A stretch of 64,000 nt of DNA from Oscillospiraceae bacterium (lineage in GTDB: Bacteria; Bacillota; Clostridia; Oscillospirales; Acutalibacteraceae): the NCBI GenBank assembly GCA_022763825.1, contig JALEQX010000002.1:23388-87387 (forward strand), given 5' to 3'. Made by a program: the position numbers and the translations under genes. Each line of letters starts with the position of its first letter. Position 1 is the first letter of the stretch. Under the pieces are notes generated by a model. It did not search any database and had not been told where the DNA came from. It saw only the letters and a program-made list of their open reading frames with translations. Shown here in pieces: positions 1 to 64,000 of the stretch.

Positions 1-162
1 TTTTGATGCTTCCTCAACAGTCAATCCCTTTACGCTTCTGTTGTATACAGGCTCATCATATCCCAATTCCATAGCAAGTTCGTTAACGTTAAATTCGCTT
101 AAAAAATCCGAACCGTAAAATACAGATGCATTTTCACAAAAATCATTATCCTGGCACATCAT
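1..162 (-). CDS. Unknown protein, N-terminal 54 codons only
   Basis: The reading frame starts at an ATG at 162 (a second ATG follows directly) and runs open off the left edge. An AAGGAG Shine-Dalgarno lies 8 bases upstream at 171-176. The visible 54 residues are acidic, contain two cysteines near the start, and have no signal peptide, membrane segment or motif I recognise. It is divergent from a LysR-type regulator across about 110 bases, an arrangement in which the regulator often controls its neighbour. Function is not assigned. Confidence 0.6.
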   Translation of the reverse strand, partial: MMCQDNDFCENASVFYGSDFLSEFNVNELAMELGYDEPVYNRSVKGLTVEEASK

Positions 163-245
163 TTTATTATCTCCTTGATTTTTAATCCATAATGATTATA
201 ATATTATTACAAATCATTTTATAATCTTAATTATATATATCCAAT

Positions 246-260
246 ATATCATAATGATAT
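246..260. promoter_or_regulatory. Palindrome in the divergent LysR promoter region, candidate operator
   Basis: A perfect palindrome, ATATCAT-A-ATGATAT, sits 12 bases before the LysR start codon. A related palindrome, ATAAT-G-ATTAT, is at 189-199. The 110-base intergenic region is extremely AT-rich, so chance palindromes are likely. Position favours an autoregulatory site; binding is inference. Confidence 0.3.
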
Positions 261-272
261 GAAGAGGTTTTT

Positions 273-1151
273 ATGAATATAAGTTTTGAGCATTACAAAA
301 TATTCTATTATGTCGCTAAATACAAGAGTATTTCAAAAGCCGCTCAGCTTCTTATTAACAATCAGCCGAACCTGACGCGTACAATAAAAAATCTTGAGAA
401 TGAGCTCGGCTGCCGTTTATTTTACAGGACAAATAAAGGCGTTATTTTAACTCCCGAGGGACAGATGATTTATTCTCACATAAAAAAAGCCGTTGAGGAA
501 GTAATTGCCGCAGAGGAAGAACTCAACGAAATTAAAATGATGAGAAAAGGATGCATCAGAATTTCCGTCAGCGAAATTGCACTGAGATGCAAACTGCTGA
601 GCGCAATAAAGGAATATCACCAAAAATACCCTGATATAAGAATTGAGATAAGCAATCACCTGACATCACAGGCCATAAATTCTATCCGTAATTCGACGTC
701 GGATATCGCTTTGGTTACCACTCCCGCACCCGATATTGATGAATTTGATTACATAACCGTCTGCCCTGTTTCGGAATCGGCAGTATGCGCAAAAAACTTT
801 GAAATCGGAAAATCCTCTCCGCTGTCTTTCTCGGAACTTTTACAGTATCCGATTGTTTCACTATCGGAAAATACTCAAACATTCGAATTTTACCGAGACT
901 TCTTTTCGGGAAAATCGCTTGATTTCAACCCTGCCGTGGAAACAGCGGCGGAGGATCAGATTATTCCGATAGTCGAAACAGGAATAGGAATCGGTTTCGT
1001 TCCCGACGAATTTATAAAAGACTCCGAAAGCATAAAAAGAATTCCCCTTGAGCAGAATCTGCCGCAAAGGAGCATTATATTGGTTAAAAATAAAAACCGG
1101 CCTCTCAGCATTGCTGCTTCGAGGCTGGAAGATATTATTATGAATGATTAA
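273..1151 (+). CDS. LysR-family transcriptional regulator
   Basis: A DNA-binding transcription factor of 292 residues, the usual LysR length. Residues about 3-63 form the winged helix-turn-helix, with the family pattern of SISKAAQLL followed by a recognition helix and an LFYRTNKGV wing. Residues about 90-290 are the periplasmic-binding-like effector domain. The start at 273 is preceded by GAAGAGG. It is divergent from the truncated gene at 1-162, the most likely target. The ligand cannot be told from sequence. Confidence 0.92.
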   Translation: MNISFEHYKIFYYVAKYKSISKAAQLLINNQPNLTRTIKNLENELGCRLFYRTNKGVILTPEGQMIYSHIKKAVEEVIAAEEELNEIKMMRKGCIRISVSEIALRCKLLSAIKEYHQKYPDIRIEISNHLTSQAINSIRNSTSDIALVTTPAPDIDEFDYITVCPVSESAVCAKNFEIGKSSPLSFSELLQYPIVSLSENTQTFEFYRDFFSGKSLDFNPAVETAAEDQIIPIVETGIGIGFVPDEFIKDSESIKRIPLEQNLPQRSIILVKNKNRPLSIAASRLEDIIMND

Positions 1152-1153
1152 AT

Positions 1154-2674
1154 TCACACCGAAAAAATCAGCGTTTTTTTATCGTCGAGAATATCGGAAT
1201 CTAATGAATTAAGCTCTTTTATCTGCACAGGGTCCGCCTTGTGTGATTTTGCAATACTCCAAACGCTTTCTCCTTTTTCTGCAAAATATACATTCAGAAA
1301 ACATGAATCGTTTTTTTCTGCCGAAACAGCGCCGACTGACATATCGGTAACGACCTTATAATCGGTATTTTTTACTCCGATAAATGATACGTTAAATTCG
1401 ATATCGACCGCTAACGAAGAATTCGACTCGGGCGAAAACGCCATATTGTTTATATACATCTCTGACTCGCACGAAACTCCGGCAGGGGCAATATCAACAG
1501 GTTTCGAGAATGAAAAATCCTCGGCACGCTGAGTAAAGATATATCCGGAATCCGGCATTTTAAGAATAATATCAAAAAAGATATTTCCCGAAACATTCCA
1601 GCTGCCGTCTGAAATCATTGACGTATACTTTATTTTACGCACGCATATATCTGCAATTTCAGCGTCGGGGTAAGCCGACATATCGATTTTCATAGAGGTT
1701 CTGAAAAGCTGTGACGGTTCACTGATTAATTCACAGCATCTTATTTCTCCTTTCGATAGAGATAATTCGTATTCCGGAGAAAAAGCGTCTTCGATACAGC
1801 GTATAAGCACGTCGTTATATACATCGGTATTTACAACGGAAGTTACAGATATTTCGAATCTGCCCTTCTGCAATGTTCTGTCAGACGAAAAAGAAACGTT
1901 AACCGAACAAACCTTAAGCCTGTTTCGGCATTCCGAATTTTCGTCAAGAGTATCGATATCGAAAATCTGACTGAACTGTATCGACTCATTCTGAGTACAC
2001 AAATCACCGTCGTCGTTAAGAGTTATTATTTTGAGAAGATAAATACCCTTGAGCATCATTTTATTCTTAATGCACTTATATTCGTTTATACATGCGGTAA
2101 CGTCGGTTCTGTATATTTTAACATCTGAGCCGTTTCTGCTGTCAAACGAATCCGAAACCGTAAAGGTGTTTACCGCACATGCCGTAAGAGCCTTTTTTGT
2201 GAATGTTTGCTCAAGTTTCATTACGCCCGACTGTGTACATGAGGAGACAATCTCATTTTTATCTATATACTCGTCGCGTATGTCAAGAGCTATCGAACAC
2301 TTAAGTTCGGCGCATCTCGGACCGGAAACCCGGCATGAAGTCTGTTCACAGCATGCCGTAACGCTGACACAATCGGTTTCGGCAGCACCGGGAATATCTA
2401 TTTTCTTAGAAAACGGGACGTTCGTTTCATAAACCTCGCATTTTCCCGAATCGGAAGTATAAAGAATTCTGAAAACCGCATTTCCGTCAACTACGATTTT
2501 TCCTGAATTAACCCAAACGCTGTTAACATTTGACGTGACGGATGTATTAACCGCTTTGTTTATTTCTGCACAGTAATCGGGAAGATTGACAACTGTCTCA
2601 ACAGTCTCCTCCGTAACACCCATATATCGCACACTTTTTTTCAGCACTTCGTCTTTCGTGATTTGCAGTTCCAT
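1154..2674 (-). CDS. DUF3794 (SPOCS) domain protein with C-terminal LysM
   Basis: A 506-residue protein with no signal peptide. The N-terminal region and at least one later segment resemble DUF3794/SPOCS modules of spore-forming Clostridia. The last 45 residues (about 463-505) are a LysM domain, with the GESVWSIAKSHK and IKELNSL patterns. LysM binds N-acetylglucosamine polymers, so a spore-envelope role is plausible but inferred. The ATG at 2674 is chosen over an ATG nine codons upstream because AAAGGAGTG lies 7 bases before it. It lies downstream of the spoVM operon terminator and is probably transcribed separately. Confidence 0.82.
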   Translation of the reverse strand: MELQITKDEVLKKSVRYMGVTEETVETVVNLPDYCAEINKAVNTSVTSNVNSVWVNSGKIVVDGNAVFRILYTSDSGKCEVYETNVPFSKKIDIPGAAETDCVSVTACCEQTSCRVSGPRCAELKCSIALDIRDEYIDKNEIVSSCTQSGVMKLEQTFTKKALTACAVNTFTVSDSFDSRNGSDVKIYRTDVTACINEYKCIKNKMMLKGIYLLKIITLNDDGDLCTQNESIQFSQIFDIDTLDENSECRNRLKVCSVNVSFSSDRTLQKGRFEISVTSVVNTDVYNDVLIRCIEDAFSPEYELSLSKGEIRCCELISEPSQLFRTSMKIDMSAYPDAEIADICVRKIKYTSMISDGSWNVSGNIFFDIILKMPDSGYIFTQRAEDFSFSKPVDIAPAGVSCESEMYINNMAFSPESNSSLAVDIEFNVSFIGVKNTDYKVVTDMSVGAVSAEKNDSCFLNVYFAEKGESVWSIAKSHKADPVQIKELNSLDSDILDDKKTLIFSV

Positions 2675-2735
2675 AATTAAACACTCCTTTTTTTGATTCA
2701 TTAATTGCTATGCCGATAACAATCGGATTATTACT

Positions 2736-2771
2736 AAATACGGCTTCCGGTACAGTTCGGAAGCCGTATTT
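2736..2771 (-). terminator. Hairpin terminator after spoVM
   Basis: A perfect 14-base inverted repeat (2736-2749 with 2758-2771) around an 8-base loop lies just after the spoVM stop codon. Stem ends are A/T-rich, so the minus-strand transcript has UAUUU at the base of the stem; the plus-strand reading is also followed by a T-rich stretch. It separates the long housekeeping operon from the DUF3794 gene. Confidence 0.7.
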
Positions 2772-2773
2772 CT

Positions 2774-2857
2774 TTATTCATTCTCTTTTTTTATTCCGAA
2801 TACAAGTCTTAAGATACCCTTCAGGCATTTCGGCGTCTCAATAACTTTAACAATCAT
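2774..2857 (-). CDS. spoVM: Stage V sporulation protein SpoVM (27 residues)
   Basis: A 27-codon gene with a strong AGGGGTGG ribosome site. Compared with Bacillus subtilis SpoVM (26 residues), it keeps I6, P9, K10, L12, G14, I15, R17 and G21 at identical positions and ends in a charged tail. SpoVM is an amphipathic helix that recognises the convex outer forespore membrane and anchors SpoIVA, the base of the spore coat; Pro9 is important for curvature recognition. The position downstream of rsgA, prkC and prpC matches the Bacillus spoVM neighbourhood. The gene is short enough to be missed by gene callers. Confidence 0.9.
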   Translation of the reverse strand: MIVKVIETPKCLKGILRLVFGIKKENE

Positions 2858-2872
2858 ACTTTCCACCCCTTT

Positions 2873-3022
2873 TCAGCATTTAAGCAAAAGCATTGCTCCG
2901 CATATAATAAGAAAAACAGAAAGCGTAAATATTAAAAATTTGGTGGGGAAAATACACATCGCAATAACGCCGAAGCCCAGGGCGATAGTTATAAACCCCA
3001 CCGGCGATTTTTTCTTTCGCAT
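2873..3022 (-). CDS. Small two-helix membrane protein upstream of spoVM
   Basis: A 49-residue frame starting MRKKK, followed by two hydrophobic stretches (about residues 9-25 and 28-47) and ending in LLLKC. It looks like a small membrane protein with a positive, cytoplasmic N-terminus. GGGGGG lies 8 bases before the ATG, inside a long hairpin (3020-3076) that also covers the start codon. It lies 15 bases upstream of spoVM and 57 bases after rsgA, so it is probably co-transcribed with both. I do not recognise a family. Confidence 0.6.
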   Translation of the reverse strand: MRKKKSPVGFITIALGFGVIAMCIFPTKFLIFTLSVFLIICGAMLLLKC

Positions 3023-3076
3023 ATAAATATCCCCCCGTATACAGACTTCATTCCATTATACGGGGGGATTTATATG
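3020..3076 (-). promoter_or_regulatory. Long hairpin covering the SD and start codon of the small membrane protein
   Basis: The arms 3057-3076 and 3020-3041 are complementary over 20 base pairs with one 2-base bulge, around a 15-base loop. On the transcript the 3' arm carries the GGGGGG ribosome site and the AUG of the 49-residue gene. No U-run follows, so a simple terminator is unlikely. Translational occlusion or a processing site after rsgA is the more natural reading. Confidence 0.55.
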
Positions 3077-3079
3077 TTG

Positions 3080-3973
3080 TTACTGTTTATCCTGCCATGC
3101 TTTGTACGACTTAACCTCGTCATACATCATACAGTAGCTTTTATGCCGTGACGCAGGAATTATACCCTTATTTACCGCATCTACAACCGCGCATCCTTTA
3201 TCGTTTACGTGAGAACACGAAACAAATTTACATTTACCGATATAGTCGGAAAATTCGGGAAAACAGAACGGAAGATTTTCCTTTGTAATCAATTCCGTGT
3301 TTTCAAAATCAAGTGCAGAAAATCCGGGAGTATCGGCTATGTATCCGCTGAACAATTCAAAAAGTTCAACACTTCTTGTCGTATGCCGTCCTCTTCCGAG
3401 TTTTTTGCTTATATGCGAAGTTTCAAGTTTAAGTTCGGGAGCAACGGCGTTAAGAAGAGACGATTTGCCGACGCCTGTATTTCCGGTAAGAGCACATACC
3501 GAATCTTTAAATATTTCAGCAAAAATATCGGTATTAATATTATCTTTAGAAGATACCGCAAAAGACTTTATATTGCTTTTTCTGTAAACGGAAACATATT
3601 CGTCCGCGTCGGCAAGGTCGCATTTTGAAAATACTACAATAGGTTCTATATTCTTATCGACAGCCTGAACCGTAAGTCTGTCTATAACGGTAAGATTCGG
3701 CTTCGGCTCATCTACAGAGGAAGTAATAATCAGTTTATCAATATTTGCAACAGGCGGACGTGTCAGAAAGTTTTTTCTGTCATAAATCTTTATTACCGTG
3801 CCTTTGTCGGATTGTGCATCCGTTTCAATATCACAGTAATCTCCTGCAAGCGGAGTCAGATGTTCCTTCCGGAAAACACCGCGCGCCCTGCACTCGTATA
3901 CCGTATTATTCTGCGCCTTAACGTAGTAAAAACCGCCTATACCCTTAAGGATTATACAGTTTTCAAGTATCAT
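3080..3973 (-). CDS. rsgA: Ribosome small-subunit-dependent GTPase RsgA
   Basis: A circularly permuted GTPase that acts late in 30S maturation. The 297 residues comprise an OB-fold (about 1-65), an NKxD-type motif as SKCD (116-119), a P-loop GNTGVGKS (164-171), DTPG (214-217) and a C-terminal zinc finger with C248, C253, H255 and C261. The G4-before-G1 order is diagnostic of the permuted family. The start overlaps the prkC stop by one base (TGATG), indicating translational coupling. All key residues are present. Confidence 0.97.
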   Translation of the reverse strand: MILENCIILKGIGGFYYVKAQNNTVYECRARGVFRKEHLTPLAGDYCDIETDAQSDKGTVIKIYDRKNFLTRPPVANIDKLIITSSVDEPKPNLTVIDRLTVQAVDKNIEPIVVFSKCDLADADEYVSVYRKSNIKSFAVSSKDNINTDIFAEIFKDSVCALTGNTGVGKSSLLNAVAPELKLETSHISKKLGRGRHTTRSVELFELFSGYIADTPGFSALDFENTELITKENLPFCFPEFSDYIGKCKFVSCSHVNDKGCAVVDAVNKGIIPASRHKSYCMMYDEVKSYKAWQDKQ

Positions 3974-6213
3974 CAGTTAGGTCCTTTGCTTATGAATATA
4001 GTTACTCTTTCATTTTTAGCCTCTTCTTTGGTAAACTCCGTTTTAAGGCTCTGAGTATCGGCTCCGATAGCGTAACCCTCGGGAACCGTCGTCGACGACA
4101 TCTTAACTATTTCACATGACGGGAATCCTGCGGCAAGAACCGCATTGCATGCTTCATCCTGAGTAAGTCCCGCAACGTCCGGCAGTACGACTTCCGCGGC
4201 AGCCTTTGTCGTTTGGGGCGTGTACGAAAAACCGAACGCTTCAACATTGACCGCAGGCGTATCTTTCGTAAAGTCAACTGTTATCATACAAACCTTCTGC
4301 GAATCAATCTCTGCGTAGTATTCTTTGTTATCATTTCCGCTTACCGTAAATGAGAAAGATGAACCGTCAAGTTTAACATTACTTTCGGTAATAATACTTC
4401 CGTCTGTTTCGTAAACAACAACTTTTCTGGGCTGTTTGTCATTATATCCTGACAAATCGGGCAGCAGAAACGAACACTGAGCCTGTTTTGCTTCCTGAGC
4501 TTTTCCGACCCAAATCGTAATATCTGTTGTATCGGGGTCTACAAACGTAGACTGCTCTATCGACTGTCTGATAACATGATTAATAAGAGTTTTATCGGTT
4601 ACGGTTTCGTACTCGATTTTTATTCTTTCATTCTTAAATCCGATAGTTTTCAGGTCATTCTGAGCATCGGAAAGTTGGGAACCAACAAAGTCGGGAATTG
4701 CAACGGTAGTATCGTCCGCCGCATAAACAACAGTAATAACGGAACCCGACTGCTGGTATGAACCGACCTCGGGGGATGTGCTGATTATCTGTCCGAGTTT
4801 ATAATCGGATGTTACCTTCGGCTCAAGTTTAACGTTGAAATTAAGAAGTTTCAGCTGAGTCTGATATGCTTCAAGCGTAGTTTCGTTAGTAAACGCGGGA
4901 ATTTGCTGCATACTCGCATTATCTGCATAGTCAAGTTTTATAACCTTGTTTGACAGTTTGCTTAAATCCGTTCCCTTTTTAACACTCTGATTAAATACTT
5001 TGCCCGCCTCATGTTCCGTCGTATAAACCGGGTTTTTCTCAATATATTTTATGAACTCCGGGTATTTAGAATCAACTTCGTCTATGAGAAGTCCGGTAAA
5101 ATCGGGCACTATAAGAGCATTCTTATTCTTAAAAAAGAAATGATAGCATGTAAAACCGATTCCGATAACAAGAGCGGCGATAACGGCTATTAAAATCGGC
5201 ATAGTAACATTCTTTTTCTTAGGAATATCATCCTCATAATAATCCCTGTCGTCTTCCTCATGTTCTTCCTCTCCGGCGACAATCGAATTATCCCGCGAAG
5301 CGTTTATAACATTGTCGCTTATCGGAGGAACATACTTCGTCGGCTGTTTGTCTATATAATATTCGTAATCGAATTTAATATTCGGATTTCTCTTAAACTC
5401 CTCAAGGTCAAGAAGCATTTCAGCCGCGGACTGGTATCTGTCACGCGGACTCTTCTGCATGGCACGCATTGTTATCTGTTCAAGACCTACCGGAATTGTC
5501 GGATTGATTTTCCTCGGCATTTCGGCAGCTTTCTGCATCTGCATAATAGCGACGGAAACAGCTGAATCCGACTGAAACGGAAGCTGACCGGTAAGCATTT
5601 CGTACATAACGACGCCAACGGAGTAAATATCGGATTTTTCATCGGTAAAATCACCCCTTGCCTGCTCGGGGCTTATATAATGAACCGAACCTATAGCGCC
5701 GTTCTCGGTAATTGTGCGAGTGTCTCCCCTGTTGAATCTCGCAATGCCGAAATCCGTTACTTTTATTGTTCCGTCCTGTAAAAGCATAATATTCTGCGGT
5801 TTTATATCACGGTGAATTATGCCCTTGTCATGTGCATGCTGCAGCGCCTTTAAAATCTGCATGGAAAAATGAACGGCTTCCGTCCATTCTATTATTTTTT
5901 TCGTTTCAATATATTCCTTAAGCGTAATGCCCTCAATGTATTCCATTACAATATACTGGAGTTTTTCACCGAAATTAACGTCATAAACCTTAACAATATT
6001 CGGGTGTGAAAGTATGGCAATCGCTTTTGATTCGTTTTTGAATCTGCGTCTGAAATCCTCATTTGCAAGAAATTCATCCTTCAATATTTTAACTGCAACG
6101 GTTTTATCGTCAATTTCGTCATATGCTTTATAGACGACAGCCATTCCGCCTACTCCGATCACCTCTTTGATCAGATATCTGTCGCTGAATTTGCATCCTA
6201 TATAATTATCCAT
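3973..6213 (-). CDS. prkC: PASTA-domain Ser/Thr protein kinase PrkC/Stk1
   Basis: A membrane eukaryotic-type kinase of 746 residues that senses muropeptides or lipid II and phosphorylates cytoplasmic targets. The kinase domain has a GVGGMAVVYKA glycine loop, ATP lysine K42, HRD at 134-136 and DFG at 154-156. A Lys/Asp-rich linker precedes one transmembrane helix (about 337-362). Outside are three consecutive PASTA repeats, a roughly 110-residue non-PASTA segment, and a fourth PASTA repeat at the end. ATG 6213 is chosen over GTG 6219 on spacing from GAGGAAG. It follows its phosphatase prpC by 14 bases. Confidence 0.96.
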   Translation of the reverse strand: MDNYIGCKFSDRYLIKEVIGVGGMAVVYKAYDEIDDKTVAVKILKDEFLANEDFRRRFKNESKAIAILSHPNIVKVYDVNFGEKLQYIVMEYIEGITLKEYIETKKIIEWTEAVHFSMQILKALQHAHDKGIIHRDIKPQNIMLLQDGTIKVTDFGIARFNRGDTRTITENGAIGSVHYISPEQARGDFTDEKSDIYSVGVVMYEMLTGQLPFQSDSAVSVAIMQMQKAAEMPRKINPTIPVGLEQITMRAMQKSPRDRYQSAAEMLLDLEEFKRNPNIKFDYEYYIDKQPTKYVPPISDNVINASRDNSIVAGEEEHEEDDRDYYEDDIPKKKNVTMPILIAVIAALVIGIGFTCYHFFFKNKNALIVPDFTGLLIDEVDSKYPEFIKYIEKNPVYTTEHEAGKVFNQSVKKGTDLSKLSNKVIKLDYADNASMQQIPAFTNETTLEAYQTQLKLLNFNVKLEPKVTSDYKLGQIISTSPEVGSYQQSGSVITVVYAADDTTVAIPDFVGSQLSDAQNDLKTIGFKNERIKIEYETVTDKTLINHVIRQSIEQSTFVDPDTTDITIWVGKAQEAKQAQCSFLLPDLSGYNDKQPRKVVVYETDGSIITESNVKLDGSSFSFTVSGNDNKEYYAEIDSQKVCMITVDFTKDTPAVNVEAFGFSYTPQTTKAAAEVVLPDVAGLTQDEACNAVLAAGFPSCEIVKMSSTTVPEGYAIGADTQSLKTEFTKEEAKNERVTIFISKGPN

Positions 6214-6227
6214 ATTCACACTTCCTC

Positions 6228-6956
6228 TCAGTTAGCTATAACCACTACGGTGCTGTTGTCCGTTCCGCCAGCCTCATTAGCGGCGTCTATAAGGCGGTGC
6301 GCATACTCATGAACATTCGAATCAGAAACCAGTGACAGTATCTTCTCATCGCTGACCATATTTGAAAGACCGTCGGAACACAGAATCAGTTTACTCGATT
6401 TATCAAACGCAACAGCCGTAAAATCAAACGATACGGCCTCCTCAAGACCGAGTGCACGGGTTATAAGATGCTTATAGGGACTTACTAAAGCTTCTTCTTT
6501 AGTAAGAGTTCCGGAGTTAATCATCTGCTGTACAACCGAGTGATCTTCCGTTATCTGCGTTATACCGGTGCTGTCGGCGCAGTAAACACGGCTGTCGCCG
6601 ACATGCGCGACATAAGCGTTTGAGCCGAATGCTATAACAACGACAGCGGTAGTGCCCATTCCTTTAAGCAAGGGGGCATTTTTTGCACGGTCGTATATTT
6701 TAACATTTGCAGCGGAAATAGCGGAGGAAAAGAGATTTTTAACAGCGGAAAAGCCCATTGAACTCCTGAATGACGAACAAATAGTCTGCGAGATAGCCTC
6801 GACTGCGATTGAGCTGGCAATATTGCCCCCGGCATGTCCCCCCATACCGTCGCAGACAACAGCCCAAACCGCGCCGCCGGCAAGTTCGCCCATAGCGTAT
6901 GCATCCTGATTGGACTCTCTGATTTTTCCAACATCGCTTCGTGCGGAAATTTTCAT
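6228..6956 (-). CDS. prpC: PP2C-family Ser/Thr phosphatase PrpC/Stp1
   Basis: A metal-dependent phosphatase that reverses PrkC phosphorylation. The 242 residues carry the PP2C signatures in order: GKIRESNQDAY, VCDGMGGHAGG with the metal-binding Asp, VGDSRVY, LCSDGLSNMV and the closing GTDNSTVVV. The ATG at 6956 is preceded by AAGGAGG at 7 bases and overlaps the rlmN stop by one base. A TTG one codon earlier is less likely. Pairing with prkC is the normal Firmicutes arrangement. Confidence 0.96.
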   Translation of the reverse strand: MKISARSDVGKIRESNQDAYAMGELAGGAVWAVVCDGMGGHAGGNIASSIAVEAISQTICSSFRSSMGFSAVKNLFSSAISAANVKIYDRAKNAPLLKGMGTTAVVVIAFGSNAYVAHVGDSRVYCADSTGITQITEDHSVVQQMINSGTLTKEEALVSPYKHLITRALGLEEAVSFDFTAVAFDKSSKLILCSDGLSNMVSDEKILSLVSDSNVHEYAHRLIDAANEAGGTDNSTVVVIAN

Positions 6957-8008
6957 CAAGTAACCTCCTTAATGAGATTTTTTACTGTGTTTCGCCTGAG
7001 CTGACCGCATGAGGCGTTAATATCCGAACCCAACTCGCGTCTGACAGTTACGGTATATCCGCAAGAGGATAAAATCTGTGAAAATGCATTTATATCGGAT
7101 TTACTGCTTCGCTTGCATCCGGTTTCTTTAACTTCGTTTACGGGAATCAAATTAATATGACAAAGTATACCTTTCAAACGCTTTGCAAGCTCTTCGGCAC
7201 ACGCCGGCGAATCATTAACGCCCTTAACCATAGCATATTCAAATGAGATGCGCCTGTGAGTAAAGCCGGTGTATTCCCTGCACGCTTTCAAAAGAGCCGA
7301 GATATTGTATTTTTTATTTACCGGCATCATCGTACTTCGGATTTCATCATTCGGAGCGTGAAGCGAAACGGATAATGTAAGCTGTAGATTTTTATTCATC
7401 AGTTCATATATTTTCGGAACAAGACCGCATGTAGAAAGTGAAATGTGCCTCATGCTCATGTCCTGCCCCTTTTCATCGGTTATCAGCGAAATAAACCGCA
7501 TAACGTTATCGAAATTATCAAGCGGTTCGCCCATTCCCATCAGCACGACGTGAGATATCTTAATATTATTATCCCTCTGCGCCGTATATACCTGAGCGAG
7601 TATTTCGGAAGATGTGAGATTTCTGACAACTCCGTTTAATGTAGAGGCGCAAAATTTACATCCCATTTTACATCCGACCTGACTCGAAACACAAATCGAA
7701 TAACCGTATTTATACTTCATTAAAACGGATTCTATGTACTCGCCGTCCCTTAATCTAAACAGATACTTTACAGTCGAATCTATAGACGAGATAAGTTTCT
7801 TTTCGGGTTCTGCCGAAGCAAAATAATAATTTTCGTCAAGTTTTTCTCTCAGCTGTTTTGGCAGATTTGTCATCATATCAAAATCAGTCACGGTATCTGC
7901 ATGCAGCCATTTATATACCTGAGAAGCTCTGAATTTTTTTTCTCCCAGGTTTTCCAGTTCGTTCTGAAGTTCATCAAACGTAAAGGAAAGAATATCTTTT
8001 TTTTCCAT
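6956..8008 (-). CDS. rlmN: Dual-specificity 23S rRNA/tRNA adenine C2-methyltransferase RlmN
   Basis: A radical SAM enzyme that methylates A2503 of 23S rRNA and A37 of some tRNAs. The 350 residues have the cluster motif C113-x3-C117-x2-C120, the GMGEPLDN motif after it, and a conserved catalytic cysteine near the end in INASCGQLR. The nearest SD-like sequence, GAGAGG, is unusually far (about 14 bases) from the ATG, suggesting coupling to rsmB, whose stop is 8 bases upstream. Confidence 0.96.
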   Translation of the reverse strand: MEKKDILSFTFDELQNELENLGEKKFRASQVYKWLHADTVTDFDMMTNLPKQLREKLDENYYFASAEPEKKLISSIDSTVKYLFRLRDGEYIESVLMKYKYGYSICVSSQVGCKMGCKFCASTLNGVVRNLTSSEILAQVYTAQRDNNIKISHVVLMGMGEPLDNFDNVMRFISLITDEKGQDMSMRHISLSTCGLVPKIYELMNKNLQLTLSVSLHAPNDEIRSTMMPVNKKYNISALLKACREYTGFTHRRISFEYAMVKGVNDSPACAEELAKRLKGILCHINLIPVNEVKETGCKRSSKSDINAFSQILSSCGYTVTVRRELGSDINASCGQLRRNTVKNLIKEVT

Positions 8009-8016
8009 GGCTGTAA

Positions 8017-9300
8017 CTATATCCTCTCAAAACAGGCTATGAAAAATCCGTCGCATCCGTAGATAAACGGCAAAACAGTAACAGTTTTATTTTCTCTGAA
8101 ACATTCTATATCTTCAAGTATATCACATAATATAAAGTCATTGTGTACTTTTTTGAATTTACGGCATATTTCTATATTTTCTTTCGGATTAAGAGTACAT
8201 GTCGAATAAATAAGTTTCCCGCCTTTTTTTAAAAACCTTGCGGAATTTTCAAGTATAGCATACTGTATTTCGTACAAAGAATCAATATCTTCTTCGCTTT
8301 TATACTTAATTTCGGGCTTTTTTCCCGTAACTCCGAGACCCGAACACGGTACGTCACACAAAATTCTGTCTGCCATAGGCAGTTTAATTGTCTTATCGCG
8401 TGCGTCTCTTAACAGCGTTTCTATAATATCCGCGCCTGTGCGCAACGCGTTTTCTTTTATAAGTGAGAGTTTATGTTCATATATATCGCACGATATGATA
8501 CGGCCTTTATTATTCATCATCTGCGCAGCGGTTATGCTTTTTCCGCCGGGAGCAGCACATACATCTATAACGGTCTGCCCGGGCTGAGGCGAAAGAGCTT
8601 TACAGCAAAGCTGTGATGAAAGATCCTGAATATATATATATCCTTTTTTAATATCTTTATTTTCGGCTTTTGCCTGAAAATTCGATAATATCAAGGCGTT
8701 TTCACAAACATCGGAGTGCCTTATTTCCGAGGAAATATCTCCGTTTTTTAATGTGTTGTATCTTGCATACAAATTATGAGCACCCAGAGATGACGCCATT
8801 ATTTTTTCCGCGCATTCCGGAGAATATTTATCGCAGAACATTTTGCATATATACTTAGGAAACGAGTACTTAACGCTGAGATATTCGATAAAATACGATT
8901 TATCCGGATAAACCTCACCGACTGACGATATTTTCCTAAGCACTGCATTGACAAGTCCCGATGCAAATGCACATCCGTGATTTTTTGCAAGTTTCACGCT
9001 CTCGTTAACTGCGGCCGAAACCGGAACCTTATCCATAAACAGAATCTGATACGCACCGAGTCTGAGGATTGTCAGAACCTGAGGCTTGAGTTTTTTTATA
9101 GGCTGAGTCAAACAACGGGATAACATATAGTCAAGCGTAATCAGACGCTCGAGTACGCCTTTTACAAGCGCATATGAAAACTTTACGTCGGCGCAGTTAT
9201 TCTCATTTTTAAACACATCGCCAAGGACAAGATTAGCATAAGCCGAGTCTTTTTCTATACGAGATAAAACGAAAAACGCCGTTTCTCTTGCGTCGGACAT
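8017..9300 (-). CDS. rsmB: 16S rRNA cytosine-C5 methyltransferase RsmB
   Basis: Methylates C967 of 16S rRNA (E. coli numbering). The 427 residues have an N-terminal NusB-like RNA-binding domain and a C-terminal Rossmann methyltransferase with SAM motif DVCAAPGGKS, the CDVPCSGLGVTG motif and the catalytic-Cys motif STCTLNPKEN. The ATG at 9300 is preferred over an upstream ATG at 9354 because GGGGTGA lies 6 bases before it and the upstream start would run into the protease gene at 9314. Confidence 0.95.
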   Translation of the reverse strand: MSDARETAFFVLSRIEKDSAYANLVLGDVFKNENNCADVKFSYALVKGVLERLITLDYMLSRCLTQPIKKLKPQVLTILRLGAYQILFMDKVPVSAAVNESVKLAKNHGCAFASGLVNAVLRKISSVGEVYPDKSYFIEYLSVKYSFPKYICKMFCDKYSPECAEKIMASSLGAHNLYARYNTLKNGDISSEIRHSDVCENALILSNFQAKAENKDIKKGYIYIQDLSSQLCCKALSPQPGQTVIDVCAAPGGKSITAAQMMNNKGRIISCDIYEHKLSLIKENALRTGADIIETLLRDARDKTIKLPMADRILCDVPCSGLGVTGKKPEIKYKSEEDIDSLYEIQYAILENSARFLKKGGKLIYSTCTLNPKENIEICRKFKKVHNDFILCDILEDIECFRENKTVTVLPFIYGCDGFFIACFERI

Positions 9301-9313
9301 AAAATTCACCCCG

Positions 9314-10090
9314 TTATTTTTTTCTTCTGTTATTGCCGAGCAAAAGCACGGCATATCTTAAAACGTTAGCAAGCGTTACCGCAAGAGCGGCAACATACGT
9401 CATTGCGGCAGCCTTAAGAACTTTTTTTGCACCGTTGTATTCACTGTCGTTTCTGAGCATTCCCGTTTCGGAAATTACTTTAAGCGCCCTTGAGCTTGCA
9501 TTAAACTCAACGGGCAGCGTAACAAGCTGAAAAACAGCGATAAGAGAATAAAGTCCCAATCCTATATATATTACAGGCTCGAAACTTAAGAAATATCCTA
9601 AAAATGCAAGGGGCAGTCCTATATAAGAACCGATATTGCATACGGGAATAATGGCATTTCTGACTTTTATAGGCGTATAACCCTCTGCATGCTGTGCGGC
9701 ATGACCGGCTTCGTGACACGCTATTCCGACTGAGGCAACGCTTGTACCGTAATAAACATCGCTGGACAGTCTTATAACATTTGACCTCGGGTCATAATGG
9801 TCAGAGAGTTTGCCCTGCGTTTCCTCAATTGCGACATTCATTATGCCGTAATGTCTGAGGACCGCGGCGGCTGCCTGTGCACCGGTGATTCCTGCACTGT
9901 TATTAACTTTACGCATTCTCGAATATGTCGTCTGAACTCTGATCTGAGCCCAGAGTGAGAGCAAAAATGCAGGAAGTACAAGCACAAGATAAGTCCATAA
10001 GGAACCGTTCATCATCGTATATCCGCCCATATAATATAGAGCCATGGGGGCTGTGAGAGTAATTGCAGTCAAAGTCATATTGCTTAACAT
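9314..10090 (-). CDS. Zinc metallopeptidase of the YugP family
   Basis: A membrane protein of 258 residues with a hydrophobic N-terminal segment (about 31-49), a zincin motif HEAGH at 126-130, and further hydrophobic helices in the second half. This matches the DUF2268/YugP neutral zinc metallopeptidase group of Firmicutes; substrate unknown. AAAGGA lies 8 bases before the ATG. It sits between fmt and rsmB, which are adjacent in Bacillus, so it looks like an insertion into an otherwise conserved gene order. Confidence 0.88.
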   Translation of the reverse strand: MLSNMTLTAITLTAPMALYYMGGYTMMNGSLWTYLVLVLPAFLLSLWAQIRVQTTYSRMRKVNNSAGITGAQAAAAVLRHYGIMNVAIEETQGKLSDHYDPRSNVIRLSSDVYYGTSVASVGIACHEAGHAAQHAEGYTPIKVRNAIIPVCNIGSYIGLPLAFLGYFLSFEPVIYIGLGLYSLIAVFQLVTLPVEFNASSRALKVISETGMLRNDSEYNGAKKVLKAAAMTYVAALAVTLANVLRYAVLLLGNNRRKK

Positions 10091-10103
10091 AATATCATTC
10101 CTT

Positions 10104-11033
10104 TTATCCTAAAACGCATCCGTTTAAATCGCGGTGACCTGCGGAAAACTGCTTGGCGTCGAGTCTTTTTGCACCCTCAGCCTGTAGCGAAAGAATTTTT
10201 AAAAGTTTTCCGTCTGAGCATGAAACATAAATCGAGTTTTTATCAGCCGAAACGGTTCCGGGAAGTGCTGAAGTTGATTTGTCCGTTTTTTCGCTTTGAT
10301 AAATCTTAAGTTTTTTGCCGTCATAATGAGTAAACGCTACCGGCCACGGCGACATACCGCGGATTTTATTATGAATAATATCGGACGGTTCATTCCAGTC
10401 AATTAAGGCCTCATCCTTTGAAAGCATCGAGGCGTAAGTTGCTTTTGATTCGTCTTGTTTTTCAGGCGTTATTTTTGACAATGCAAAATCTTCAAGCGTT
10501 TTTACAAGAAGGTCGGGGGACGCCTCGGCAAGTCTGTCAAAAAGCTCACCGGCTGTCTCGTTTTCGCCTATCTCCGTTTCATATTTCAAAAGCATATCGC
10601 CGGTGTCAAGTCCTTCGCCCATCAGCATTGTCGTAACTCCCGACGTTTTCATTCCATCGATAACCGCGCGCTGAATAGGAGCCGCGCCCCTGTACTTCGG
10701 CAAAAGAGAGCCGTGAACATTTATGCATGCATATTTCGGAATATCGAGAATTCTTTTGGGCAGAATCTTTCCGTATGCCGCGACAACAATAAAGTCAGGG
10801 TTATAAGATTTTAATTTATCATACGCCTCGTCGCTTTTCAGCGTAACAGGCTGGAAAACTTCAACGCCGTTTTTTTCTGCGGTAACCTTAACCGGAGAAG
10901 GCGTAAGAATCATTTTTCTGCCCTGTGCTTTGTCCGGCTGAGTAACGGCAAGACATACGTCATATCCGTCTTTAATCAATCTCTCAAGACACGGAACCGC
11001 AAAATCGGGCGTACCCATATATATAATTTTCAT
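10104..11033 (-). CDS. fmt: Methionyl-tRNA formyltransferase
   Basis: Formylates initiator Met-tRNA from 10-formyl-tetrahydrofolate. The 309-residue length is standard. The N-terminal Rossmann domain begins IIYMGTPDFAVP, the catalytic segment HGSLLPKYRGAAPIQ is at about 107-121, and a C-terminal OB-like domain follows. It lies 28 bases after def, the deformylase that undoes its modification, the usual bacterial pairing. Confidence 0.97.
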   Translation of the reverse strand: MKIIYMGTPDFAVPCLERLIKDGYDVCLAVTQPDKAQGRKMILTPSPVKVTAEKNGVEVFQPVTLKSDEAYDKLKSYNPDFIVVAAYGKILPKRILDIPKYACINVHGSLLPKYRGAAPIQRAVIDGMKTSGVTTMLMGEGLDTGDMLLKYETEIGENETAGELFDRLAEASPDLLVKTLEDFALSKITPEKQDESKATYASMLSKDEALIDWNEPSDIIHNKIRGMSPWPVAFTHYDGKKLKIYQSEKTDKSTSALPGTVSADKNSIYVSCSDGKLLKILSLQAEGAKRLDAKQFSAGHRDLNGCVLG

Positions 11034-11061
11034 ATAAAATCATCTTCTTTATATAAATTAA

Positions 11062-11535
11062 TTATTCCCCGTCTTCGTCTAACATTACTTCCTCGCCTCG
11101 TGCAAGTTTATCCGTGAATAAAATGCCGTCGAGATGGTCAATTTCGTGGCAGAAACATCTTGCCTTAAGGTCTTCGCCGGTATATTCATGCCATTCTCCG
11201 TGCCTGTCCTGCGCTTTAACCTTAACTTTAGAGGGTCTTAATGTTATTCCGCTTTTTCCCGGAAGAGAAAGGCATCCCTCGGTCTCCTTCTGTCTGCCGG
11301 ATGATTTGATTATTTCGGGATTTATAAGTTCAAGAAATCCGTCTCCGCAGTCTATTACGACAGCTCGTCTTAAAACTCCGACCTGAACGGCGGCAAGACC
11401 GACTCCGTCGGCTTTGTACATTGTCTCTTTCATATCGTCAAGCAAAGTAAAAAGTCTGTCGTTAAACTCTGTTACGGGTCTGCTTGTTTTTCTGAGGATA
11501 GGATCCTCTTCCGTTTTTATAATTCTCAGTGCCAT
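11062..11535 (-). CDS. def: Peptide deformylase
   Basis: Removes the formyl group from nascent proteins. The 157 residues contain all three family motifs: GVGLAAVQVG, EGCLSLP (metal-ligand cysteine) and HEIDHLDG (two histidine ligands and catalytic Glu). The valine in motif 1 and a short C-terminus are seen in many Firmicutes enzymes. AGGGAG lies about 6 bases before the ATG. It is in the priA-def-fmt operon. Confidence 0.97.
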   Translation of the reverse strand: MALRIIKTEEDPILRKTSRPVTEFNDRLFTLLDDMKETMYKADGVGLAAVQVGVLRRAVVIDCGDGFLELINPEIIKSSGRQKETEGCLSLPGKSGITLRPSKVKVKAQDRHGEWHEYTGEDLKARCFCHEIDHLDGILFTDKLARGEEVMLDEDGE

Positions 11536-11548
11536 ATATATCTCCCTT

Positions 11549-14029
11549 TCAGAACGTGCTCTCGGGATTCATATCCGCGCTTACACTAACGCGCGAAAAT
11601 CTGCTGATTTTTGAAAAATCCCTGAGACAGAGTGAAATCATATTTCTGAATTTTTTTGTATTTTTACATTTTATTATAATACGTTCCCTGTATTTATTAT
11701 TGATTTTGGCAAGTTTAGGTTCAACGGGTCCCAAAATTATAAGTTTCAAATCAGAATACTCTCCCCTGACACTTTTCTTTATTAAATCAAGGAATTGAGC
11801 CGACGCAAGATGAGAATAATTCTCACCGGACGAAGTAAAACTTATAACACAGATATCGCAGAACGGCGGATAAATCAGTCCCCGCCTTATTGCAATCTCA
11901 TCATTATAGAAACTCTCATAATCCTGCCGGGAAGCAAATCTTATTACGGGGTTATCTGGAATAACAGTCTGAATAATCGCTCTGCCGAGTTTATCGCCTC
12001 TGCCCGAACGTCCTACAACCTGAGTAAGCAAATCAAACGCTTTTTCCATACTTCTGAAATCGTCGTTATACAACTGCTGATCCACGGAAATAACGCCTAC
12101 AAGCGTTACATTGGGAAAGTTAAGTCCCTTTGCAACCATTTGAGTGCCTACCATTATGTCATATTTTCCGTCGGCAAATTCTCCGAATTTTTTTTCATGA
12201 GAATTCTTATATGTCATCGTATCGGCATCTATTCTGAGTATCCGTGCCTCGGGGAAAAGGGAACTGAGTTCCTGTTCAACCTTCTGCGTGCCGAACCCCG
12301 AATACCTAACGGTTTCGCTTCCGCACTTGGAGCAAACCGTCCGCATGGGTTCGCTGTAACCGCAGTAGTGGCACATAAGCCGATTGTTTGCTATATGATA
12401 GGTAAGCGAAATACTGCAATTGGGGCATGTTACTACGCTTTTGCACTCCTTGCATGCAACAAAAGTATTATATCCTCTGCGGTTTATCAATAAAATCGTC
12501 TGCTGTTTGTTTTCCAGATTGTATTTTATTTCTTCACAAAGTAAAGAACTCAGCGACATCATACCCGACTGCTGACGTCTGTCTGACATATCAACAACTT
12601 TAACCTCAGGCAGTACGGAATTTGAATATCTGTTTTTAAGTTCGATTAATTCGTATTTACCGCTTTTTGCAAGAGCAAAGCTTTCTACGGAAGGCGTCGC
12701 ACTGGCAAGAATCAAAAAAGCGTGCGAATCTGCACATCTGAATTTAGCCGCCTCTCTTGCGTGGTATCTCGGCGTTCTCTCTGATTTATAGGAACTCTCC
12801 TGCTCCTCGTCAATAACAATCAACGCTAAATTCTCGACAGGAGCAAAAACAGCGCTTCGGGTTCCGACGACAATATGCGCCCTGCCTCGTTTAATTCTTT
12901 TAAATTCGTCAAGTCTTTCGCCGACCGACAGTCCGCTGTGCATAACGGCAACTTCCTCGCCGTAGCGTGAGTAAAACTGTGATAAAAGCTGAGGCGTCAG
13001 CGAAATTTCAGGAACTGTAACTATAACGCTTTTTCCCGTTTTGTAAACGGAATCGATAAGTTTCATATAAACTTTTGTTTTTCCGCTTCCTGTTACGCCG
13101 TATAACAAAGAAGTATGAAATTCTCCGGAATCAAGTCTTTTTTTCAGAATATCGTAAGCGTTTTTCTGCTCATTTGATAAAACAATCTCAGTTTTATCCG
13201 TTATGTATGCGCTGTCTTTCAGCGGATTTCTGTAAACCTCGGTTTCAAACGAATCAAGAATGCCTTTTTTTGTTAAATTTTCAATAACCGCGCCGCTCGC
13301 GTCGGTAAAATAAGTTATTTCTTTTACTGCTGCGCTTCCGATATCCTCCAGCAGAGAAATAACCGATTTTTGTTTTGCCGTTAATTTATATTCTATCTCC
13401 CCATTCAGAAAGGCATCTGATATTTTTACGGTTTTCATTACCGCATCCGACGCATTTCTCAATGTCTGAACGTTTTTCTGAACATATCCTTTTGAAATCA
13501 GCCCCTCAAGAACAGGACTGTCGTTTTGTATTCCGAGATTTTTTTCGACAGACTCATATTTAACCGAACCCTTTTTATTTTTTAAAAAAGCGCAGATTCG
13601 GCTTTCCTCATCCGTCATCTCGTCTTCATCTGCTTTAAAACCCTTTCTTGTAAGAGAATACGTATCATGCGCTTTAAATCCCAGTCCGAAAGGAACCATT
13701 GCCTTCGCAGAATCATAAAAAGTACAGAATGTTCTGTCGGATATAAATTTCGCAAGTCTCAGCAAATCATCGCCGAGAACAGGAATGTCGTCAAGAACAC
13801 GTTCTATCGGTTTTAATTTTTTAACAGAGAAATCTTCATCCGTATCATCAGATATTTCAAAGATAAATCCCTGTCTTTTTTTGCTTCCGGCTCCGAAACC
13901 CACTAAAACCCTACACCCGGTCTTCGCTTTTTGAATCAAAGAATCGGGTATAAGGTAACTGAATAGCATATCAAAGCTGTACGCTGTGTTTTCTACAGCG
14001 ACCTTTGCAATGTATCCGGAATGCGCCAA
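11549..14029 (-). CDS. priA: Primosomal replication-restart helicase PriA
   Basis: A 3'-5' helicase that reloads the replisome at stalled forks. The 826 residues include an N-terminal DNA-binding domain, Walker A YGVTGSGKTKVYM, Walker B-like DEEQESSYK, and a zinc-binding insert with paired cysteines (CKECK, CPNC, CHYC, CSKC). The best start is a TTG at 14029: the next ATG would remove conserved N-terminal residues, and GAGGAC lies about 10 bases upstream. It follows rpoZ by 7 bases. Confidence 0.95.
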   Translation of the reverse strand: MAHSGYIAKVAVENTAYSFDMLFSYLIPDSLIQKAKTGCRVLVGFGAGSKKRQGFIFEISDDTDEDFSVKKLKPIERVLDDIPVLGDDLLRLAKFISDRTFCTFYDSAKAMVPFGLGFKAHDTYSLTRKGFKADEDEMTDEESRICAFLKNKKGSVKYESVEKNLGIQNDSPVLEGLISKGYVQKNVQTLRNASDAVMKTVKISDAFLNGEIEYKLTAKQKSVISLLEDIGSAAVKEITYFTDASGAVIENLTKKGILDSFETEVYRNPLKDSAYITDKTEIVLSNEQKNAYDILKKRLDSGEFHTSLLYGVTGSGKTKVYMKLIDSVYKTGKSVIVTVPEISLTPQLLSQFYSRYGEEVAVMHSGLSVGERLDEFKRIKRGRAHIVVGTRSAVFAPVENLALIVIDEEQESSYKSERTPRYHAREAAKFRCADSHAFLILASATPSVESFALAKSGKYELIELKNRYSNSVLPEVKVVDMSDRRQQSGMMSLSSLLCEEIKYNLENKQQTILLINRRGYNTFVACKECKSVVTCPNCSISLTYHIANNRLMCHYCGYSEPMRTVCSKCGSETVRYSGFGTQKVEQELSSLFPEARILRIDADTMTYKNSHEKKFGEFADGKYDIMVGTQMVAKGLNFPNVTLVGVISVDQQLYNDDFRSMEKAFDLLTQVVGRSGRGDKLGRAIIQTVIPDNPVIRFASRQDYESFYNDEIAIRRGLIYPPFCDICVISFTSSGENYSHLASAQFLDLIKKSVRGEYSDLKLIILGPVEPKLAKINNKYRERIIIKCKNTKKFRNMISLCLRDFSKISRFSRVSVSADMNPESTF

Positions 14030-14036
14030 AGGGATA

Positions 14037-14252
14037 TCAGTCCTCGTTACATTCTTCTTTTGAACGGTCGATTATTTTGCATTTACCGCTCTTTATTTCC
14101 TCCACTGCAAGACTTACGGTTTTCTCAAGAATTATTTCTTTATTGGCAATGGCCTTGTCCGTAATCTGTCTTGCACGTTTTGCAGTGGCGGTAACAAGAG
14201 CGTAACGGCTCATATCGTCATCCATAAGTTCAGTTAAATCTACATCAAGCAT
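14037..14252 (-). CDS. rpoZ: DNA-directed RNA polymerase omega subunit
   Basis: A 71-residue omega subunit that helps assemble beta-prime into RNA polymerase. It keeps the core pattern SRYALVTATAKRARQI and the following KAIANKEI helix. An AAAGGAG site precedes the ATG. Its position between gmk and priA is the standard Firmicutes order. The acidic, Cys-containing tail is short. Confidence 0.95.
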   Translation of the reverse strand: MLDVDLTELMDDDMSRYALVTATAKRARQITDKAIANKEIILEKTVSLAVEEIKSGKCKIIDRSKEECNED

Positions 14253-14265
14253 TCTTTTATCTCCT

Positions 14266-14856
14266 TTATGTCAAATCCAATTTTTCAAGGATTTTGTTAT
14301 GTACGTTTTTAACTGTTTCATCGAGAATATCATTCTCGACAACTATATCGTATTCAAATCGTTTTTCGACTTCGGTTTTAGCAATCTTAAGACGCTTCTT
14401 AATCTCATCTTCATTCTCGGAACATCTGTCCCTGAGACGCTGTTCAAGAATTTCAAATGACGGCGGCATAATAAATATTGAAAGACAGTCGGGAAAAATT
14501 TTTCTGACATTTTCCGCACCCTGAACTTCAATTACAAGAACAACTATTTTACCGTTGTTTATGCGTTTTTTCACATCGCTTTTTAACGTTCCGTAATAGC
14601 TGGAACCGTATTTTGTATATTCGATAAACTCACCGTCTTTAATCATCTTTTCAAACTCGCCGACGTTAACATAGTAATAATTTACGCCGTCCTTCTCCCC
14701 GGGTCTCGGCGCTCTCGTTGTTGCCGAAACGGAAAGAGAAAATCTTTCGTCCTTGAGCAGAAGACTGTTTACAATTGTATCCTTACCCGCGCCCGAAGGA
14801 CCGGATATTACAATAAGACGTCCGTTGCAAAAACAGCAGTTATTATCATCACTCAT
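14266..14856 (-). CDS. gmk: Guanylate kinase
   Basis: Phosphorylates GMP to GDP. The 196 residues start with a short Cys-rich extension (NCCFC) before the P-loop SGPSGAGKDT (about 19-28), followed by TTRAPRPGEKDGVNYYYV, the GMP-binding region with conserved Arg and Tyr residues. Asp follows the P-loop lysine where many homologues have Gly or Ser. The start overlaps the remA 3' end by 8 bases. Confidence 0.96.
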   Translation of the reverse strand: MSDDNNCCFCNGRLIVISGPSGAGKDTIVNSLLLKDERFSLSVSATTRAPRPGEKDGVNYYYVNVGEFEKMIKDGEFIEYTKYGSSYYGTLKSDVKKRINNGKIVVLVIEVQGAENVRKIFPDCLSIFIMPPSFEILEQRLRDRCSENEDEIKKRLKIAKTEVEKRFEYDIVVENDILDETVKNVHNKILEKLDLT

Positions 14857-15121
14857 CGTCTGTTACCTCGTCGCAAAATGAATTATCGTCACTATTGAAT
14901 CTTTCGTATATGCGTTTAAGCGGAAGGTACGAAAGAATTATGTGGTCTGAATCGGAAAGAATAACGCTTTTTGTCTTTCTGCCGCACGTTGCGTCTATAA
15001 GAGTACCGTTATCTTTAGCGAGCTGTATCATTCTTCTTATAGGAGCGGAATCCGGAGCGGTAACCGAAATAACTCTGGAAGCGTTGACCATATTTCCGAA
15101 TCCGATATTTACTAATTTCAT
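14849..15121 (-). CDS. remA: Extracellular matrix regulator RemA (DUF370)
   Basis: A 90-residue DNA-binding protein, the length of Bacillus RemA. It has the family pattern NIGFGNMVNASRVISV, then SAPIRRMIQ and the SDHIILS segment near the end. In Bacillus it activates biofilm-matrix genes; it is kept by many spore formers where its targets are unknown. The ATG at 15121 is chosen over 15172 because the longer form overlaps yicC and adds non-conserved residues. Its SD is weak, suggesting coupling to yicC. Confidence 0.93.
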   Translation of the reverse strand: MKLVNIGFGNMVNASRVISVTAPDSAPIRRMIQLAKDNGTLIDATCGRKTKSVILSDSDHIILSYLPLKRIYERFNSDDNSFCDEVTDDE

Positions 15122-15134
15122 AACCTGTCCGCCG

Positions 15135-16013
15135 TTATTCGATATTCTGAATCTGTTCTCTGATTTTTTCAACTTCGGCTTTTATATCTATAACAATTCT
15201 GGCAATCTCAATATCGGAAGCCTTGGAACCGATTGTGTTTGCCTCTCTGTTTATTTCCTGAACAAGGAAATCCATTTTTCTGCCGATAGGTTCCTGTGAA
15301 TCCATAAATATTCGAAGCTGGTCAATGTGACTTCTGAGTCTGACAGTTTCCTCTGCAACTGCAATCTTGTCCGCAAAAACGGCAACTTCCGTAAGAAGTC
15401 TCGATTCATCGACTGTGTTATCACCGAGAAGCTGGCGGACTCGCTCAAGAAGTTTATCATTATATTCTTTAACGGTCTGCGGTGAGCGCTCCTCGATTCT
15501 TTCAACAAACGAAATAATCAAGTCGGCTCTTGAAAGGATATCCGCACGGAGCTTCTCACCCTCTGCCTCGCGCATTTTAACGAAATTAACAACAGCTTTG
15601 TCAAAAACGTTCTTAACGCACGACCAGATTTTATCTTCGTCCGCAGGCGATTTTCTTACTGAAAAAATATCGCTGCGCATTGCAAGATCCGAAACTTTAA
15701 AGTCATTTTCAAGCGAAAATTTTTCACTCAGTTCTTTTACCGCATTGACATAACCGAGTGCAAGAGATTCATTAACCTGAACAATAACGTCATCAGTCTG
15801 CAATGAATCTATCTGAACCGAACATTCGACTTTTCCGCGGGAAATAACGGACTGAACATATGATTTCAATTTTTCTTCAAGAAAAGAATATCCCTTATAA
15901 ACTCTCGGCGAGAATTCAAGATATCTGCTGTTTACGCTTTTCAATTCGACGGTAATACTCATTCCGTCAACGGTCTCCTGGCTTCTGCCGTAGCCGGTCA
16001 TGCTTTTTATCAT
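15135..16013 (-). CDS. yicC: YicC-family endoribonuclease
   Basis: A 292-residue protein of the YicC/YloC family, recently recognised as an endoribonuclease group. It starts MIKSMTGYGRS, the family signature, and ends in the conserved DUF1732 region with QEINREANTIGSK and EVEKIREQIQNIE. It is the first gene of the long housekeeping operon, directly behind a consensus promoter at 16048-16076; TGAGG precedes the ATG. Confidence 0.94.
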   Translation of the reverse strand: MIKSMTGYGRSQETVDGMSITVELKSVNSRYLEFSPRVYKGYSFLEEKLKSYVQSVISRGKVECSVQIDSLQTDDVIVQVNESLALGYVNAVKELSEKFSLENDFKVSDLAMRSDIFSVRKSPADEDKIWSCVKNVFDKAVVNFVKMREAEGEKLRADILSRADLIISFVERIEERSPQTVKEYNDKLLERVRQLLGDNTVDESRLLTEVAVFADKIAVAEETVRLRSHIDQLRIFMDSQEPIGRKMDFLVQEINREANTIGSKASDIEIARIVIDIKAEVEKIREQIQNIE

Positions 16014-16047
16014 ATAATGGACCTCAAAATGTATAGAATAATAAATA

Positions 16048-16076
16048 ATTATATATTATCTTTGATATTTTGTCAA
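16048..16076 (-). promoter_or_regulatory. Consensus sigma-A promoter of the yicC-spoVM operon
   Basis: Reading on the minus strand, TTGACA at 16076-16071, a 17-base spacer and TATAAT at 16053-16048 make a perfect consensus match. The -35 lies just past the rluB stop codon (16080), so it restarts transcription for the yicC operon. No other promoter of this quality is seen inside the operon downstream. Confidence 0.85.
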
Positions 16077-16079
16077 CAA

Positions 16080-16844
16080 TTATCGACGCCGGTTGTTATT
16101 TTGGTTAGCTTTTGCCGCTTTCTGTGCAAGTCTTTTAAGAGAAGCTACCTCTTCTTTTTCAAGTTCGCGCCATTTTCCTGGCTGTAACATGCCGAGTTTT
16201 ACCGTACCGAACGACGTTCTTTTAAGCCGTATAACTGTAAGTCCCGATTCCTCGCACATCTTTCTTATCTGACGGTTTCTGCCCTCGCGCAGAACAATCT
16301 GCATAACGGTTCTGTCCGGCTCCGTTAAAAGAACTTTAATATCGGCGGGAAGCGTCTTTCTGCCGTCTATCATTATTCCGCTTGCAAGTGCGGTCAACTG
16401 ATTCTCGTTGACTTTTTCCCTGACGGTGACTCTGTATGTCTTTGATACATGCATGGACGGATGCATCATCATATTAGCAAATTCGCCGTCGTTTGTAAAC
16501 AAAAGCAACCCTTCGGAATCTCTGTCGAGACGTCCTACGGGAAATACTCTGATGCCAACGTCCTCAACAAGCTGAGCGACGCATTTTCTTCCCATTTCGT
16601 CATTCATCGTAGTAACAAATCCTCTGGGCTTATGAAGCATTATGTAAGTGTTTTTTTCTTTTCCGGAAAGAAACGGCTCACCGTCAATTAATATTCTGTC
16701 CCTGTCGGGATCTGCCTTGTCGCCGACCTTCGCACGCACGCCGTTTACCGTCACTCTACCCGACGCGATAATCTCCTCCGACTTTCTTCTGGAAGCGATA
16801 CCGTTTTCGGCAAGTATTTTTTGAAGTCTGATTTTTTCAGCCAT
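16080..16844 (-). CDS. rluB: Pseudouridine synthase of the RsuA/RluB family
   Basis: Isomerises a uridine in rRNA. The 254 residues have an N-terminal S4 RNA-binding domain (about 4-60) and an RsuA-type catalytic domain with GRLDRDSEGLLLFTND, where D107 is the catalytic aspartate. The C-terminal tail is basic and rich in Asn and Arg. The neighbourhood with scpA, scpB and a D,D-carboxypeptidase matches Bacillus rluB, which modifies 23S rRNA; the exact site is inferred from that. Confidence 0.93.
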   Translation of the reverse strand: MAEKIRLQKILAENGIASRRKSEEIIASGRVTVNGVRAKVGDKADPDRDRILIDGEPFLSGKEKNTYIMLHKPRGFVTTMNDEMGRKCVAQLVEDVGIRVFPVGRLDRDSEGLLLFTNDGEFANMMMHPSMHVSKTYRVTVREKVNENQLTALASGIMIDGRKTLPADIKVLLTEPDRTVMQIVLREGRNRQIRKMCEESGLTVIRLKRTSFGTVKLGMLQPGKWRELEKEEVASLKRLAQKAAKANQNNNRRR

Positions 16845-16848
16845 TTTT

Positions 16849-18000
16849 TTACCTCGATAGTTTATTGAATTTATCCTTTAAATACTCTATAAATCCGCTT
16901 TTTTGCGTTTCCTTGTTTCCCTTTATAATTCTTTTTATGTTTGCCGGGGTCTGAGAAATAAGATTCGACGAATATATAATACGGTTTTTATAAATCAATT
17001 GTGCCATTCCGCAAACAACGGTTTCATCTACCGGCGCATAAAGGAATTTCTGAGCGATAATCCGCACGGATACATCTTGAGAAATATCCCTAAAAGTTTT
17101 TATTTCCGGAATCTGTGCCAAAGCGCTTATACTTTTTACATCCGACCCGGTTACTTTTATATTGATTTCCGCCTTTTGAGAATTTAAAGTATATACGGAC
17201 TCGAATGCGTTTTCTATAAGCGTTTTATGATCATTCCAGTCATCGGGAGCATTAAGAGTAACAACAATAAGTGAAAGTGAGTCCCGATGAGTTGCGGAAA
17301 CAAGACACCGCCCGCTTTTCTTTGTAAAACCTGTTTTAACTCCGCAGCATCCCTCGATACTTTTTAAAAGCCTGTTGTGATTTGTAAGATAGTACTTAAT
17401 TCCCTGTTTCGTCTCAACGGTATGTGTAACAGATGAAAAAACTTCTTTAAGAAAATCATTTTCCAGTGCGTATGAAGCAAGCAAAGCCATATCATAAGCG
17501 CTCGAATAATGCTCCGGTGCGTCAAGCCCCGAAGGCGTTACAAAATGAGTGTCGTTCATTCCGATTTCACGCGCTTTTTCATTCATCAATTGAGCAAAGG
17601 CGTCAATACTTCCCGATACGGCTCTCGCGCCTGCGTTTGCCGCGTCATTTCCGCTCGGTAGAAGCATACAGTATATAAGATCGCCCGAACTGACGGTATC
17701 GCCGGGCTTTAAGCCCGATGCAGAACCTTCTGTCTGCGAATCAGACTCGGTAATCGTAATCTCATTATCAAAACCGAGATTTTCACACACAATAAGTGCC
17801 GTCATAATTTTAGTAGTGCTTGCCATAGGCATATGTTCATGACAGTTTTTTTCATAAACTGTCTCGCGCGTCAACGGCGAATATGCAACGGCGCTTTTTG
17901 CAGACAGAACGACTTCTCCGTCACCGACGGCAAACACAGGCACCGATAAAAAAACAATAACTGTACTTAAAATAAACGATAATACAACTTTTTTAAACAT
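16849..18000 (-). CDS. dacF: D-alanyl-D-alanine carboxypeptidase, DacF/DacB type (S11)
   Basis: A secreted penicillin-binding protein that trims stem peptides. The 383 residues start with a signal peptide (about 1-25) and contain the S11 triad motifs: STTK with S61 and K64, SGN, and KTG within GVKTGFTKKSG. A C-terminal PBP5-like domain and a basic tail follow. The ATG at 18000 has GGCGGTGG at 5 bases; a GTG three codons earlier overlaps that SD. Next to scpAB and rluB it resembles the sporulation-associated dacF/dacB genes. Confidence 0.93.
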   Translation of the reverse strand: MFKKVVLSFILSTVIVFLSVPVFAVGDGEVVLSAKSAVAYSPLTRETVYEKNCHEHMPMASTTKIMTALIVCENLGFDNEITITESDSQTEGSASGLKPGDTVSSGDLIYCMLLPSGNDAANAGARAVSGSIDAFAQLMNEKAREIGMNDTHFVTPSGLDAPEHYSSAYDMALLASYALENDFLKEVFSSVTHTVETKQGIKYYLTNHNRLLKSIEGCCGVKTGFTKKSGRCLVSATHRDSLSLIVVTLNAPDDWNDHKTLIENAFESVYTLNSQKAEINIKVTGSDVKSISALAQIPEIKTFRDISQDVSVRIIAQKFLYAPVDETVVCGMAQLIYKNRIIYSSNLISQTPANIKRIIKGNKETQKSGFIEYLKDKFNKLSR

Positions 18001-18060
18001 ACCAACCACCGCCTACATAAAATCTATGTAAGCGGCTGGATTAAAATACTATTTATTTAA

Positions 18061-18471
18061 TTATTCGGTAACAATTACGGGCTCTGTTTTTTCGTCGTCC
18101 GATTTTTTGTTTTTATTCATAAGATTAGTAACCTTATCAAACATCTCGGGTACAAGGTTAACTGCTCTCTCTGCCGCGTTATCCGCCGCAGTAATATGCT
18201 TGAGGCTTACCTCGCCCTTGTTAATAACAAGAAAAGCAACGGGATTGATTGTAACACCGGCTCCGCCTGCACCGCCGAAAAGTTCGACATTGTTCTTTGA
18301 GGGAAAATCGGAACCGCCGGAAGCAAATCCATATGTAACCTTTGAAACCGGAATAATGGTAACATCGTCGTCAACCTTTATCGGCTCGCCTATTATCGTG
18401 CTGACATCAACAAGGTCTCTGACCTTTTCAATTGTCGAAGCAAGTATTTTTTCCGCAGATTGATCTTTCAT
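18061..18471 (-). CDS. gerW: GerW/YtfJ family spore protein
   Basis: A 136-residue cytosolic protein with the YtfJ pattern: an N-terminal helix, then VGEPI-like IIGEPIKVDDDVTIIPVSKVTYGFASGG and a Gly-rich GGAGGAGVTINPVAFLVI segment. In Bacillus, YtfJ (GerW) is made in the forespore and is needed for germination with some germinants. It follows ytfI by 3 bases, the same pairing as in Bacillus. Confidence 0.93.
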   Translation of the reverse strand: MKDQSAEKILASTIEKVRDLVDVSTIIGEPIKVDDDVTIIPVSKVTYGFASGGSDFPSKNNVELFGGAGGAGVTINPVAFLVINKGEVSLKHITAADNAAERAVNLVPEMFDKVTNLMNKNKKSDDEKTEPVIVTE

Positions 18472-18474
18472 AAA

Positions 18475-19182
18475 TCAAACACCACTCTCTGAAATATTTT
18501 TATTATTTGTATTATCAACGGTTTTCTTCTTTTTAATACCTTTAATAAATTTAATAAGAACATTAAACAGAAGATCGAAAACCAGAAGTATAACCGAATT
18601 AATGAGTTTTCTCGGTATAACCGCCATGTCGATTTCCAGCTGACAGTCACCTTTATCCGCAAGAAAATCAGGAGAAATATTTATATCATATTTTTTTACA
18701 TTGCATCTTGAAATAATATCTCCCGCGAGCGGAAAAATAACGGAACTGTATTTTCCGTATGTTATTGCAGTCTCGGCAGCGTCGCCCCTGGCAACGGTTG
18801 CATCGAGAATAAAAAGATTTAAAACAAAACAATGCGTAATTCGTCTTGAAACCTTATCAAGCGCAGTTATTAAGGAGGACAAAATACTGATAATACCGTC
18901 GAGTCCTTCGTTATTGTAAAACGTTAAAAGAATATTATCTTTTTTCTTTTTAGGAGGTTCCTCTTTCTTTTCCTCCTCTGTTTCTTCCTTTTTACCGCCG
19001 TCTTTTTTCTTCTTTTCTTTTTTTGGTTTCTTTTCGGGTCTCGGGTAAAGAGGAATCTTTATGAAAAGCCACTGGGCATAGCTTTCTATTTTTTTATCAT
19101 AGTTGAGATAAACTCTGAAACGTATGCTCAGAACGGCAATAAAAAACAATATTATGCCCAATATTATATATAGTGCAATCAT
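18475..19182 (-). CDS. ytfI: DUF2953 membrane protein (YtfI-like)
   Basis: A 235-residue protein with one N-terminal transmembrane helix (about 1-22), then a very charged Lys/Glu linker (about 52-83), and a C-terminal DUF2953 domain ending in a basic tail. AAAGGAGG precedes the start. The ytfI-ytfJ pair is conserved in endospore formers; the molecular role is unknown. Confidence 0.88.
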   Translation of the reverse strand: MIALYIILGIILFFIAVLSIRFRVYLNYDKKIESYAQWLFIKIPLYPRPEKKPKKEKKKKDGGKKEETEEEKKEEPPKKKKDNILLTFYNNEGLDGIISILSSLITALDKVSRRITHCFVLNLFILDATVARGDAAETAITYGKYSSVIFPLAGDIISRCNVKKYDINISPDFLADKGDCQLEIDMAVIPRKLINSVILLVFDLLFNVLIKFIKGIKKKKTVDNTNNKNISESGV

Positions 19183-19214
19183 AAATTAGCCTCCTTTCGT
19201 TAACAGTAAATTTA

Positions 19215-19787
19215 TTATATAAGAGACATCTGTCCCTCTAATTCATCGGATTTATTTTCATTCGGCTCTTCAATATTGCTCTCGGGAATTTTCGGCAGTT
19301 CGTCAAGAGATTCGATTCCGAAGCACCTGAGAAAATTCGTCGTAGTACAGTATAACAAAGGTCTGCCCGGTAAGTCAAGTCTTCCGTGCTCTTCTATAAG
19401 ATTTCTTTGGCATAATGTCGAAATAACGCCCGAACAGTCGACGCCTCTGATCTGCTCGACAAACGATTTTGTAACGGGCTGATTATATGCAATTATTGCA
19501 AGAACCTCGAAAGCGGCGTTAGACAGCGGAGAATTGCTTTTAAGCGCCAAAACGCTTCTGACCTGCTCTATGTATGCGCTTTTTGAGCACATCTGATATT
19601 TGCCTCCGAGATTTAAAATAGTAATTCCGTGTAAGGCGGATGAGTATTCTTTTCTCAGTCTTTCAAATGAATCCGTGAGTTCATCCGAACTGACAAGCAG
19701 AGTTTTTGAAAGTTTTTCAACTTCAAGCGGTTCTCCCGAAGCGAACAGAACCGCCTCCAGCACCGCATCAATATTAGTATTATCCAT
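19215..19787 (-). CDS. scpB: Segregation and condensation protein ScpB
   Basis: A 190-residue winged-helix subunit of the SMC-ScpAB condensin. The sequence matches ScpB from AVLEAVLFASGEPL through AIIAYNQPVTKSFVEQIRGVDCSGVI. The ATG at 19787 gives a standard length; an ATG at 19931 would add residues translated out of the scpA coding region. The 8-base overlap with scpA and an internal GGAG in scpA support coupling. Confidence 0.95.
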   Translation of the reverse strand: MDNTNIDAVLEAVLFASGEPLEVEKLSKTLLVSSDELTDSFERLRKEYSSALHGITILNLGGKYQMCSKSAYIEQVRSVLALKSNSPLSNAAFEVLAIIAYNQPVTKSFVEQIRGVDCSGVISTLCQRNLIEEHGRLDLPGRPLLYCTTTNFLRCFGIESLDELPKIPESNIEEPNENKSDELEGQMSLI

Positions 19788-20508
19788 TGTCGGTTTTCTC
19801 CGTATAATCGAAATTAAGACTTGCCTGCGTTTCGTCTCCGTCTCCGGTAAGATATATTTTTCCGTTCTTAGCCATTTCAAGAAGCGCCAAAAACGCGGCG
19901 ACGAGATCCGAACGGCTTTTTGATGTTTCAAAAATAGATTTAACCTTTATTTTTCCCGTCTTTGAAAGAACGGAATAAATCGAACTGATTTTATCAGACA
20001 CGGACACAACAGCTTTTTGAACTATTACTTTAAAAGAATCCATAGGCGGAGGCAGTTTTCTCAAATGTCTGCCCGCCGCATTTATATATGCATTCATCAG
20101 TTCCAAAACGTCATGAAAACGTCTGTACGTCATATCAGCCTTTATTTTTTCAGGCTCTTTCACTGTCGTATTAAATCCGTCGGTCATTTCCGACAGTTCT
20201 TTAGCAGCTCTCTGACAATCCCTGTATTCTATAAGTTCGCCCGACAGCTCTTTTTTAAGGGTCTGAGCTTCCTCATATCTCGGCAGCAGCGAAACAGTTT
20301 TGATATAAACAAGCCTGGCCGCCATCTCAAGAAATTCACTCGCAATATCAAGATTATCCTCCTGCATCTTTTTAACATAATCAAGATACTGCTCCACAAG
20401 TTCAAAAATCGGAATGTCATTAATATTAAGTTTATGCTTCGAAATCAAGTGAAGCAGAAGGTCCATAGGTCCCTCGAACACTTGTGTTTTATAAGAAATC
20501 TGTTCCAT
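19780..20508 (-). CDS. scpA: Segregation and condensation protein ScpA
   Basis: The kleisin subunit of the SMC condensin, 242 residues. It starts with the diagnostic VFEGPMDLLLHLISKHKL, then the DNIPIFELVEQYLDYV region, and ends in the C-terminal winged-helix that binds SMC heads (VAAFLALLEMAKNGKI). It is upstream of and overlaps scpB. Confidence 0.96.
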   Translation of the reverse strand: MEQISYKTQVFEGPMDLLLHLISKHKLNINDIPIFELVEQYLDYVKKMQEDNLDIASEFLEMAARLVYIKTVSLLPRYEEAQTLKKELSGELIEYRDCQRAAKELSEMTDGFNTTVKEPEKIKADMTYRRFHDVLELMNAYINAAGRHLRKLPPPMDSFKVIVQKAVVSVSDKISSIYSVLSKTGKIKVKSIFETSKSRSDLVAAFLALLEMAKNGKIYLTGDGDETQASLNFDYTEKTDNG

Positions 20509-20527
20509 ACTTTTTATCCGTTATATA

Positions 20528-21211
20528 TTATATACCGGCTATTGCAAACGCAATTTTCATAAACAAGGAAGATACTGCACTGTTGATGAAATTAAGCGGA
20601 ACCGAAAGAACGCCGGTGAAAAGAAGCGCAAATATTACAATAACAATGTATCTTTCATACTGAAGCATTTTGAAATAATATTTCTGAGGAATAATAACGG
20701 CAAGAATTCTCGAACCGTCAAGGGGAGGAACAGGAAGAAGGTTAAACACGGCAAGTGAAACATTTACCTGGGCAGCATAGAAAAAGAATATATACAGTAA
20801 GTTAAAAAATGAAGCCGACGGAGCAAACCTTGCAAACAAAGCGCCGACAATATAGGATAAAAACGCCATAATAAGGTTAGACACGGGACCTGCCAAAGCC
20901 GTCAGCGCAAAACCTGAACGGGGATTTTTAAATTTGGAAATATTAACGGGAACCGGTTTTGCATATCCGAAACCGAAAACAAAAATCATTATAGCGCCGA
21001 TAGGGTCAATGTGAGCAAACGGACTGAGCGTCAGTCTGCCCTGCAAGCGAGGTGTATCGTCTCCGAGTTTTGTCGCGACAAATGCATGTGCAAATTCATG
21101 TACGGGCAAAAGACAGAATACAACAAACAGCAATGAAGCGAGTTCGACAAGAAACGTAACAGCGTCAAATTCACCGCCGCTTATCAGAGTTTTAACTGTA
21201 CTGAATAACAT
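20528..21211 (-). CDS. Site-2 protease family (M50) membrane metallopeptidase
   Basis: A 227-residue polytopic membrane protein with HEFAH (H38, E39, H42) in the first membrane region and NLLPVPPLDGSR, the third-ligand motif, near residue 160-172. This matches the small M50B site-2-like proteases (YwhC/Rip3-like) found beside scpA in Firmicutes. Substrate unknown. AACGGAGG precedes the ATG. Confidence 0.92.
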   Translation of the reverse strand: MLFSTVKTLISGGEFDAVTFLVELASLLFVVFCLLPVHEFAHAFVATKLGDDTPRLQGRLTLSPFAHIDPIGAIMIFVFGFGYAKPVPVNISKFKNPRSGFALTALAGPVSNLIMAFLSYIVGALFARFAPSASFFNLLYIFFFYAAQVNVSLAVFNLLPVPPLDGSRILAVIIPQKYYFKMLQYERYIVIVIFALLFTGVLSVPLNFINSAVSSLFMKIAFAIAGI

Positions 21212-21225
21212 TGAATAACCTCCGT

Positions 21226-22065
21226 TTAGTTATAACCGACTATAAACCTGTCCGTCGAAAAGAAATCTTTTTCAATATCTACGGATGAAAAACCTTTAAT
21301 CATATTTTTAATTAACGGCGGCTGCAATTCTCCGGATTCGAAAACAAACATTCCGCCTTCGTTAATATACGGCAGCCATTTACTTACTAAAATTCTGTAA
21401 AAATCAAGACCATCCGCTCCGCCGTCGAGAGCCGAAACAGGTTCTTTTAAAACCTCCGGCTGTAAAGATGCAATTTCATCGGATTCAATATAAGGCGGAT
21501 TAGATAAAATAACGTCCGGACGCGGTAAAATATCGCTGTTATAACCTCGTTTTATATCATACTTTAATATTTTAACATTTTTTACGCCGTTGAGCAACAC
21601 ATTTTTTTCGGCATAAGAAAGAGCATAGGGGGAAATATCAAGCAAATATACTTCGCATTCGGGATTATTGACCGCTGCCGAAATACCTATACACCCGGAA
21701 CCGGTACATAAATCAAATATAATTCTTTTCCCCTTATCTTTCAAATAATCATTTGCTTTATAAACAATGAATTCCGTCTCCATACGCGGAATCAAAACAC
21801 CCTCTCCGAGCTTAAAGGGAAGAGAACAAAACGTCCATTCTCCGATTATATACTGTAAAGGCTCGTTATGTAACCGACGTTGAGCAAATTCACGGGCTTT
21901 TTTTACGTCAGAATCCGCACACTCCTCGTTTTGCTGAAAAATCAGGTCATTTTTTTTTATACCGAGACAAAATGCAGTGATTTCCCGAGCTTCAAACGAA
22001 GCATTTTCAATGCCGCGGCTGTCAAGTATTTTTGTTACATTGTAAAGTAATTCTCTTACCGTCAT
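21226..22065 (-). CDS. prmC: Release factor glutamine N5-methyltransferase PrmC
   Basis: Methylates the GGQ glutamine of peptide release factors. The 279 residues have an N-terminal helical substrate-binding domain and a Rossmann domain with DLCTGSGCIG and the catalytic NPPYIES motif. It overlaps yqhQ by 4 bases (ATGA). prfA, often beside it, is not in the window. Confidence 0.95.
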   Translation of the reverse strand: MTVRELLYNVTKILDSRGIENASFEAREITAFCLGIKKNDLIFQQNEECADSDVKKAREFAQRRLHNEPLQYIIGEWTFCSLPFKLGEGVLIPRMETEFIVYKANDYLKDKGKRIIFDLCTGSGCIGISAAVNNPECEVYLLDISPYALSYAEKNVLLNGVKNVKILKYDIKRGYNSDILPRPDVILSNPPYIESDEIASLQPEVLKEPVSALDGGADGLDFYRILVSKWLPYINEGGMFVFESGELQPPLIKNMIKGFSSVDIEKDFFSTDRFIVGYN

Positions 22066-23072
22066 TTTAAAGTATCGTCATTCGGATTATCTGTAATTAC
22101 AGCCTTAACAGAAGCAATTCCGACTTCAATCATATCGTCAGTAGGTTCTTTTGTTGAAATTCTCTGCATCCAAAGACCGGGTGCCGATATTATTTTTGTA
22201 AAGACGTTATCTTTACGTCCTGCTAGTTTTATGCATTCATAGCCGATGCCGACGACAAGAGGAAGAACAAGAAGTTTAATAAGCACCCACAGTATACTGT
22301 TGTCAAGAATAACTGTCGCATTCAATGCATGAAGCACCGACGAGAGCACAGACGAGACTATAATACTGATAATAAGTACGAGGAAAATAAAACTTGTTCC
22401 GCATCTCGGGTGAAAACGTTTCATTTTTCTTACATTTTCGACCGTAAGTTCAAGACCGTGTTCATAGCAGAAAATTGTTTTATGCTCAGCGCCGTGATAC
22501 ATGAATACGCGTTTTATATCCTTATTAAACGATACGACGAACATATATAACACAAATATAATTATCCTTATAAGTCCCTCGAAAAGCGGGTGAAGATTAT
22601 GATTTTCAAGCCAGCCGGCAGAAACATATTTATCAAACAAATCAACACCTTTTGCGGGAAGATACATAAATAACAGTATCGCAATCGCAAATCCGAGAAT
22701 CATCGATATTACGGAAATAACGTTCATCATTTTAGGTCCCATTTTATCGTTGAGCCACTTGTCGAGCTTAGACATGTTTTCCGTGTTTTCCTCAGCCTCA
22801 AGCTGACCGGACAGTTCTGCGGATTCCATGAGGCATTTATAGCCGAGAATCATTGATTCTACGAAATTGACAACGCCTCTTATAAGCGGAAGTCTCAAAA
22901 TCTTATATTTATCTCCCGCCTTTTTGAAATCTTTCATTTCGGTATAAATAGTTCCGTCGGCTTTTCTGACGGATAATGCGGCACCTTTGGGTCCGTTCAT
23001 CATTATTCCCTCAATCAGAGCCTGACCTCCGACGGAGGTTTTTCTGATTGACGGTTCTTTTGTTTTACTCAT
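22062..23072 (-). CDS. yqhQ: DUF1385 membrane protein YqhQ
   Basis: A 336-residue protein with several transmembrane helices (roughly 120-142, 168-185, 222-250, 258-280) and the DUF1385 signatures GGQALIEGIMMNGPK near the start, YHGAEHKTIFCYEHG in the middle and FHPRCGTSF. Family function is not firmly established. It commonly precedes prmC in Clostridia, as here. AAAGGA precedes the ATG. Confidence 0.93.
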   Translation of the reverse strand: MSKTKEPSIRKTSVGGQALIEGIMMNGPKGAALSVRKADGTIYTEMKDFKKAGDKYKILRLPLIRGVVNFVESMILGYKCLMESAELSGQLEAEENTENMSKLDKWLNDKMGPKMMNVISVISMILGFAIAILLFMYLPAKGVDLFDKYVSAGWLENHNLHPLFEGLIRIIIFVLYMFVVSFNKDIKRVFMYHGAEHKTIFCYEHGLELTVENVRKMKRFHPRCGTSFIFLVLIISIIVSSVLSSVLHALNATVILDNSILWVLIKLLVLPLVVGIGYECIKLAGRKDNVFTKIISAPGLWMQRISTKEPTDDMIEVGIASVKAVITDNPNDDTLK

Positions 23073-23115
23073 ACGCTTTTCCTTTCATCTGCATTCTGTC
23101 TGTCCGATTTCAAGT

Positions 23116-23211
23116 TTAGTACTCCGTACCGCCCAAAACTTTACAAGCATTGCCTCGTCTGACAGCGATTAACTGCGGCTTCAAACTTGACAGGCGGCAG
23201 CCTGCCTGCAT
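23116..23211 (-). other. 31-codon ORF or structured leader upstream of yqhQ
   Basis: A frame of 31 residues starts at an ATG 5 bases after AAGGAT and begins MQAGCRLSSLK. The same stretch is rich in inverted repeats: 8-base arms 23110-23117 and 23183-23190, a GTAC-TCC-GTAC hairpin at 23119-23129, and CAGGC-GGCA-GCCTG at 23191-23204. The rest of the 185-base gap adds the palindrome CTTGTT-A-AACAAG. It could be a small protein, a structured RNA or a repeated element; I cannot decide from one copy. Confidence 0.35.
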
Positions 23212-23257
23212 TTTTATCCTTGTTAAACAAGTCATACTTGCAAACAGAAGTATACTT

Positions 23258-24688
23258 TTAGGCGTTACCGGGTATTAGCGGAAACGTCATTGTAACACGA
23301 GTACCGACGTTTTCCGTGCTTGTAATTTCGAGCGTTCCGTTATGCATTTTTATAATTTCGTCAACGACGGCGAGACCGATTCCCGACCCTCTGACCGAAA
23401 CATTTGCTTTATAAAATTTTTCTTTAACATGGGCAAGATCATTTTTAGATATCCCGCATCCGGTATCAGCAATATCAATGACAATATTGTTATCGGTTGT
23501 TTTATGTGCGCAGACGGATACCTTACCGCCCTGTTTGTTATATTTAAACGCGTTGTCAAGCACGTTTACAAAAACCTGCTTTATTCTGCCTGCATCAGCC
23601 GACATGGGAGCCGTATAATCCGGTGACGAATAACTTAACTCTATTCCGTCGCGTTTTGCTCTGTCCATGAATACAAAAACAGCTTCGTCAAGTTCGGCAA
23701 GCACGTCTATCGGCTCAAAACGAAGAGACAGGCGTCCGCTCTGCATTTTTGAAAAATCAAGCAGTTCCTCAACCAGACCATAAAGCCGATCGGTTTCACT
23801 GACAATAACACCGAGGGCTTTCTCCGTTATTTCTTTATCCTCAGTGCCCATACTCATAAGCGTTTCACCCCATCCCTTAATTGCGGTCAAAGGAGTTCTC
23901 AGTTCATGAGATACGGTAGATATAAAGTCATTTTTTATCTTGTCCGTCCTTGCTATTTCGTCGGACATATAGTTAAACGTCTCGCAAAGTTCGCCAATTT
24001 CGTCATCCTTATTATAATCGTCGATTTTTGCATTAAAATCACCCGAGGCAAGCCTTTTTGCGGATTCGTTAATTTTTTTTACGGGATTTACAATTGATTT
24101 TATAAAATACAATCCCGAAATGCTCACGAAAAACAGAGCAATAATACATGCAATAGATATCAGCACGGTATAAATAACATGCTGACGGTCAAGTCTCCGC
24201 AATGAAATTATAAATCGTACCGCTCCGCCGATATCATTGCCGTTTGAGGGGAGAATAAATGTTTTTGCAAGCACTTTTTCACCCGTAGAATACCTGCCTA
24301 TCCATGTTCCTTCTTTTTCATCTGAACGTTTTGCAGAATCAAAATCAGGCATTTCGGTCTGTTCAACGGGAAATCCCGTGGATGAAACCACCGCAGAACC
24401 TTTAGAATTGATTACCCAAACCTCCATAAGATTTGAATATGCGAAATTTTCAACAAAATCACGCGCGCCGTTCTCGAAAACATTGTCCGTCGAACCCGTA
24501 TATGCGCTGAAAAAATTCTGCATAGACGATACGGATACTCTTGAATCTATTGAACTTTCCGCAATTTTATAATAGTACTGTTTTAAAGCGTAGGAACACA
24601 AAACGTTGAAAATAATGAGAACCAGCACAATAATTCCGAATGTGTTGACAATCCATCGCCGTGTTATTCCGCTGCCGTGGCTTTTCAT
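23258..24688 (-). CDS. Membrane sensor histidine kinase (PhoR/WalK-like)
   Basis: A 476-residue sensor kinase. It has a transmembrane helix at about 15-36, an extracytoplasmic domain of about 140 residues, a second helix at about 178-200, a HAMP linker, a HisKA dimerisation helix with SHELRTPLTAIKGW, and an HATPase domain with N, G1 (DTGCGIS) and G2 (GSGIGLAVV) boxes. It is 34 bases downstream of its response regulator. The signal is unknown. Confidence 0.95.
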   Translation of the reverse strand: MKSHGSGITRRWIVNTFGIIVLVLIIFNVLCSYALKQYYYKIAESSIDSRVSVSSMQNFFSAYTGSTDNVFENGARDFVENFAYSNLMEVWVINSKGSAVVSSTGFPVEQTEMPDFDSAKRSDEKEGTWIGRYSTGEKVLAKTFILPSNGNDIGGAVRFIISLRRLDRQHVIYTVLISIACIIALFFVSISGLYFIKSIVNPVKKINESAKRLASGDFNAKIDDYNKDDEIGELCETFNYMSDEIARTDKIKNDFISTVSHELRTPLTAIKGWGETLMSMGTEDKEITEKALGVIVSETDRLYGLVEELLDFSKMQSGRLSLRFEPIDVLAELDEAVFVFMDRAKRDGIELSYSSPDYTAPMSADAGRIKQVFVNVLDNAFKYNKQGGKVSVCAHKTTDNNIVIDIADTGCGISKNDLAHVKEKFYKANVSVRGSGIGLAVVDEIIKMHNGTLEITSTENVGTRVTMTFPLIPGNA

Positions 24689-24722
24689 TTCAACACCTCT
24701 TGAAAGAAAGTAAAATAATCGT

Positions 24723-25427
24723 TCACGGAATCCACTTATATCCGAGTCCCCATATAGTCGTAAGATGTCTCGGCTTTGACGGTTCTTCCTCTATTTTCAT
24801 TCTTAGCCTTCTGATATTAACATCAACGACCTTTTCGTCGCCGAAATACGACGCGCCCCACACATATTTTAAAATATCATTTCTGGTAAGCGCGACATTA
24901 GGATTGCTCAGAAAATATTCCATTATCTGAAATTCAACCTGAGTAAGGTCAATTAAAACCCCGTTTTTTGTAAGCGTACGGCTTCTGAGATTCAGTAAAA
25001 ACTCTCCGCCCTCAACAATATCACTCGCCGACGAAGAAACATGAACATCCTTGTTAACAGTAACCCTTCTGTAAATCGCGTCGATTCGAGCCATGAGTTC
25101 GGACGGAGAAAAAGGTTTCGTTATGTAATCGTCCGCACCAAAAAGAAGCCCTGTCACTTTATCCATTTCCTGAGTTTTTGCCGTAAGCATTACAATGCCA
25201 AGAGTATTGCTTTTTGCCCTCAACTGTTTGCAGACTTCGAGTCCGTCAACAAAAGGCATCATTATATCGAGAAGCGCAACGTCAAAATCACCGTCAAATC
25301 TGTCATAAAGTTCAAGAGCCTGTTTTCCGTTTTCAGCCTCGACCACGTCATAACCGCTTCTTTTTAAATTAATGACAATAAAATCTCTTATTGAATTTTC
25401 ATCTTCGGCCACGAGAATTCTTTTCAT
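24723..25427 (-). CDS. OmpR/PhoB-family response regulator
   Basis: A 234-residue DNA-binding regulator. The receiver domain has acidic residues E8-D9 and the phospho-acceptor D54 (LLDIMMP), and a lysine in ITKPFSPSEL. The C-terminal winged helix (about 135-234) has the VVDVNIRRLRMKIE recognition region and ends in the usual IWGLGYKW. AAAAGGTG precedes the ATG. It forms a two-component pair with the kinase after it and follows the lipoprotein gene closely. Confidence 0.95.
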   Translation of the reverse strand: MKRILVAEDENSIRDFIVINLKRSGYDVVEAENGKQALELYDRFDGDFDVALLDIMMPFVDGLEVCKQLRAKSNTLGIVMLTAKTQEMDKVTGLLFGADDYITKPFSPSELMARIDAIYRRVTVNKDVHVSSSASDIVEGGEFLLNLRSRTLTKNGVLIDLTQVEFQIMEYFLSNPNVALTRNDILKYVWGASYFGDEKVVDVNIRRLRMKIEEEPSKPRHLTTIWGLGYKWIP

Positions 25428-25441
25428 GTATATTTCACCTT

Positions 25442-26806
25442 TTAAAAATCATCGGCAATCTGTAAAGCCGATTTAATTGTTTCAAGATTAATATTGTACT
25501 GTCCGCTTTCATCAAATATAGAGCAGAAATACGAATATACAGTACCGGATTTCAGATAAATACCGTCGCTGTAACCCGCCGCATCCGAAATCAAAACGGC
25601 ATTTATTGAAAAAAGCTTAGTTTTAACTCCGTTTGAACCTATAATGTAAAACAGTGCGCTGTGCGTGTCTGTATCAAAAACGGCGGAAACCGAATTTATT
25701 ATGCTGTCAGAAAGCTGTATCGTATATCCGTCCGTGGAATTTCTGATGTATTCCTTAACCTTTTCAAACTGATTTTCACCGCCGATATATGAGTACCATG
25801 TAATAAGATTGATCTGCTGATTGAGCGATTCGTTATATCTTGACGTAACCTTACTGTCATTAAGATGCTTTGCCGTGGGAATTTCAATATATCCGTCACC
25901 GTTAATATCCGAACACGTTGCAGTAAGCGTCCTGGCAGTCGGACAGTTTCTTAATGTTAGGATATCGACGTCAACGGGCTTTACAAGTCTTTTTTCGTCA
26001 GCATCCCAGTATACTATTTCCGTAACATACGACCCCGAAGCAATTTCATCTATGTAAAGATAACATATTCCGTCCCTTACATCTGAAGCAATACCGGCAA
26101 ACCCCGTATTTTCGGAGTAAAGAATTGTGTTTGCAAAAGAATAAACACTGCCGTTTTCAGCGTCCATTTTTAAAAATGTTAAATCGGAAGTGTATTTTTC
26201 TGCGGTCGAATCAAGATATGCAAGCGCAATTTCCGTGTATCCGTCCGAATCAATGTCGGCAAAATACATCTGAGTATACGGTTCCATTGCAAGAAACAGG
26301 AAACCGCCTTCCTTCGCCGAAGATGATGAATATATGGACAATCTTTTATTGCTTTTTGAATCAAGAATACTGTAACTGACGAGGATTTCGCACGTTCCGT
26401 CATTATTAAGGTCGACAAAATCAACAGATTCGACTGCACCGCCGTCACCCTTAATATCATTTATACTTATCCATTCATCATCGTTTTTATCAAGAATATT
26501 CATATAAACAGTGTTTTCATCATCTTTTAAAGAATAGAAAACGACCGCCTCGTCGTCACCGTCGGAATCATAATCATTAAGACAAAAAGCAGAGCGGTAT
26601 TTTCCCGAAGCAGGCGTTTTCAGGACAATTTCACCCTTATCCATTACCGCTTTTTCAAAAGCAGTCTGAAGCAATGCGTTATCGCCGGTAAGTCCGGGTG
26701 GGGCAATCAAATTCTCCGCAGAATTAAAAGGCGAGGTGCATGATGAAAGAAACATTAATACCGAAAACATAAGAAGAGCTGTAACGGCAATAATTTTTTT
26801 CATCAT
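25442..26806 (-). CDS. Lipoprotein with FG-GAP/EF-hand-like repeats
   Basis: A 454-residue exported lipoprotein. The N-terminus has a signal with a lipobox ending LSSC at C23. The mature protein contains at least four Asp-rich loops of the FG-GAP type: DYDSDGDDE, DLNNDGTCE, DIDSDGYTE and DINGDGYIE, which in other proteins bind calcium within beta-propeller blades. It sits between cdaR and a two-component system with small gaps, so it may feed that sensor. Specific function is unknown. Confidence 0.8.
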   Translation of the reverse strand: MMKKIIAVTALLMFSVLMFLSSCTSPFNSAENLIAPPGLTGDNALLQTAFEKAVMDKGEIVLKTPASGKYRSAFCLNDYDSDGDDEAVVFYSLKDDENTVYMNILDKNDDEWISINDIKGDGGAVESVDFVDLNNDGTCEILVSYSILDSKSNKRLSIYSSSSAKEGGFLFLAMEPYTQMYFADIDSDGYTEIALAYLDSTAEKYTSDLTFLKMDAENGSVYSFANTILYSENTGFAGIASDVRDGICYLYIDEIASGSYVTEIVYWDADEKRLVKPVDVDILTLRNCPTARTLTATCSDINGDGYIEIPTAKHLNDSKVTSRYNESLNQQINLITWYSYIGGENQFEKVKEYIRNSTDGYTIQLSDSIINSVSAVFDTDTHSALFYIIGSNGVKTKLFSINAVLISDAAGYSDGIYLKSGTVYSYFCSIFDESGQYNINLETIKSALQIADDF

Positions 26807-26817
26807 GCAAACCTCCT

Positions 26818-27822
26818 TTATTCACTGTCATTTGAATTTGCAAATGTTATCTCAAACGACGCGTCCGGATTTTCAAAAGAATAATATTCGGAAGCGGGAA
26901 CAGACGAAGCTTTAACGGTCATTTTATCTCCGTCTTTTATATTCGACGCCGAAACGGAAGCGATAACAATATTTTTTATCGAATCCGCCTGTTCGGTATC
27001 AATTCCGAATTTTGCAGTTTTCGGATTTATTGAATAACTTATTCCGTCGGCAGTACCGTCAATATTGACGCTCAACGGTATTTCTTCACTTTGCCAAACG
27101 CTTATTTTGACCTTTACTTTTTCTTCGAAATGAATATATTCATTTATCGAAACAGTGTCAACCGCACGCGAACCTTCCAAACTTACAACAGTATCAACCG
27201 TCTGTGATTTTGTAAGCGTTCCGTCGATTTCGGGAGCAACAACTACCCTGTTAACCTTGTCGATTTCCGTTTTCGGTCCGCTTAAAGTAACGCTTGTGGT
27301 AAGCGGTGTGACGTCGTGTATGACATAATCGGAAGCGACCGACTCGGATAGCTTTGATTTATCAACTTCAACATCAAATTTCTTTGATTCCAGAGTATCA
27401 AAGTACACTGTAACGGACGAAACAGACATATCGACAATCGAAACTTCATCTGAATTCGATAAAACTGCCGCCTTTATCGGCAGATTCGAAATACCGGCAG
27501 AGTCAACATCGTTTGTTTTTGCAACAGCTGAAATATCCTCCGGTTTTAATTTGGAAATAAGATATCTCGGTCCGGACACGGTAATATCGACCGTATTGTT
27601 ATATGTTCCGAATATCTGATAACTGTTTTTTGAAATAACTCCGTTTTCCATGTCTATCGATATCGGAACGCTTATTGTCGTCTTTTCATCGGGGCTTGCA
27701 TACATTGCAACGGCAACCCAAACAACAAAAGCGGCTATAAGAGAAACAAGAAAAACAAATTTGTTATTGTCTAAAAGTTTTTGAAACTTGCTGTCATTTG
27801 AATTTTTTGTAGCGTTTTTCAT
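26818..27822 (-). CDS. cdaR: CdaA regulator CdaR (YbbR-domain protein)
   Basis: A 334-residue protein anchored by one N-terminal transmembrane helix (about 25-45), with several extracytoplasmic YbbR repeats recognisable from patterns such as ITVSGPRYLISKLKPEDI and VTLSGPKTEIDKV. In Firmicutes, CdaR binds and modulates the diadenylate cyclase CdaA. It overlaps cdaA by 4 bases (ATGA). Confidence 0.93.
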   Translation of the reverse strand: MKNATKNSNDSKFQKLLDNNKFVFLVSLIAAFVVWVAVAMYASPDEKTTISVPISIDMENGVISKNSYQIFGTYNNTVDITVSGPRYLISKLKPEDISAVAKTNDVDSAGISNLPIKAAVLSNSDEVSIVDMSVSSVTVYFDTLESKKFDVEVDKSKLSESVASDYVIHDVTPLTTSVTLSGPKTEIDKVNRVVVAPEIDGTLTKSQTVDTVVSLEGSRAVDTVSINEYIHFEEKVKVKISVWQSEEIPLSVNIDGTADGISYSINPKTAKFGIDTEQADSIKNIVIASVSASNIKDGDKMTVKASSVPASEYYSFENPDASFEITFANSNDSE

Positions 27823-28721
27823 TCTTTTTTACCCCCTTTTAATCTTTTTACAGGGGATTTTTTTGATTTTGATTTATCATCCTTTTCATGCGGCAAAATC
27901 AAGTCACTGAGTTTACTTCTCAATTCGCTGTCTGTCAAGTCTCTTACAAGTTGACCGTCATATGCAATAGATATAATACCTGTTTCCTCGCTCGTGACAA
28001 CGACAACGGCATCACTCATAAGACTTACTTCGAGAGCCGCTCTGTGCCTCGTTCCGACATGGTCGTAAATTTCTTTCTCGTTTCTCAGAGGGACAACGCA
28101 CCTTGCGGCAACAATTCTTCCTTCATTGATTATTATTGCGCCGTCGTGAAGAGCGGCTTTAGGGAAAAATATGCTCAAAAGCATTTCGTACGTCGTCTGC
28201 GAATCAATAGGCACGCTCTGTTTCATCAAATCGCCGAGCAGTGATTTCCTCTGAAAAATAATCAAAGAACCGACTTTATCCTCACTCATCTGTCCGCACG
28301 CTCTGCAAACTGCATTTATAGCGTCAACCGTATCGTTGTCTGACTTATTGTCGGAGAAAAAGGAGAAATTCTTAAGATTCTTACCCTGCCCGAGTCGTTC
28401 GAGAACCTGACGTATTTCCTTACTGAAAATAATAACAAGGATAACAAGAATATTACTTATAACATTGTCAAACAGGAATTTACTTGCACTCATCTGCAAA
28501 ACGCTTACTAAAATGTACAGCAGAATTACGAGTAAAACGCCTTTTATAATCTGAATCGACTGCGATTTTCTCAGCATTATAATCATGCCGTAAAAAATAA
28601 CGGCAACAAAAAGAATATCGAGAATATCCGTTATTGAATTTATACTTGTAACTGCGCCGAAAAATTTAGACCACCATGATGTAAATTCCGACGTAAAGGA
28701 TAGTGCCATGGGTATTATCAT
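27819..28721 (-). CDS. cdaA: Diadenylate cyclase CdaA
   Basis: Makes the second messenger c-di-AMP from two ATP. The 300 residues have three N-terminal transmembrane helices (within about 30-110) and a DAC domain with the catalytic DGA in ALHDGAIIINEGRI and RHR in GTRHRAALEVS. A basic, Lys/Ser-rich tail extends beyond the domain. c-di-AMP controls potassium and osmolyte balance. glmM, the usual third gene, is replaced here by a lipoprotein and two-component genes. Confidence 0.96.
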   Translation of the reverse strand: MIIPMALSFTSEFTSWWSKFFGAVTSINSITDILDILFVAVIFYGMIIMLRKSQSIQIIKGVLLVILLYILVSVLQMSASKFLFDNVISNILVILVIIFSKEIRQVLERLGQGKNLKNFSFFSDNKSDNDTVDAINAVCRACGQMSEDKVGSLIIFQRKSLLGDLMKQSVPIDSQTTYEMLLSIFFPKAALHDGAIIINEGRIVAARCVVPLRNEKEIYDHVGTRHRAALEVSLMSDAVVVVTSEETGIISIAYDGQLVRDLTDSELRSKLSDLILPHEKDDKSKSKKSPVKRLKGGKKE

Positions 28722-28778
28722 CCGTCATCACCGCCTGTATTAGAATCGGTATTACCGTATTATTATAATTACAAAATA

Positions 28779-29255
28779 TTAATCATTATATATAGTGCAA
28801 ACTGCGTGCGCACTGATTCCCTCAAGTCTGCCCGTAAAACCGAGTCCCTCTTCCGTCGTAGCTTTTACGTTTACGTTCGAAATCTCCGTCTTGCACAACC
28901 GTGAAATATTGCCTGCCATTTCGGGAACGTACTTCCCGATTTTCGGTTTTTGAGCGATAACGGTGCAATCAATATTGCCGACTTTATACCCGAGCGAGCT
29001 TATAAGTTCGACAACATGCGAAAGTAAAAGCGTACTGTCAATACCTTTATAGCGTTCGTCCGTATCGGGAAAATGTTTGCCTATATCGCCGAGGGCTGAC
29101 GCGCCGAGAAGAGCGTCGCACACAGCATGGATAAGAACGTCCGCGTCTGAATGTCCCAACAGACCGTATTCGTAATCAATTTTGACCCCGCCGAGAATCA
29201 ATTTTCTGTTCTCTGCAAATCTGTGAACATCGTAGCCGTGTCCTATCCTTATCAT
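28779..29255 (-). CDS. ispF: 2-C-methyl-D-erythritol 2,4-cyclodiphosphate synthase
   Basis: A 158-residue enzyme of the MEP isoprenoid pathway. It starts [13 protein letters not shown] with metal ligands D9 and H11, continues with [20 protein letters not shown], and has the [11 protein letters not shown] nucleotide-binding end. The ATG at 29255 is chosen; an in-frame TTG three codons earlier lacks support. No other MEP gene is in the window. Confidence 0.96.
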
Positions 29256-29276
29256 TATTATCAATCCTCGAATAAA

Positions 29277-30548
29277 TTATTTATTAAGAAGCTCGTCTGC
29301 CGCGGCAAGCTTCACTCCTATGCAGAGAAGCTCGGCACAGAGTTTCAAGTCGTCAATGCTCGGGAACGACGGCGCAATTCTGATATTTCTGTCGTCGGGA
29401 TCCTTGCCGTACGGGAATGTCGCACCTACCGTTGTGAGTGTAAGTCCCGCCTCTTTGCAAAGCTTTCCTACATATGAAGCAGAGCCCTCGTCAACGTTAA
29501 GACTGATAAAATATCCGCCGTTGGGCTTGTGCCACGAAGCGATACCGAGTCCGCCGAGTTCTTCGTCGAGAATATTAAGAACCGTCTCGAATTTAGGTCT
29601 TAATATTTCGGCATGCTTCTTCATGTGAGCTTTGAGATCGTCAAGATTCTTAAATACCCTGCAATGACGAAGCTGATTCATCTTATCGTTCGAAATGATC
29701 TGATAATTCATTCTGTTAAGAATCATCTTAACATTATTATCGGAAGCGCAAACAGCGGAAATACCCGCGCCGGGGAACGTAACCTTTGAAGTCGAAGCAA
29801 ACATGACGAAATGATCTTCATTGCCGTATTTTTCGGCTTCCTTTATAATATTGGGAAGATAATCGGTTTCGGCGTAAAGATCGTGTATACAGTACGCGTT
29901 ATCCCATACGACTCTGAAATCCTCCGCGGCGGGCTTCATCTTTGCAAGACGGTCGCAGACCTCTTTGGAATATGTAATTCCGTCGGGATTTGAATACTTA
30001 GGCACACAGAACATACCTTTTACACAAGGGTCTTTTATAAGCTCCTCGACCTTATCCATATCGGGACCGTCCGAAAGCATTGGGACGTTTATCATTTCTA
30101 TTCCGAAATACTCCGCAATACCGAAATGTCTGTCATAGCCGGGGACAACAGCTATAAATTTAACTTTATCAAGTTTGCACCACGGAGTTGAACCGATTCC
30201 CTTAGAATAACACTGCGAAATAAAATCAAACATCAGCTGTAAACTTGCAGTACCGCCGATTATAACATTCTCAGCCGGCATATCAAAAAGTTCGCCGAAA
30301 AGTTCACGGCATTCCTTAATACCTGCAAGAACACCGTAGTTACGGCAATCGAGTCCGTCGGACGCTTTATAATTATCCTTATCGATACTGTCATAGAGCA
30401 TATTTGAAAGCTCCAGTTGCTGCGGAGCGGGTTTTCCGCGCGACATATCTATTTTAAGCCCTCTGTTTTTAAAATCGTCATATCTCGACTGAGCTTCATT
30501 TTTAAAAGCAATAATTTCTTCTCTCGACATTTCAGAAAGTTTTTTCAT
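29277..30548 (-). CDS. PLP-dependent aminotransferase (aspartate aminotransferase subgroup Ic-like)
   Basis: A fold-type I aminotransferase of 423 residues. It has the substrate-side MSRGKPAPQQLELS, a Tyr/Asp cofactor region with VWDNAYCIHDL, and the PLP lysine in STSKVTFPGAG. The layout fits the Asp_aminotransf (PF12897) group rather than classical AspC. Substrate is probably aspartate/2-oxoglutarate, by family only. It is followed 13 bases later by ispF, with no obvious functional link. Confidence 0.85.
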   Translation of the reverse strand: MKKLSEMSREEIIAFKNEAQSRYDDFKNRGLKIDMSRGKPAPQQLELSNMLYDSIDKDNYKASDGLDCRNYGVLAGIKECRELFGELFDMPAENVIIGGTASLQLMFDFISQCYSKGIGSTPWCKLDKVKFIAVVPGYDRHFGIAEYFGIEMINVPMLSDGPDMDKVEELIKDPCVKGMFCVPKYSNPDGITYSKEVCDRLAKMKPAAEDFRVVWDNAYCIHDLYAETDYLPNIIKEAEKYGNEDHFVMFASTSKVTFPGAGISAVCASDNNVKMILNRMNYQIISNDKMNQLRHCRVFKNLDDLKAHMKKHAEILRPKFETVLNILDEELGGLGIASWHKPNGGYFISLNVDEGSASYVGKLCKEAGLTLTTVGATFPYGKDPDDRNIRIAPSFPSIDDLKLCAELLCIGVKLAAADELLNK

Positions 30549-30597
30549 AATAATTCCTCTTACTGTTATATTATTTTAATAAAAAAATCTTATTTAA

Positions 30598-31992
30598 TTA
30601 AAATTCCGCAGAACCTGTTGTTCTCGGGAACGGAAGCACGTCTCTGATATTTGAAATTCCCGTAAGATACATAACAAGTCTTTCAAACCCCAGTCCGAAA
30701 CCCGCGTGACGGGTTCCGCCGTATTTTCTCAAATCAAGATACCACCAATAATCCTTTTCATTAAGACCGAGTTCTTTCATTCTCTCTTTGAGTACGTCGA
30801 GACGTTCCTCTCTCTGCGAACCGCCGATAATTTCGCCGATTCCCATAACAAGACAATCCATGGCGGCTACGGTTTTGCCGTCGTCATTGAGTCTCATATA
30901 AAAAGCCTTAATTTCTTTGGGATAGTCGGTAACGAAAACCGGTTTTTTAAATATCTCCTCGGTGAGGTATCTTTCATGTTCGGTCTGAAGGTCGCATCCC
31001 CAGCTTACTTTATACTCAAATTTGTCGTTATGCTTTTCTAAAAGTTTTATGGCTTCGGTGTAAGTAACTCTGCCGAAATCAGACGAAGCAACGCTTTTAA
31101 GCCTTTCAAGAAGTCCTTTATCGATAAATTTATTGAAAAATTCAAGCTCCGATTTGCAGTTTTCAAGACAGTAATTTATAACATACTTAATCATCGCCTC
31201 GGCAAGTTCCATATCGTCCTCAAGATCGGCAAAAGCGATCTCGGGTTCAATCATCCAAAATTCTGCGGCGTGACGCTGAGTATAGGATTTTTCCGCTCTG
31301 AACGTGGGTCCGAACGTATAAATCTTTCCGAATGCCTGAGCCATAATCTCGCCCTGAAGCTGACCGGAAACCGTAAGGAAAGCCTTTTTACCGAAGAAAT
31401 CCTCTTTATAGTCAACGGCGCCGTTTTCATCCCTGGGAGGATTATCGATATCGAGAGTCGTTACCTTAAACATCTCGCCCGCTCCCTCGCAGTCACTGCA
31501 TGAGATAAGAGGCGTATGCGCGTAAAGAAAACCGCGCTCATTAAAAAATCTATGAATAGCATAGGCCGCCGTGCTTCTGACTCTGAACGCAGCGGAAAGC
31601 GTATTCGTTCTGGGTCTTAAATGTCCTATAGTACGAAGATATTCAAGAGAGTGACTCTTTTTCTGAAGCGGATAATCCGGCGTTGACTCCCCTTCAACTT
31701 CAACAGTGTCGGCGTTAAGCTCAAACGGCTGTTTCGCAGACTGAGTAAGTATAAAATCTCCTGTTACAATAACCGCCGCTCCGACGTTCATAGAAGCGAT
31801 CTTCTTAAAATCGTCAACCTTTCCGTCCTCAAAAACGACCTGAAGCCCCTCAAAGCATCCGCCGTCGTTGATCTGCATAAAGCCGACCGATTTTGAATCT
31901 CTTATGGTTCTGACCCATCCGCAGACGGTAATCTTTTTACCGGCAAAGTCATTCGGAGTTTTGTATAACTGTTTTATTTCAATTCGCTGCAT
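30598..31992 (-). CDS. asnS: Asparaginyl-tRNA synthetase
   Basis: A class II synthetase of 464 residues that charges tRNA-Asn. It has an N-terminal OB-fold anticodon-binding domain ([12 protein letters not shown]), motif 2 [15 protein letters not shown] and motif 3 [15 protein letters not shown]. The ATG at 31992 is about 11 bases from GGAGG; a closer, out-of-frame ATG at 31997 opens a 7-codon ORF overlapping the start. The longer form from 32064 would cross the promoter. Confidence 0.96.
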
Positions 31993-32049
31993 AACATTTA
32001 ATACCTCCGGGATAATACCCGATATAAAAATTCCATTTTTATCTTTAAA

Positions 32050-32078
32050 ATTATACCACATCAAAAAAAACGATACAA
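32050..32078 (-). promoter_or_regulatory. asnS promoter
   Basis: On the minus strand, TTGTAT at 32078-32073, a 17-base spacer and TATAAT at 32055-32050. The transcript would begin near 32043, leaving about 50 bases of leader that includes a CGGG-TATTAT-CCCG hairpin abutting the GGAGG ribosome site. No T-box specifier structure is seen. Confidence 0.65.
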
Positions 32079-32198
32079 GGTTTTTTAACCATATATTTTT
32101 TAAAAATATATTAACCTGAATATCATTTTATATTTATTTGTCAGATAACAGCAAAAAACACGGATTCGTAAAAAAATAAAAAAATTAAAAAAAAACTC

Positions 32199-32227
32199 TT
32201 GACATCCGATTATTCATGTGATATATT
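32199..32227 (+). promoter_or_regulatory. tRNA operon promoter
   Basis: TTGACA at 32199-32204, a 17-base spacer and TATATT at 32222-32227, about 40 bases before the tRNA-Thr 5' end. It is a near-consensus sigma-A promoter, as expected for stable RNA genes. Confidence 0.85.
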
Positions 32228-32266
32228 ATGTAAGCACTCGGGAGTGATACCCGATAATGACGATCA

Positions 32267-32342
32267 GCTGGTGTAGCTCAGTTGGTAGAGCAGCTGATTT
32301 GTAATCAGCAGGTCGGGGGTTCAAGTCCGTCCACCAGCTCCA
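32267..32342 (+). tRNA. tRNA-Thr (UGU)
   Basis: A 76-base cloverleaf. The acceptor stem GCTGGTG pairs with CACCAGC; the D-loop has AGCTCAGTTGGTAGAG and the T-arm GGTTCAAGTCC. The anticodon TGT at 32300-32302 lies in the loop TTTGTAA. CCA is encoded. Confidence 0.97.
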
Positions 32343-32357
32343 ATTTAATAAAGATAT

Positions 32358-32442
32358 GGAAGAGTTCCCGAGCGGCCAAAGGGAACAGACTGTAAATCTG
32401 TCGTCAGTGACTTCGGTGGTTCGAATCCACCCTCTTCCACCA
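32358..32442 (+). tRNA. tRNA-Tyr (GUA)
   Basis: An 85-base class II tRNA with a long variable arm. The acceptor stem GGAAGAG pairs with CTCTTCC, the anticodon is GTA in CTGTAAA, the T-arm is GGTTCGAATCC, and CCA is encoded. It lies 15 bases after tRNA-Thr in one transcription unit. Confidence 0.96.
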
Positions 32443-32448
32443 TGAAGG

Positions 32449-32485
32449 AATCCTTTTTTGTCGTTAGACAAAAGAGGATTTTTTT
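32449..32485 (+). terminator. Intrinsic terminator of the tRNA unit
   Basis: A stem of about 14 base pairs (AATCCTTTTTTGTC with GACAAAAGAGGATT) and a short loop, followed by a T-run. It lies directly after tRNA-Tyr. Confidence 0.85.
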
Positions 32486-32669
32486 CATCATACGTCCGCA
32501 CGGCAAAGCGGGACGCGTTACTCGTTATAAGCAACGAATACAGTCCGACAGACTTAATCAAAAGTATTCGTTTGACGACAGAATGCAAAGCTGTATGAAA
32601 GAAACGTCATGCAGCTGAATCACTTTCCGATAAAACAGCCTGAACGCTATTTGGAGGCAATAGAATAAC
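32486..32669. other. Gap between the tRNA terminator and the fusion gene
   Basis: No recognised gene. It holds an AACGAATAC/GTATTCGTT inverted repeat (about 32539-32574) and open but unrecognisable short frames. No integrase fragment or tRNA-end direct repeat is evident. Confidence 0.4.
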
Positions 32670-33470
32670 ATGTTCAATTATAAAAGAATCATAATAATCG
32701 GATGTCCCGGCTCGGGCAAAAGCACCTTCGGCAAAAAACTGCATATGAAAACAAAAATTGATTTATTCCATTTAGACGCGCTGTATTGGAAAAAAGACTG
32801 CACCCATATCACGAGAGAAGAATTGATTTTAAAACAAAAAGAAATATTAAAAAATAACAGCTTTATTATTGACGGAAATTATAAATCTACTCTTGAATTG
32901 AGAATCAAAGAGGCTGACGTCGTTTTTTTGTTTGACCTGCCGACGGAAGATTGCATAAAAGGCGTAAAAAACAGGAACTGCAACACCCCAGATATGCCTT
33001 GCCGACCGCCGTCAAACGATGAATTAATTGATTTTATTATTAATTTCAATACATCCGTAATGCCTGACATAAAAAGGCTATTAAAGAAATACGCAAGCAA
33101 TGTAATTACATTTCATTCCCACAAGGAGGCTGATGAATATATCAATAAAATCAATACAATTTCAGTTAAAATTGACAGACCTCTCGGATCGTTCCATCCG
33201 GAGCATAGAGAAATGCGTTATCCGATAAATTACGGCTATGTTGAGGGCGTTTTCGCACCCGACGGCGAGGAGCAGGACGCTTATGTTCTCGGCGTTGACA
33301 AACCCTTGACTGCATTTACGGGGATATTAACGGCGATAATTCACAGGATAAATGATATCGAGGACAAATGGGTGGTTATACCCGAAAATTACAACATAGA
33401 CATTCCCGAAATTGAAAAGCAGGTTTATTTTCAGGAACGTTATTTTGAGCATTACATAGAATTGTTATAA
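32670..33470 (+). CDS. Fusion of a FlaR-like P-loop kinase and a pyrophosphatase-like domain
   Basis: A 266-residue protein in two parts. Residues 1-162 resemble adenylate-kinase-like FlaR/topology-modulation proteins: P-loop GCPGSGKST (11-19), FHLDALYW and IIDGNY (66-71). Residues 168-266 resemble the small Firmicutes group of inorganic-pyrophosphatase-like proteins: DRPLGSFHPEH, YPINYGY (184-190), DGEEQD (198-203) and the D229/D232/K233 region. The canonical DxD-P-x-D metal motif reads D-G-E-E-Q-D, so Glu replaces one Asp. GGAGG is 12 bases from the ATG, which is long. The function of the combination is unknown. Confidence 0.8.
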   Translation: MFNYKRIIIIGCPGSGKSTFGKKLHMKTKIDLFHLDALYWKKDCTHITREELILKQKEILKNNSFIIDGNYKSTLELRIKEADVVFLFDLPTEDCIKGVKNRNCNTPDMPCRPPSNDELIDFIINFNTSVMPDIKRLLKKYASNVITFHSHKEADEYINKINTISVKIDRPLGSFHPEHREMRYPINYGYVEGVFAPDGEEQDAYVLGVDKPLTAFTGILTAIIHRINDIEDKWVVIPENYNIDIPEIEKQVYFQERYFEHYIELL

Positions 33471-33543
33471 ATCAGTTTAGAATTCAAAATCGAACTCGAT
33501 AAGGACAAAATAAGTTTTTTCGGTTTTATAGAAATTATTTTTA

Positions 33544-33572
33544 TTGAATCAAAACAATTTATATGATAAAAT
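33544..33572 (+). promoter_or_regulatory. nadE promoter
   Basis: TTGAAT at 33544-33549, a 17-base spacer and TAAAAT at 33567-33572. It lies about 128 bases before the nadE start, in an AT-rich gap with no other gene. Confidence 0.55.
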
Positions 33573-33699
33573 ATAAAAAACAAAGCTTCTCAAAAAAAAG
33601 AGACTTTAATTCGATAAAAAAACGCATTAAATTATTATAGAACAATTCACAATCCGCGCGGATTTCATCAAAAAAAACCGCAATCAAAGGAGAATGGAA

Positions 33700-35631
33700 A
33701 TGAAGGACGGATTTATAAAAACCGCCGCCGCCGTTATAAATACGGAGGTTGCGGATGTAATTCATAATGAAAAACAGATAAAAACTGCAATCGACAAAGC
33801 CGATAAGGAAAAAATCAATATTCTCGTACTGCCTGAGCTGTGCATAACGGGCTATACGTGTTCGGATTTATTCTTTTCGGACAGATTAAAAAAATCGGCT
33901 CTTGACTCGCTTATAAATTTAAAGAAATACACAAAAGACAAATATCCCGTCGTCACGGTCGGCTTGCCGATTGTCCATACGGGCAAATTATACAATACTG
34001 CCGCCGTACTGCACGACGGAAAAATTCTCGGACTCGTTCCGAAAATTAACATACCGAACTACGGCGAATTCTATGAAAAAAGACATTTTGCATCCGGCAT
34101 TTCGTTAAAAGCCGATTCAACAATCAGAATAGACGGCGAGGATATTCCGTTTACGTCTAAACAGCTTTTTACATGCGAAAAGATGCAGGAATTTACATTC
34201 GGAATTGAAATATGCGAGGATTTATGGGCTGTATCTCCCCCGTCGGAAAAGCTTGCACTGTCCGGAGCAACGATTATTGCAAATCTTTCGGCTTCGGATG
34301 AAACAATCGGCAAAGACGACTACCGCAGAACGCTTATTTCGTCAACAAGCGCGCGTCTGCTCTCGGGATATATCTACGCCTCGGCGGGCGCGGACGAATC
34401 AACGCAGGACATGGTTTACTCCGCGCACTGCATTGTCGCGGAAAACGGCGTTATTCTAAACGAAAATAAACCTTTTGAAAATAAAAAAATGACCGTCTCG
34501 GAGATAGACGTGTCAAGGCTCATTTCCGAACGTGAAAAAAACACGTCATTTTCTCCGATTGATGAAGAATGTGTAAGAGTTTATTTTAATCAGGAAATAA
34601 AAGAAACTCCCCTCACCCGTTTTTATGCAAGAAACCCGTTTGTTCCCGATTCAAAATCCGACCTCGACCGCCGCGCGGGAGCGATTCTCGACATTCAGTC
34701 TTACGGATTGAGAAAACGAATCAAACATACCCGCGCTTCATGCGTTGTATTAGGCATTTCGGGAGGACTCGATTCTACGCTCGCGCTCATTGTTGCAGTA
34801 AAAGCCATGGATCTATTAAACCGTCCTCATTCGGATATAATTGCCGTTACAATGCCGTGTTTCGGCACGACAAAGAGAACAAAAAGCAACGCCGTAAAGC
34901 TATGCGAGGAATACGGTGTTACGCTTAAGGAAGTCAATATTACAAAAGCCGTAAAACAGCATTTTAAAGACATAGAACAGGACGAAACAAAGCTTGACGT
35001 TACGTTCGAAAACTCGCAGGCACGCGAACGCACGCAGGTTATTATGGATATAGCGAACAAAAACGGCGGATTCGTAATCGGAACGGGCGATTTGTCGGAG
35101 CTTGCGCTCGGCTGGGCGACATACAACGGCGACCACATGTCAATGTACGCGGTCAATTCATCGGTTCCGAAAACTCTCGTAAGATATATCGTACGATATG
35201 AGGCGGGCAAAAGCAAAAAGGAACTTGCCGACATTCTGTACGACATACTCGACACTCCCGTTTCACCTGAACTCCTGCCTGTTGACAAGGACGGCAATAT
35301 GACTCAGAAAACGGAAGACCTCGTAGGGCCCTATGAGCTTCACGACTTTTTCCTTTATCATACGCTCAGATTCGGCTCGGCGCCGTCTAAAATATTCAGA
35401 CTCGCACGGTACGTTTATTCGGATACTTATGACGATAAAACAATTCTTTACTGGCTGAGAACATTTACAAGACGGTTTTTCAACCAGCAGTTCAAACGTT
35501 CGTGCATGCCCGACGGAGTAAAGGTCGGCTCTGTTACGCTGTCCCCCCGCGGAGACTGGAGAATGCCGTCCGACGCGTCGTCAAGAATATGGCTCGACGA
35601 AATCAGCGAGCTTGAAAAAGAATATTTATAA
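33700..35631 (+). CDS. nadE: Glutamine-hydrolysing NAD+ synthetase
   Basis: The last step of NAD synthesis: amidation of nicotinic acid adenine dinucleotide with ammonia from glutamine. The 643 residues have an N-terminal nitrilase-type glutaminase (LPELCITGYT with catalytic Glu, then the K and EICEDLW Cys regions) and a C-terminal ATP-pyrophosphatase synthetase with GISGGLDSTLAL and GTGDLSELALGW. ATG 33700 is chosen over 33694 because AAAGGAG is 7 bases before it but only one base from the other. nadA lies 26 kb away in the window. Confidence 0.96.
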   Translation: MKDGFIKTAAAVINTEVADVIHNEKQIKTAIDKADKEKINILVLPELCITGYTCSDLFFSDRLKKSALDSLINLKKYTKDKYPVVTVGLPIVHTGKLYNTAAVLHDGKILGLVPKINIPNYGEFYEKRHFASGISLKADSTIRIDGEDIPFTSKQLFTCEKMQEFTFGIEICEDLWAVSPPSEKLALSGATIIANLSASDETIGKDDYRRTLISSTSARLLSGYIYASAGADESTQDMVYSAHCIVAENGVILNENKPFENKKMTVSEIDVSRLISEREKNTSFSPIDEECVRVYFNQEIKETPLTRFYARNPFVPDSKSDLDRRAGAILDIQSYGLRKRIKHTRASCVVLGISGGLDSTLALIVAVKAMDLLNRPHSDIIAVTMPCFGTTKRTKSNAVKLCEEYGVTLKEVNITKAVKQHFKDIEQDETKLDVTFENSQARERTQVIMDIANKNGGFVIGTGDLSELALGWATYNGDHMSMYAVNSSVPKTLVRYIVRYEAGKSKKELADILYDILDTPVSPELLPVDKDGNMTQKTEDLVGPYELHDFFLYHTLRFGSAPSKIFRLARYVYSDTYDDKTILYWLRTFTRRFFNQQFKRSCMPDGVKVGSVTLSPRGDWRMPSDASSRIWLDEISELEKEYL

Positions 35632-35633
35632 AA

Positions 35634-35684
35634 AGAATCCCCGAGATATAAGGTTCACAACCAAATGTCCCGGGGGTTATTCTG
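35634..35684. terminator. Bidirectional hairpin between nadE and alr
   Basis: Imperfect inverted repeat: AGAATCCCCGAGA with TCCCGGGGGTTATTCT around a 22-base loop, between two convergent genes. A T-rich stretch follows on the plus strand and a weaker one on the minus strand. Confidence 0.55.
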
Positions 35685-35687
35685 TTA

Positions 35688-36839
35688 TTAATACAAGTAA
35701 TTAACCGTCTTTACAGCCTTGCCGTCTTTTACATAAACTCTTGGTACGCGTCTGGCAACTCGGCACGGGAGTTCGTAATTAAACGAATGTGCGCCCTCGC
35801 TTACTTCTTCCATGGACAACTCATTATCGCCCTGTTTTCCGACAAGAACAACCTCGTCCCCGATTTCACAGTCTATATCGGTTACGTTAACCATAAACTG
35901 GTCCATGCAAACTCTGCCGACTATATCGGCAAATTTACCGTTAATCAGCACTCTGCCGATATTTGAAAGACAGCGGGGATAACCGTCTGCATATCCTACC
36001 GGAATGGTAGCGACGCGCGTAGGTTTCGTCGTCTTAAACGTTCCGCCGTATGAAATTTCCCTACCGGCTTCAAGCGTTTTTATGTGAGAAATTCTCGCTT
36101 TCCAGCTCATGACGGGTTTAATATCGAGCTTTGCGGGGTCAACCTCGTTCGACGGGTAAAGACCGTAGAGTATGATACCCATTCGGCACATGTCAAAAAA
36201 TTCGGTAAAATTCATTATACCCGCACTATTGTTAAGATGCTTAACGGGAATATCAATTCCCCTTTTTTCGAGCATTGAAACAAACTTCTTATATCTGTCT
36301 CTCTGAGCTTCGGCTTTTGATAAATCTGTTTCGTCCGCAGTCGCAAAATGCGAGAACAGTCCCTCCGCCTTAATTTTCGGTAGTTTAGCAATTTCGGCGC
36401 AGATATCCGCGCTTTCCTCGGTTATCTGAAAACCTATACGGCTCATGCCCGTATCGATTGCAAAATGAAAATCCGCAGTTTTTCCCTGTTTTACGGCTTC
36501 GTCGGATAATGCTTTTGCGTCGTCAAACGAAAAAACCGGAATCCTTACATCATATTTTACAACGGTTTCATAATCCCACGGGAAAACTCTGCCCAGCACA
36601 AGAACGGGCGTCTTAATTCCCGCTTTTTTAAGTTCAACGGCCTCCTCAACGCATGCAACTCCGAAAAAATCGCACTTATCATCAAGAAATCTGCCTATCT
36701 CGACCGCACCGTGACCGTATGCGTCGGCTTTTATAACGCCTAAAAGTTTTACGCCCTCGGGAAGTTTTTCCCTTGTATTTTCATAATTATATTCAACGGC
36801 GTCGAGGTCAATTTCTGCGTATGTTCTGAGATTCATCAT
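35688..36839 (-). CDS. alr: Alanine racemase
   Basis: A PLP enzyme that interconverts L- and D-alanine for peptidoglycan. The 383 residues contain the PLP lysine K37 in VIKADAYGHG and the catalytic tyrosine in EISYGGTF, with the C-terminal beta domain RVCMDQFMVNVTD. The start overlaps the pxpA stop (TGATG), so it is the last gene of the dat-DUF4392-pxp operon. That position supplies or removes D-alanine next to a D-amino acid aminotransferase. Confidence 0.95.
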   Translation of the reverse strand: MMNLRTYAEIDLDAVEYNYENTREKLPEGVKLLGVIKADAYGHGAVEIGRFLDDKCDFFGVACVEEAVELKKAGIKTPVLVLGRVFPWDYETVVKYDVRIPVFSFDDAKALSDEAVKQGKTADFHFAIDTGMSRIGFQITEESADICAEIAKLPKIKAEGLFSHFATADETDLSKAEAQRDRYKKFVSMLEKRGIDIPVKHLNNSAGIMNFTEFFDMCRMGIILYGLYPSNEVDPAKLDIKPVMSWKARISHIKTLEAGREISYGGTFKTTKPTRVATIPVGYADGYPRCLSNIGRVLINGKFADIVGRVCMDQFMVNVTDIDCEIGDEVVLVGKQGDNELSMEEVSEGAHSFNYELPCRVARRVPRVYVKDGKAVKTVNYLY

Positions 36840-37591
36840 CCTATGACCTCGGAAAGAGGTGCTGTCTTTATACCGTTTTCTACGAACGCTTTATTGAGCG
36901 CGCGTACAAAGTCGAGAGCCTTTTCTCCGTCGCCGTGAACGCATACCGAATGAGCCTCGATATCAATATCCTCGCCCGTATACGATGTGACCTTGCCCTC
37001 TTTTATCATTCTGATAACACGATTGATAGCTTCATTTTCGTCCGTTATCATAGAGCCTTCAAGCTTTCTCGCCCTCAGCGTTCCGTCGGATTCATACGCT
37101 CTGTCGGCAAAAACCTCGCTTGCGTATTTAATCCCCTTAGACTTTGCCGCTTTAATCATCTCGGAACCGGAAAGAGCAAGCAGAATCAGCGAATCGTCAT
37201 AATCCTTCACCGCGTCGACTATTGCATTTGAAAGCTCCGCGTTTTTTGCCGCCATATTATACATAGCGCCGTGAGGCTTTACATGACTCATTTTAACTCC
37301 GTTCGCCTTTGCAAACGCGCCGAGCGCGCCGAGCTGATACAGCGTGTATTCGTAAACCTGTTCGGGCGTAACGTCCATGTTGGTTCTGCCGAAATTCTCT
37401 CTGTCGGGATATCCCGGGTGCGCACCGAAAGAAACCGAATTCTCTTTGCAAAGTTCAACTGTCTTTTTCATAAGAGCGCAGTCCCCCGCATGAAATCCGC
37501 ACGCAACGTTTGCGCTCGTAATAAGAGGAATTATATCCGCGTCAAATAACGCGCCCTCTCCGAGGTCGGAGTTTAAATCAATCTTATACAT
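36836..37591 (-). CDS. pxpA: 5-Oxoprolinase subunit A (LamB/YcsF)
   Basis: One of three subunits of the bacterial ATP-dependent 5-oxoprolinase, which opens 5-oxoproline to glutamate. The 251 residues have the LamB/YcsF signatures IDLNSDLGEG at the start, SANVACGFHAGD, SFGAHPGYPDRENFGR and HVKPHGAMYN. The ATG at 37591 has AAGGTG upstream; a GTG three codons earlier is part of that site. It is four bases into alr and 20 bases after DUF1445. Confidence 0.95.
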   Translation of the reverse strand: MYKIDLNSDLGEGALFDADIIPLITSANVACGFHAGDCALMKKTVELCKENSVSFGAHPGYPDRENFGRTNMDVTPEQVYEYTLYQLGALGAFAKANGVKMSHVKPHGAMYNMAAKNAELSNAIVDAVKDYDDSLILLALSGSEMIKAAKSKGIKYASEVFADRAYESDGTLRARKLEGSMITDENEAINRVIRMIKEGKVTSYTGEDIDIEAHSVCVHGDGEKALDFVRALNKAFVENGIKTAPLSEVIG

Positions 37592-37611
37592 AAAAATCAC
37601 CTTGTTATATA

Positions 37612-38397
37612 TCAGTATTTAAGACTCGAATTCTTAACGTCCGTAATAAACATGTGTCCCGGCGCGTGAGTTATCGCAATCGGGGGCTTTGTCTGCATTA
37701 TAACGTTTTGCGGTGTAACTCCGCATGCCCAAAATACAGGCGTTTCACCTTCATTAATAGTTACAGAGTCACCGTAGTCAGGCTTTGTAACATCCTTGAT
37801 TCCGATTGACTCGGGATTGCCTATCTGAACGGGTGCTCCGTGTACTCTCGGCATTGCCGCGGTAACATTAACGCTCTTTACGACAAGCTCATCGGGAATC
37901 GGTCGCATGGAAACCACCATATTTCCGTGGAATTTACCCGCGGACTGCAATTTAATATTCGTATTAAACATCGGGACGTTTCTGCCCTCTTGAATATGTC
38001 TTACGGGAATATCGGCTTCCAAAAGTTCGCTTTCGAAACTGAAAGAACATCCGATAAGAAAATATACATAGTCGTCCTGCCAGTATTCGGATATGTCGGT
38101 TACTTCCTTTTCGAGAACTCCGTTTTTCCAAATTCTGTACTTCGGGAAATCCTTGCATATATCTCCGCCGTCAGCCATCGTTTTTATCTCTCTGCTTCCG
38201 ACGTCGCCGACCTCTAAAACCGGGCACGGCTTAGGATTTCTCATACAGAACAGAAGGAAATCAAAAGCGTATTCTTTCGGCAGTATGCATAGATTTGCCT
38301 GCGCATAGCCGTTACACATTCCCGAGGTCTGAAAATCTATTTTACCCTCGCGGATAAGTTTTTTTACCTCCTGAGGGTGCATTAATGAATAATCCAT
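37612..38397 (-). CDS. DUF1445 putative hydro-lyase (YcsI-like; D-glutamate cyclase half)
   Basis: A 261-residue protein of the YcsI/DUF1445 family, which clusters with pxp genes in Bacillus. Signatures include GMCNGYAQANLCILP, FLIGCSFSFESEL, NVPMFNTNI and the closing CGVTPQNVIMQTKPPIAITHAPGHMFITD. In vertebrate D-glutamate cyclase (DGLUCY), a DUF1445 region is joined to a DUF4392 region; here the DUF4392 protein is encoded separately four genes upstream. GGAGAGA precedes the ATG. Activity is inferred. Confidence 0.88.
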   Translation of the reverse strand: MDYSLMHPQEVKKLIREGKIDFQTSGMCNGYAQANLCILPKEYAFDFLLFCMRNPKPCPVLEVGDVGSREIKTMADGGDICKDFPKYRIWKNGVLEKEVTDISEYWQDDYVYFLIGCSFSFESELLEADIPVRHIQEGRNVPMFNTNIKLQSAGKFHGNMVVSMRPIPDELVVKSVNVTAAMPRVHGAPVQIGNPESIGIKDVTKPDYGDSVTINEGETPVFWACGVTPQNVIMQTKPPIAITHAPGHMFITDVKNSSLKY

Positions 38398-38400
38398 AAT

Positions 38401-39324
38401 TTATCTCTCCGCAAGTTTTCTGAAATATTTCTTTTCTTTTTTCGCGGCATTTTCAGCCTGTTTAATGCTTACGATATCGAACATAACTTTATCGTACGGT
38501 CTTGCCTGTGCGAGTTTCGGCAGATCGACGCTTATAACCGTCGCAATCTTCGCATATCCTCCCGTGGTCTGATGGTCAGCCATTAAAATTATAGGCATAC
38601 CGCTTCTGGCTATCTGAATCGAGCCGAACGTAATACCGTCGGACGTAATATCCATTCCGTTTTTACCCCTAAGCGCAATACCGCTGAGGCGTATACCCAT
38701 TCTGTCAAGGTCGGGCGTTACGGTGTAAATCTGTTTTGAAAAGAATTTTAAATCGGTATCCGTAAACATATCGTTCTGCGGACCTAAAACAACTCTGACT
38801 TTTATATGGTCGGGATAATCGCATTTTTCCGCGGTTTTAGTCATGTCAGGTACGTAAGAACATTTGCCGATTTTAATTATATCGCCGGTTTTGAGTTTTC
38901 TGCCCTCATAACCGCCTATTTTTATTTTTAAATTTGTAGACGCGCTTCCCATAACAAGAGGAACGTCAATTCCGCCGGAAACGCCCAAATAACATCTCAT
39001 ACCGGACTTCGCAGCGCCGATTTGAAGAAGCGAACCCGCCTCGGCTTTATACGGTCTGTTATTCTCAATCGGTTTTCCGTTAAGTTTTGGTGAAAAATAT
39101 CCGCCCGAAAGACAAAATATATGAGAATCCGTAAATTTAGCCGTTATGCCGAGCATGGTCATTTCAATGACGGGAGCGGACAAATCATTTCCGCACAGCA
39201 CGTTTACCGTTTTCATTGAATGAGAATCCATTGCACCCGACTGCGTAAATCCGTTTTTCATAACGCCGAAACGTCCTGCATCCTGAACGGTCGAAAGCAT
39301 ACCGCCGTTTATAATTTCAATCAT
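38401..39324 (-). CDS. pxpC: 5-Oxoprolinase subunit C (PxpC, KipA/AHS2)
   Basis: A 307-residue AHS2-domain protein: it starts MIEIINGGMLSTVQDAGR, then NGFTQSGAMDSHS and the conserved VVLGPQNDMF and MADHQTTGGYAKIA segments. With PxpA and PxpB it forms 5-oxoprolinase in bacteria; the B/C pair shares ancestry with urea amidolyase and Kip regulators. The start overlaps the pxpB stop. Confidence 0.94.
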   Translation of the reverse strand: MIEIINGGMLSTVQDAGRFGVMKNGFTQSGAMDSHSMKTVNVLCGNDLSAPVIEMTMLGITAKFTDSHIFCLSGGYFSPKLNGKPIENNRPYKAEAGSLLQIGAAKSGMRCYLGVSGGIDVPLVMGSASTNLKIKIGGYEGRKLKTGDIIKIGKCSYVPDMTKTAEKCDYPDHIKVRVVLGPQNDMFTDTDLKFFSKQIYTVTPDLDRMGIRLSGIALRGKNGMDITSDGITFGSIQIARSGMPIILMADHQTTGGYAKIATVISVDLPKLAQARPYDKVMFDIVSIKQAENAAKKEKKYFRKLAER

Positions 39325-40046
39325 AAGCGAGCCTCCCGGATTTCAGGTTTATACGTTCCGTCAAGAACCTGTTTTTCTATCTCGTCAAATTCTTTACGCG
39401 TTACAGAGCAGAACTTTATATAATCTCCCGCATTGTAGAGAATGGGATTCTCCTTCGATGAATCATACACAAGAACAGGCGTTTTGCCTATAAGCTGCCA
39501 GCCTCCGGGCGAAGCGATAGGGTAAATACCCGTCTGTTCTCCGCCGATACCTACAGCGCCTTTGAAAATCTCAAGTCTCGGGCTTTTAAGTCTCGGAGTT
39601 GCAAGACGTTTATCCATACCGCCGAGATATGCAAAACCGGGAAGAAATCCGAGCATATATATTAGATAAGGTTTTGATGTATGAAGTGAAATAACCTCAT
39701 CGCGTGTAAGCCCCGTATGAGAGCATACATTGTCCATATCGGGAGAAAACTCACCGTCATAACATACGGGAATATCGAAAATTCTGACGAGAGAGTCACC
39801 CTTTGCGGAAATATTTTCAATAAGCCCGGAAAGCTTCTTTTTAAGATTTTTTGACGAAATAACGGTACAGTCGTACAGAACCGTCAGCGAGGCAAATGTC
39901 GGTATCGTTTCAATAACGCCTTCGATATTTGCCTGTTCGGTAAGTGAAGCCAATGCGGTAACATACCCGTTGATTTCTTTGCTTATTTCCTTTTCAAACT
40001 GAACGGTCAGTGCTGAATCTCCGTTCTGAAGAAATAAGTATTTCAT
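39321..40046 (-). CDS. pxpB: 5-Oxoprolinase subunit B (PxpB, KipI/AHS1)
   Basis: A 241-residue AHS1-domain protein with the family core IPVCYDGEFSPD, YLIYMLGFLPGFAYLGGMD, TPRLKSPRLEIFKGAVGIGGEQTGIYPIASPGGWQLIGKTPV. The ATG at 40046 overlaps the DUF4392 stop (ATGA). An ATG 13 codons earlier lies inside the upstream gene. AAAGGA is 11 bases away, suggesting coupling. Confidence 0.94.
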   Translation of the reverse strand: MKYLFLQNGDSALTVQFEKEISKEINGYVTALASLTEQANIEGVIETIPTFASLTVLYDCTVISSKNLKKKLSGLIENISAKGDSLVRIFDIPVCYDGEFSPDMDNVCSHTGLTRDEVISLHTSKPYLIYMLGFLPGFAYLGGMDKRLATPRLKSPRLEIFKGAVGIGGEQTGIYPIASPGGWQLIGKTPVLVYDSSKENPILYNAGDYIKFCSVTRKEFDEIEKQVLDGTYKPEIREARL

Positions 40047-41104
40047 TTTGAGAAAAATCCTTTCTTGAGCGTGTTGGCAAACCAAGCCTCTGTTTTATCC
40101 TCGACCGTGGGCGGATATTCGATAAGAGCCTTCATCATTGAGATAAGAGGAAGATTTATATTCTTTCCGAATCCGTCTATAAACGGTCTCGGTTCGCCGT
40201 ACATGTCGAGCATACCTGCGCCCGCCGCGGCGTCCATAGCGGCAGCCTGATCATCAACCGAATGGAAAAGTTCGGGTTTGCCGAGCATAAAAGCCGTCGC
40301 AGCCATCATAGCGTCGCATCCCCAGTCGGAGCATGTGGCGGTGATTATGTTATCCGTCGCGGTATCGGTAAGAATTCCGCAGCCTGTACCCGCTTTGCAT
40401 CCTCCCATTTCGGCATAGGGAATATATTTTCTGATATGCTCCCCTATCGCATTCATGCCTATCTCGTTTCCGAGGTCGCCTATGGATATATTAAAAATAC
40501 CCGCGTCCTGACACTTTTTGAATAAAACATCGTACTTCGGCTCAACTTCTGTCGTATTAACGCCTACCGCGTTATGATAATATCCGTTTTCGTTTCTGCC
40601 GGGAGCCTCATTCGTAATAATAGCGCAGGGCTTGCCGTGAGAGAGGATTTCGTCCGCCTGTTTTTCCGCTTCGTCAAAATCCTTTGTAAATTCAACTACG
40701 CAAACGGTGTTGTCCGGAATATTATCAATATCTTCCGTTATCTTGAACGAAAGAACGTTGCTCATAGCCTTAATTCCTTTTTTACACTGAGAGGGAACGA
40801 TCATAACGGGCTTTGCACCGAAAGCTCTCATAAGAAAACGAGCAAAAATCGTCGAAGAAACAATACCGTCCGTCTCCGCCTCATTCCAAGGAAGAAGGAC
40901 AAATCCAGTTAAAATAAATACCTTTTCGCCTTTTTTTACATTTTTAATAAGTCCTCTGGCGGCGTTAATGCTGAGCGGTTCGCCGACCTTTGCCCTTGAA
41001 CCCTCATAAAGTATACGACAGACTCCGTATCCTCTCGGGTCAAGATTCATGAGCGTGTCAAGGTCGTCGCCTATATTAAGAAGAGTTAATTCGTCTCTGT
41101 TCAT
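40043..41104 (-). CDS. DUF4392 protein (D-glutamate cyclase C-terminal-domain family)
   Basis: A 353-residue cytosolic protein. It matches DUF4392, the C-terminal half of mitochondrial D-glutamate cyclase: FILTGFVLLPWNEAETDGI, EAPGRNENGYYHNAVG, IGDLGNEIGMNAIG and CSDWGCDAMMAATAFML. The vertebrate enzyme reversibly dehydrates D-glutamate to 5-oxo-D-proline. Bacterial DUF4392 proteins next to pxp genes have been little studied, so the activity is inferred. GGGGGA precedes the ATG; it is 27 bases after the aminotransferase gene. Confidence 0.87.
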   Translation of the reverse strand: MNRDELTLLNIGDDLDTLMNLDPRGYGVCRILYEGSRAKVGEPLSINAARGLIKNVKKGEKVFILTGFVLLPWNEAETDGIVSSTIFARFLMRAFGAKPVMIVPSQCKKGIKAMSNVLSFKITEDIDNIPDNTVCVVEFTKDFDEAEKQADEILSHGKPCAIITNEAPGRNENGYYHNAVGVNTTEVEPKYDVLFKKCQDAGIFNISIGDLGNEIGMNAIGEHIRKYIPYAEMGGCKAGTGCGILTDTATDNIITATCSDWGCDAMMAATAFMLGKPELFHSVDDQAAAMDAAAGAGMLDMYGEPRPFIDGFGKNINLPLISMMKALIEYPPTVEDKTEAWFANTLKKGFFSK

Positions 41105-41131
41105 TTCAAATTCCCCCTGTAAATTTATTAA

Positions 41132-41977
41132 TTACTCTGCCGCGCACTGTGCTTCAAAGTCGGCAACAAGAGCGTCCTGTATTTTTTTAAGCATTTCGGG
41201 AGCTTTTCCGCCTACAGGTTTACCGTCTACGGTCTTAACGGGTATGCAGAATGATCCGGTAGAATGAACGATAACCTCGTCGGCATTCATAAGCTCGTCA
41301 AGCGTGTAATCTCTCTCCTCTACGCCGTAGCCGAGCTTTTCGGCAAACGCAAGAAGTCTGATACGCGCGGTACCGGGGAGAACCTTATCGTCAAGCGGAT
41401 GGGAGATGACCTTGCCGTCCTTAAAAATCGAGCAGTTTGAATGTGCGCACTCGGTTACGATATCTCCTCTGTGGAATATAGCTTCCTTGCATCCGGCTCT
41501 GTCGGCTGCGGTAGCGGCAAGACATGAGGGAATAAGGTTAAGAGTTTTGCAGTTGCAGTAGAAGAATCTCTTGTCTTCATATGTAATAACGTCAATAGGT
41601 TTATAAGTATCCGCGACATGACTGGGCGTAAGAGTAATCCACAGATTGCCGACCATATCCTTATCATATATATGACCTCTCAATCCGCTTCCTCTGGTAA
41701 CCTGCATATAAACGAACTGGTCGCCGTCGTCAACCTTCTTTACAAGGTCTCTCAAAAGTTTATCGAGTTCATCTCTCTCGATAGGCATATTTATATCAAG
41801 AAGTTTTGCGCTGTTATAGAATCTGTTAAGGTGTGCGTCCATGTCGAACACGACGTGATTATGTGCATATGTTGCGTCGTAAATTCCGTCGCCGAACCAG
41901 CATACTCTGTCAAGCATGGGAATAGACATTTTTTCGATTTCATCATATTTACCGTTGTAGTAGCCTAAGTTCTTCAT
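41132..41977 (-). CDS. dat: D-amino acid aminotransferase (class IV)
   Basis: A fold-type IV PLP transaminase of 281 residues, close in layout to Bacillus D-amino acid transaminase. It has RVCWFGDGIYD near the start, the PLP lysine K144 in CKTLNLIPS (Bacillus: IKSLNLLGA), the glutamate in TECAHSN, and a C-terminal STGSFCIPV segment. It would convert D-alanine and 2-oxoglutarate to pyruvate and D-glutamate. It leads the operon with GAGG 9 bases before the ATG. The homologous branched-chain and ADC-lyase enzymes fit less well. Confidence 0.9.
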   Translation of the reverse strand: MKNLGYYNGKYDEIEKMSIPMLDRVCWFGDGIYDATYAHNHVVFDMDAHLNRFYNSAKLLDINMPIERDELDKLLRDLVKKVDDGDQFVYMQVTRGSGLRGHIYDKDMVGNLWITLTPSHVADTYKPIDVITYEDKRFFYCNCKTLNLIPSCLAATAADRAGCKEAIFHRGDIVTECAHSNCSIFKDGKVISHPLDDKVLPGTARIRLLAFAEKLGYGVEERDYTLDELMNADEVIVHSTGSFCIPVKTVDGKPVGGKAPEMLKKIQDALVADFEAQCAAE

Positions 41978-41989
41978 TACAAAATAACC

Positions 41990-42037
41990 TCACATAAAAA
42001 AATAAGCAATAAGGCACCCTTGTGCGAACCCCATTGC
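41990..42037 (-). promoter_or_regulatory. Leader hairpin with U-run before dat, candidate attenuator
   Basis: On the transcript, an 8-base-pair stem (GCAAUGGG with CUUAUUGC, two G-U pairs) encloses a second GCAC/GUGC stem; seven U residues follow. The hairpin is at 42006-42037 and the U-run at 41996-42002, between a promoter at 42048-42076 and the dat start. A competing AUUG-GAG-CAAU pairing is possible just before it. The same DNA has a 23-codon hydrophobic frame (41990-42061) beginning MSIIMAIGAM, without an obvious SD. Confidence 0.5.
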
Positions 42038-42047
42038 TCCAATCGCC

Positions 42048-42076
42048 ATTATAATACTCATTGTCAAAAAAGTAAA
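42048..42076 (-). promoter_or_regulatory. dat operon promoter
   Basis: On the minus strand, TTTACT at 42076-42071, a 17-base spacer and TATAAT at 42053-42048. The predicted start near 42041 puts the terminator-like hairpin at the very beginning of the transcript. Confidence 0.6.
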
Positions 42077-42235
42077 CAACTTTTTTTATAAATTGCAAAA
42101 AAATTCATAATTTTTTATTTATTCGTAAATTTTATATCGTTTTTATTATTTTTTTCTTATAAATTTATTAAGATTGTTGTTTTATTTTAATTACACGCGT
42201 TAATATATATTCATAAATACGGGAGGTAATACACC

Positions 42236-43219
42236 ATGGAAAAAAGAAAAAACATTATATTTACCGTCGTATCGGTTTTTCTGTGCCTTTGTCTGGCAGG
42301 GTCGAACTTAATATGGTATAAATTATATACAAGAGAAAAGCAGACTTTGCGCAATGCCGTAATACCGACCGTTTCCGGCGACTATTTTACAGCGCAGCTG
42401 AACGCAGTCAAAAATATTACAGTTTATCCCGACGAATATATCCACGATTTCAACGAGCATATTTCGGAAAAATATTATGATGAGCAGGAAATTTATTTTA
42501 CAAGAAAAGAATATGAAAAAATGCTTGAGGGCAAGTATTTTCAAGACCTGTTTGAGGCAAAACAGCAAGGCGTACCGGTTATTTTCGACATACCGTTCAT
42601 CTCACAGAATCCCGATTACCCGAACGGATGCGAGGCCGCAAGCGCGGTAATGCTCCTAAACTGGGCAGGCATAAACATATCGCTTCATGAATTTATCACT
42701 TCGTTTCTCCCCTGTTCAAACGTTTACGAAGAAAACGGTTACAGATACGGCCCCGACCCGTCCGTATACTATGCGGGCAATCCCGCCGACAAATCTCGCG
42801 GATGGGGCGTGTTCGAACCCGCCGTCTATACGGCTATGAATAACATAACAACAAAAGATTACGAGGAATCGGACGAGAATATCGCTTATTTTATTCGTTC
42901 GAGCAATGTTAACGGAAAAATCTCACTTTCAGAGCTATGCAAATTGAACGAACCCGCTATGATATGGGTAACACAGGATTATTCCGAAGCCTCCGACGTT
43001 TACGAGTGGTTCAGCTATGACAGAAAGAAAACGTATACATATCCCAAAAACGCGCATGTCGTCGTTCTGACCGGAAGCGACAGCGACAACTATTACATAA
43101 ACGACCCGTTAAAAGGCAAGGACATAAAGGTTGCAAAACAGCAGTTATCCGATTCTTTCAACTCTATGGGAGCGCAGTATATAAGCATTTTAAAATATTA
43201 TTATCAAAGTCCTTTTTAA
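42236..43219 (+). CDS. Membrane-anchored C39-like cysteine peptidase
   Basis: A 327-residue exported protein with an N-terminal signal anchor (about 8-28). The catalytic region (about 115-320) has the C39/papain-like pattern: PNGCEAASAVMLLNWAG with the nucleophile Cys, GWGVFEPAVYTAMN, then PKNAHVVVLTGSDSDNYYINDPL with the catalytic His. Such proteins act outside the cell on peptides or cell-wall protein; the substrate is unknown. GGGAGG precedes the ATG. A weak TTGTTT/TAATAT promoter pair (18-base spacer) lies at 42177-42206. Confidence 0.85.
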   Translation: MEKRKNIIFTVVSVFLCLCLAGSNLIWYKLYTREKQTLRNAVIPTVSGDYFTAQLNAVKNITVYPDEYIHDFNEHISEKYYDEQEIYFTRKEYEKMLEGKYFQDLFEAKQQGVPVIFDIPFISQNPDYPNGCEAASAVMLLNWAGINISLHEFITSFLPCSNVYEENGYRYGPDPSVYYAGNPADKSRGWGVFEPAVYTAMNNITTKDYEESDENIAYFIRSSNVNGKISLSELCKLNEPAMIWVTQDYSEASDVYEWFSYDRKKTYTYPKNAHVVVLTGSDSDNYYINDPLKGKDIKVAKQQLSDSFNSMGAQYISILKYYYQSPF

Positions 43220-43221
43220 TG

Positions 43222-43250
43222 TTGACATTCAATTCATACTTTGTTAAAAT
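43222..43250 (+). promoter_or_regulatory. Lipase promoter
   Basis: TTGACA at 43222-43227, a 17-base spacer and TAAAAT at 43245-43250. It begins three bases after the C39 gene, so the lipase can be transcribed on its own. Confidence 0.75.
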
Positions 43251-43282
43251 ATTCAACAGAATAATATACAGAGGTACATCAA

Positions 43283-44494
43283 ATGTCAAAAATAATCGCT
43301 CTATTCATGTCAATAATAATGTTTTTTATCCCGAGTGCAAATTATCCCGAGGCTCAAAAGGCAGAGAATACTCCGACCGATTACTCTTTTGTTTTTGTTC
43401 ACGGTCTTTCAGGCTGGGGCAGTTATGATTTGGCTTATAAAATTATGCCGTACTGGGGAATGTTCGGCGGAGATCTAATGCAGTATTTAAACGCCCGCGG
43501 ATTTGACTGTTACAGCGCGTCCGTATCGGGAGCAGACAGCGCATGGGACAGAGCGTGCGAGCTTTACGCCCAGCTTACCGGCACAAAAACCGACTACGGC
43601 GCAGAACACAGCGCAAGATGCAAGCATCCGCGTTACGGCAAAGATTTTACCGGCAAGGCTCTTGTTCCCGAATTTGATTCTGAACACAAAATTAATCTCC
43701 TCGGTCATTCTTTCGGCGGAACTACTGTAAGACTGTTTGCAGAGCTTATGGCTAACGGAAGCGAAACTGAACGCGAATATACAGACTCCGCAGATATTTC
43801 TCCCCTTTTCACCGGCGGAAAAGCGGACATGATTTACTCAATAACGACTCTTGCCGCTCCGCACAACGGAACAACAGCCTATGACGCGCAGGCGGCTATC
43901 GAAGCCGACAAAAACTCCACTTTAAGAGAACGCGCTACGGTTAAAATGTTTCTTCTCGCATCATTAAAAAAGAACGACGGCAGAATTGACGAGGATACAG
44001 TAACATACGACCTTCATGTAGACGGAGCTGCCGAGCTTAACGAAAAAATTTCGACTGTTGACAGTATTTATTATTTTTCGTACGCCTGTTATGCTACAAA
44101 ACAGCAGGAAGACGGAACGTATAAAGCCGAGGACGATATAATGGAATTCATTTTCGTTCCCGCGGCAAACAGAATGGGATCGCTTACAGGTGTTTCGGAA
44201 AACGGAATAATAAAGGATGAAAGCTGGCAGTTAAACGACGGAATAGTCAATACAAGATCGGCTCTCCATCCCGACAACGCACCGTATACGGATTTTGACA
44301 ATAACAATATTAATCCCGGTATATGGAACGTAATGCCGCTGTATCACGGTGACCACATGTCGCTCCAGGGCGGAATGACGAAGAATAACAATGTAAGACT
44401 TTTCTATGTCGATCTTCTTAATATGATAAACTCAATTAAACAATCCGACAAAACCCAATCCGCTTTTTGCTCAATACAGCAAAAGGCGGATTAA
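43283..44494 (+). CDS. Secreted triacylglycerol lipase
   Basis: An alpha/beta hydrolase of 403 residues with an N-terminal signal peptide (about 1-22). Early FVFVHGLSGWG supplies the oxyanion region and GHSFGG the nucleophile serine elbow. The overall layout, with DSAWDRACELYAQLTGTKTDYG and AAPHNGTTA, matches the staphylococcal/thermoalkalophilic lipase group. AGAGGT precedes the ATG. Its last 12 codons form the left part of a terminator hairpin. Confidence 0.85.
   Translation: MSKIIALFMSIIMFFIPSANYPEAQKAENTPTDYSFVFVHGLSGWGSYDLAYKIMPYWGMFGGDLMQYLNARGFDCYSASVSGADSAWDRACELYAQLTGTKTDYGAEHSARCKHPRYGKDFTGKALVPEFDSEHKINLLGHSFGGTTVRLFAELMANGSETEREYTDSADISPLFTGGKADMIYSITTLAAPHNGTTAYDAQAAIEADKNSTLRERATVKMFLLASLKKNDGRIDEDTVTYDLHVDGAAELNEKISTVDSIYYFSYACYATKQQEDGTYKAEDDIMEFIFVPAANRMGSLTGVSENGIIKDESWQLNDGIVNTRSALHPDNAPYTDFDNNNINPGIWNVMPLYHGDHMSLQGGMTKNNNVRLFYVDLLNMINSIKQSDKTQSAFCSIQQKAD
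44457..44492 (+). terminator. Terminator overlapping the lipase 3' end
   Basis: Fifteen-base arms (44457-44471 and 44478-44492) with one G-U pair and a 6-base loop. The right arm ends at the stop codon and a T-rich stretch follows. The coding sequence and terminator therefore share bases. Confidence 0.7.
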
Positions 44495-44513
44495 TTATTA
44501 TTTAATTTTAATA

Positions 44514-44542
44514 TTGATTATTAATATTATTTATGATATACT
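44514..44542 (+). promoter_or_regulatory. Flavodiiron gene promoter
   Basis: TTGATT at 44514-44519, a 17-base spacer and TATACT at 44537-44542, followed by a GGAGGAG ribosome site before the ATG at 44567. Confidence 0.7.
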
Positions 44543-44566
44543 TATATTCGAAACGGAGGAGATAAA

Positions 44567-45717
44567 ATGATAATTTCAAATACTGTAAAATATGCAGGCG
44601 TCAACGATCATAACATCGATTTATTCGAGGGTCAGTATGTCGTACCCAACGGAATGGCATACAACTCATATGTAATACTTGACGATAAAATCGCAGTTAC
44701 CGACACAGTCGACGCTTCTTTTAAAGATGAATGGCTTAATAATATTAAAAATATACTTGACGGCAGAAAGCCGGATTATCTTATCGTTCATCACATGGAA
44801 CCCGATCATTCCGGTAATATTGAAGCGTTTATGAACGAATATCCCGAGGCGGTAATCGTTTCATCAGCTAAGGCTTTTGTTATGATGAATCAGTTTTCGG
44901 CAGGGATTACAGCGACAGACGAATTGTTGTCGGAGAATCCGATAAACTCTCCCTCGGAAATCACGAGCTTACATTCATAACGGCTCCCATGGTTCACTGG
45001 CCGGAGGTTATCGTTTCTTATGATTCGCTTGATAAGATTCTTTTCTCCGCGGACGGATTCGGCAAATTCGGTTCACTCGATACAGAGGAGGACTGGGCAT
45101 GCGAAGCGAGAAGATACTACTTCGGCATAGTCGGAAAATACGGTGCGCAGGTTCAGACACTTCTCAAAAAAGTCTCCGCACTCGAAATAAAAACGATATG
45201 CCCGCTTCACGGTCCCGTTTTAAACGACAATCTCGGTTATTATCTCGGGCTTTACAATACATGGTCGTCCTATGAACCCGAATCCGACGGAGTATTCATC
45301 GCCTACTGCTCCGTGTACGGAAATACAGAAAAAGCCGCTCTTGCGTTGGCAGCAAAACTTAAAGAAAAAGGATGTAAAAAAGTCGTCACATCAGACCTTG
45401 CACGTTCCGACAATGCGGAAAACGTTGAGGACGCATTCAGATATTCAAAACTCGTACTCGCTTCCCCGACATACAACGCCGACGTTTTCCCGTTTATGAA
45501 AACATTTATTGAGTCTCTGACAGAACGCGGATACAGAAACAGGACAATCGGCATTATAGAAAACGGCTCGTGGGCTCCCGTCGCGGAAAAAGTAATGAGA
45601 ACAATGTTTGACAAGTCAAAAGACATTACATTTGCAGAGACTGTCGTTACAGTAAAATCCGCATTAAATTCGGAAAGCTTAAACGCAATTGAAGCTCTTG
45701 CCGAAGAATTAAAATAA
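44567..45717 (+). pseudogene. A-type flavodiiron protein (FprA/NorV-like) with a one-base frameshift
   Basis: Two adjacent frames together encode one flavodiiron protein, which reduces oxygen or nitric oxide in anaerobes. Frame 1 (44567-44920, 118 codons) ends in the beta-lactamase-like diiron domain with HHMEPDHSG. Frame 2 continues from 44920 as RIVVGESDKLSLG, then MVHWPEV, SADGFGKFG, CPLHGP and the flavodoxin loop YCSVYGNTEKAA. Both diiron ligand sets and the FMN domain are present (383 residues in all). One C is missing in GAC-CGA at 44920. No slippery heptamer is seen. The lesion may be real or a sequencing error. Confidence 0.9.
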
Positions 45718-45724
45718 AAAAAGT

Positions 45725-45760
45725 AAAGGTGTAAACTTAACAATGCAAGTTTACACCTTT
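45725..45760. terminator. Bidirectional terminator between fprA and clpX
   Basis: Perfect 14-base arms (AAAGGTGTAAACTT and AAGTTTACACCTTT) around an 8-base loop, with T-rich sequence on the plus side and an A-run on the other that reads as a T-run on the minus strand. Confidence 0.85.
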
Positions 45761-45778
45761 ATATTTTATTATTACAAA

Positions 45779-47089
45779 TTATACGCTTTTCGCTTCGGCG
45801 GGTTTTATTTTTTTATCCTCGGCAACCGCTTTTTCGGGGTCGCGTTCGATAATCGGCTGCGCTCCGTCGAGTATACATTCTTTTGTTATTCTGACCTTAT
45901 CAATAGAATAGTCAGACGGAATCGTATACATTATCGGGGTCAGAGCGTTTTCCATAATGGCTCTTAATCCGCGCGCACCCGTAGATTTTTCGAGAGCGAG
46001 TCTCGCAACAGCTATCAGCGCGTCATCGTCAAATTCAAGTTCGGCTCTGTCCATCATAAACAGACTCTTATACTGCTTAACAAGGGCATTTTTCGGTTCT
46101 GTCAGAATTTTTACGAGCTGTTCCTCATTAAGATTTTCGAGAGCTGTTATAACGGGCATTCTGCCTACAAGCTCGGGAATAAGTCCGTACTTAACAAGAT
46201 CCTGCGGAATAACCTCGGACATAATTTTGTCCTCGTCAAGCTCGGATTTAGTCTTGATATCAGCTCCGAATCCCAGTACGGAATTACCCATTCTCTTTTC
46301 GACAATTTTTTCAATTCCGGCAAAAGCTCCGCCGAGAATAAAAAGAATATTTGTCGTATCTATCTGAATGAACTCCTGCTGGGGATGCTTTCTTCCGCCC
46401 TGCGGAGGAACGTTGGCAAGAGTACCCTCGAGAATTTTTAAAAGAGCCTGCTGAACTCCCTCGCCGCTTACGTCTCTGGTTATCGACGGGTTTTCGCTTC
46501 GTCTTGAAATCTTGTCTATTTCATCAATATAGATTATACCGTGCTCGGCTTTTTCTATATCGTAATCGGCCGCCTGTATAAGTCTTAACAGTATATTCTC
46601 AACATCCTCGCCGACATATCCCGCTTCTGTAAGCGTTGTAGCATCCGCAATAGCAAACGGAACGTCGAGAATCTGAGCAAGAGTCTGCGCAAGCATGGTT
46701 TTTCCTACGCCTGTGGGACCGAGCATAAGAACGTTGCTCTTTTTTATATCAACATCGTCGAATGAGCCGTAGTTAACGCGTTTATAATGGTTGTAAACGG
46801 CAACAGAAAGTGCGATTTTAGCCTTGTTCTGACCTATAACATATTCGTCAAGTTTAGCCTTGATTTCCATAGGTTTCGGCAGATTGCGCCTTGTTGAAGA
46901 CGGACCGTTCTTTTTGTGAGGCGGAACGTACGAATCATCTTCCTCTATAATTGAACTGCATAAAGCTACACACTCGTCGCATATAAAAACATTTTTCGGA
47001 CCGGCAATAAGTTTGCGCACCTTATCCTGCGATTTACCGCAGAACGAACAGCAAACCTCCCTGGTCGAAGAATCGTCGTTTCTCGGCAA
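45779..47089 (-). CDS. clpX: ATP-dependent Clp protease ATP-binding subunit ClpX
   Basis: An AAA+ unfoldase of 436 residues that feeds ClpP. It has an N-terminal zinc finger (CCSFCGKSQ and [10 protein letters not shown]), Walker [12 protein letters not shown], Walker [11 protein letters not shown], and the sensor region [18 protein letters not shown]. The best start is a TTG at 47089 with GGAGTG 7 bases upstream; no ATG lies at the expected place. It follows clpP by 76 bases. Confidence 0.96.
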
Positions 47090-47165
47090 TGAATATTCAC
47101 TCCTATCGAAATTATGAATCTCAGAAAAACGGGGCGAACGGATGTCCGCCCTTATTTTCGATTAA

Positions 47166-47750
47166 TCAATCACGGTTTTTGATAACTCTGTCGATCAGAC
47201 CGTAATCCATTGCCTCCTGAGCGGTCATATAATTGTCGCGCTCGGTATCTCTTTTAATCTCCTCAATACTTCTGCCGGTGTTCTCGGCAAGAATATTATT
47301 GATGTTTTCTCTGATTTTCAAAATCTGAGTAGCGACTATTTCAATTTCCGTCGCCTGTCCCTGGGCACCGCCCAAAGGCTGATGTATCATTATCTGACTG
47401 TTGGGGAGAGCAAATCTCTTTCCCTTAGCGCCGGATGAAAGCAGGAACGCGCCCATGCTCGCCGCCATGCCCATACAGATAGTGGAAACATCGCACTTGA
47501 TATACTGCATTGTATCGTATATCGCAAAACCTGCGGAAACAGAACCGCCGGGGCTGTTGATGTAGAGACTGATGTCCTTTTCCGCATCCTGACCCTCAAG
47601 GAACAGAAGCTGAGCAACAACGAGACTTGCGGTTGCGTCATTAACCTCGTCGGAAAGAACTATTATTCTGTCGTTTAAGAGGCGGGAAAATATATCGTAT
47701 GCTCTCTCTCCTCTGTTTGTCTGTTCTATAACGGTGGGTACCAATGCCAT
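47166..47750 (-). CDS. clpP: ATP-dependent Clp protease proteolytic subunit ClpP
   Basis: A serine peptidase of 194 residues. The catalytic S98 lies in [12 protein letters not shown]123 in MIHQPLGG and the third residue in the D-rich C-terminal region (RDTERDNYM). AAAGGAGG precedes the ATG. It lies between tig and clpX, the common order. Confidence 0.97.
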
Positions 47751-47821
47751 AGAATTTATCCTCCTTTTATTACTTATGTCAGTATTGACACAATCAAGAA
47801 GATATAATCACCGAACGGATA

Positions 47822-49189
47822 TTATTCCTCGGTCTTGGCCTCTTCCTCTGCGGGCTTTGCCTCTGTCTCGGCGGCAGCCTTTTTCTTTGTCGTTCTCTTT
47901 GCGGCGGGTTTCTTAACCTTGGCAGCGGAAACGACAGCGTCGATAGCCTTGCGGTTAGCGATATCACCCTTAACGGTGTCCTCGGAAACAGCCTTCTTTA
48001 TATCTTCAATCTTCATCTGATATGCATCTGCAAACTTCTGATACTCTGCGTTGAGATCGTCCTCTGTAACCTCGATGCCCTCAAGCTCTGCAATCTTTTC
48101 GAGTGCAAGCATAATCTTAACATCCTTAAGAGCTTTATCTTTATAAGAATCGCGGAATGCTTCCATGGTCATACCGGTATACTTAAGGTATGTATCAAGG
48201 TTCATACCCTGCATCTGAAGTCTGTAATTAAACTCGTTCACGGCGTCGTCGATAGCTCTCTCGACCATAGCGTCGGGAATCTCGGCTTTAACGAGGTCTG
48301 CAACCATGTCGAGAATCTTATTCTCAAACGCTCTGTCCGCGTTTTTCTGTTTATTGTCAAGAATAGACTTTTTAAGATCGTCCTTATACTCTGCGATAGT
48401 ATCAAACTCGCTTACGTCCTTGGCAAAGTCATCGTCAGCCTCGGGAAGCTCTTTGTACTTAATCTCGTGAAGCTTAACTTTGAATACTGCGGGCTTGCCT
48501 GCAAGAGACTTTTCGCCGTACTCTTCGGGGAACGTAACGTTAACGTCGAACTCCTCGTCAATATTATGGCCGATTATCTGATCCTCAAATCCGGGGATGA
48601 ACTGACCGCTTCCGATTTCGAGCTCATAGCCCTCTGCTTTTCCGCCGTCAAATGCAGCGCCGTCGGTGAATCCCTCAAAGTCGATAGTAACAATGTCGCC
48701 GTTCTCAACTGCTCTGTCCTCTACGGGAATGATTCTTGCATTCTCATCAAGTTTACGGTTAAGAGCCTCGTCAACCTCTTCGTCTGTTACCGCTACGGTC
48801 TCTTTCTCCGCTTTAAGTCCCTTGTACTCGCCTAACTCAACCTCAGGTTTAACGGTTACTTTGCATACAAGTTCAACACCGTCCTTGCCGATCGACTTGA
48901 TATCGAAATCAAAGGGATGATCTACGGGTTCGATTCCCGATTCCTTTACAGCGTCGGAATAAACCTCGGGGAACGCTATATCAAGAGCGTCTTCATAGAA
49001 TACGCCCTCTCCGTAATACTTCTCAATAAACGCCTTGGGAGCCTTGCCTTTTCTGAATCCGGGAACCTGGATCTTGCCCTTTTCGCGGTTAAATGCCTTG
49101 TCGTTCGCTTTTGCAAACGTATCCGCGTCAATTGAAAGTTCAAGAGTATATACGTTTGTGTCTGTCTTGTTCGCTGATTTTAAGCTCAT
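47822..49189 (-). CDS. tig: Trigger factor
   Basis: A ribosome-bound chaperone of 455 residues. It has the N-terminal ribosome-binding signature GFRKGKAPKAFIEK, a PPIase domain (about 155-245, DIVTIDFEGFTDGAAFDGG) and the C-terminal chaperone region. The C-terminus ends in an unusual roughly 35-residue Lys/Ala/Glu-rich tail. GGAGG precedes the ATG. A TATAAT lies at 49245-49240, and a 6-bp TCCCTG hairpin (49207-49222) sits just before the ribosome site. Confidence 0.96.
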   Translation of the reverse strand: MSLKSANKTDTNVYTLELSIDADTFAKANDKAFNREKGKIQVPGFRKGKAPKAFIEKYYGEGVFYEDALDIAFPEVYSDAVKESGIEPVDHPFDFDIKSIGKDGVELVCKVTVKPEVELGEYKGLKAEKETVAVTDEEVDEALNRKLDENARIIPVEDRAVENGDIVTIDFEGFTDGAAFDGGKAEGYELEIGSGQFIPGFEDQIIGHNIDEEFDVNVTFPEEYGEKSLAGKPAVFKVKLHEIKYKELPEADDDFAKDVSEFDTIAEYKDDLKKSILDNKQKNADRAFENKILDMVADLVKAEIPDAMVERAIDDAVNEFNYRLQMQGMNLDTYLKYTGMTMEAFRDSYKDKALKDVKIMLALEKIAELEGIEVTEDDLNAEYQKFADAYQMKIEDIKKAVSEDTVKGDIANRKAIDAVVSAAKVKKPAAKRTTKKKAAAETEAKPAEEEAKTEE

Positions 49190-49307
49190 ATTGAAAAATC
49201 CTCCTGTCCCTGAGACCAGGGATATATTTTAACTTATGTATTATAACAGATAAAATAAAATTTTTCCACTGTTATTAAAAAAAAATTGACGTAAATACGC
49301 TTTGCTA

Positions 49308-50000
49308 TCAGAATTTTTCTATCAATTTTGGACAAAATGAAAGAAAATCGGCTGAAATTAAACCGAATTTAATAGAATCCGATTCAAATGACGCGTACTG
49401 AGCCGTACGCTGTGCGTGAAGATGACCGAAATAACACCGTTTAATTTTGTATTCTAAAAGCACTGAGTATATTTCCTCACATTTTTCATTTACCGATATC
49501 GGCGGATAATGAAGGAATACAACAGGTTCGCCGCCGAGCTCGAGTCCCGTCTCAATACTCGTACGAAGTCTCTGCGCTTCTCTCAAAACAGTTTTTCTGT
49601 CCGTATCGTTCTCTGCGTCAAAAAACCATCCGCGCGTACCGCATACGGAAATATCGCCAACCCTGTATGCATTATTATATAGTATTTTTATCGAATCAAA
49701 ATGATTATCGGCTAAATACGCATTCATCTTTTTCATCGTATTCCACCAGTAATCATGATTTCCTTTAACGATTATCTTACTGCCGTTTAAACTGTTTATA
49801 AAGTTAAAATCCGCGTAACATTCGTCGAGTTTCATTGCCCATGAAATATCTCCGGCAAGCACCACGGTATCCTTTTCGGAAACAACGGCGTTCCAGTTTT
49901 TTTTGAGTCTTTCAACATAATCGCTCCATCCGTAAAAAACGTCCATCGGTTTATCCGTTCCGAGCGACAGATGCGTGTCGCCCAATGCAAATAAAGACAT
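49308..50000 (-). CDS. Metallophosphoesterase
   Basis: A calcineurin-like phosphoesterase of 230 residues. The metal motifs are in order: GDTHLS near the start, LAGDISWA, KGNHDYWW, FLHYPP and FGHLHA. This matches the Firmicutes metallophosphoesterase group without a defined substrate. GGAGG precedes the ATG. It follows tig's upstream region and is probably transcribed on its own. Confidence 0.9.
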   Translation of the reverse strand: MSLFALGDTHLSLGTDKPMDVFYGWSDYVERLKKNWNAVVSEKDTVVLAGDISWAMKLDECYADFNFINSLNGSKIIVKGNHDYWWNTMKKMNAYLADNHFDSIKILYNNAYRVGDISVCGTRGWFFDAENDTDRKTVLREAQRLRTSIETGLELGGEPVVFLHYPPISVNEKCEEIYSVLLEYKIKRCYFGHLHAQRTAQYASFESDSIKFGLISADFLSFCPKLIEKF

Positions 50001-50094
50001 ATCGCCGAAGCCTCCTTTTTTGAATAATAAAAAATTTCAAGGGTACAATAAAATCAAGAGTACTCTTTAATATATATTAACGGTGATGAAAAAA

Positions 50095-50274
50095 ATGGAT
50101 AAGAAAATCAAAGAAGTTAAAAACATCAAATGCGACGCTCAGAACTGTGTTTACCACACGGGGGAATGTTCCTGCATGGCGGGAAGTATTCATGTCGGCA
50201 GTCCCGAAGCATGCTCCTGCGGTGAGACAAAATGCTCTACCTTTGAATTAAACAAAGACGCGCATTCATTCTGA
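50095..50274 (+). CDS. DUF1540 cysteine-rich small protein
   Basis: A protein of about 59 residues with seven cysteines arranged as in DUF1540: CDAQNCVYH, ECSC, SIHVGSPEACSC and KCSTF. The spacing suggests metal binding. GGTGATG lies 6 bases before the ATG at 50095; alternative starts at 50083 (GTG) and 50086 (ATG) would add three to four residues. It is divergent from the metallophosphoesterase gene and followed by a terminator. Confidence 0.85.
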   Translation: MDKKIKEVKNIKCDAQNCVYHTGECSCMAGSIHVGSPEACSCGETKCSTFELNKDAHSF

Positions 50275-50289
50275 TTTCAAACCGAAAAA

Positions 50290-50326
50290 GCGGGTGGAAG
50301 TAAGCTTATCCACCCGCCGATTTTTT
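50290..50326. terminator. Bidirectional terminator between DUF1540 and thrC
   Basis: A 9-base-pair GC-rich stem (GCGGGTGGA with TCCACCCGC) around a 10-base loop, with T-run on both sides when read outward. Confidence 0.85.
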
Positions 50327-51827
50327 ATATTCCGAGCATATCGAAAACGACTTTTCTCATGCTGTCTGGATCTTTTTCGCAAACAGAGTCGAATCTGACT
50401 TTCTTGTTTTTAAGTCCGGAAAGCTGTTCGGGAGCTTTAATACCCGTATATTCTTCAAGCTCGTGAACCATGTCGAATTCATTATCCGATTTAATATTTC
50501 CGCTCTTCAGCGCTTCAAGAACGCTGTGAGAGAACTTATATGGGCTTGCCGTAGATGCGATAACGACAGGGGTTTTATCTAGGGTCGAAGCAATATAATC
50601 CTCGCATACTTTTATCGCGACGGCGGTATGCGTATCGGAAAGATAGTTATACTTATTATATGTATCTCTGATGGTTTCCTCGGTCTGAACGTCGTCACAG
50701 CATCCGCAGGAATAAACGCTCTTTATTTTATTGAGAACTTCGTCGGTAACCTTGTATTTTCCCGTTTCTTTCAGTGAAGCGAAAATATCTCTTACCGCTT
50801 TGTCATCGTTATTATAAAGAGAGAAAAGAAGTCTTTCAAGGTTTGACGAAATAAGAATATCCATCGACGGAGAAATTGTTGTATAAAAATCTCTGTTCTT
50901 ATCGTAGAGTCCCGTTGTAATAAAGTCGGTAAGAATGTTGTTCTTATTTGACGCGCAGATAAGGCGTGCAATCGGAAGTCCCATATTTTTAGCGTAGTTA
51001 GCTGCTAATATATTACCGAAGTTACCCGTGGGAACTACGACGTTAATTTTATCGCCAAGCTTTATTCTGCCCTGCTTTATAAGGTCGCAGTATGCTGAGA
51101 AATAATAAACTATCTGCGGAACGAGTCTGCCCCAGTTTATTGAATTTGCGGAAGAAAACACAAGGGAGTGTTCATCGAACTTCTCTTTAATTTTCTTGTC
51201 CGTAAAAATTGTTTTAACGCCTGTCTGAGCGTCATCAAAATTGCCGTTTATCGCGCAAACTCCGACATTATCGCCTGACTGCGTGCACATCTGAAGTTTC
51301 TGCATGGGGCTTACGCCGTTATTCGGATAGAAAACAAGTATTTTCGTCTTGTCAACATCGCAGAATCCCTCAAGCGCAGCTTTACCCGTGTCGCCCGAAG
51401 TAGCGACAAGAATAACAATTTCCTTATTATCAAGCGTTTTCTTTGCCGCACCGGTAAGAAGGTGCGGGAGAAGCTGTAACGCCATATCCTTAAACGCGCA
51501 TGTGGGACCTTTCCACAGTTCGAGAATATTTACGTTATCATGGAGATTAACGACGGGCGCAACGTCCTCGGACGAAAATTTACCGTCAGCATACGCTTCC
51601 TCGACAAACGACGAAACCTCGTCGGGCGTAAAATCCGTAAGGTAAAGCGAAAGAATCTTTTTCGCCCTCTGCTTATAAGAATCGTTAACCATTGAATTTA
51701 TGAAATCCAGGTCAACCCCGGGAATTTCGCACGGGACGAACAATCCGCCCTCTTTCGATATTCCGGATGTTATTGCCTCGGCGGACGTAACCTTTAATGA
51801 ATTATCTCTGGTTGAAGTATATAACAT
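50325..51827 (-). CDS. thrC: Threonine synthase
   Basis: The last step of threonine synthesis from O-phosphohomoserine. The 500 residues form a PLP fold-type II enzyme: the PLP lysine is in GPTCAFKDMALQ, followed by VATSGDTGKAALEG and VPTGNFGNILAANYAK. The size and order match the longer, E. coli-like threonine synthase group. ATG 51827 is chosen with GAGGG at 7 bases; an ATG eight codons earlier overlaps it. Confidence 0.95.
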   Translation of the reverse strand: MLYTSTRDNSLKVTSAEAITSGISKEGGLFVPCEIPGVDLDFINSMVNDSYKQRAKKILSLYLTDFTPDEVSSFVEEAYADGKFSSEDVAPVVNLHDNVNILELWKGPTCAFKDMALQLLPHLLTGAAKKTLDNKEIVILVATSGDTGKAALEGFCDVDKTKILVFYPNNGVSPMQKLQMCTQSGDNVGVCAINGNFDDAQTGVKTIFTDKKIKEKFDEHSLVFSSANSINWGRLVPQIVYYFSAYCDLIKQGRIKLGDKINVVVPTGNFGNILAANYAKNMGLPIARLICASNKNNILTDFITTGLYDKNRDFYTTISPSMDILISSNLERLLFSLYNNDDKAVRDIFASLKETGKYKVTDEVLNKIKSVYSCGCCDDVQTEETIRDTYNKYNYLSDTHTAVAIKVCEDYIASTLDKTPVVIASTASPYKFSHSVLEALKSGNIKSDNEFDMVHELEEYTGIKAPEQLSGLKNKKVRFDSVCEKDPDSMRKVVFDMLGI

Positions 51828-51896
51828 GGTTTTACCCTCACTTTCAGTCAAATGATATTATATCAAATAGAATCGGTAAAGTAAACATCATTTTTT

Positions 51897-52253
51897 TTAA
51901 AATGCGTTTTTTATATGATTGATAACATTTTTATCGTCGGATTCAATCTCGACTTCTACGATATCAAATCGGCTCGGCAGATCAAATTTATATTTCGACC
52001 TGAAATATGCCGCGGTGCTTTTTATATTTTCCTCTTTTTCTGCATCGACGGCATAAGACGGAGGAAGCATTCCTCCTGCCTTTCTTGTCTTGACCTCTAT
52101 AAAGCACAGACAACCGTCGCCGGTCGCTATAATGTCAATTTCGCCGGTTGAAGAAGCGTAATTTCCCGAAAGAATATAATAATCGTGATTTCTTAAATAA
52201 ACGACAGCGAGATGCTCGCCGAGCGCGCCTAATCTTAAATGCTCGGGCATCAT
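51897..52253 (-). CDS. yraN: YraN family (UPF0102) nuclease-like protein
   Basis: A 118-residue protein with the restriction-endonuclease-like core GEIDIIATGDGCLCFIEVKTR and an N-terminal GALGEHLAVVYLR. The family's biological role is not settled. It overlaps rnhB (ATGA), the usual order rbgA-rnhB-yraN. Confidence 0.92.
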   Translation of the reverse strand: MMPEHLRLGALGEHLAVVYLRNHDYYILSGNYASSTGEIDIIATGDGCLCFIEVKTRKAGGMLPPSYAVDAEKEENIKSTAAYFRSKYKFDLPSRFDIVEVEIESDDKNVINHIKNAF

Positions 52254-52855
52254 TTCTTTTCACCCGTTATTTTCTTTAGAAACGAACGTCTGTGTACGGG
52301 AGAAATGCCGAATTCCTTTATAAGTTCATAATGAAGCGCAGTCGGATATCCTTTATGCTTTGCAAATTGATACTGCGGATATTTTTCGTCAAGTTCTTTC
52401 ATATAACGGTCACGGCTCACCTTTGCCAAAATTGAAGCGGCAGCTATGGAAATCGACTTTGCATCACCTTTTACTATCGTATATTCCTTAATCCCCGTGT
52501 GAGGTTCGCGGTTACCGTCGACAAGCGCTAAATCGGGTTTTACACTGAGCTGTTCGACCGCGCGTTTCATTGCAAGAAAAGCCGCGTTAAGAATGTTTAT
52601 TTCATCTATTTCCGCTTCGCTTGCTGTTCCGATACCGTACGAAACAGCTTTTTCGCATATAAGGTCAAAAAGCGCGTCTCTCTTTTTTTCGGAGAGTTTT
52701 TTCGAATCGTTTATTCCTATATCTTCAAGCCCCTCGGGCAGTATGACCGCCGCCGCAAAAACGGGACCTGCGAGCGGACCTCTGCCGGCTTCGTCTATTC
52801 CGCATACGACATCAAAGCCGTTTTCATGTGCCAAATGTTCAAATTCATATGTCAT
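52250..52855 (-). CDS. rnhB: Ribonuclease HII
   Basis: Removes ribonucleotides from DNA. The 201 residues carry the acidic active site: GIDEAGRGPLAGPV with the catalytic Asp-Glu pair, DSKKLSEKKR, and the later ALVDGNR and SIAAASILAKVSRDRYM. It overlaps rbgA and yraN by 4 bases each, a tightly coupled trio. Confidence 0.96.
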   Translation of the reverse strand: MTYEFEHLAHENGFDVVCGIDEAGRGPLAGPVFAAAVILPEGLEDIGINDSKKLSEKKRDALFDLICEKAVSYGIGTASEAEIDEINILNAAFLAMKRAVEQLSVKPDLALVDGNREPHTGIKEYTIVKGDAKSISIAAASILAKVSRDRYMKELDEKYPQYQFAKHKGYPTALHYELIKEFGISPVHRRSFLKKITGEKK

Positions 52856-53730
52856 TTTACAATATCCTCCGGCAGTTCAAACGTAATTCTTCCGAGCTTG
52901 CCCGCTCGGTATTCGTCAAGAATTGCAATCGCGGCGCGTTCTGTATTTACTTCCCCGCCGGAAATCAGCATACCGCGTTTTCTGCCTATCATTTCAAGTA
53001 TTTCATAGGACTGCGCATCTTCAAAGCTCGTTATATTATACCTTTCGGTAAGCCTCTCGGGATAATTCTTTTTCATCATGTCAAGGAAACGGCATACGAG
53101 TATTTCCATATCAAGTATCTGATCCTTGACTCCGCCGGTAAACGCGAGCCTATCGCCGACCTCGGGGTCGTCAAATTTCGGCCACAGAACACCGGGAGTA
53201 TCAAGAAGTTCTATTCCTCCGCCGATAACGAACCATTGATTATTTCTCGTAACGCCCGCTCTGTCCTCGACTTTTGCTTTTCCGCCTGCACCCATTTTGT
53301 TAACAAACGACGACTTTCCCGTGTTCGGAATTCCGATAACCATTATACGAAGAGTTTTGCCCTTCATGCCCTTATCTTCGTTCTGCTTAATTTTATCCTT
53401 CAAAACTTCTCTGACAAGAGGTCTGAACGCGTTTAATCCTCTGCCCGTACGGCAGTCGACGGCAAGGGCGGAAGAACCCTGCGAATTATAATACTTAATC
53501 CACCTTGCCGTGGCGTTTTCGTCAGCAAGATCCGCTTTGTTAAGCAGAACAATTTTAGGCTTACCCTCAGTTATCTCATCTATTTCGGGGTTTAAACTGC
53601 TTATCGGTATACGCGCGTCAAGAATCATCGTTACAGCGTCGACAAGTTTCAGCTGTTCTTTTATAAGCCGGCGCGTTTTTGCCATGTGTCCGGGAAACCA
53701 CTGTATAATTTGTTTTTGCTGATCTGCCAT
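52852..53730 (-). CDS. rbgA: Ribosome biogenesis GTPase RbgA/YlqF
   Basis: A circularly permuted GTPase of 292 residues needed for 50S assembly. Motifs run G4 (LLNKADL), G1 (GIPNTGKSSFVN) and G3 (LDTPG), the permuted order. The start WFPGHMAKTRRLIKEQ is the family's N-terminal signature. A C-terminal ANTAR-like region follows. GAGAGG precedes the ATG. Confidence 0.96.
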   Translation of the reverse strand: MADQQKQIIQWFPGHMAKTRRLIKEQLKLVDAVTMILDARIPISSLNPEIDEITEGKPKIVLLNKADLADENATARWIKYYNSQGSSALAVDCRTGRGLNAFRPLVREVLKDKIKQNEDKGMKGKTLRIMVIGIPNTGKSSFVNKMGAGGKAKVEDRAGVTRNNQWFVIGGGIELLDTPGVLWPKFDDPEVGDRLAFTGGVKDQILDMEILVCRFLDMMKKNYPERLTERYNITSFEDAQSYEILEMIGRKRGMLISGGEVNTERAAIAILDEYRAGKLGRITFELPEDIVK

Positions 53731-53816
53731 AAATATATACCTCTCTCAAAGAAAAAGACGGAAACCGAAATTCGATTCACCGTCTTACAAACAAAATATT
53801 AAAATGTTTTTATTTA

Positions 53817-54374
53817 TTATGCGGTCTTGCCTATTGACTTAAAACTCTCATAGATATCGAAGTTTCCGAACGGGAACAATCTGCCATAAACTCTGCCGAG
53901 AATATATCTCTCGTCTATCTGACCTATGAGATTTGAACGGCTGTCCGTCGAGGCGTTTCTGTTATCTCCCATAACGAAGACTTTGCCTTTTTCGACTGTA
54001 ATCGGTCCCTCGAAATCCTCGCGTGCGTTCGTGGGGCAGTTCGTGTACGGCTCGTCAAGAGCGTTTCCGTCAACGTAAACGATTCCCGCGTCGAAATCGA
54101 TATCAACAGTCTGACCCTCTGTCGCAATGACACGTTTTACGATAGGTTTATGCAGTGCGTTGGGCTGAACGACAATTACGACATCGCCGTAATCATAATG
54201 CGTGCTGCCCGCAGAAACCATAAGCCAGTCGCCGTGCTGTAAGGTCGGAACCATGGAAGTGCCGTCTACTCCGACCAGTCTGAACACGCACGAAAACAGA
54301 ATTATAATCGTGATAATCGAAGACATAACGACCGAAGCAAACTCGTAAATATTATCTACAATTTTCTTTTGCAT
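53817..54374 (-). CDS. lepB: Type I signal peptidase
   Basis: A membrane-anchored serine peptidase of 185 residues that removes Sec signal peptides. One transmembrane helix (about 15-33) precedes the catalytic S40 in GTSMVPTL and the general base K80 in [11 protein letters not shown]. The family box [11 protein letters not shown] is present. Its position after rplS matches Firmicutes order. AGGTG precedes the ATG. Confidence 0.95.
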
Positions 54375-54396
54375 AATGAAACACCTGATTTTAAAT

Positions 54397-54421
54397 AAAA
54401 AAGGGACAAAAAAACTGTCCC
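54397..54421 (-). terminator. Terminator between rplS and lepB
   Basis: Minus-strand stem GGGACA/TGTCCC with a T-rich loop followed by six T. A second, longer hairpin without a U-run (arms 54502-54511 and 54519-54528, one mismatch) lies between it and the rplS stop. Confidence 0.75.
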
Positions 54422-54541
54422 CTCCTGCCTGCGGTAAAAACAGACTTCACAGACAAAAAACAAATTATAAAAAATCGTCTCAGTCTGAAGAATTTCGATA
54501 AGCCGAAAGGGCTGTACACCCCTTCGGCCGATATCCGAAAA

Positions 54542-54886
54542 TTATTTAACGAGCTCTTTAACCTTAGCAGCCTTACCGGCTCTTGAACGAAGATAGTAAA
54601 GCTTAGCTCTGCGGACTTTACCGTATCTGACAGTCTCAACCTTAGCAACGTTGGGCGAATGAACGGGGAAAACCCTCTCTACGCCTACGCCGTAGGAAAC
54701 GCGTCTTACGGTGAAAGTCTCGCTGATTCCGCTGCCCTTGCGAGCGATAACGGTTCCTTCGAATACCTGAATTCTTTCTTTCTCACCCTCACGAATCTTA
54801 ACATGTACCTTAACGGTATCGCCGACCGTGATAACGGGAGGCTCAGCCTTGATGGAATCCTGAGCAATCATTTTTAATGCGTCCAT
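54542..54886 (-). CDS. rplS: 50S ribosomal protein L19
   Basis: A 114-residue ribosomal protein at the 30S-50S interface. The sequence matches L19 throughout: [61 protein letters not shown] and the basic [27 protein letters not shown] precedes the ATG. A leader of about 120 bases lies upstream. Confidence 0.98.
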
Positions 54887-55019
54887 AATTTACCTCCTGA
54901 ATTTTCAGCCGTTCTTAACGTGATATAAACGCGACAGAGGACCGACCGCTTTAATGTACGCTGCGTATCATTAACCGCCGTTCGGACAAAAAAGCCCGAA
55001 CGCACATGAACACTGATAT
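54887..55019 (-). promoter_or_regulatory. rplS leader, candidate L19 autoregulatory structure
   Basis: Between the promoter and the start, the RNA contains a strong hairpin CGUUCGGGC/GUCCGAACG with a U-rich loop (54978-55002), then a less structured stretch before AGGAGG. Ribosomal-protein leaders, including L19, are common in Firmicutes; I cannot match the consensus by eye. Confidence 0.4.
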
Positions 55020-55048
55020 ATAATATCACACAAAATCACGGATTGCAA
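55020..55048 (-). promoter_or_regulatory. rplS promoter
   Basis: On the minus strand, TTGCAA at 55048-55043, a 17-base spacer and TATTAT at 55025-55020, immediately after the DUF2344 gene's stop. Confidence 0.6.
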
Positions 55049-55056
55049 GTCTTTTT

Positions 55057-55716
55057 TTACCTGAAATCGGATTTATCTAAAACAAGAAGTCCGTATCTTA
55101 TCATTGAAACAGGCAGTATGTCTTCGCTCGTGTATGATTTTATCGCCGACATAAGATTTATCGGGTTGATATTGCTCTCGTTTGAACACGGAAGAATAAC
55201 ATCAACTATTATTTCGCCGTTTTCTTTATTAATCGAATAATCCGAAAGATGCGCGGAAATATCCACAGTTTTCATCGTTTTTCTGCCTCTTTGCTTGCCG
55301 GGTTTTTCGCATTTCAATTCTCCCGACGACATGGCGGCTGCGATTTTATCATACAACCCGGGTTCGTCGTCTATTTTAATGATATACTTTGCAAATGCGA
55401 GTTCGTTCGTCTTATGAACGGGTTCTGTTATTTCGATTATTCTGAACCCGGGGGGAAGCTGGGCATTTAATCTTTCGATTATTTCGCCGTCGGAAATCTC
55501 ACCTTCTATTCTCATATCCATAGGCTCCCTTACGCCTTCAACGCCCAACGGCATCGGAGCAGGAAAATTGAGATAGGGATGCGGGTTGAATCCCTCCGTG
55601 TACCAAAGGGGAATATTTGCCCTGCGCACTGCTCTCGTCATGCACCGCATAGTATCGAGGTGCGAAACAAATCTCAAAAGACCGATTTTTTTAAACCACA
55701 CTCTTATGCATCGCAT
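55057..55716 (-). CDS. TIGR03936/DUF2344 radical SAM-linked protein
   Basis: A 219-residue protein always found with or fused to the B12-binding radical SAM protein encoded just upstream. It begins CIRVWFKKIGLLRFVSHLDTMR, then IPLWYTEGFNPHPYLNFPAPMPLGVEG. Function unknown; tRNA or rRNA modification has been suggested from context. The 26-base overlap with the radical SAM gene supports a complex. Confidence 0.9.
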   Translation of the reverse strand: MRCIRVWFKKIGLLRFVSHLDTMRCMTRAVRRANIPLWYTEGFNPHPYLNFPAPMPLGVEGVREPMDMRIEGEISDGEIIERLNAQLPPGFRIIEITEPVHKTNELAFAKYIIKIDDEPGLYDKIAAAMSSGELKCEKPGKQRGRKTMKTVDISAHLSDYSINKENGEIIVDVILPCSNESNINPINLMSAIKSYTSEDILPVSMIRYGLLVLDKSDFR

Positions 55717-57544
55717 CGCATTTACCTCCGTTCAGTTTTGCGGCGCCGCATCCGGCGCATTTTTCACGGCAGTTAGGTGTTGTAAGCCCCGCATGAGCGC
55801 GTTTGTTTTCTTCTATAAGAAATTCTTTTCTGACTCCGACGTCCATATGTTCCCACGGAAAAACCTCGTCGTATTCACGCTTTCTGTTTGCATAAAAATG
55901 AGGGTCAATTCCGCATTTCTTAAACGCGTCCATCCATTTATCGTAATCAAAGAAATCGTCCCAGCTGTCGAATTTACATCCCGAACGCCACGCCGTTTCA
56001 ATTACATCGCAAAGACGCCTGTCTCCTCTTGCCAAAACAGCCTCCATAAAACTGACGGGGATATAATGACACGACGCTTTTATTTTCTTAGAAGTAATAC
56101 TGTTTTTAAGATGCTCCTGTTTTTCTGCAAGCATCTCCTGAGTGTCCTGAGGTTCCCACTGGAACGGAGTAAAAGGCTTCGGAACAAATGACGACGCACT
56201 GACTGAAACGTTTACACCCTTGCCCTTCGGCTTGTCCGGATTTTTATAAAACTCGTCAACAACTGTCTGCGCGAGTTTTGCGATTCCCTCAACATCTTCG
56301 AGAGTTTCGGTCGGAAGTCCGAGCATAAAGTAAAGTTTTACGGCTGTCCATCCGCCCGCGAACGCCTTAGCCGACGTTGTTAGAATCTCCTCCTCGGTTA
56401 CGTTTTTGTTTATAACGTCTCTGAGTCTCTGCGTTCCGGCTTCGGCGGCGAACGTCAGAGAACTTCGTCTGACTTCATTGAGTTTTTTAACAAGCTCGTC
56501 CGGGAAATTATCGGCTCTCAGCGACGGGAGCGCTATGTTTATATTATTTGGAATAGTCCAGTCAAGAAGTTTTGAGAGAAGTTCGGGAAGCTGTGTGTAA
56601 TCACTGCTCGAAAGAGAGCACAGCGAAATCTCGTCATATCCGGAAGTTTCGCACAGCGCTCTGCACTGCTCGTTTATAGTGTCCGCTTTTCTCTCCCTTA
56701 TCGGACGGTAAATAAATCCCGCCTGACAGAATCTGCATCCTCTTATGCATCCTCTGAAAATTTCCGCCGTCGCCCTGTCGAAAACAACGTCTATATAAGG
56801 AACTATAAATTTATCGGGATAGTAGCATTTATCAAAGTTGCTTACAACTCTTTTTCTGATTTTCTCCGGCGCACCCGATTTCGGAATAATGCGTTTTACC
56901 GTGTTATCGTCATTGTATTCCACGTCGTAAAGAGACGGAACGTAAATGCCCTCTATCTTTGACGCGGCAATGAGAAATTCATCCTTAGACGCGTTCTTTG
57001 CTTTATATTCTTTATATAAGTCAAGAAGTTCGTTCATCACTTCCTCGCCCTCGCCAAATTCAAACACGTCGATAAATTCGGACAAAGGTTCGGAATTACA
57101 TACGCACGGTCCTCCGGCGATAACGAGGGGCGACAGCGATTTTCTGTCTGCGCTCCTTACCGGAAGCCCCGCAAGGTCAAGCATATTCAAAACGTTCGTA
57201 TAACTCATTTCATATAAGAGAGTAAAACCTATTACGTCGAAATCTTTTATATAATCCCCGCTTTCGAGGGCGAAAAGAGGGATATTACGCTCCCTCATGA
57301 CTTTTTCCATGTCCTCCCACGGCGCAAATACACGCTCGCACCACGAATCGGGACGTTCGTTTATAAGAGAATAGAGAATTTTCATGCCGAGATGCGACAT
57401 GCCTATCTCATATGAATCGGGAAAACAAAATGCAAATCTTAAATCTATGTCATCCTTATTCTTAATAATACAATTTAGTTCGCCGCCGATGTATCTCGCC
57501 GGTTTCTGCACCAGAGGCAGAAGTTTTTCAACTTCCCTGTTCAT
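55691..57544 (-). CDS. TIGR03960 B12-binding radical SAM protein
   Basis: A 617-residue radical SAM protein with an N-terminal cobalamin-binding-like region and the cluster motif in RGCIRGCRFCQAGFIYRP (C-x3-C-x2-C). The C-terminus has a Cys-rich tail (NCREKCAGCGAAKLNGGKC). It precedes the DUF2344 partner, and together they flank ribosomal and sporulation genes in Clostridia. Substrate unknown. Confidence 0.93.
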   Translation of the reverse strand: MNREVEKLLPLVQKPARYIGGELNCIIKNKDDIDLRFAFCFPDSYEIGMSHLGMKILYSLINERPDSWCERVFAPWEDMEKVMRERNIPLFALESGDYIKDFDVIGFTLLYEMSYTNVLNMLDLAGLPVRSADRKSLSPLVIAGGPCVCNSEPLSEFIDVFEFGEGEEVMNELLDLYKEYKAKNASKDEFLIAASKIEGIYVPSLYDVEYNDDNTVKRIIPKSGAPEKIRKRVVSNFDKCYYPDKFIVPYIDVVFDRATAEIFRGCIRGCRFCQAGFIYRPIRERKADTINEQCRALCETSGYDEISLCSLSSSDYTQLPELLSKLLDWTIPNNINIALPSLRADNFPDELVKKLNEVRRSSLTFAAEAGTQRLRDVINKNVTEEEILTTSAKAFAGGWTAVKLYFMLGLPTETLEDVEGIAKLAQTVVDEFYKNPDKPKGKGVNVSVSASSFVPKPFTPFQWEPQDTQEMLAEKQEHLKNSITSKKIKASCHYIPVSFMEAVLARGDRRLCDVIETAWRSGCKFDSWDDFFDYDKWMDAFKKCGIDPHFYANRKREYDEVFPWEHMDVGVRKEFLIEENKRAHAGLTTPNCREKCAGCGAAKLNGGKCDAMHKSVV

Positions 57545-57592
57545 TCACACACATCCTTATGCATTATACATACGTATTATATATTAAAAATT

Positions 57593-58192
57593 TTATTTTT
57601 TCAACAGCCGTAAGAGAAATGAAAACGCAATATAGAAAAACGCGATTGTGCCGATTATTGCCGATTTGAAAACAATAAGTATAACGGCAAACAAAACAAG
57701 CGTGCAGATTCCTGTAATATTAAGAACCGTATCGGCTCGCTGTACGCTTGATTTCATCAAAATAATATTATAAAGAAAATTTCCTCCGTCAAGAGGAACG
57801 ACAGGAAGCATATTAAAAAAAGCAAGGCTCGCATTTATTATAAGCGACGCTATAAAAAACCGCGAATCCGGATTTATAATTGTCAAAATATAAAAGACAG
57901 CCGTAAGAATCAAATTTGCACACGGCCCCGAAAAAGCGGTCAATGCCTCGTTTTTCAGAGTAAAACGGACAGTATCGTCATAGTCAAGTCTCATGCCGAA
58001 CATACCGACAGTCACTCTGAAACTTCCGTCATAAAGACGGGTAAGAACGGCTATATGAGCGCATTCGTGAATACACGCATAAAAAAGCGCGGTAATATAA
58101 TACTTTCCGCTCTCAAACGACAGCATATATGCAAGGACGATAAAGAATAAAAAATGAAGTTTTATTCCGACCCTGCCGATATAAAACGTCAT
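57593..58192 (-). CDS. spoIVFB: SpoIVFB-like M50 intramembrane metalloprotease
   Basis: A 199-residue polytopic protein with HECAH (H42, E43, H46) and the Asp motif NMLPVVPLDGGNF. In Bacillus, SpoIVFB cleaves pro-sigma-K during sporulation. Here it directly overlaps an M23 gene that takes the place of spoIVFA, and precedes the TIGR03960 pair, a common Clostridia arrangement. Whether pro-sigma-K is its substrate is not shown by the window. Confidence 0.85.
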   Translation of the reverse strand: MTFYIGRVGIKLHFLFFIVLAYMLSFESGKYYITALFYACIHECAHIAVLTRLYDGSFRVTVGMFGMRLDYDDTVRFTLKNEALTAFSGPCANLILTAVFYILTIINPDSRFFIASLIINASLAFFNMLPVVPLDGGNFLYNIILMKSSVQRADTVLNITGICTLVLFAVILIVFKSAIIGTIAFFYIAFSFLLRLLKK

Positions 58193-58947
58193 AATTTTAC
58201 GGCATATGACGGGTCGAGCTTCACGCCGTTTCTCCTGACTTCAAAATGGAGATGGTTACCCGTTGAATTCCCCGTACTTCCGACAAGGGCTATAGTCTCG
58301 CCCTGTTTTACAATATCGCCGGCAGAGCATTTCAATTCACTGCAATGGGCGTAAAGAGTATTGATTCCGTCGTCGTGCGCGAGTAAGACGTAATTGCCGT
58401 ATCCGTCCGAATATTCGGCTTTAACAACTTTACCCGAATTCGAAGCCTTTATCTTATTACCTGCGCCGGAGGCAAGGTCTATTCCCGTATGAATGCCGTT
58501 TCCGCCCGCTATCGGATCCGCTCTGTAACCGAACGGCGACGATATGGTATAATCGTCAAGCGGTTTTATATATTTTGAGGATATCGAATACTTTTCGAAC
58601 GATATTCCCTCCAAAACCGACAGATTGTCCGAATGAATGTCGTTTCCGCCCATCGGCACGGATTTATTTTCATCCGTTTTGCCGTATGCAGAATCTTTAT
58701 TATTTTCAGCATTTTCCCCTTTAATAAAAGAGGAAACGGCGCTGTACGCCTCCTTATAATCCTCTGATGAAAAATCTCTTTTCATAAGCTTTTCATACTG
58801 AGCTCGAATCGATTTTCCCGTAACGGAATCGCCCCGGCAGAATATGAACATAAGCGCAAGCAGTACGGCGCAGACAATAATCTGCGTAACCATAACAACG
58901 GAAAAAGCGTCTTTTTTCTTATCTTTCTTTTCTTTGCTTTCGGTCAT
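58189..58947 (-). CDS. M23 metallopeptidase, SpoIVFA/SpoIIQ-like
   Basis: A 252-residue membrane-anchored protein. A charged N-terminus and one transmembrane helix (about 15-35) precede a linker and a C-terminal LytM/M23 domain. The zinc ligands are present: GIHTGIDLAS (H-x3-D) and HLHFEV (H-x-H). Bacillus SpoIVFA has lost these, so this protein could be active. The ATG at 58947 follows AAGGAC. It overlaps the SpoIVFB-like gene by 4 bases. Confidence 0.85.
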   Translation of the reverse strand: MTESKEKKDKKKDAFSVVMVTQIIVCAVLLALMFIFCRGDSVTGKSIRAQYEKLMKRDFSSEDYKEAYSAVSSFIKGENAENNKDSAYGKTDENKSVPMGGNDIHSDNLSVLEGISFEKYSISSKYIKPLDDYTISSPFGYRADPIAGGNGIHTGIDLASGAGNKIKASNSGKVVKAEYSDGYGNYVLLAHDDGINTLYAHCSELKCSAGDIVKQGETIALVGSTGNSTGNHLHFEVRRNGVKLDPSYAVKL

Positions 58948-59005
58948 AATAAAAAGTCCTTTACTGTTTTTTTTCTCCCTAATTACTATGACCGCACATA
59001 GAGTA

Positions 59006-59614
59006 TTATTCTGTTTTAATATCAAGAACCTCCGAAATATCGCTTATAACAAAGTCCGCGACAGTGTCTTTTACATTCTTTGCGCACAGGCATGAGTACA
59101 TCCCCGCGTTATATCCGCTGCCGACGTCAATTTCCCTGTCACCGATCATCAGGCATTCTTTCTTATTAAGATTAAAGGTTTTTACTATGTAATTGAGCGC
59201 GTCGGGCGACGGTTTTGACGGAAAATTATTAAGACTCGTTACAAATCCGTCAAATAAATTTATAACGTTATATTTTGCAAGATAGTAAAGCGCGGTATGG
59301 TCTCTGTGAGTATAAAGATAATTTTTACCGCCGTTTTTTACGATTTGATTAAGAGTATAAACCGTGTTTTTAAAAGGAGATACAACAGGTTCAAAGTGAT
59401 AATCCGACTCATACGAATCAAACTTTTCTATCATCTCGTTCGTACATCCGTAGCGGTCAAAGCATGTCTTATAAGATATTTCGAACAAAGCCTTTGCTTC
59501 GTCATAATCAACCTCAACGCCGAATTCGCCCATCGCCTTAACAAAACACGCCGTTATATGTCTGTAGCTGTCAAAGAGCATTCCGTCAAAATCCCATATA
59601 TAATTTTTAATCAC
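59006..59614 (-). CDS. HAD-family hydrolase
   Basis: A 202-residue haloacid-dehalogenase-type phosphatase. It starts with motif I DFDGMLFDS, has a motif II Thr region (LYTHRDH), and motif IV near GDREIDVGSG. It resembles phosphoglycolate-phosphatase-like proteins; substrate unknown. The start is a GTG at 59614 with GGAGG about 10 bases upstream, located in the remnant of an ABC transporter gene. Confidence 0.88.
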   Translation of the reverse strand: MIKNYIWDFDGMLFDSYRHITACFVKAMGEFGVEVDYDEAKALFEISYKTCFDRYGCTNEMIEKFDSYESDYHFEPVVSPFKNTVYTLNQIVKNGGKNYLYTHRDHTALYYLAKYNVINLFDGFVTSLNNFPSKPSPDALNYIVKTFNLNKKECLMIGDREIDVGSGYNAGMYSCLCAKNVKDTVADFVISDISEVLDIKTE

Positions 59615-59620
59615 CGTTAT

Positions 59621-59772
59621 CTATCCTCCGTTTATGTTTCCCGTCCCGAGAACGCCTTCGTCGACAATTTTATTCATAAGAGTCGGCTGAATAAGATCCA
59701 TTAACACCTCTCCGACCATAAACAACGGAGAATAAGCGTGGAAAACCAATACTTTTTAAGATACCGAAGCAT
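59621..59772 (-). pseudogene. Remnant of an ABC exporter permease N-terminus
   Basis: A strong GGGAGG site precedes an ATG at 59772 opening MLRYLKKYWFSTLI. A one-base loss (ATT-CTCCG for ATT-GCTCCG) breaks the frame, which then continues as FMVGEVLMDLIQPTLMNKI and VDEGVLGTGNINGG before a stop at 59621. This is the first membrane helix region of ABC exporter permeases; the rest of the gene and its ATPase are absent. It is a frameshifted 5' stub just before the HAD gene. Confidence 0.75.
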
Positions 59773-59900
59773 AAAAAACCTCCCGATAAATGTAAATATT
59801 ATCACAAAACAAAAATAAAATCAATGCAGGCATTTTTTACTTTAAAAAAAATTTTTATTATGTTATAATTATTGATATCAATACAGAGAGGTATAATTTT

Positions 59901-61331
59901 ATGCAAAGAAAAAGCGGTGTGCTCATGCACGTTTCATCCCTTTGGGGCGATTATTCTGCGGGGGCGTTCGGCGATGAGGCGAAGGAATGGATAGATTTTA
60001 TTTCTTCATGCAGATTTTCAGTCTGGCAGGTGCTTCCGTTCTGCCTTACGGACGAATGCAACTCCCCGTATAAATCATACAGCGCGTTCAGCCTGAACCC
60101 TAACTTTATTTCGCTGAAAAAACTTTATGATAAAGGACTTCTGACATCGGAAGAACTTGAAAACGCTAGGCAGAAAACTCCGTATTCATGCGAATTCGAA
60201 CGTCTTACAAATGAGCGTTTTCCTCTGTTAAAGAAAGCAGGAGAACGTTTAAAAGACAGAAAAGAAGTAGATACATTCATATCGAGCCGTCCGCATATTA
60301 AAAAATTCTGCGAATTTATGGCGCTGAAAACAGCAAACGATTCAAAACCTTGGAATGAATGGAACTGCGCAGTTCCCGACAACGATACGTTCGAAGCGTG
60401 GAAATTCATAGAGTATGAATTTTACGTTCAGTGGCTCGAAATTAAGGAGTATGCGAACAAAAAGGGCATTTCGATTATCGGAGACATTCCGATATATGTT
60501 TCCTACGACAGCTCCGACGTGTGGTCTGCTCCCGAACAGTTTCTGCTCGACAATGATATGAGTCCTACGCTTACAGCCGGAGTCCCCCCTGATTATTTCT
60601 GCGAGGACGGTCAGCTTTGGGGCAATCCATTGTATGACTGGGACGCCATGGAAAAAGACGGCTATAAATGGTGGCGTGAACGAATTGAATTTATGACCGA
60701 ACTTTTCGACGGAGTCAGAATCGACCATTTCAGGGGACTTGAATCTTACTATACTATCCCTGCGGGTGCAAAAACAGCAAAGAACGGCACGTGGAAAAAA
60801 GGACCCGGAATGAAGCTGATAAACGCCGTTAAGGATTTATGCAAAGACAAATTGATTATAGCCGAGGATCTCGGAGACATCACACCCGAGGTTTACAAGC
60901 TTGTAATTGAAAGCGGATTTCCCGGCATGAGAGTTTTGCAGTTCGGTTTTCTCTCCGACGCGTCAAGTCCTCACTTACCCCATAACTACATAAACAACTG
61001 CGTGGCATATACGGGAACGCATGACAACAACACGCTTTTAGGTTATGTATGGGAGCTTGATGAAAGCACAAGAAAGCGTCTGCTCGAATACTGCGGATTC
61101 AAAGGATCCGATTGGAATTCATGCTATGACGATATTTTAAGGACGATATTCGCTTCATCGGCAGGACTCGTTATTCTCCCGGTTCAGGATTTGCTTTTGT
61201 ACGGAAGCGATACGAGGCTCAATACTCCGGGAAAAGCATTCGGAAACTGGAGTTACAGAATTACAAAGGACCAGCTTAAAAATATTAATAAAGATAAATT
61301 CATAAAATGGAATAGCCTGTACGGCAGATAA
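59901..61331 (+). CDS. malQ: 4-alpha-glucanotransferase (amylomaltase)
   Basis: A GH77 enzyme of 476 residues that rearranges maltooligosaccharides. It shows the family pattern: GVLMHVSSLWG, the acid/base nucleophile region DGVRIDHFRG, IIAEDLGDITPEV and YTGTHDNNT. GAGAGG precedes the ATG, with a TATAAT-like -10 about 40 bases upstream. It is isolated from other glycogen or maltose genes. Confidence 0.96.
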   Translation: MQRKSGVLMHVSSLWGDYSAGAFGDEAKEWIDFISSCRFSVWQVLPFCLTDECNSPYKSYSAFSLNPNFISLKKLYDKGLLTSEELENARQKTPYSCEFERLTNERFPLLKKAGERLKDRKEVDTFISSRPHIKKFCEFMALKTANDSKPWNEWNCAVPDNDTFEAWKFIEYEFYVQWLEIKEYANKKGISIIGDIPIYVSYDSSDVWSAPEQFLLDNDMSPTLTAGVPPDYFCEDGQLWGNPLYDWDAMEKDGYKWWRERIEFMTELFDGVRIDHFRGLESYYTIPAGAKTAKNGTWKKGPGMKLINAVKDLCKDKLIIAEDLGDITPEVYKLVIESGFPGMRVLQFGFLSDASSPHLPHNYINNCVAYTGTHDNNTLLGYVWELDESTRKRLLEYCGFKGSDWNSCYDDILRTIFASSAGLVILPVQDLLLYGSDTRLNTPGKAFGNWSYRITKDQLKNINKDKFIKWNSLYGR

Positions 61332-61339
61332 AAAGTCAG

Positions 61340-61370
61340 AGCGGACGCTTGATTTAATCAAGCATCCGCT
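61340..61370. terminator. Bidirectional terminator between malQ and nadA
   Basis: Stem AGCGGA-C-GCTTGAT with ATCAAGC-A-TCCGCT around a 3-base loop (one mismatch), with a T-rich right side and A-run on the left, between convergent genes. Confidence 0.75.
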
Positions 61371-61386
61371 TTATTATTTATTCAAA

Positions 61387-62298
61387 TTATCCGAGTCTTA
61401 ACATTTCGTCAATGCATTTTTTCGCCTTAAGTCTCGTTTCCTCGCTCATTTCTATCACGTCGCCGTCGGTACCCTTTAAGCAATTCAATACGTCGACGAG
61501 AGTCGTAAGCTTCATGTTATGGCATACGCAGTCCTTTGACAGCGGATAGAACATCTTATCCGGGCAGTCAAACTGCAAGTGCTGAACTATGCTGTTCTCG
61601 GTTCCTATGATAAATTCCTTCTTATCGGACTGTTTTGCAAACTTCATAATTCCCGATGTGCTTCCGACATAGTCGGCAAGAGCGGTAACCTCGGGCTTAC
61701 ACTCGGGGTGTACGAGTACAAGCGCGTCCGGGTGAGCTTTCTTTGCAGTCTTTACATGCTCCGCCGACATCCTCACATGAGTCGGACATCCGCCGTGAAT
61801 TAATTTGAATTCCTTTTCGGGAACGTTATCCTTAATAAACGTACCGAGATTGATATCGGGGATAAAAAGTATTTTATCACTGTCGAGCTTTCTGACAATA
61901 TCGAGAGCGGACGCACTTGTTACACAAACGTCGCACTCTGTTTTAAGCTCGGCGGTTGTGTTTATGTACGCGACGACGGTGTAATCGGGGTACATTTTTT
62001 TAAGCTCTCGAAGCGTGGGCGCGTCAAGCTGTTCAGCCATGGGACATCCCGCATCGGCGGAGGATAAAACGACGTTTTTTTCGGGAGCGAGGATTTTCAC
62101 GGTTTCAGCCATAAAGCGGACTCCGCACATAAGTATATTTTTCTGACTCTGCTTTGCCGCCTCTTTGCTCAGTGCGAAGGAATCGCCTACAAAATCAGCG
62201 ATCTCGAGTATATCGTGAGATTGATAGCAATGGGCTAGAATGCAAAAGTCCTTTTCTTTTTTCAGTCTTATAATTTCATCCTGTATATCACGAAGCAT
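61387..62298 (-). CDS. nadA: Quinolinate synthase A
   Basis: Condenses iminoaspartate and dihydroxyacetone phosphate to quinolinate, the first dedicated step of NAD synthesis. The 303 residues are a [4Fe-4S] enzyme; conserved Cys occur in LMCGVRFMAET, LVHPECKPEV and SKDCVCHNMK. The sequence starts LAHCYQSHDI after the N-terminal helix. GAGGTAG precedes the ATG. nadB and nadC are not in the window. Confidence 0.96.
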   Translation of the reverse strand: MLRDIQDEIIRLKKEKDFCILAHCYQSHDILEIADFVGDSFALSKEAAKQSQKNILMCGVRFMAETVKILAPEKNVVLSSADAGCPMAEQLDAPTLRELKKMYPDYTVVAYINTTAELKTECDVCVTSASALDIVRKLDSDKILFIPDINLGTFIKDNVPEKEFKLIHGGCPTHVRMSAEHVKTAKKAHPDALVLVHPECKPEVTALADYVGSTSGIMKFAKQSDKKEFIIGTENSIVQHLQFDCPDKMFYPLSKDCVCHNMKLTTLVDVLNCLKGTDGDVIEMSEETRLKAKKCIDEMLRLG

Positions 62299-62339
62299 AA
62301 AAAACTACCTCACATCTTGTTTTTCTCATTTTAACACTT

Positions 62340-64000
62340 TTATTTATTTAATTCAAGCATATATTCGCCGTTTTCAAGTTCAGCATAATTTCCGCCGTTA
62401 TCTTCAATCGAATATTCGGACGGTATTATAATTTCGCCGTGAACGCCCTCGTCAGCGATTACGGTAAGTTTTATTTTACCGTCTGTTCTGAGCCAATTTA
62501 CTTTTATCTTACCGCCGACGGTTTCATATTCCCCTTCGGCGTAATCAAGTTCGCCGATAAAGCAAGGAGAAATCTGAACAAACGACGAATCGTTTCTGTA
62601 CGGATTTACTTTAATTCCGGCGCAGTATTCGATAAACCATGCGGAAATATCGCCGAACATGTGATGATTCTGAGAATTCGGGCGGTCGGTTTCTCTTAAA
62701 AAGTCCTCCGGAAGAGCCGTTAACCCTCTTTCAACGAAGTTGCCGTACGACGGATAATCACGTCGCGTTATCATTTTAAACGCAAGAGAAGAATATCCGA
62801 AATCGGAAAGGACTCTGAATAAAACCCTCATACCTAGAATTCCCGCGTCAACATGACAGTCACTGCGATTTATAATCTCGACCAGGCGTTTTACGGCTTC
62901 CGGCTTTTCGGCGTTATCAAAAACATTATAATATACCGCCATTGCCTGCGAGGTTTGGCACGAGCCTATCGCTGTCATCGTATTCAAATCTGTAAGATAT
63001 TTTCTCACAGATGAGCGGATTGACGAATACAGAGAGTCACAGTATTCCTTTTCGGCACATTTTCCGAGTACGCTGAAAATGTACGAAGCCTTTTCAAGTA
63101 TACTCATACATGTTACGCTGTCCGTAAATTCAAGAGGCGATTTAACCTCTGTTACCGGGCACCAGTCACCGAGACCTATGGCGATAAGTCCGCGTTCGTT
63201 ACGGCGTGAGGAAATATACGCGCAGTATCTGAATATCGCACACGCGTTATCCTCGATAATCTGTCTGTCTCCTCTTAAAACATAAGAAAAATACGGGATA
63301 TACGTTAAAGCGGCGTCCCATGCAGGCCCGTTGCCCCATTCAAATCCCCATCCTGCCGTGGGAACGATTCCGGGCAGAGCGCCGTCCGAACGCTGGGCGG
63401 CTCTTATATTATTAAGCCACTCCTTATAGCTGTTTACGGCGTCGAGGTTCATGAGTACGTGCTCGCATGAAAGAGCCGCGTCACCCGTCCAGCCGTTTTT
63501 CTCCCTGTGAGGACAGTCGGTCGGGAAATAATAAAAATTCGACAAATCGGAATTTCTCGTCATTATTTGAAGTGCATTTGCCGTGTCATCGGAACAACTG
63601 AAACTTCCGAGCTCTTTAATATCCGAATTGTATACGATATATTCGAGTAAATCCTCAGTCGCCTCATCCTCGGTTATACCGAGAACAACGCAGTATCTGA
63701 ATCCATGATAGGTAAATACCGGTTCGAATTCTTCCTCTTCCCCGCCTTTTAAAATGTAGATATCCCTCTGCGAATATCCGTCGGGGCAGAAGCAAATATT
63801 GCTCGTATCGGGTTCGCCGTCGGGGGCGTAGTATTCGCCGAACTGCAAATCAATCTGACGTCCACGTTCGCCCTTTATTTTGAGTCTGACCGTTCCCGCC
63901 GTATTAATTCCGAAATCATATAAGAATCCATCATGTTCTTTCGACGGAAAAACTTTATACTCTTTTGGAACGTCGCCCCTTGGATGGTAGTCTTTTAAAA
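62340..64000 (-). CDS. GH78 alpha-L-rhamnosidase, 5' end outside the window
   Basis: An open frame runs off the right edge; 553 codons are visible. The C-terminal half has the GH78 catalytic layout: YFPTDCPHREKNGWTGDA, PAWDAALTYIPY and SQNHHMFGDISAWF. The upstream visible part (FLYDFGINTAGTVRLKIKG and LQFGEYY) belongs to the beta-domain usual in this family. It would release terminal rhamnose from plant glycosides or pectin side chains. An internal TTG at 63848 should not be used as the start. Confidence 0.9.
   Translation of the reverse strand, partial: LKDYHPRGDVPKEYKVFPSKEHDGFLYDFGINTAGTVRLKIKGERGRQIDLQFGEYYAPDGEPDTSNICFCPDGYSQRDIYILKGGEEEEFEPVFTYHGFRYCVVLGITEDEATEDLLEYIVYNSDIKELGSFSCSDDTANALQIMTRNSDLSNFYYFPTDCPHREKNGWTGDAALSCEHVLMNLDAVNSYKEWLNNIRAAQRSDGALPGIVPTAGWGFEWGNGPAWDAALTYIPYFSYVLRGDRQIIEDNACAIFRYCAYISSRRNERGLIAIGLGDWCPVTEVKSPLEFTDSVTCMSILEKASYIFSVLGKCAEKEYCDSLYSSIRSSVRKYLTDLNTMTAIGSCQTSQAMAVYYNVFDNAEKPEAVKRLVEIINRSDCHVDAGILGMRVLFRVLSDFGYSSLAFKMITRRDYPSYGNFVERGLTALPEDFLRETDRPNSQNHHMFGDISAWFIEYCAGIKVNPYRNDSSFVQISPCFIGELDYAEGEYETVGGKIKVNWLRTDGKIKLTVIADEGVHGEIIIPSEYSIEDNGGNYAELENGEYMLELNK

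Follow-up and report, generated by a model that had tools for sequence, protein, structure and literature searches.

A clostridial seven-gene operon with predicted enzymes for D-alanine and D-glutamate synthesis and a putative route from D-glutamate through 5-oxoproline to L-glutamate

The vertebrate D-glutamate cyclase (C14orf159; mouse 9030617O03Rik) is a DUF1445–DUF4392 fusion that converts D-glutamate to 5-oxo-D-proline (PMC5339696), with no route onward to L-glutamate shown. Six split homologues of the human cyclase have been counted in gut bacteria (PMC11580864). A second kind of described unit is the pxpABC operon, found with ycsG and ycsI in Bacillus subtilis and as pxpTABC in Corynebacterium glutamicum, where PxpA, PxpB and a PxpC-family protein are encoded together. 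We take B. subtilis ycsI to be a DUF1445 gene, and PF07286 was detected in that organism in a control search. Alanine racemase (Alr) and D-amino-acid transaminase (Dat) together form a route to D-glutamate that can replace the glutamate racemase MurI. Among the matches listed in the literature, none describes dat or alr together with DUF4392 or pxpABC, and none assigns a reaction to a bacterial member of DUF1445 or DUF4392.

The operon described here combines elements of all these systems. It consists of seven intact genes, all on the minus strand, at 35688..42076 of the window (the whole 64,000-nucleotide stretch of Oscillospiraceae DNA that was analyzed), as judged by open reading frame calls and profile matches. 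The first gene is dat (41132..41977), which encodes a 281-aa protein matching PF01063 and lying nearest to the NCBIfam D-amino-acid transaminases, below cut-off. A gap of 27 bases separates it from the gene for a 353-aa long form of DUF4392, also called GLUCM-like_C (40043..41104; PF14336 291 bits, cut-off 28). The gene for 5-oxoprolinase subunit B, pxpB (39321..40046; TIGR00370 217 bits, cut-off 146), follows; its reading frame as called begins at TTG 40085, and the 4-base overlap with DUF4392 that would result suggests a start at the internal ATG 40046. Another 4-base overlap leads into pxpC (38401..39324), encoding a carboxyltransferase subdomain A/B protein of the 5-oxoprolinase subunit C family (PF02626 300 bits; TIGR00724 305, cut-off 230). 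DUF1445, annotated as D-Glu_cyclase or putative hydro-lyase, lies 3 bases further on (37612..38397; PF07286 231 bits; NF003969 419, cut-off 324). After 11 more bases comes pxpA, encoding the LamB/YcsF-type subunit A (36836..37600; PF03746; NF003814 329 bits, cut-off 226), which has a second possible start at ATG 37591. A final 4-base overlap joins pxpA to alr, the last gene (35688..36839; TIGR00492 381 bits, cut-off 168; both Pfam domains present). The leftward block with small overlaps and short gaps in the original prediction is thus borne out by the intact frames and measured junctions.

The best promoter-like site, TTTACT-17-TATAAT (42048..42076, minus strand), is a consensus match 5' of dat, and 42076 is the exact right-hand boundary of the block as first noted. 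Promoter-like sites showed no excess over shuffled sequence (12 observed vs 13.4), terminator-like sites were uninformative (8 vs 6.8), and no structured RNA around the operon scored above the gathering threshold.

All seven family labels of the original prediction were matched, although those of Dat and PxpC are softer. Dat scores 204.7 bits against the equivalog TIGR01121 (cut-off 277.45), a cut-off passed in 0 of 147 genomes of the order, with E 1e-40 reached in 22 of the 147. PxpC scores 251 against the equivalog NF045499, and PxpC from three other Clostridia scores 226, 258 and 260, all below the cut-off of 500; PxpA and PxpB are both above curated cut-offs. In the case of Dat, the nearest PDB relatives are the Bacillus-type enzymes 1daa/3lqs, and all 75 aligned rows, one of them from the window, keep Y33, R100, H102 and K144. 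K144 is presumably the catalytic lysine. The other three residues equal the canonical D-amino-acid carboxylate trap Y31/R98/H100 described in PMC10003956, where D-alanine with 2-oxoglutarate and D-glutamate with pyruvate are given as substrates of the characterized transaminase.

We lean, by a small step past even, toward an operon that makes D-alanine and D-glutamate and also carries an exit for D-glutamate through 5-oxoproline to L-glutamate. Alr would convert L-alanine to D-alanine, and Dat would pass the amino group to 2-oxoglutarate to give D-glutamate and pyruvate. The DUF4392/DUF1445 pair would cyclize D-glutamate to 5-oxoproline, which PxpABC would open to L-glutamate with ATP. The proposal builds on observed gene content, conservation, co-evolution, a single Alr match, the lack of a MurI match over cut-off and conserved metal ligands, and from these we infer each reaction and its direction. 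Against it, Dat is reversible and could remove D-glutamate alone, which would make another exit dispensable in principle.

Relative to the vertebrate cyclase, the operon carries the same two domains with D-glutamate as predicted substrate, but on separate genes, in an operon with dat and alr, and with pxpABC alongside. The idea that the two genes are the split counterpart of the vertebrate fusion is supported, since PF07286 and PF14336 are both above cut-off on two separate genes. Relative to the pxpABC units, the operon shares the three subunit genes and, with B. subtilis, a DUF1445 gene; it lacks an NRAMP gene and adds dat, DUF4392 and alr. Relative to the Alr/Dat route that replaces MurI, it likewise pairs Alr with a canonical Dat in a genome where no MurI match passes the cut-off, but places both enzymes in an operon with the presumed exit for D-glutamate.

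The DUF4392 protein has a PDB relative, TON_0340 from Thermococcus (5gl4). All six of its metal-ligand acidic residues align with, and are conserved in, the operon protein (E115, D157, E161 and D246 by residue number; E59 and D61 through an ETDG motif). All 83 long-form rows retain the equivalent E77, D79, E166, D210, E214 and D310, and the metal site is invariant across long and short forms. The operon protein differs in being a long form with extra segments, 47–49% identical to three other long forms and 21–27% to four short-type ones. The authors of PMC5132392 described TON_0340 as probably a phosphatase that depends on Mn, which counts against a cyclase. No literature linking D-glutamate cyclase to manganese was found. 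DUF4392 might be a metal-dependent enzyme that dephosphorylates or hydrolyzes some other small molecule, with the Pfam D-glutamate cyclase label inapplicable to the bacterial long form. The low identity to the short-type proteins would fit this, as would the Proteobacteria, where DUF4392 adjoins varied other amino-acid genes in the plasmid records inspected (8 of 60 with a match). However, the phosphatase activity reported in PMC5132392 was very weak and was seen on several phosphate compounds, D-glutamate cyclase is the activity of the vertebrate protein that carries this domain (PMC5339696), and the metal site does not vary between forms; we regard this explanation as very improbable. No copies of DUF4392 were found in phages.

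The most likely division of labor within the favored pathway would have DUF4392 cyclize the D-amino acid in a metal-dependent reaction and DUF1445 act on the lactam. A hint comes from their other neighborhoods: where neither DUF4392 nor dat is present, DUF1445 is often accompanied by PxpABC, and DUF4392 away from such clusters lies beside enzymes acting on amino acids, in most cases with neither DUF1445 nor PxpABC nearby. The division bears on a stereochemical gap that the original prediction pointed out and that is real, in that the cyclase yields the D form of 5-oxoproline and PxpABC is described on the L form. To our knowledge PxpABC is known for the L form only; in the text of the C. glutamicum PxpABC paper, an enantiomer preference was sought and none was found. 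The prediction that an inversion step or a different specificity is missing holds as far as the gap goes, but the step possibly lies inside the operon. DUF1445, which may invert 5-oxo-D-proline as PxpABC needs, is perhaps a 5-oxoproline racemase. A MurI-independent inversion through the lactam, with DUF4392 cyclizing D-glutamate, DUF1445 racemizing 5-oxo-D-proline and PxpABC yielding L-glutamate, is possible though rather doubtful. Its candidate catalytic residues would be C58, C117 and C225 of DUF1445 (PDB relatives 3db9 and 2pif), present in 67 of 67 aligned rows. If this were true, the ATP-driven PxpABC step would make the conversion of D- to L-glutamate irreversible. A racemase role would also account for DUF1445 with PxpABC at loci in Bacilli, Clostridia and Proteobacteria that lack a neighboring D-glutamate enzyme (plasmid records with a DUF1445 match: 6 of 240 inspected). 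Against it, neither domain is known to invert, because the fused mammalian enzyme holds both and yields 5-oxo-D-proline (PMC5339696).

The gene set is widely conserved. Of 219 relatives in the genome scan, the best 80 were retained, and among the 53 of these with flanks long enough to judge, dat, DUF1445 and pxpB were each found in 50, pxpC and pxpA in 49 and alr in 31, which rules out a local oddity. The cluster occurs in records named Clostridium, Lachnospiraceae and Oscillospiraceae, among others, so its conservation extends beyond close relatives, and the survey proposed with the original prediction found DUF4392, DUF1445, pxpABC and dat recurring together in many Clostridia. The predicted link to 5-oxoprolinase is supported as well, with pxpABC part of the conserved set alongside both cyclase domains. 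There are exceptions: DUF4392 stands alone at three loci (L083, L087, L094), no dat is seen at four (L079, L089, L091, L096), L073 lacks DUF1445 and pxpA, and L103 and L055 show no pxp. Close relatives in the sample lack the cluster, with DUF4392 in 0 of the 9 further family members examined.

A looser arrangement would have Alr and Dat serve peptidoglycan while PxpABC and DUF1445 have a repair role, on 5-oxoproline that arises spontaneously, the two joined only through glutamate. Such a cluster would fit the existence of pxpABC, DUF1445 and an NRAMP transporter as a separate unit without dat, and B. subtilis, where pxpABC is found with ycsI and a Mn importer (PMC10448178). It would also fit the poor correlation of pxpB and pxpC distances with those of other cluster genes (0.28–0.42), from which it follows that pxpBC were probably exchanged. 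The other genes argue for a closer bond. Of the 71 loci among the best 80 at which dat and DUF4392 were both found, 68 place them no more than 150 bases apart. The DUF1445 copies of long-form DUF4392 clusters form one group of 68 rows (support 100/97), separate from those that Clostridia carry at loci lacking DUF4392, in trees that, like the distance tables, include the relative L026 and not the window's own proteins. In 291 sampled genomes of the class, DUF4392 was found in 12 (one below the family cut-off), DUF1445 in 19 and both, beyond chance, in 10; DUF1445 thus accompanies DUF4392 in 10 of 12 genomes vs 9 of 279 without it, and the two co-occur even on different contigs (5 of the 10). 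On balance we consider the loose arrangement unlikely.

The favored pathway draws further on how D-glutamate is supplied. The operon alr is the only Ala_racemase_C (PF00842) match in its own genome, no MurI match there reaches the cut-off, and MurI is present in all nine of the other family members sampled. The search for MurI and Alr covered 44 of the 80 genomes, a hand-picked and non-random set, mostly with long flanks, that was fixed ahead of any MurI result for its members and does not include every long locus. Where the cluster ends in alr, 14 of 16 genomes have no MurI, vs 2 of 23 where dat has another layout. The layout classes were set by gene order alone yet chosen with the MurI results already in view, the genomes include incomplete MAGs and are not phylogenetically independent, and the p-values for this contrast take no account of relatedness. 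The 16 include two incomplete clusters, L062 (no pxpC called) and L073; without these the count is 12 of 14. Two of the 16 possess MurI, and G463 has no MurI although no alr is seen in its cluster. In the 14 MurI-less genomes the best Alr match is always the operon gene, and the sole match in 13. Across the order sample, dat adjoins DUF4392 in 5 genomes (the window's included), and 4 of them have no MurI over cut-off, vs 24 of 142 others. Loss of MurI is therefore not peculiar to genomes with this pair, and only 3 of these 24 are listed with Dat.

An Asp/Glu-racemase-like gene could act as glutamate racemase in the window's own genome, which encodes a cysteate/aspartate-type racemase above the CuyB (cysteate-racemase) and TIGR00035 cut-offs and below that of glutamate racemase. 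As a general hidden MurI such a gene is rejected: of the 14 genomes that lack MurI and have a cluster ending in alr, 9 show no match whatever to the model for glutamate racemase (E 0.001). DapF is able to act as glutamate racemase, and Dat has been described as an alternative source of D-glutamate (PMC5885031).

What is new here is an operon whose alr is the sole Ala_racemase_C match in its genome, with no MurI over cut-off, in a class of alr-ending clusters associated with MurI absence. These attributes make it more likely that the operon supplies both peptidoglycan D-amino acids. In this genome and most others with an alr-ending cluster, Dat appears to have replaced MurI in supplying D-glutamate; with the only Alr found, this suggests a housekeeping D-amino-acid locus. 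The original prediction of a D-glutamate disposal or D/L balance route is kept in part, since the exit remains, but the operon is probably not for disposal only and is here probably a source of D-alanine and D-glutamate with an attached D-glutamate exit.

A different use is more likely in Clostridium and most Lachnospiraceae, where MurI is kept and the module would be a utilization unit for D-glutamate or 5-oxoproline. At L060, dat is preceded by genes for an ABC importer of the branched-chain type, and at several other Lachnospiraceae-type loci by genes that resemble these in size, the one feature compared. These transport neighbors would also suit the pathway run in reverse, in which PxpABC takes both enantiomers and opens 5-oxo-D-proline to D-glutamate, Dat moves the amino group to pyruvate to give 2-oxoglutarate and D-alanine, and Alr returns D-alanine to L-alanine. 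The stereochemistry would then close with known enzyme types and require no 5-oxoproline racemase. But a D-glutamate cyclase in the same operon would create a futile ATP cycle, PxpABC is not known to act on the D form, and the absence of MurI with alr-ending clusters points to D-glutamate supply, leaving this direction fairly improbable.

Proteins of the DUF1445 and DUF4392 families occur widely, structures of relatives have been solved for both, and a human enzyme combines the two in one chain. The compact clostridial operon makes one testable unit for their substrates, partners and direction, and it offers a candidate answer to the fate of 5-oxo-D-proline. Many Clostridia share this seven-gene operon, in which enzymes that make D-alanine and D-glutamate lie beside genes expected to return D-glutamate to L-glutamate, and some of them may make the D-glutamate and D-alanine of peptidoglycan from one operon without MurI.

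The compact leftward block of the original prediction stands: the minus strand carries all seven genes intact (window:35688-42076), with gaps of at most 27 bases and three 4-base overlaps, transcribed in the order dat, DUF4392, pxpB, pxpC, DUF1445, pxpA and alr. The DUF4392/pxpB overlap presupposes a pxpB start at ATG 40046. Each gene was identified by Pfam and NCBIfam, with PxpC and Dat scoring under their strictest equivalog cut-offs, and we infer the reactions of the whole operon. A convergent NAD synthase gene lies downstream and a divergent C39-like peptidase gene upstream. The canonical carboxylate trap is kept in Dat and in 75/75 aligned Dat rows, and the closest solved structures are Bacillus-type D-amino acid aminotransferases. 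The window DUF4392 has all six acidic residues reported for the metal site of TON_0340, the Thermococcus DUF4392 of solved structure (PMC5132392). Residues 236-242 (window:40379-40399, minus strand) form a segment of this long form that is missing from the short-type forms aligned. Three cysteines occupy it in 57 of 83 rows, with C236 invariant and the second replaced by alanine in the window and 23 other rows; an extra metal site is possible.

Elsewhere in the window, adjacent ORFs of 137 and 242 aa (window:44567-45717, plus strand) correspond to successive portions of a single flavorubredoxin-type flavodiiron protein model, each scoring under its cut-off, and the gene therefore seems to be split in the assembly. 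A 120-aa ORF antisense over tRNA-Thr and tRNA-Tyr (window:32226-32588, minus strand) is probably not a gene.

The distribution of DUF4392 (PF14336) is patchy. It was found in 12 of the 291 class genomes (11 above cut-off) and 7 of the 147 order genomes sampled, and in none of nine other sampled members of the window's family. Scanning the long form against genome_contigs (84,980 species) gave 219 relatives, and among the best 80 of these, the 53 loci flanked by no less than 1.3 kb upstream and 5.2 kb downstream were judged. These carry dat in 50, pxpB in 50, pxpC in 49, DUF1445 in 50, pxpA in 49 and alr in 31. The window's own layout is the commonest (23/53), followed by the same layout minus alr (16/53) and by dat-DUF4392-DUF1445-pxpA-alr-pxpB-pxpC (6/53, mostly records named Clostridium). 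The exceptions are DUF4392 by itself (L083, L087, L094), loci where no dat was seen (L079, L089, L091, L096) or no pxp gene was seen (L055, L103), and one locus without DUF1445 or pxpA (L073). Locus L021 has a short DUF4392 with DUF1445 and pxpABC, without dat or alr, and therefore DUF4392-DUF1445-PxpABC may be the core of the cluster.

Neighboring genes vary. In L077, of the Clostridium-type layout, biotin carrier protein and biotin carboxylase genes follow the cluster (L077:13838-15651), and by size comparison L014 and L078 have similar genes there. Because one or both biotin genes adjoin pxpBC in L077, L162, L163 and L167, a biotin-dependent form of ring opening is suggested. In L060 (Lachnospiraceae), branched-chain-type ABC importer genes and a cytidylate-kinase-like gene precede the operon, and a LytTR/GHKL pair follows it. 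In genome G463, DUF4392 and pxpB are separated by a creatininase-family gene (L149:6625-7554), and another genome of the order has three short DUF4392 genes in tandem (L151, G385:C62).

Co-occurrence, which the original prediction proposed surveying across Clostridia, is evident in the class sample: of 12 genomes that have DUF4392, 10 also have DUF1445, versus 9 of 279 that lack DUF4392, and the two lie on separate contigs in five of the ten. In a tree of 82 DUF1445 proteins, with bootstrap not yet settled, the long-form-cluster copies form one group of 68 (support 100/97; 60 labelled dat and 8 labelled DUF4392) that includes one short-form copy (L150); the dat label by itself requires 7 changes. 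Outside it fall copies at loci without DUF4392, short-form L021 and plasmid L153. Correlations of pairwise distances range from 0.54 to 0.81 among DUF4392, DUF1445, pxpA and dat, and the value for pxpB with pxpC is 0.78. Both pxpB and pxpC correlate with the other operon genes at only 0.28 to 0.42, and thus pxpBC were probably exchanged with the ring-opening function kept.

Seven of 14 DUF1445 loci fetched from Clostridia without linked DUF4392 have pxpA, pxpB and pxpC, and dat was seen at none of the 14. Two of the seven (L132, L142) have DUF4392 elsewhere in the genome, and six have a gene of 399-418 residues, an NRAMP transporter in 6/6. In B. subtilis, pxpABC and ycsI share an operon with an importer for which Mn transport has been shown (PMC10448178); that ycsI accompanies pxpABC is already known. 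Three DUF1445 cysteines are invariant across the alignment (67/67 rows), and both relatives of solved structure have them too.

Plasmid contexts come from 14 opened matches among 60 DUF4392 and 240 DUF1445 plasmid records. Lactiplantibacillus, Haematobacter and Shinella plasmids carry DUF1445 units like those of the Clostridia. In Azospirillum an ABC importer adjoins DUF1445 and pxpABC, with no NRAMP gene shown, and the Terrarubrum and Mycetohabitans DUF1445 loci show no pxp gene nearby. On proteobacterial plasmids DUF4392 adjoins an annotated selenocysteine synthase, class V aminotransferase or threonine/serine dehydratase, with no pxp gene shown near; two opened records have none of these enzyme genes adjacent. 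The one such selenocysteine synthase tested had no Pfam match above cut-off, so its PLP nature rests on annotation. DUF4392 and DUF1445 lie at most 5 kb apart in S. meliloti Rm41. Two DUF4392 genes flank the annotated selenocysteine synthase on Sinorhizobium, Paraburkholderia and Bradyrhizobium plasmids (L154, L156, L160), where genes for aldehyde dehydrogenase and amino-acid ABC transporters are also close by. This is a second, distinct DUF4392 context. From these gene neighborhoods, DUF4392 appears to accompany enzymes that act on amino acids, and DUF1445 the enzyme that acts on the lactam.

The operon also bears on D-glutamate supply. The window genome (95.94% complete) has a single Ala_racemase_C match, the operon's alr, and no MurI above cut-off; its one weak match (42.8 vs 146.65 bits) belongs to the cysteate/aspartate racemase family. 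MurI is above cut-off in 9/9 other sampled family members and in 24 of 44 cluster-bearing genomes searched. Grouped by layout once the MurI results had been seen, and ignoring relatedness, MurI is present in 2/16 genomes whose cluster ends in alr, 6/6 with alr inside (Clostridium layout), 15/17 with dat but without alr, and 1/5 without dat. Two of the 16 alr-ending clusters are incomplete; among the other 14, MurI is missing in 12. Each of the 14 alr-ending genomes without MurI has its best Alr match in the operon's alr, and 13 of them have no other match. In the order sample, drawn later and likewise compared without regard to relatedness, 4 of the 5 genomes where dat adjoins DUF4392 lack MurI, versus 24 of 142 others; the five include the window genome and two whose loci (L146, L148) are cut by contig ends. 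G463, with no alr seen in its cluster, counts as MurI-missing because it is absent from the list of MurI matches. Most simply, Dat would have taken the place of MurI in those genomes where the operon had also become the sole Alr locus. However, Dat is listed for only 3 of the 24 other MurI-less order genomes, and one of these 3 has a piece of MurI where a contig ends; elsewhere, DapF can act as glutamate racemase (PMC5885031), so this reading falls short of proof.

The vertebrate DUF1445-DUF4392 fusion and its activity are already known (PMC5339696), sequential action of the two domains was suggested earlier (PMC5132392), and split homologues have been counted in gut bacteria (PMC11580864). 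Among the matches listed in a literature search, dat and alr as parts of the operon, its conservation in Clostridia and its association with MurI absence were not found. Inversion of 5-oxoproline by DUF1445 is argued against by the product reported for the mammalian fusion, 5-oxo-D-proline (PMC5339696); if DUF1445 did invert it, the stereochemistry of the route would close.
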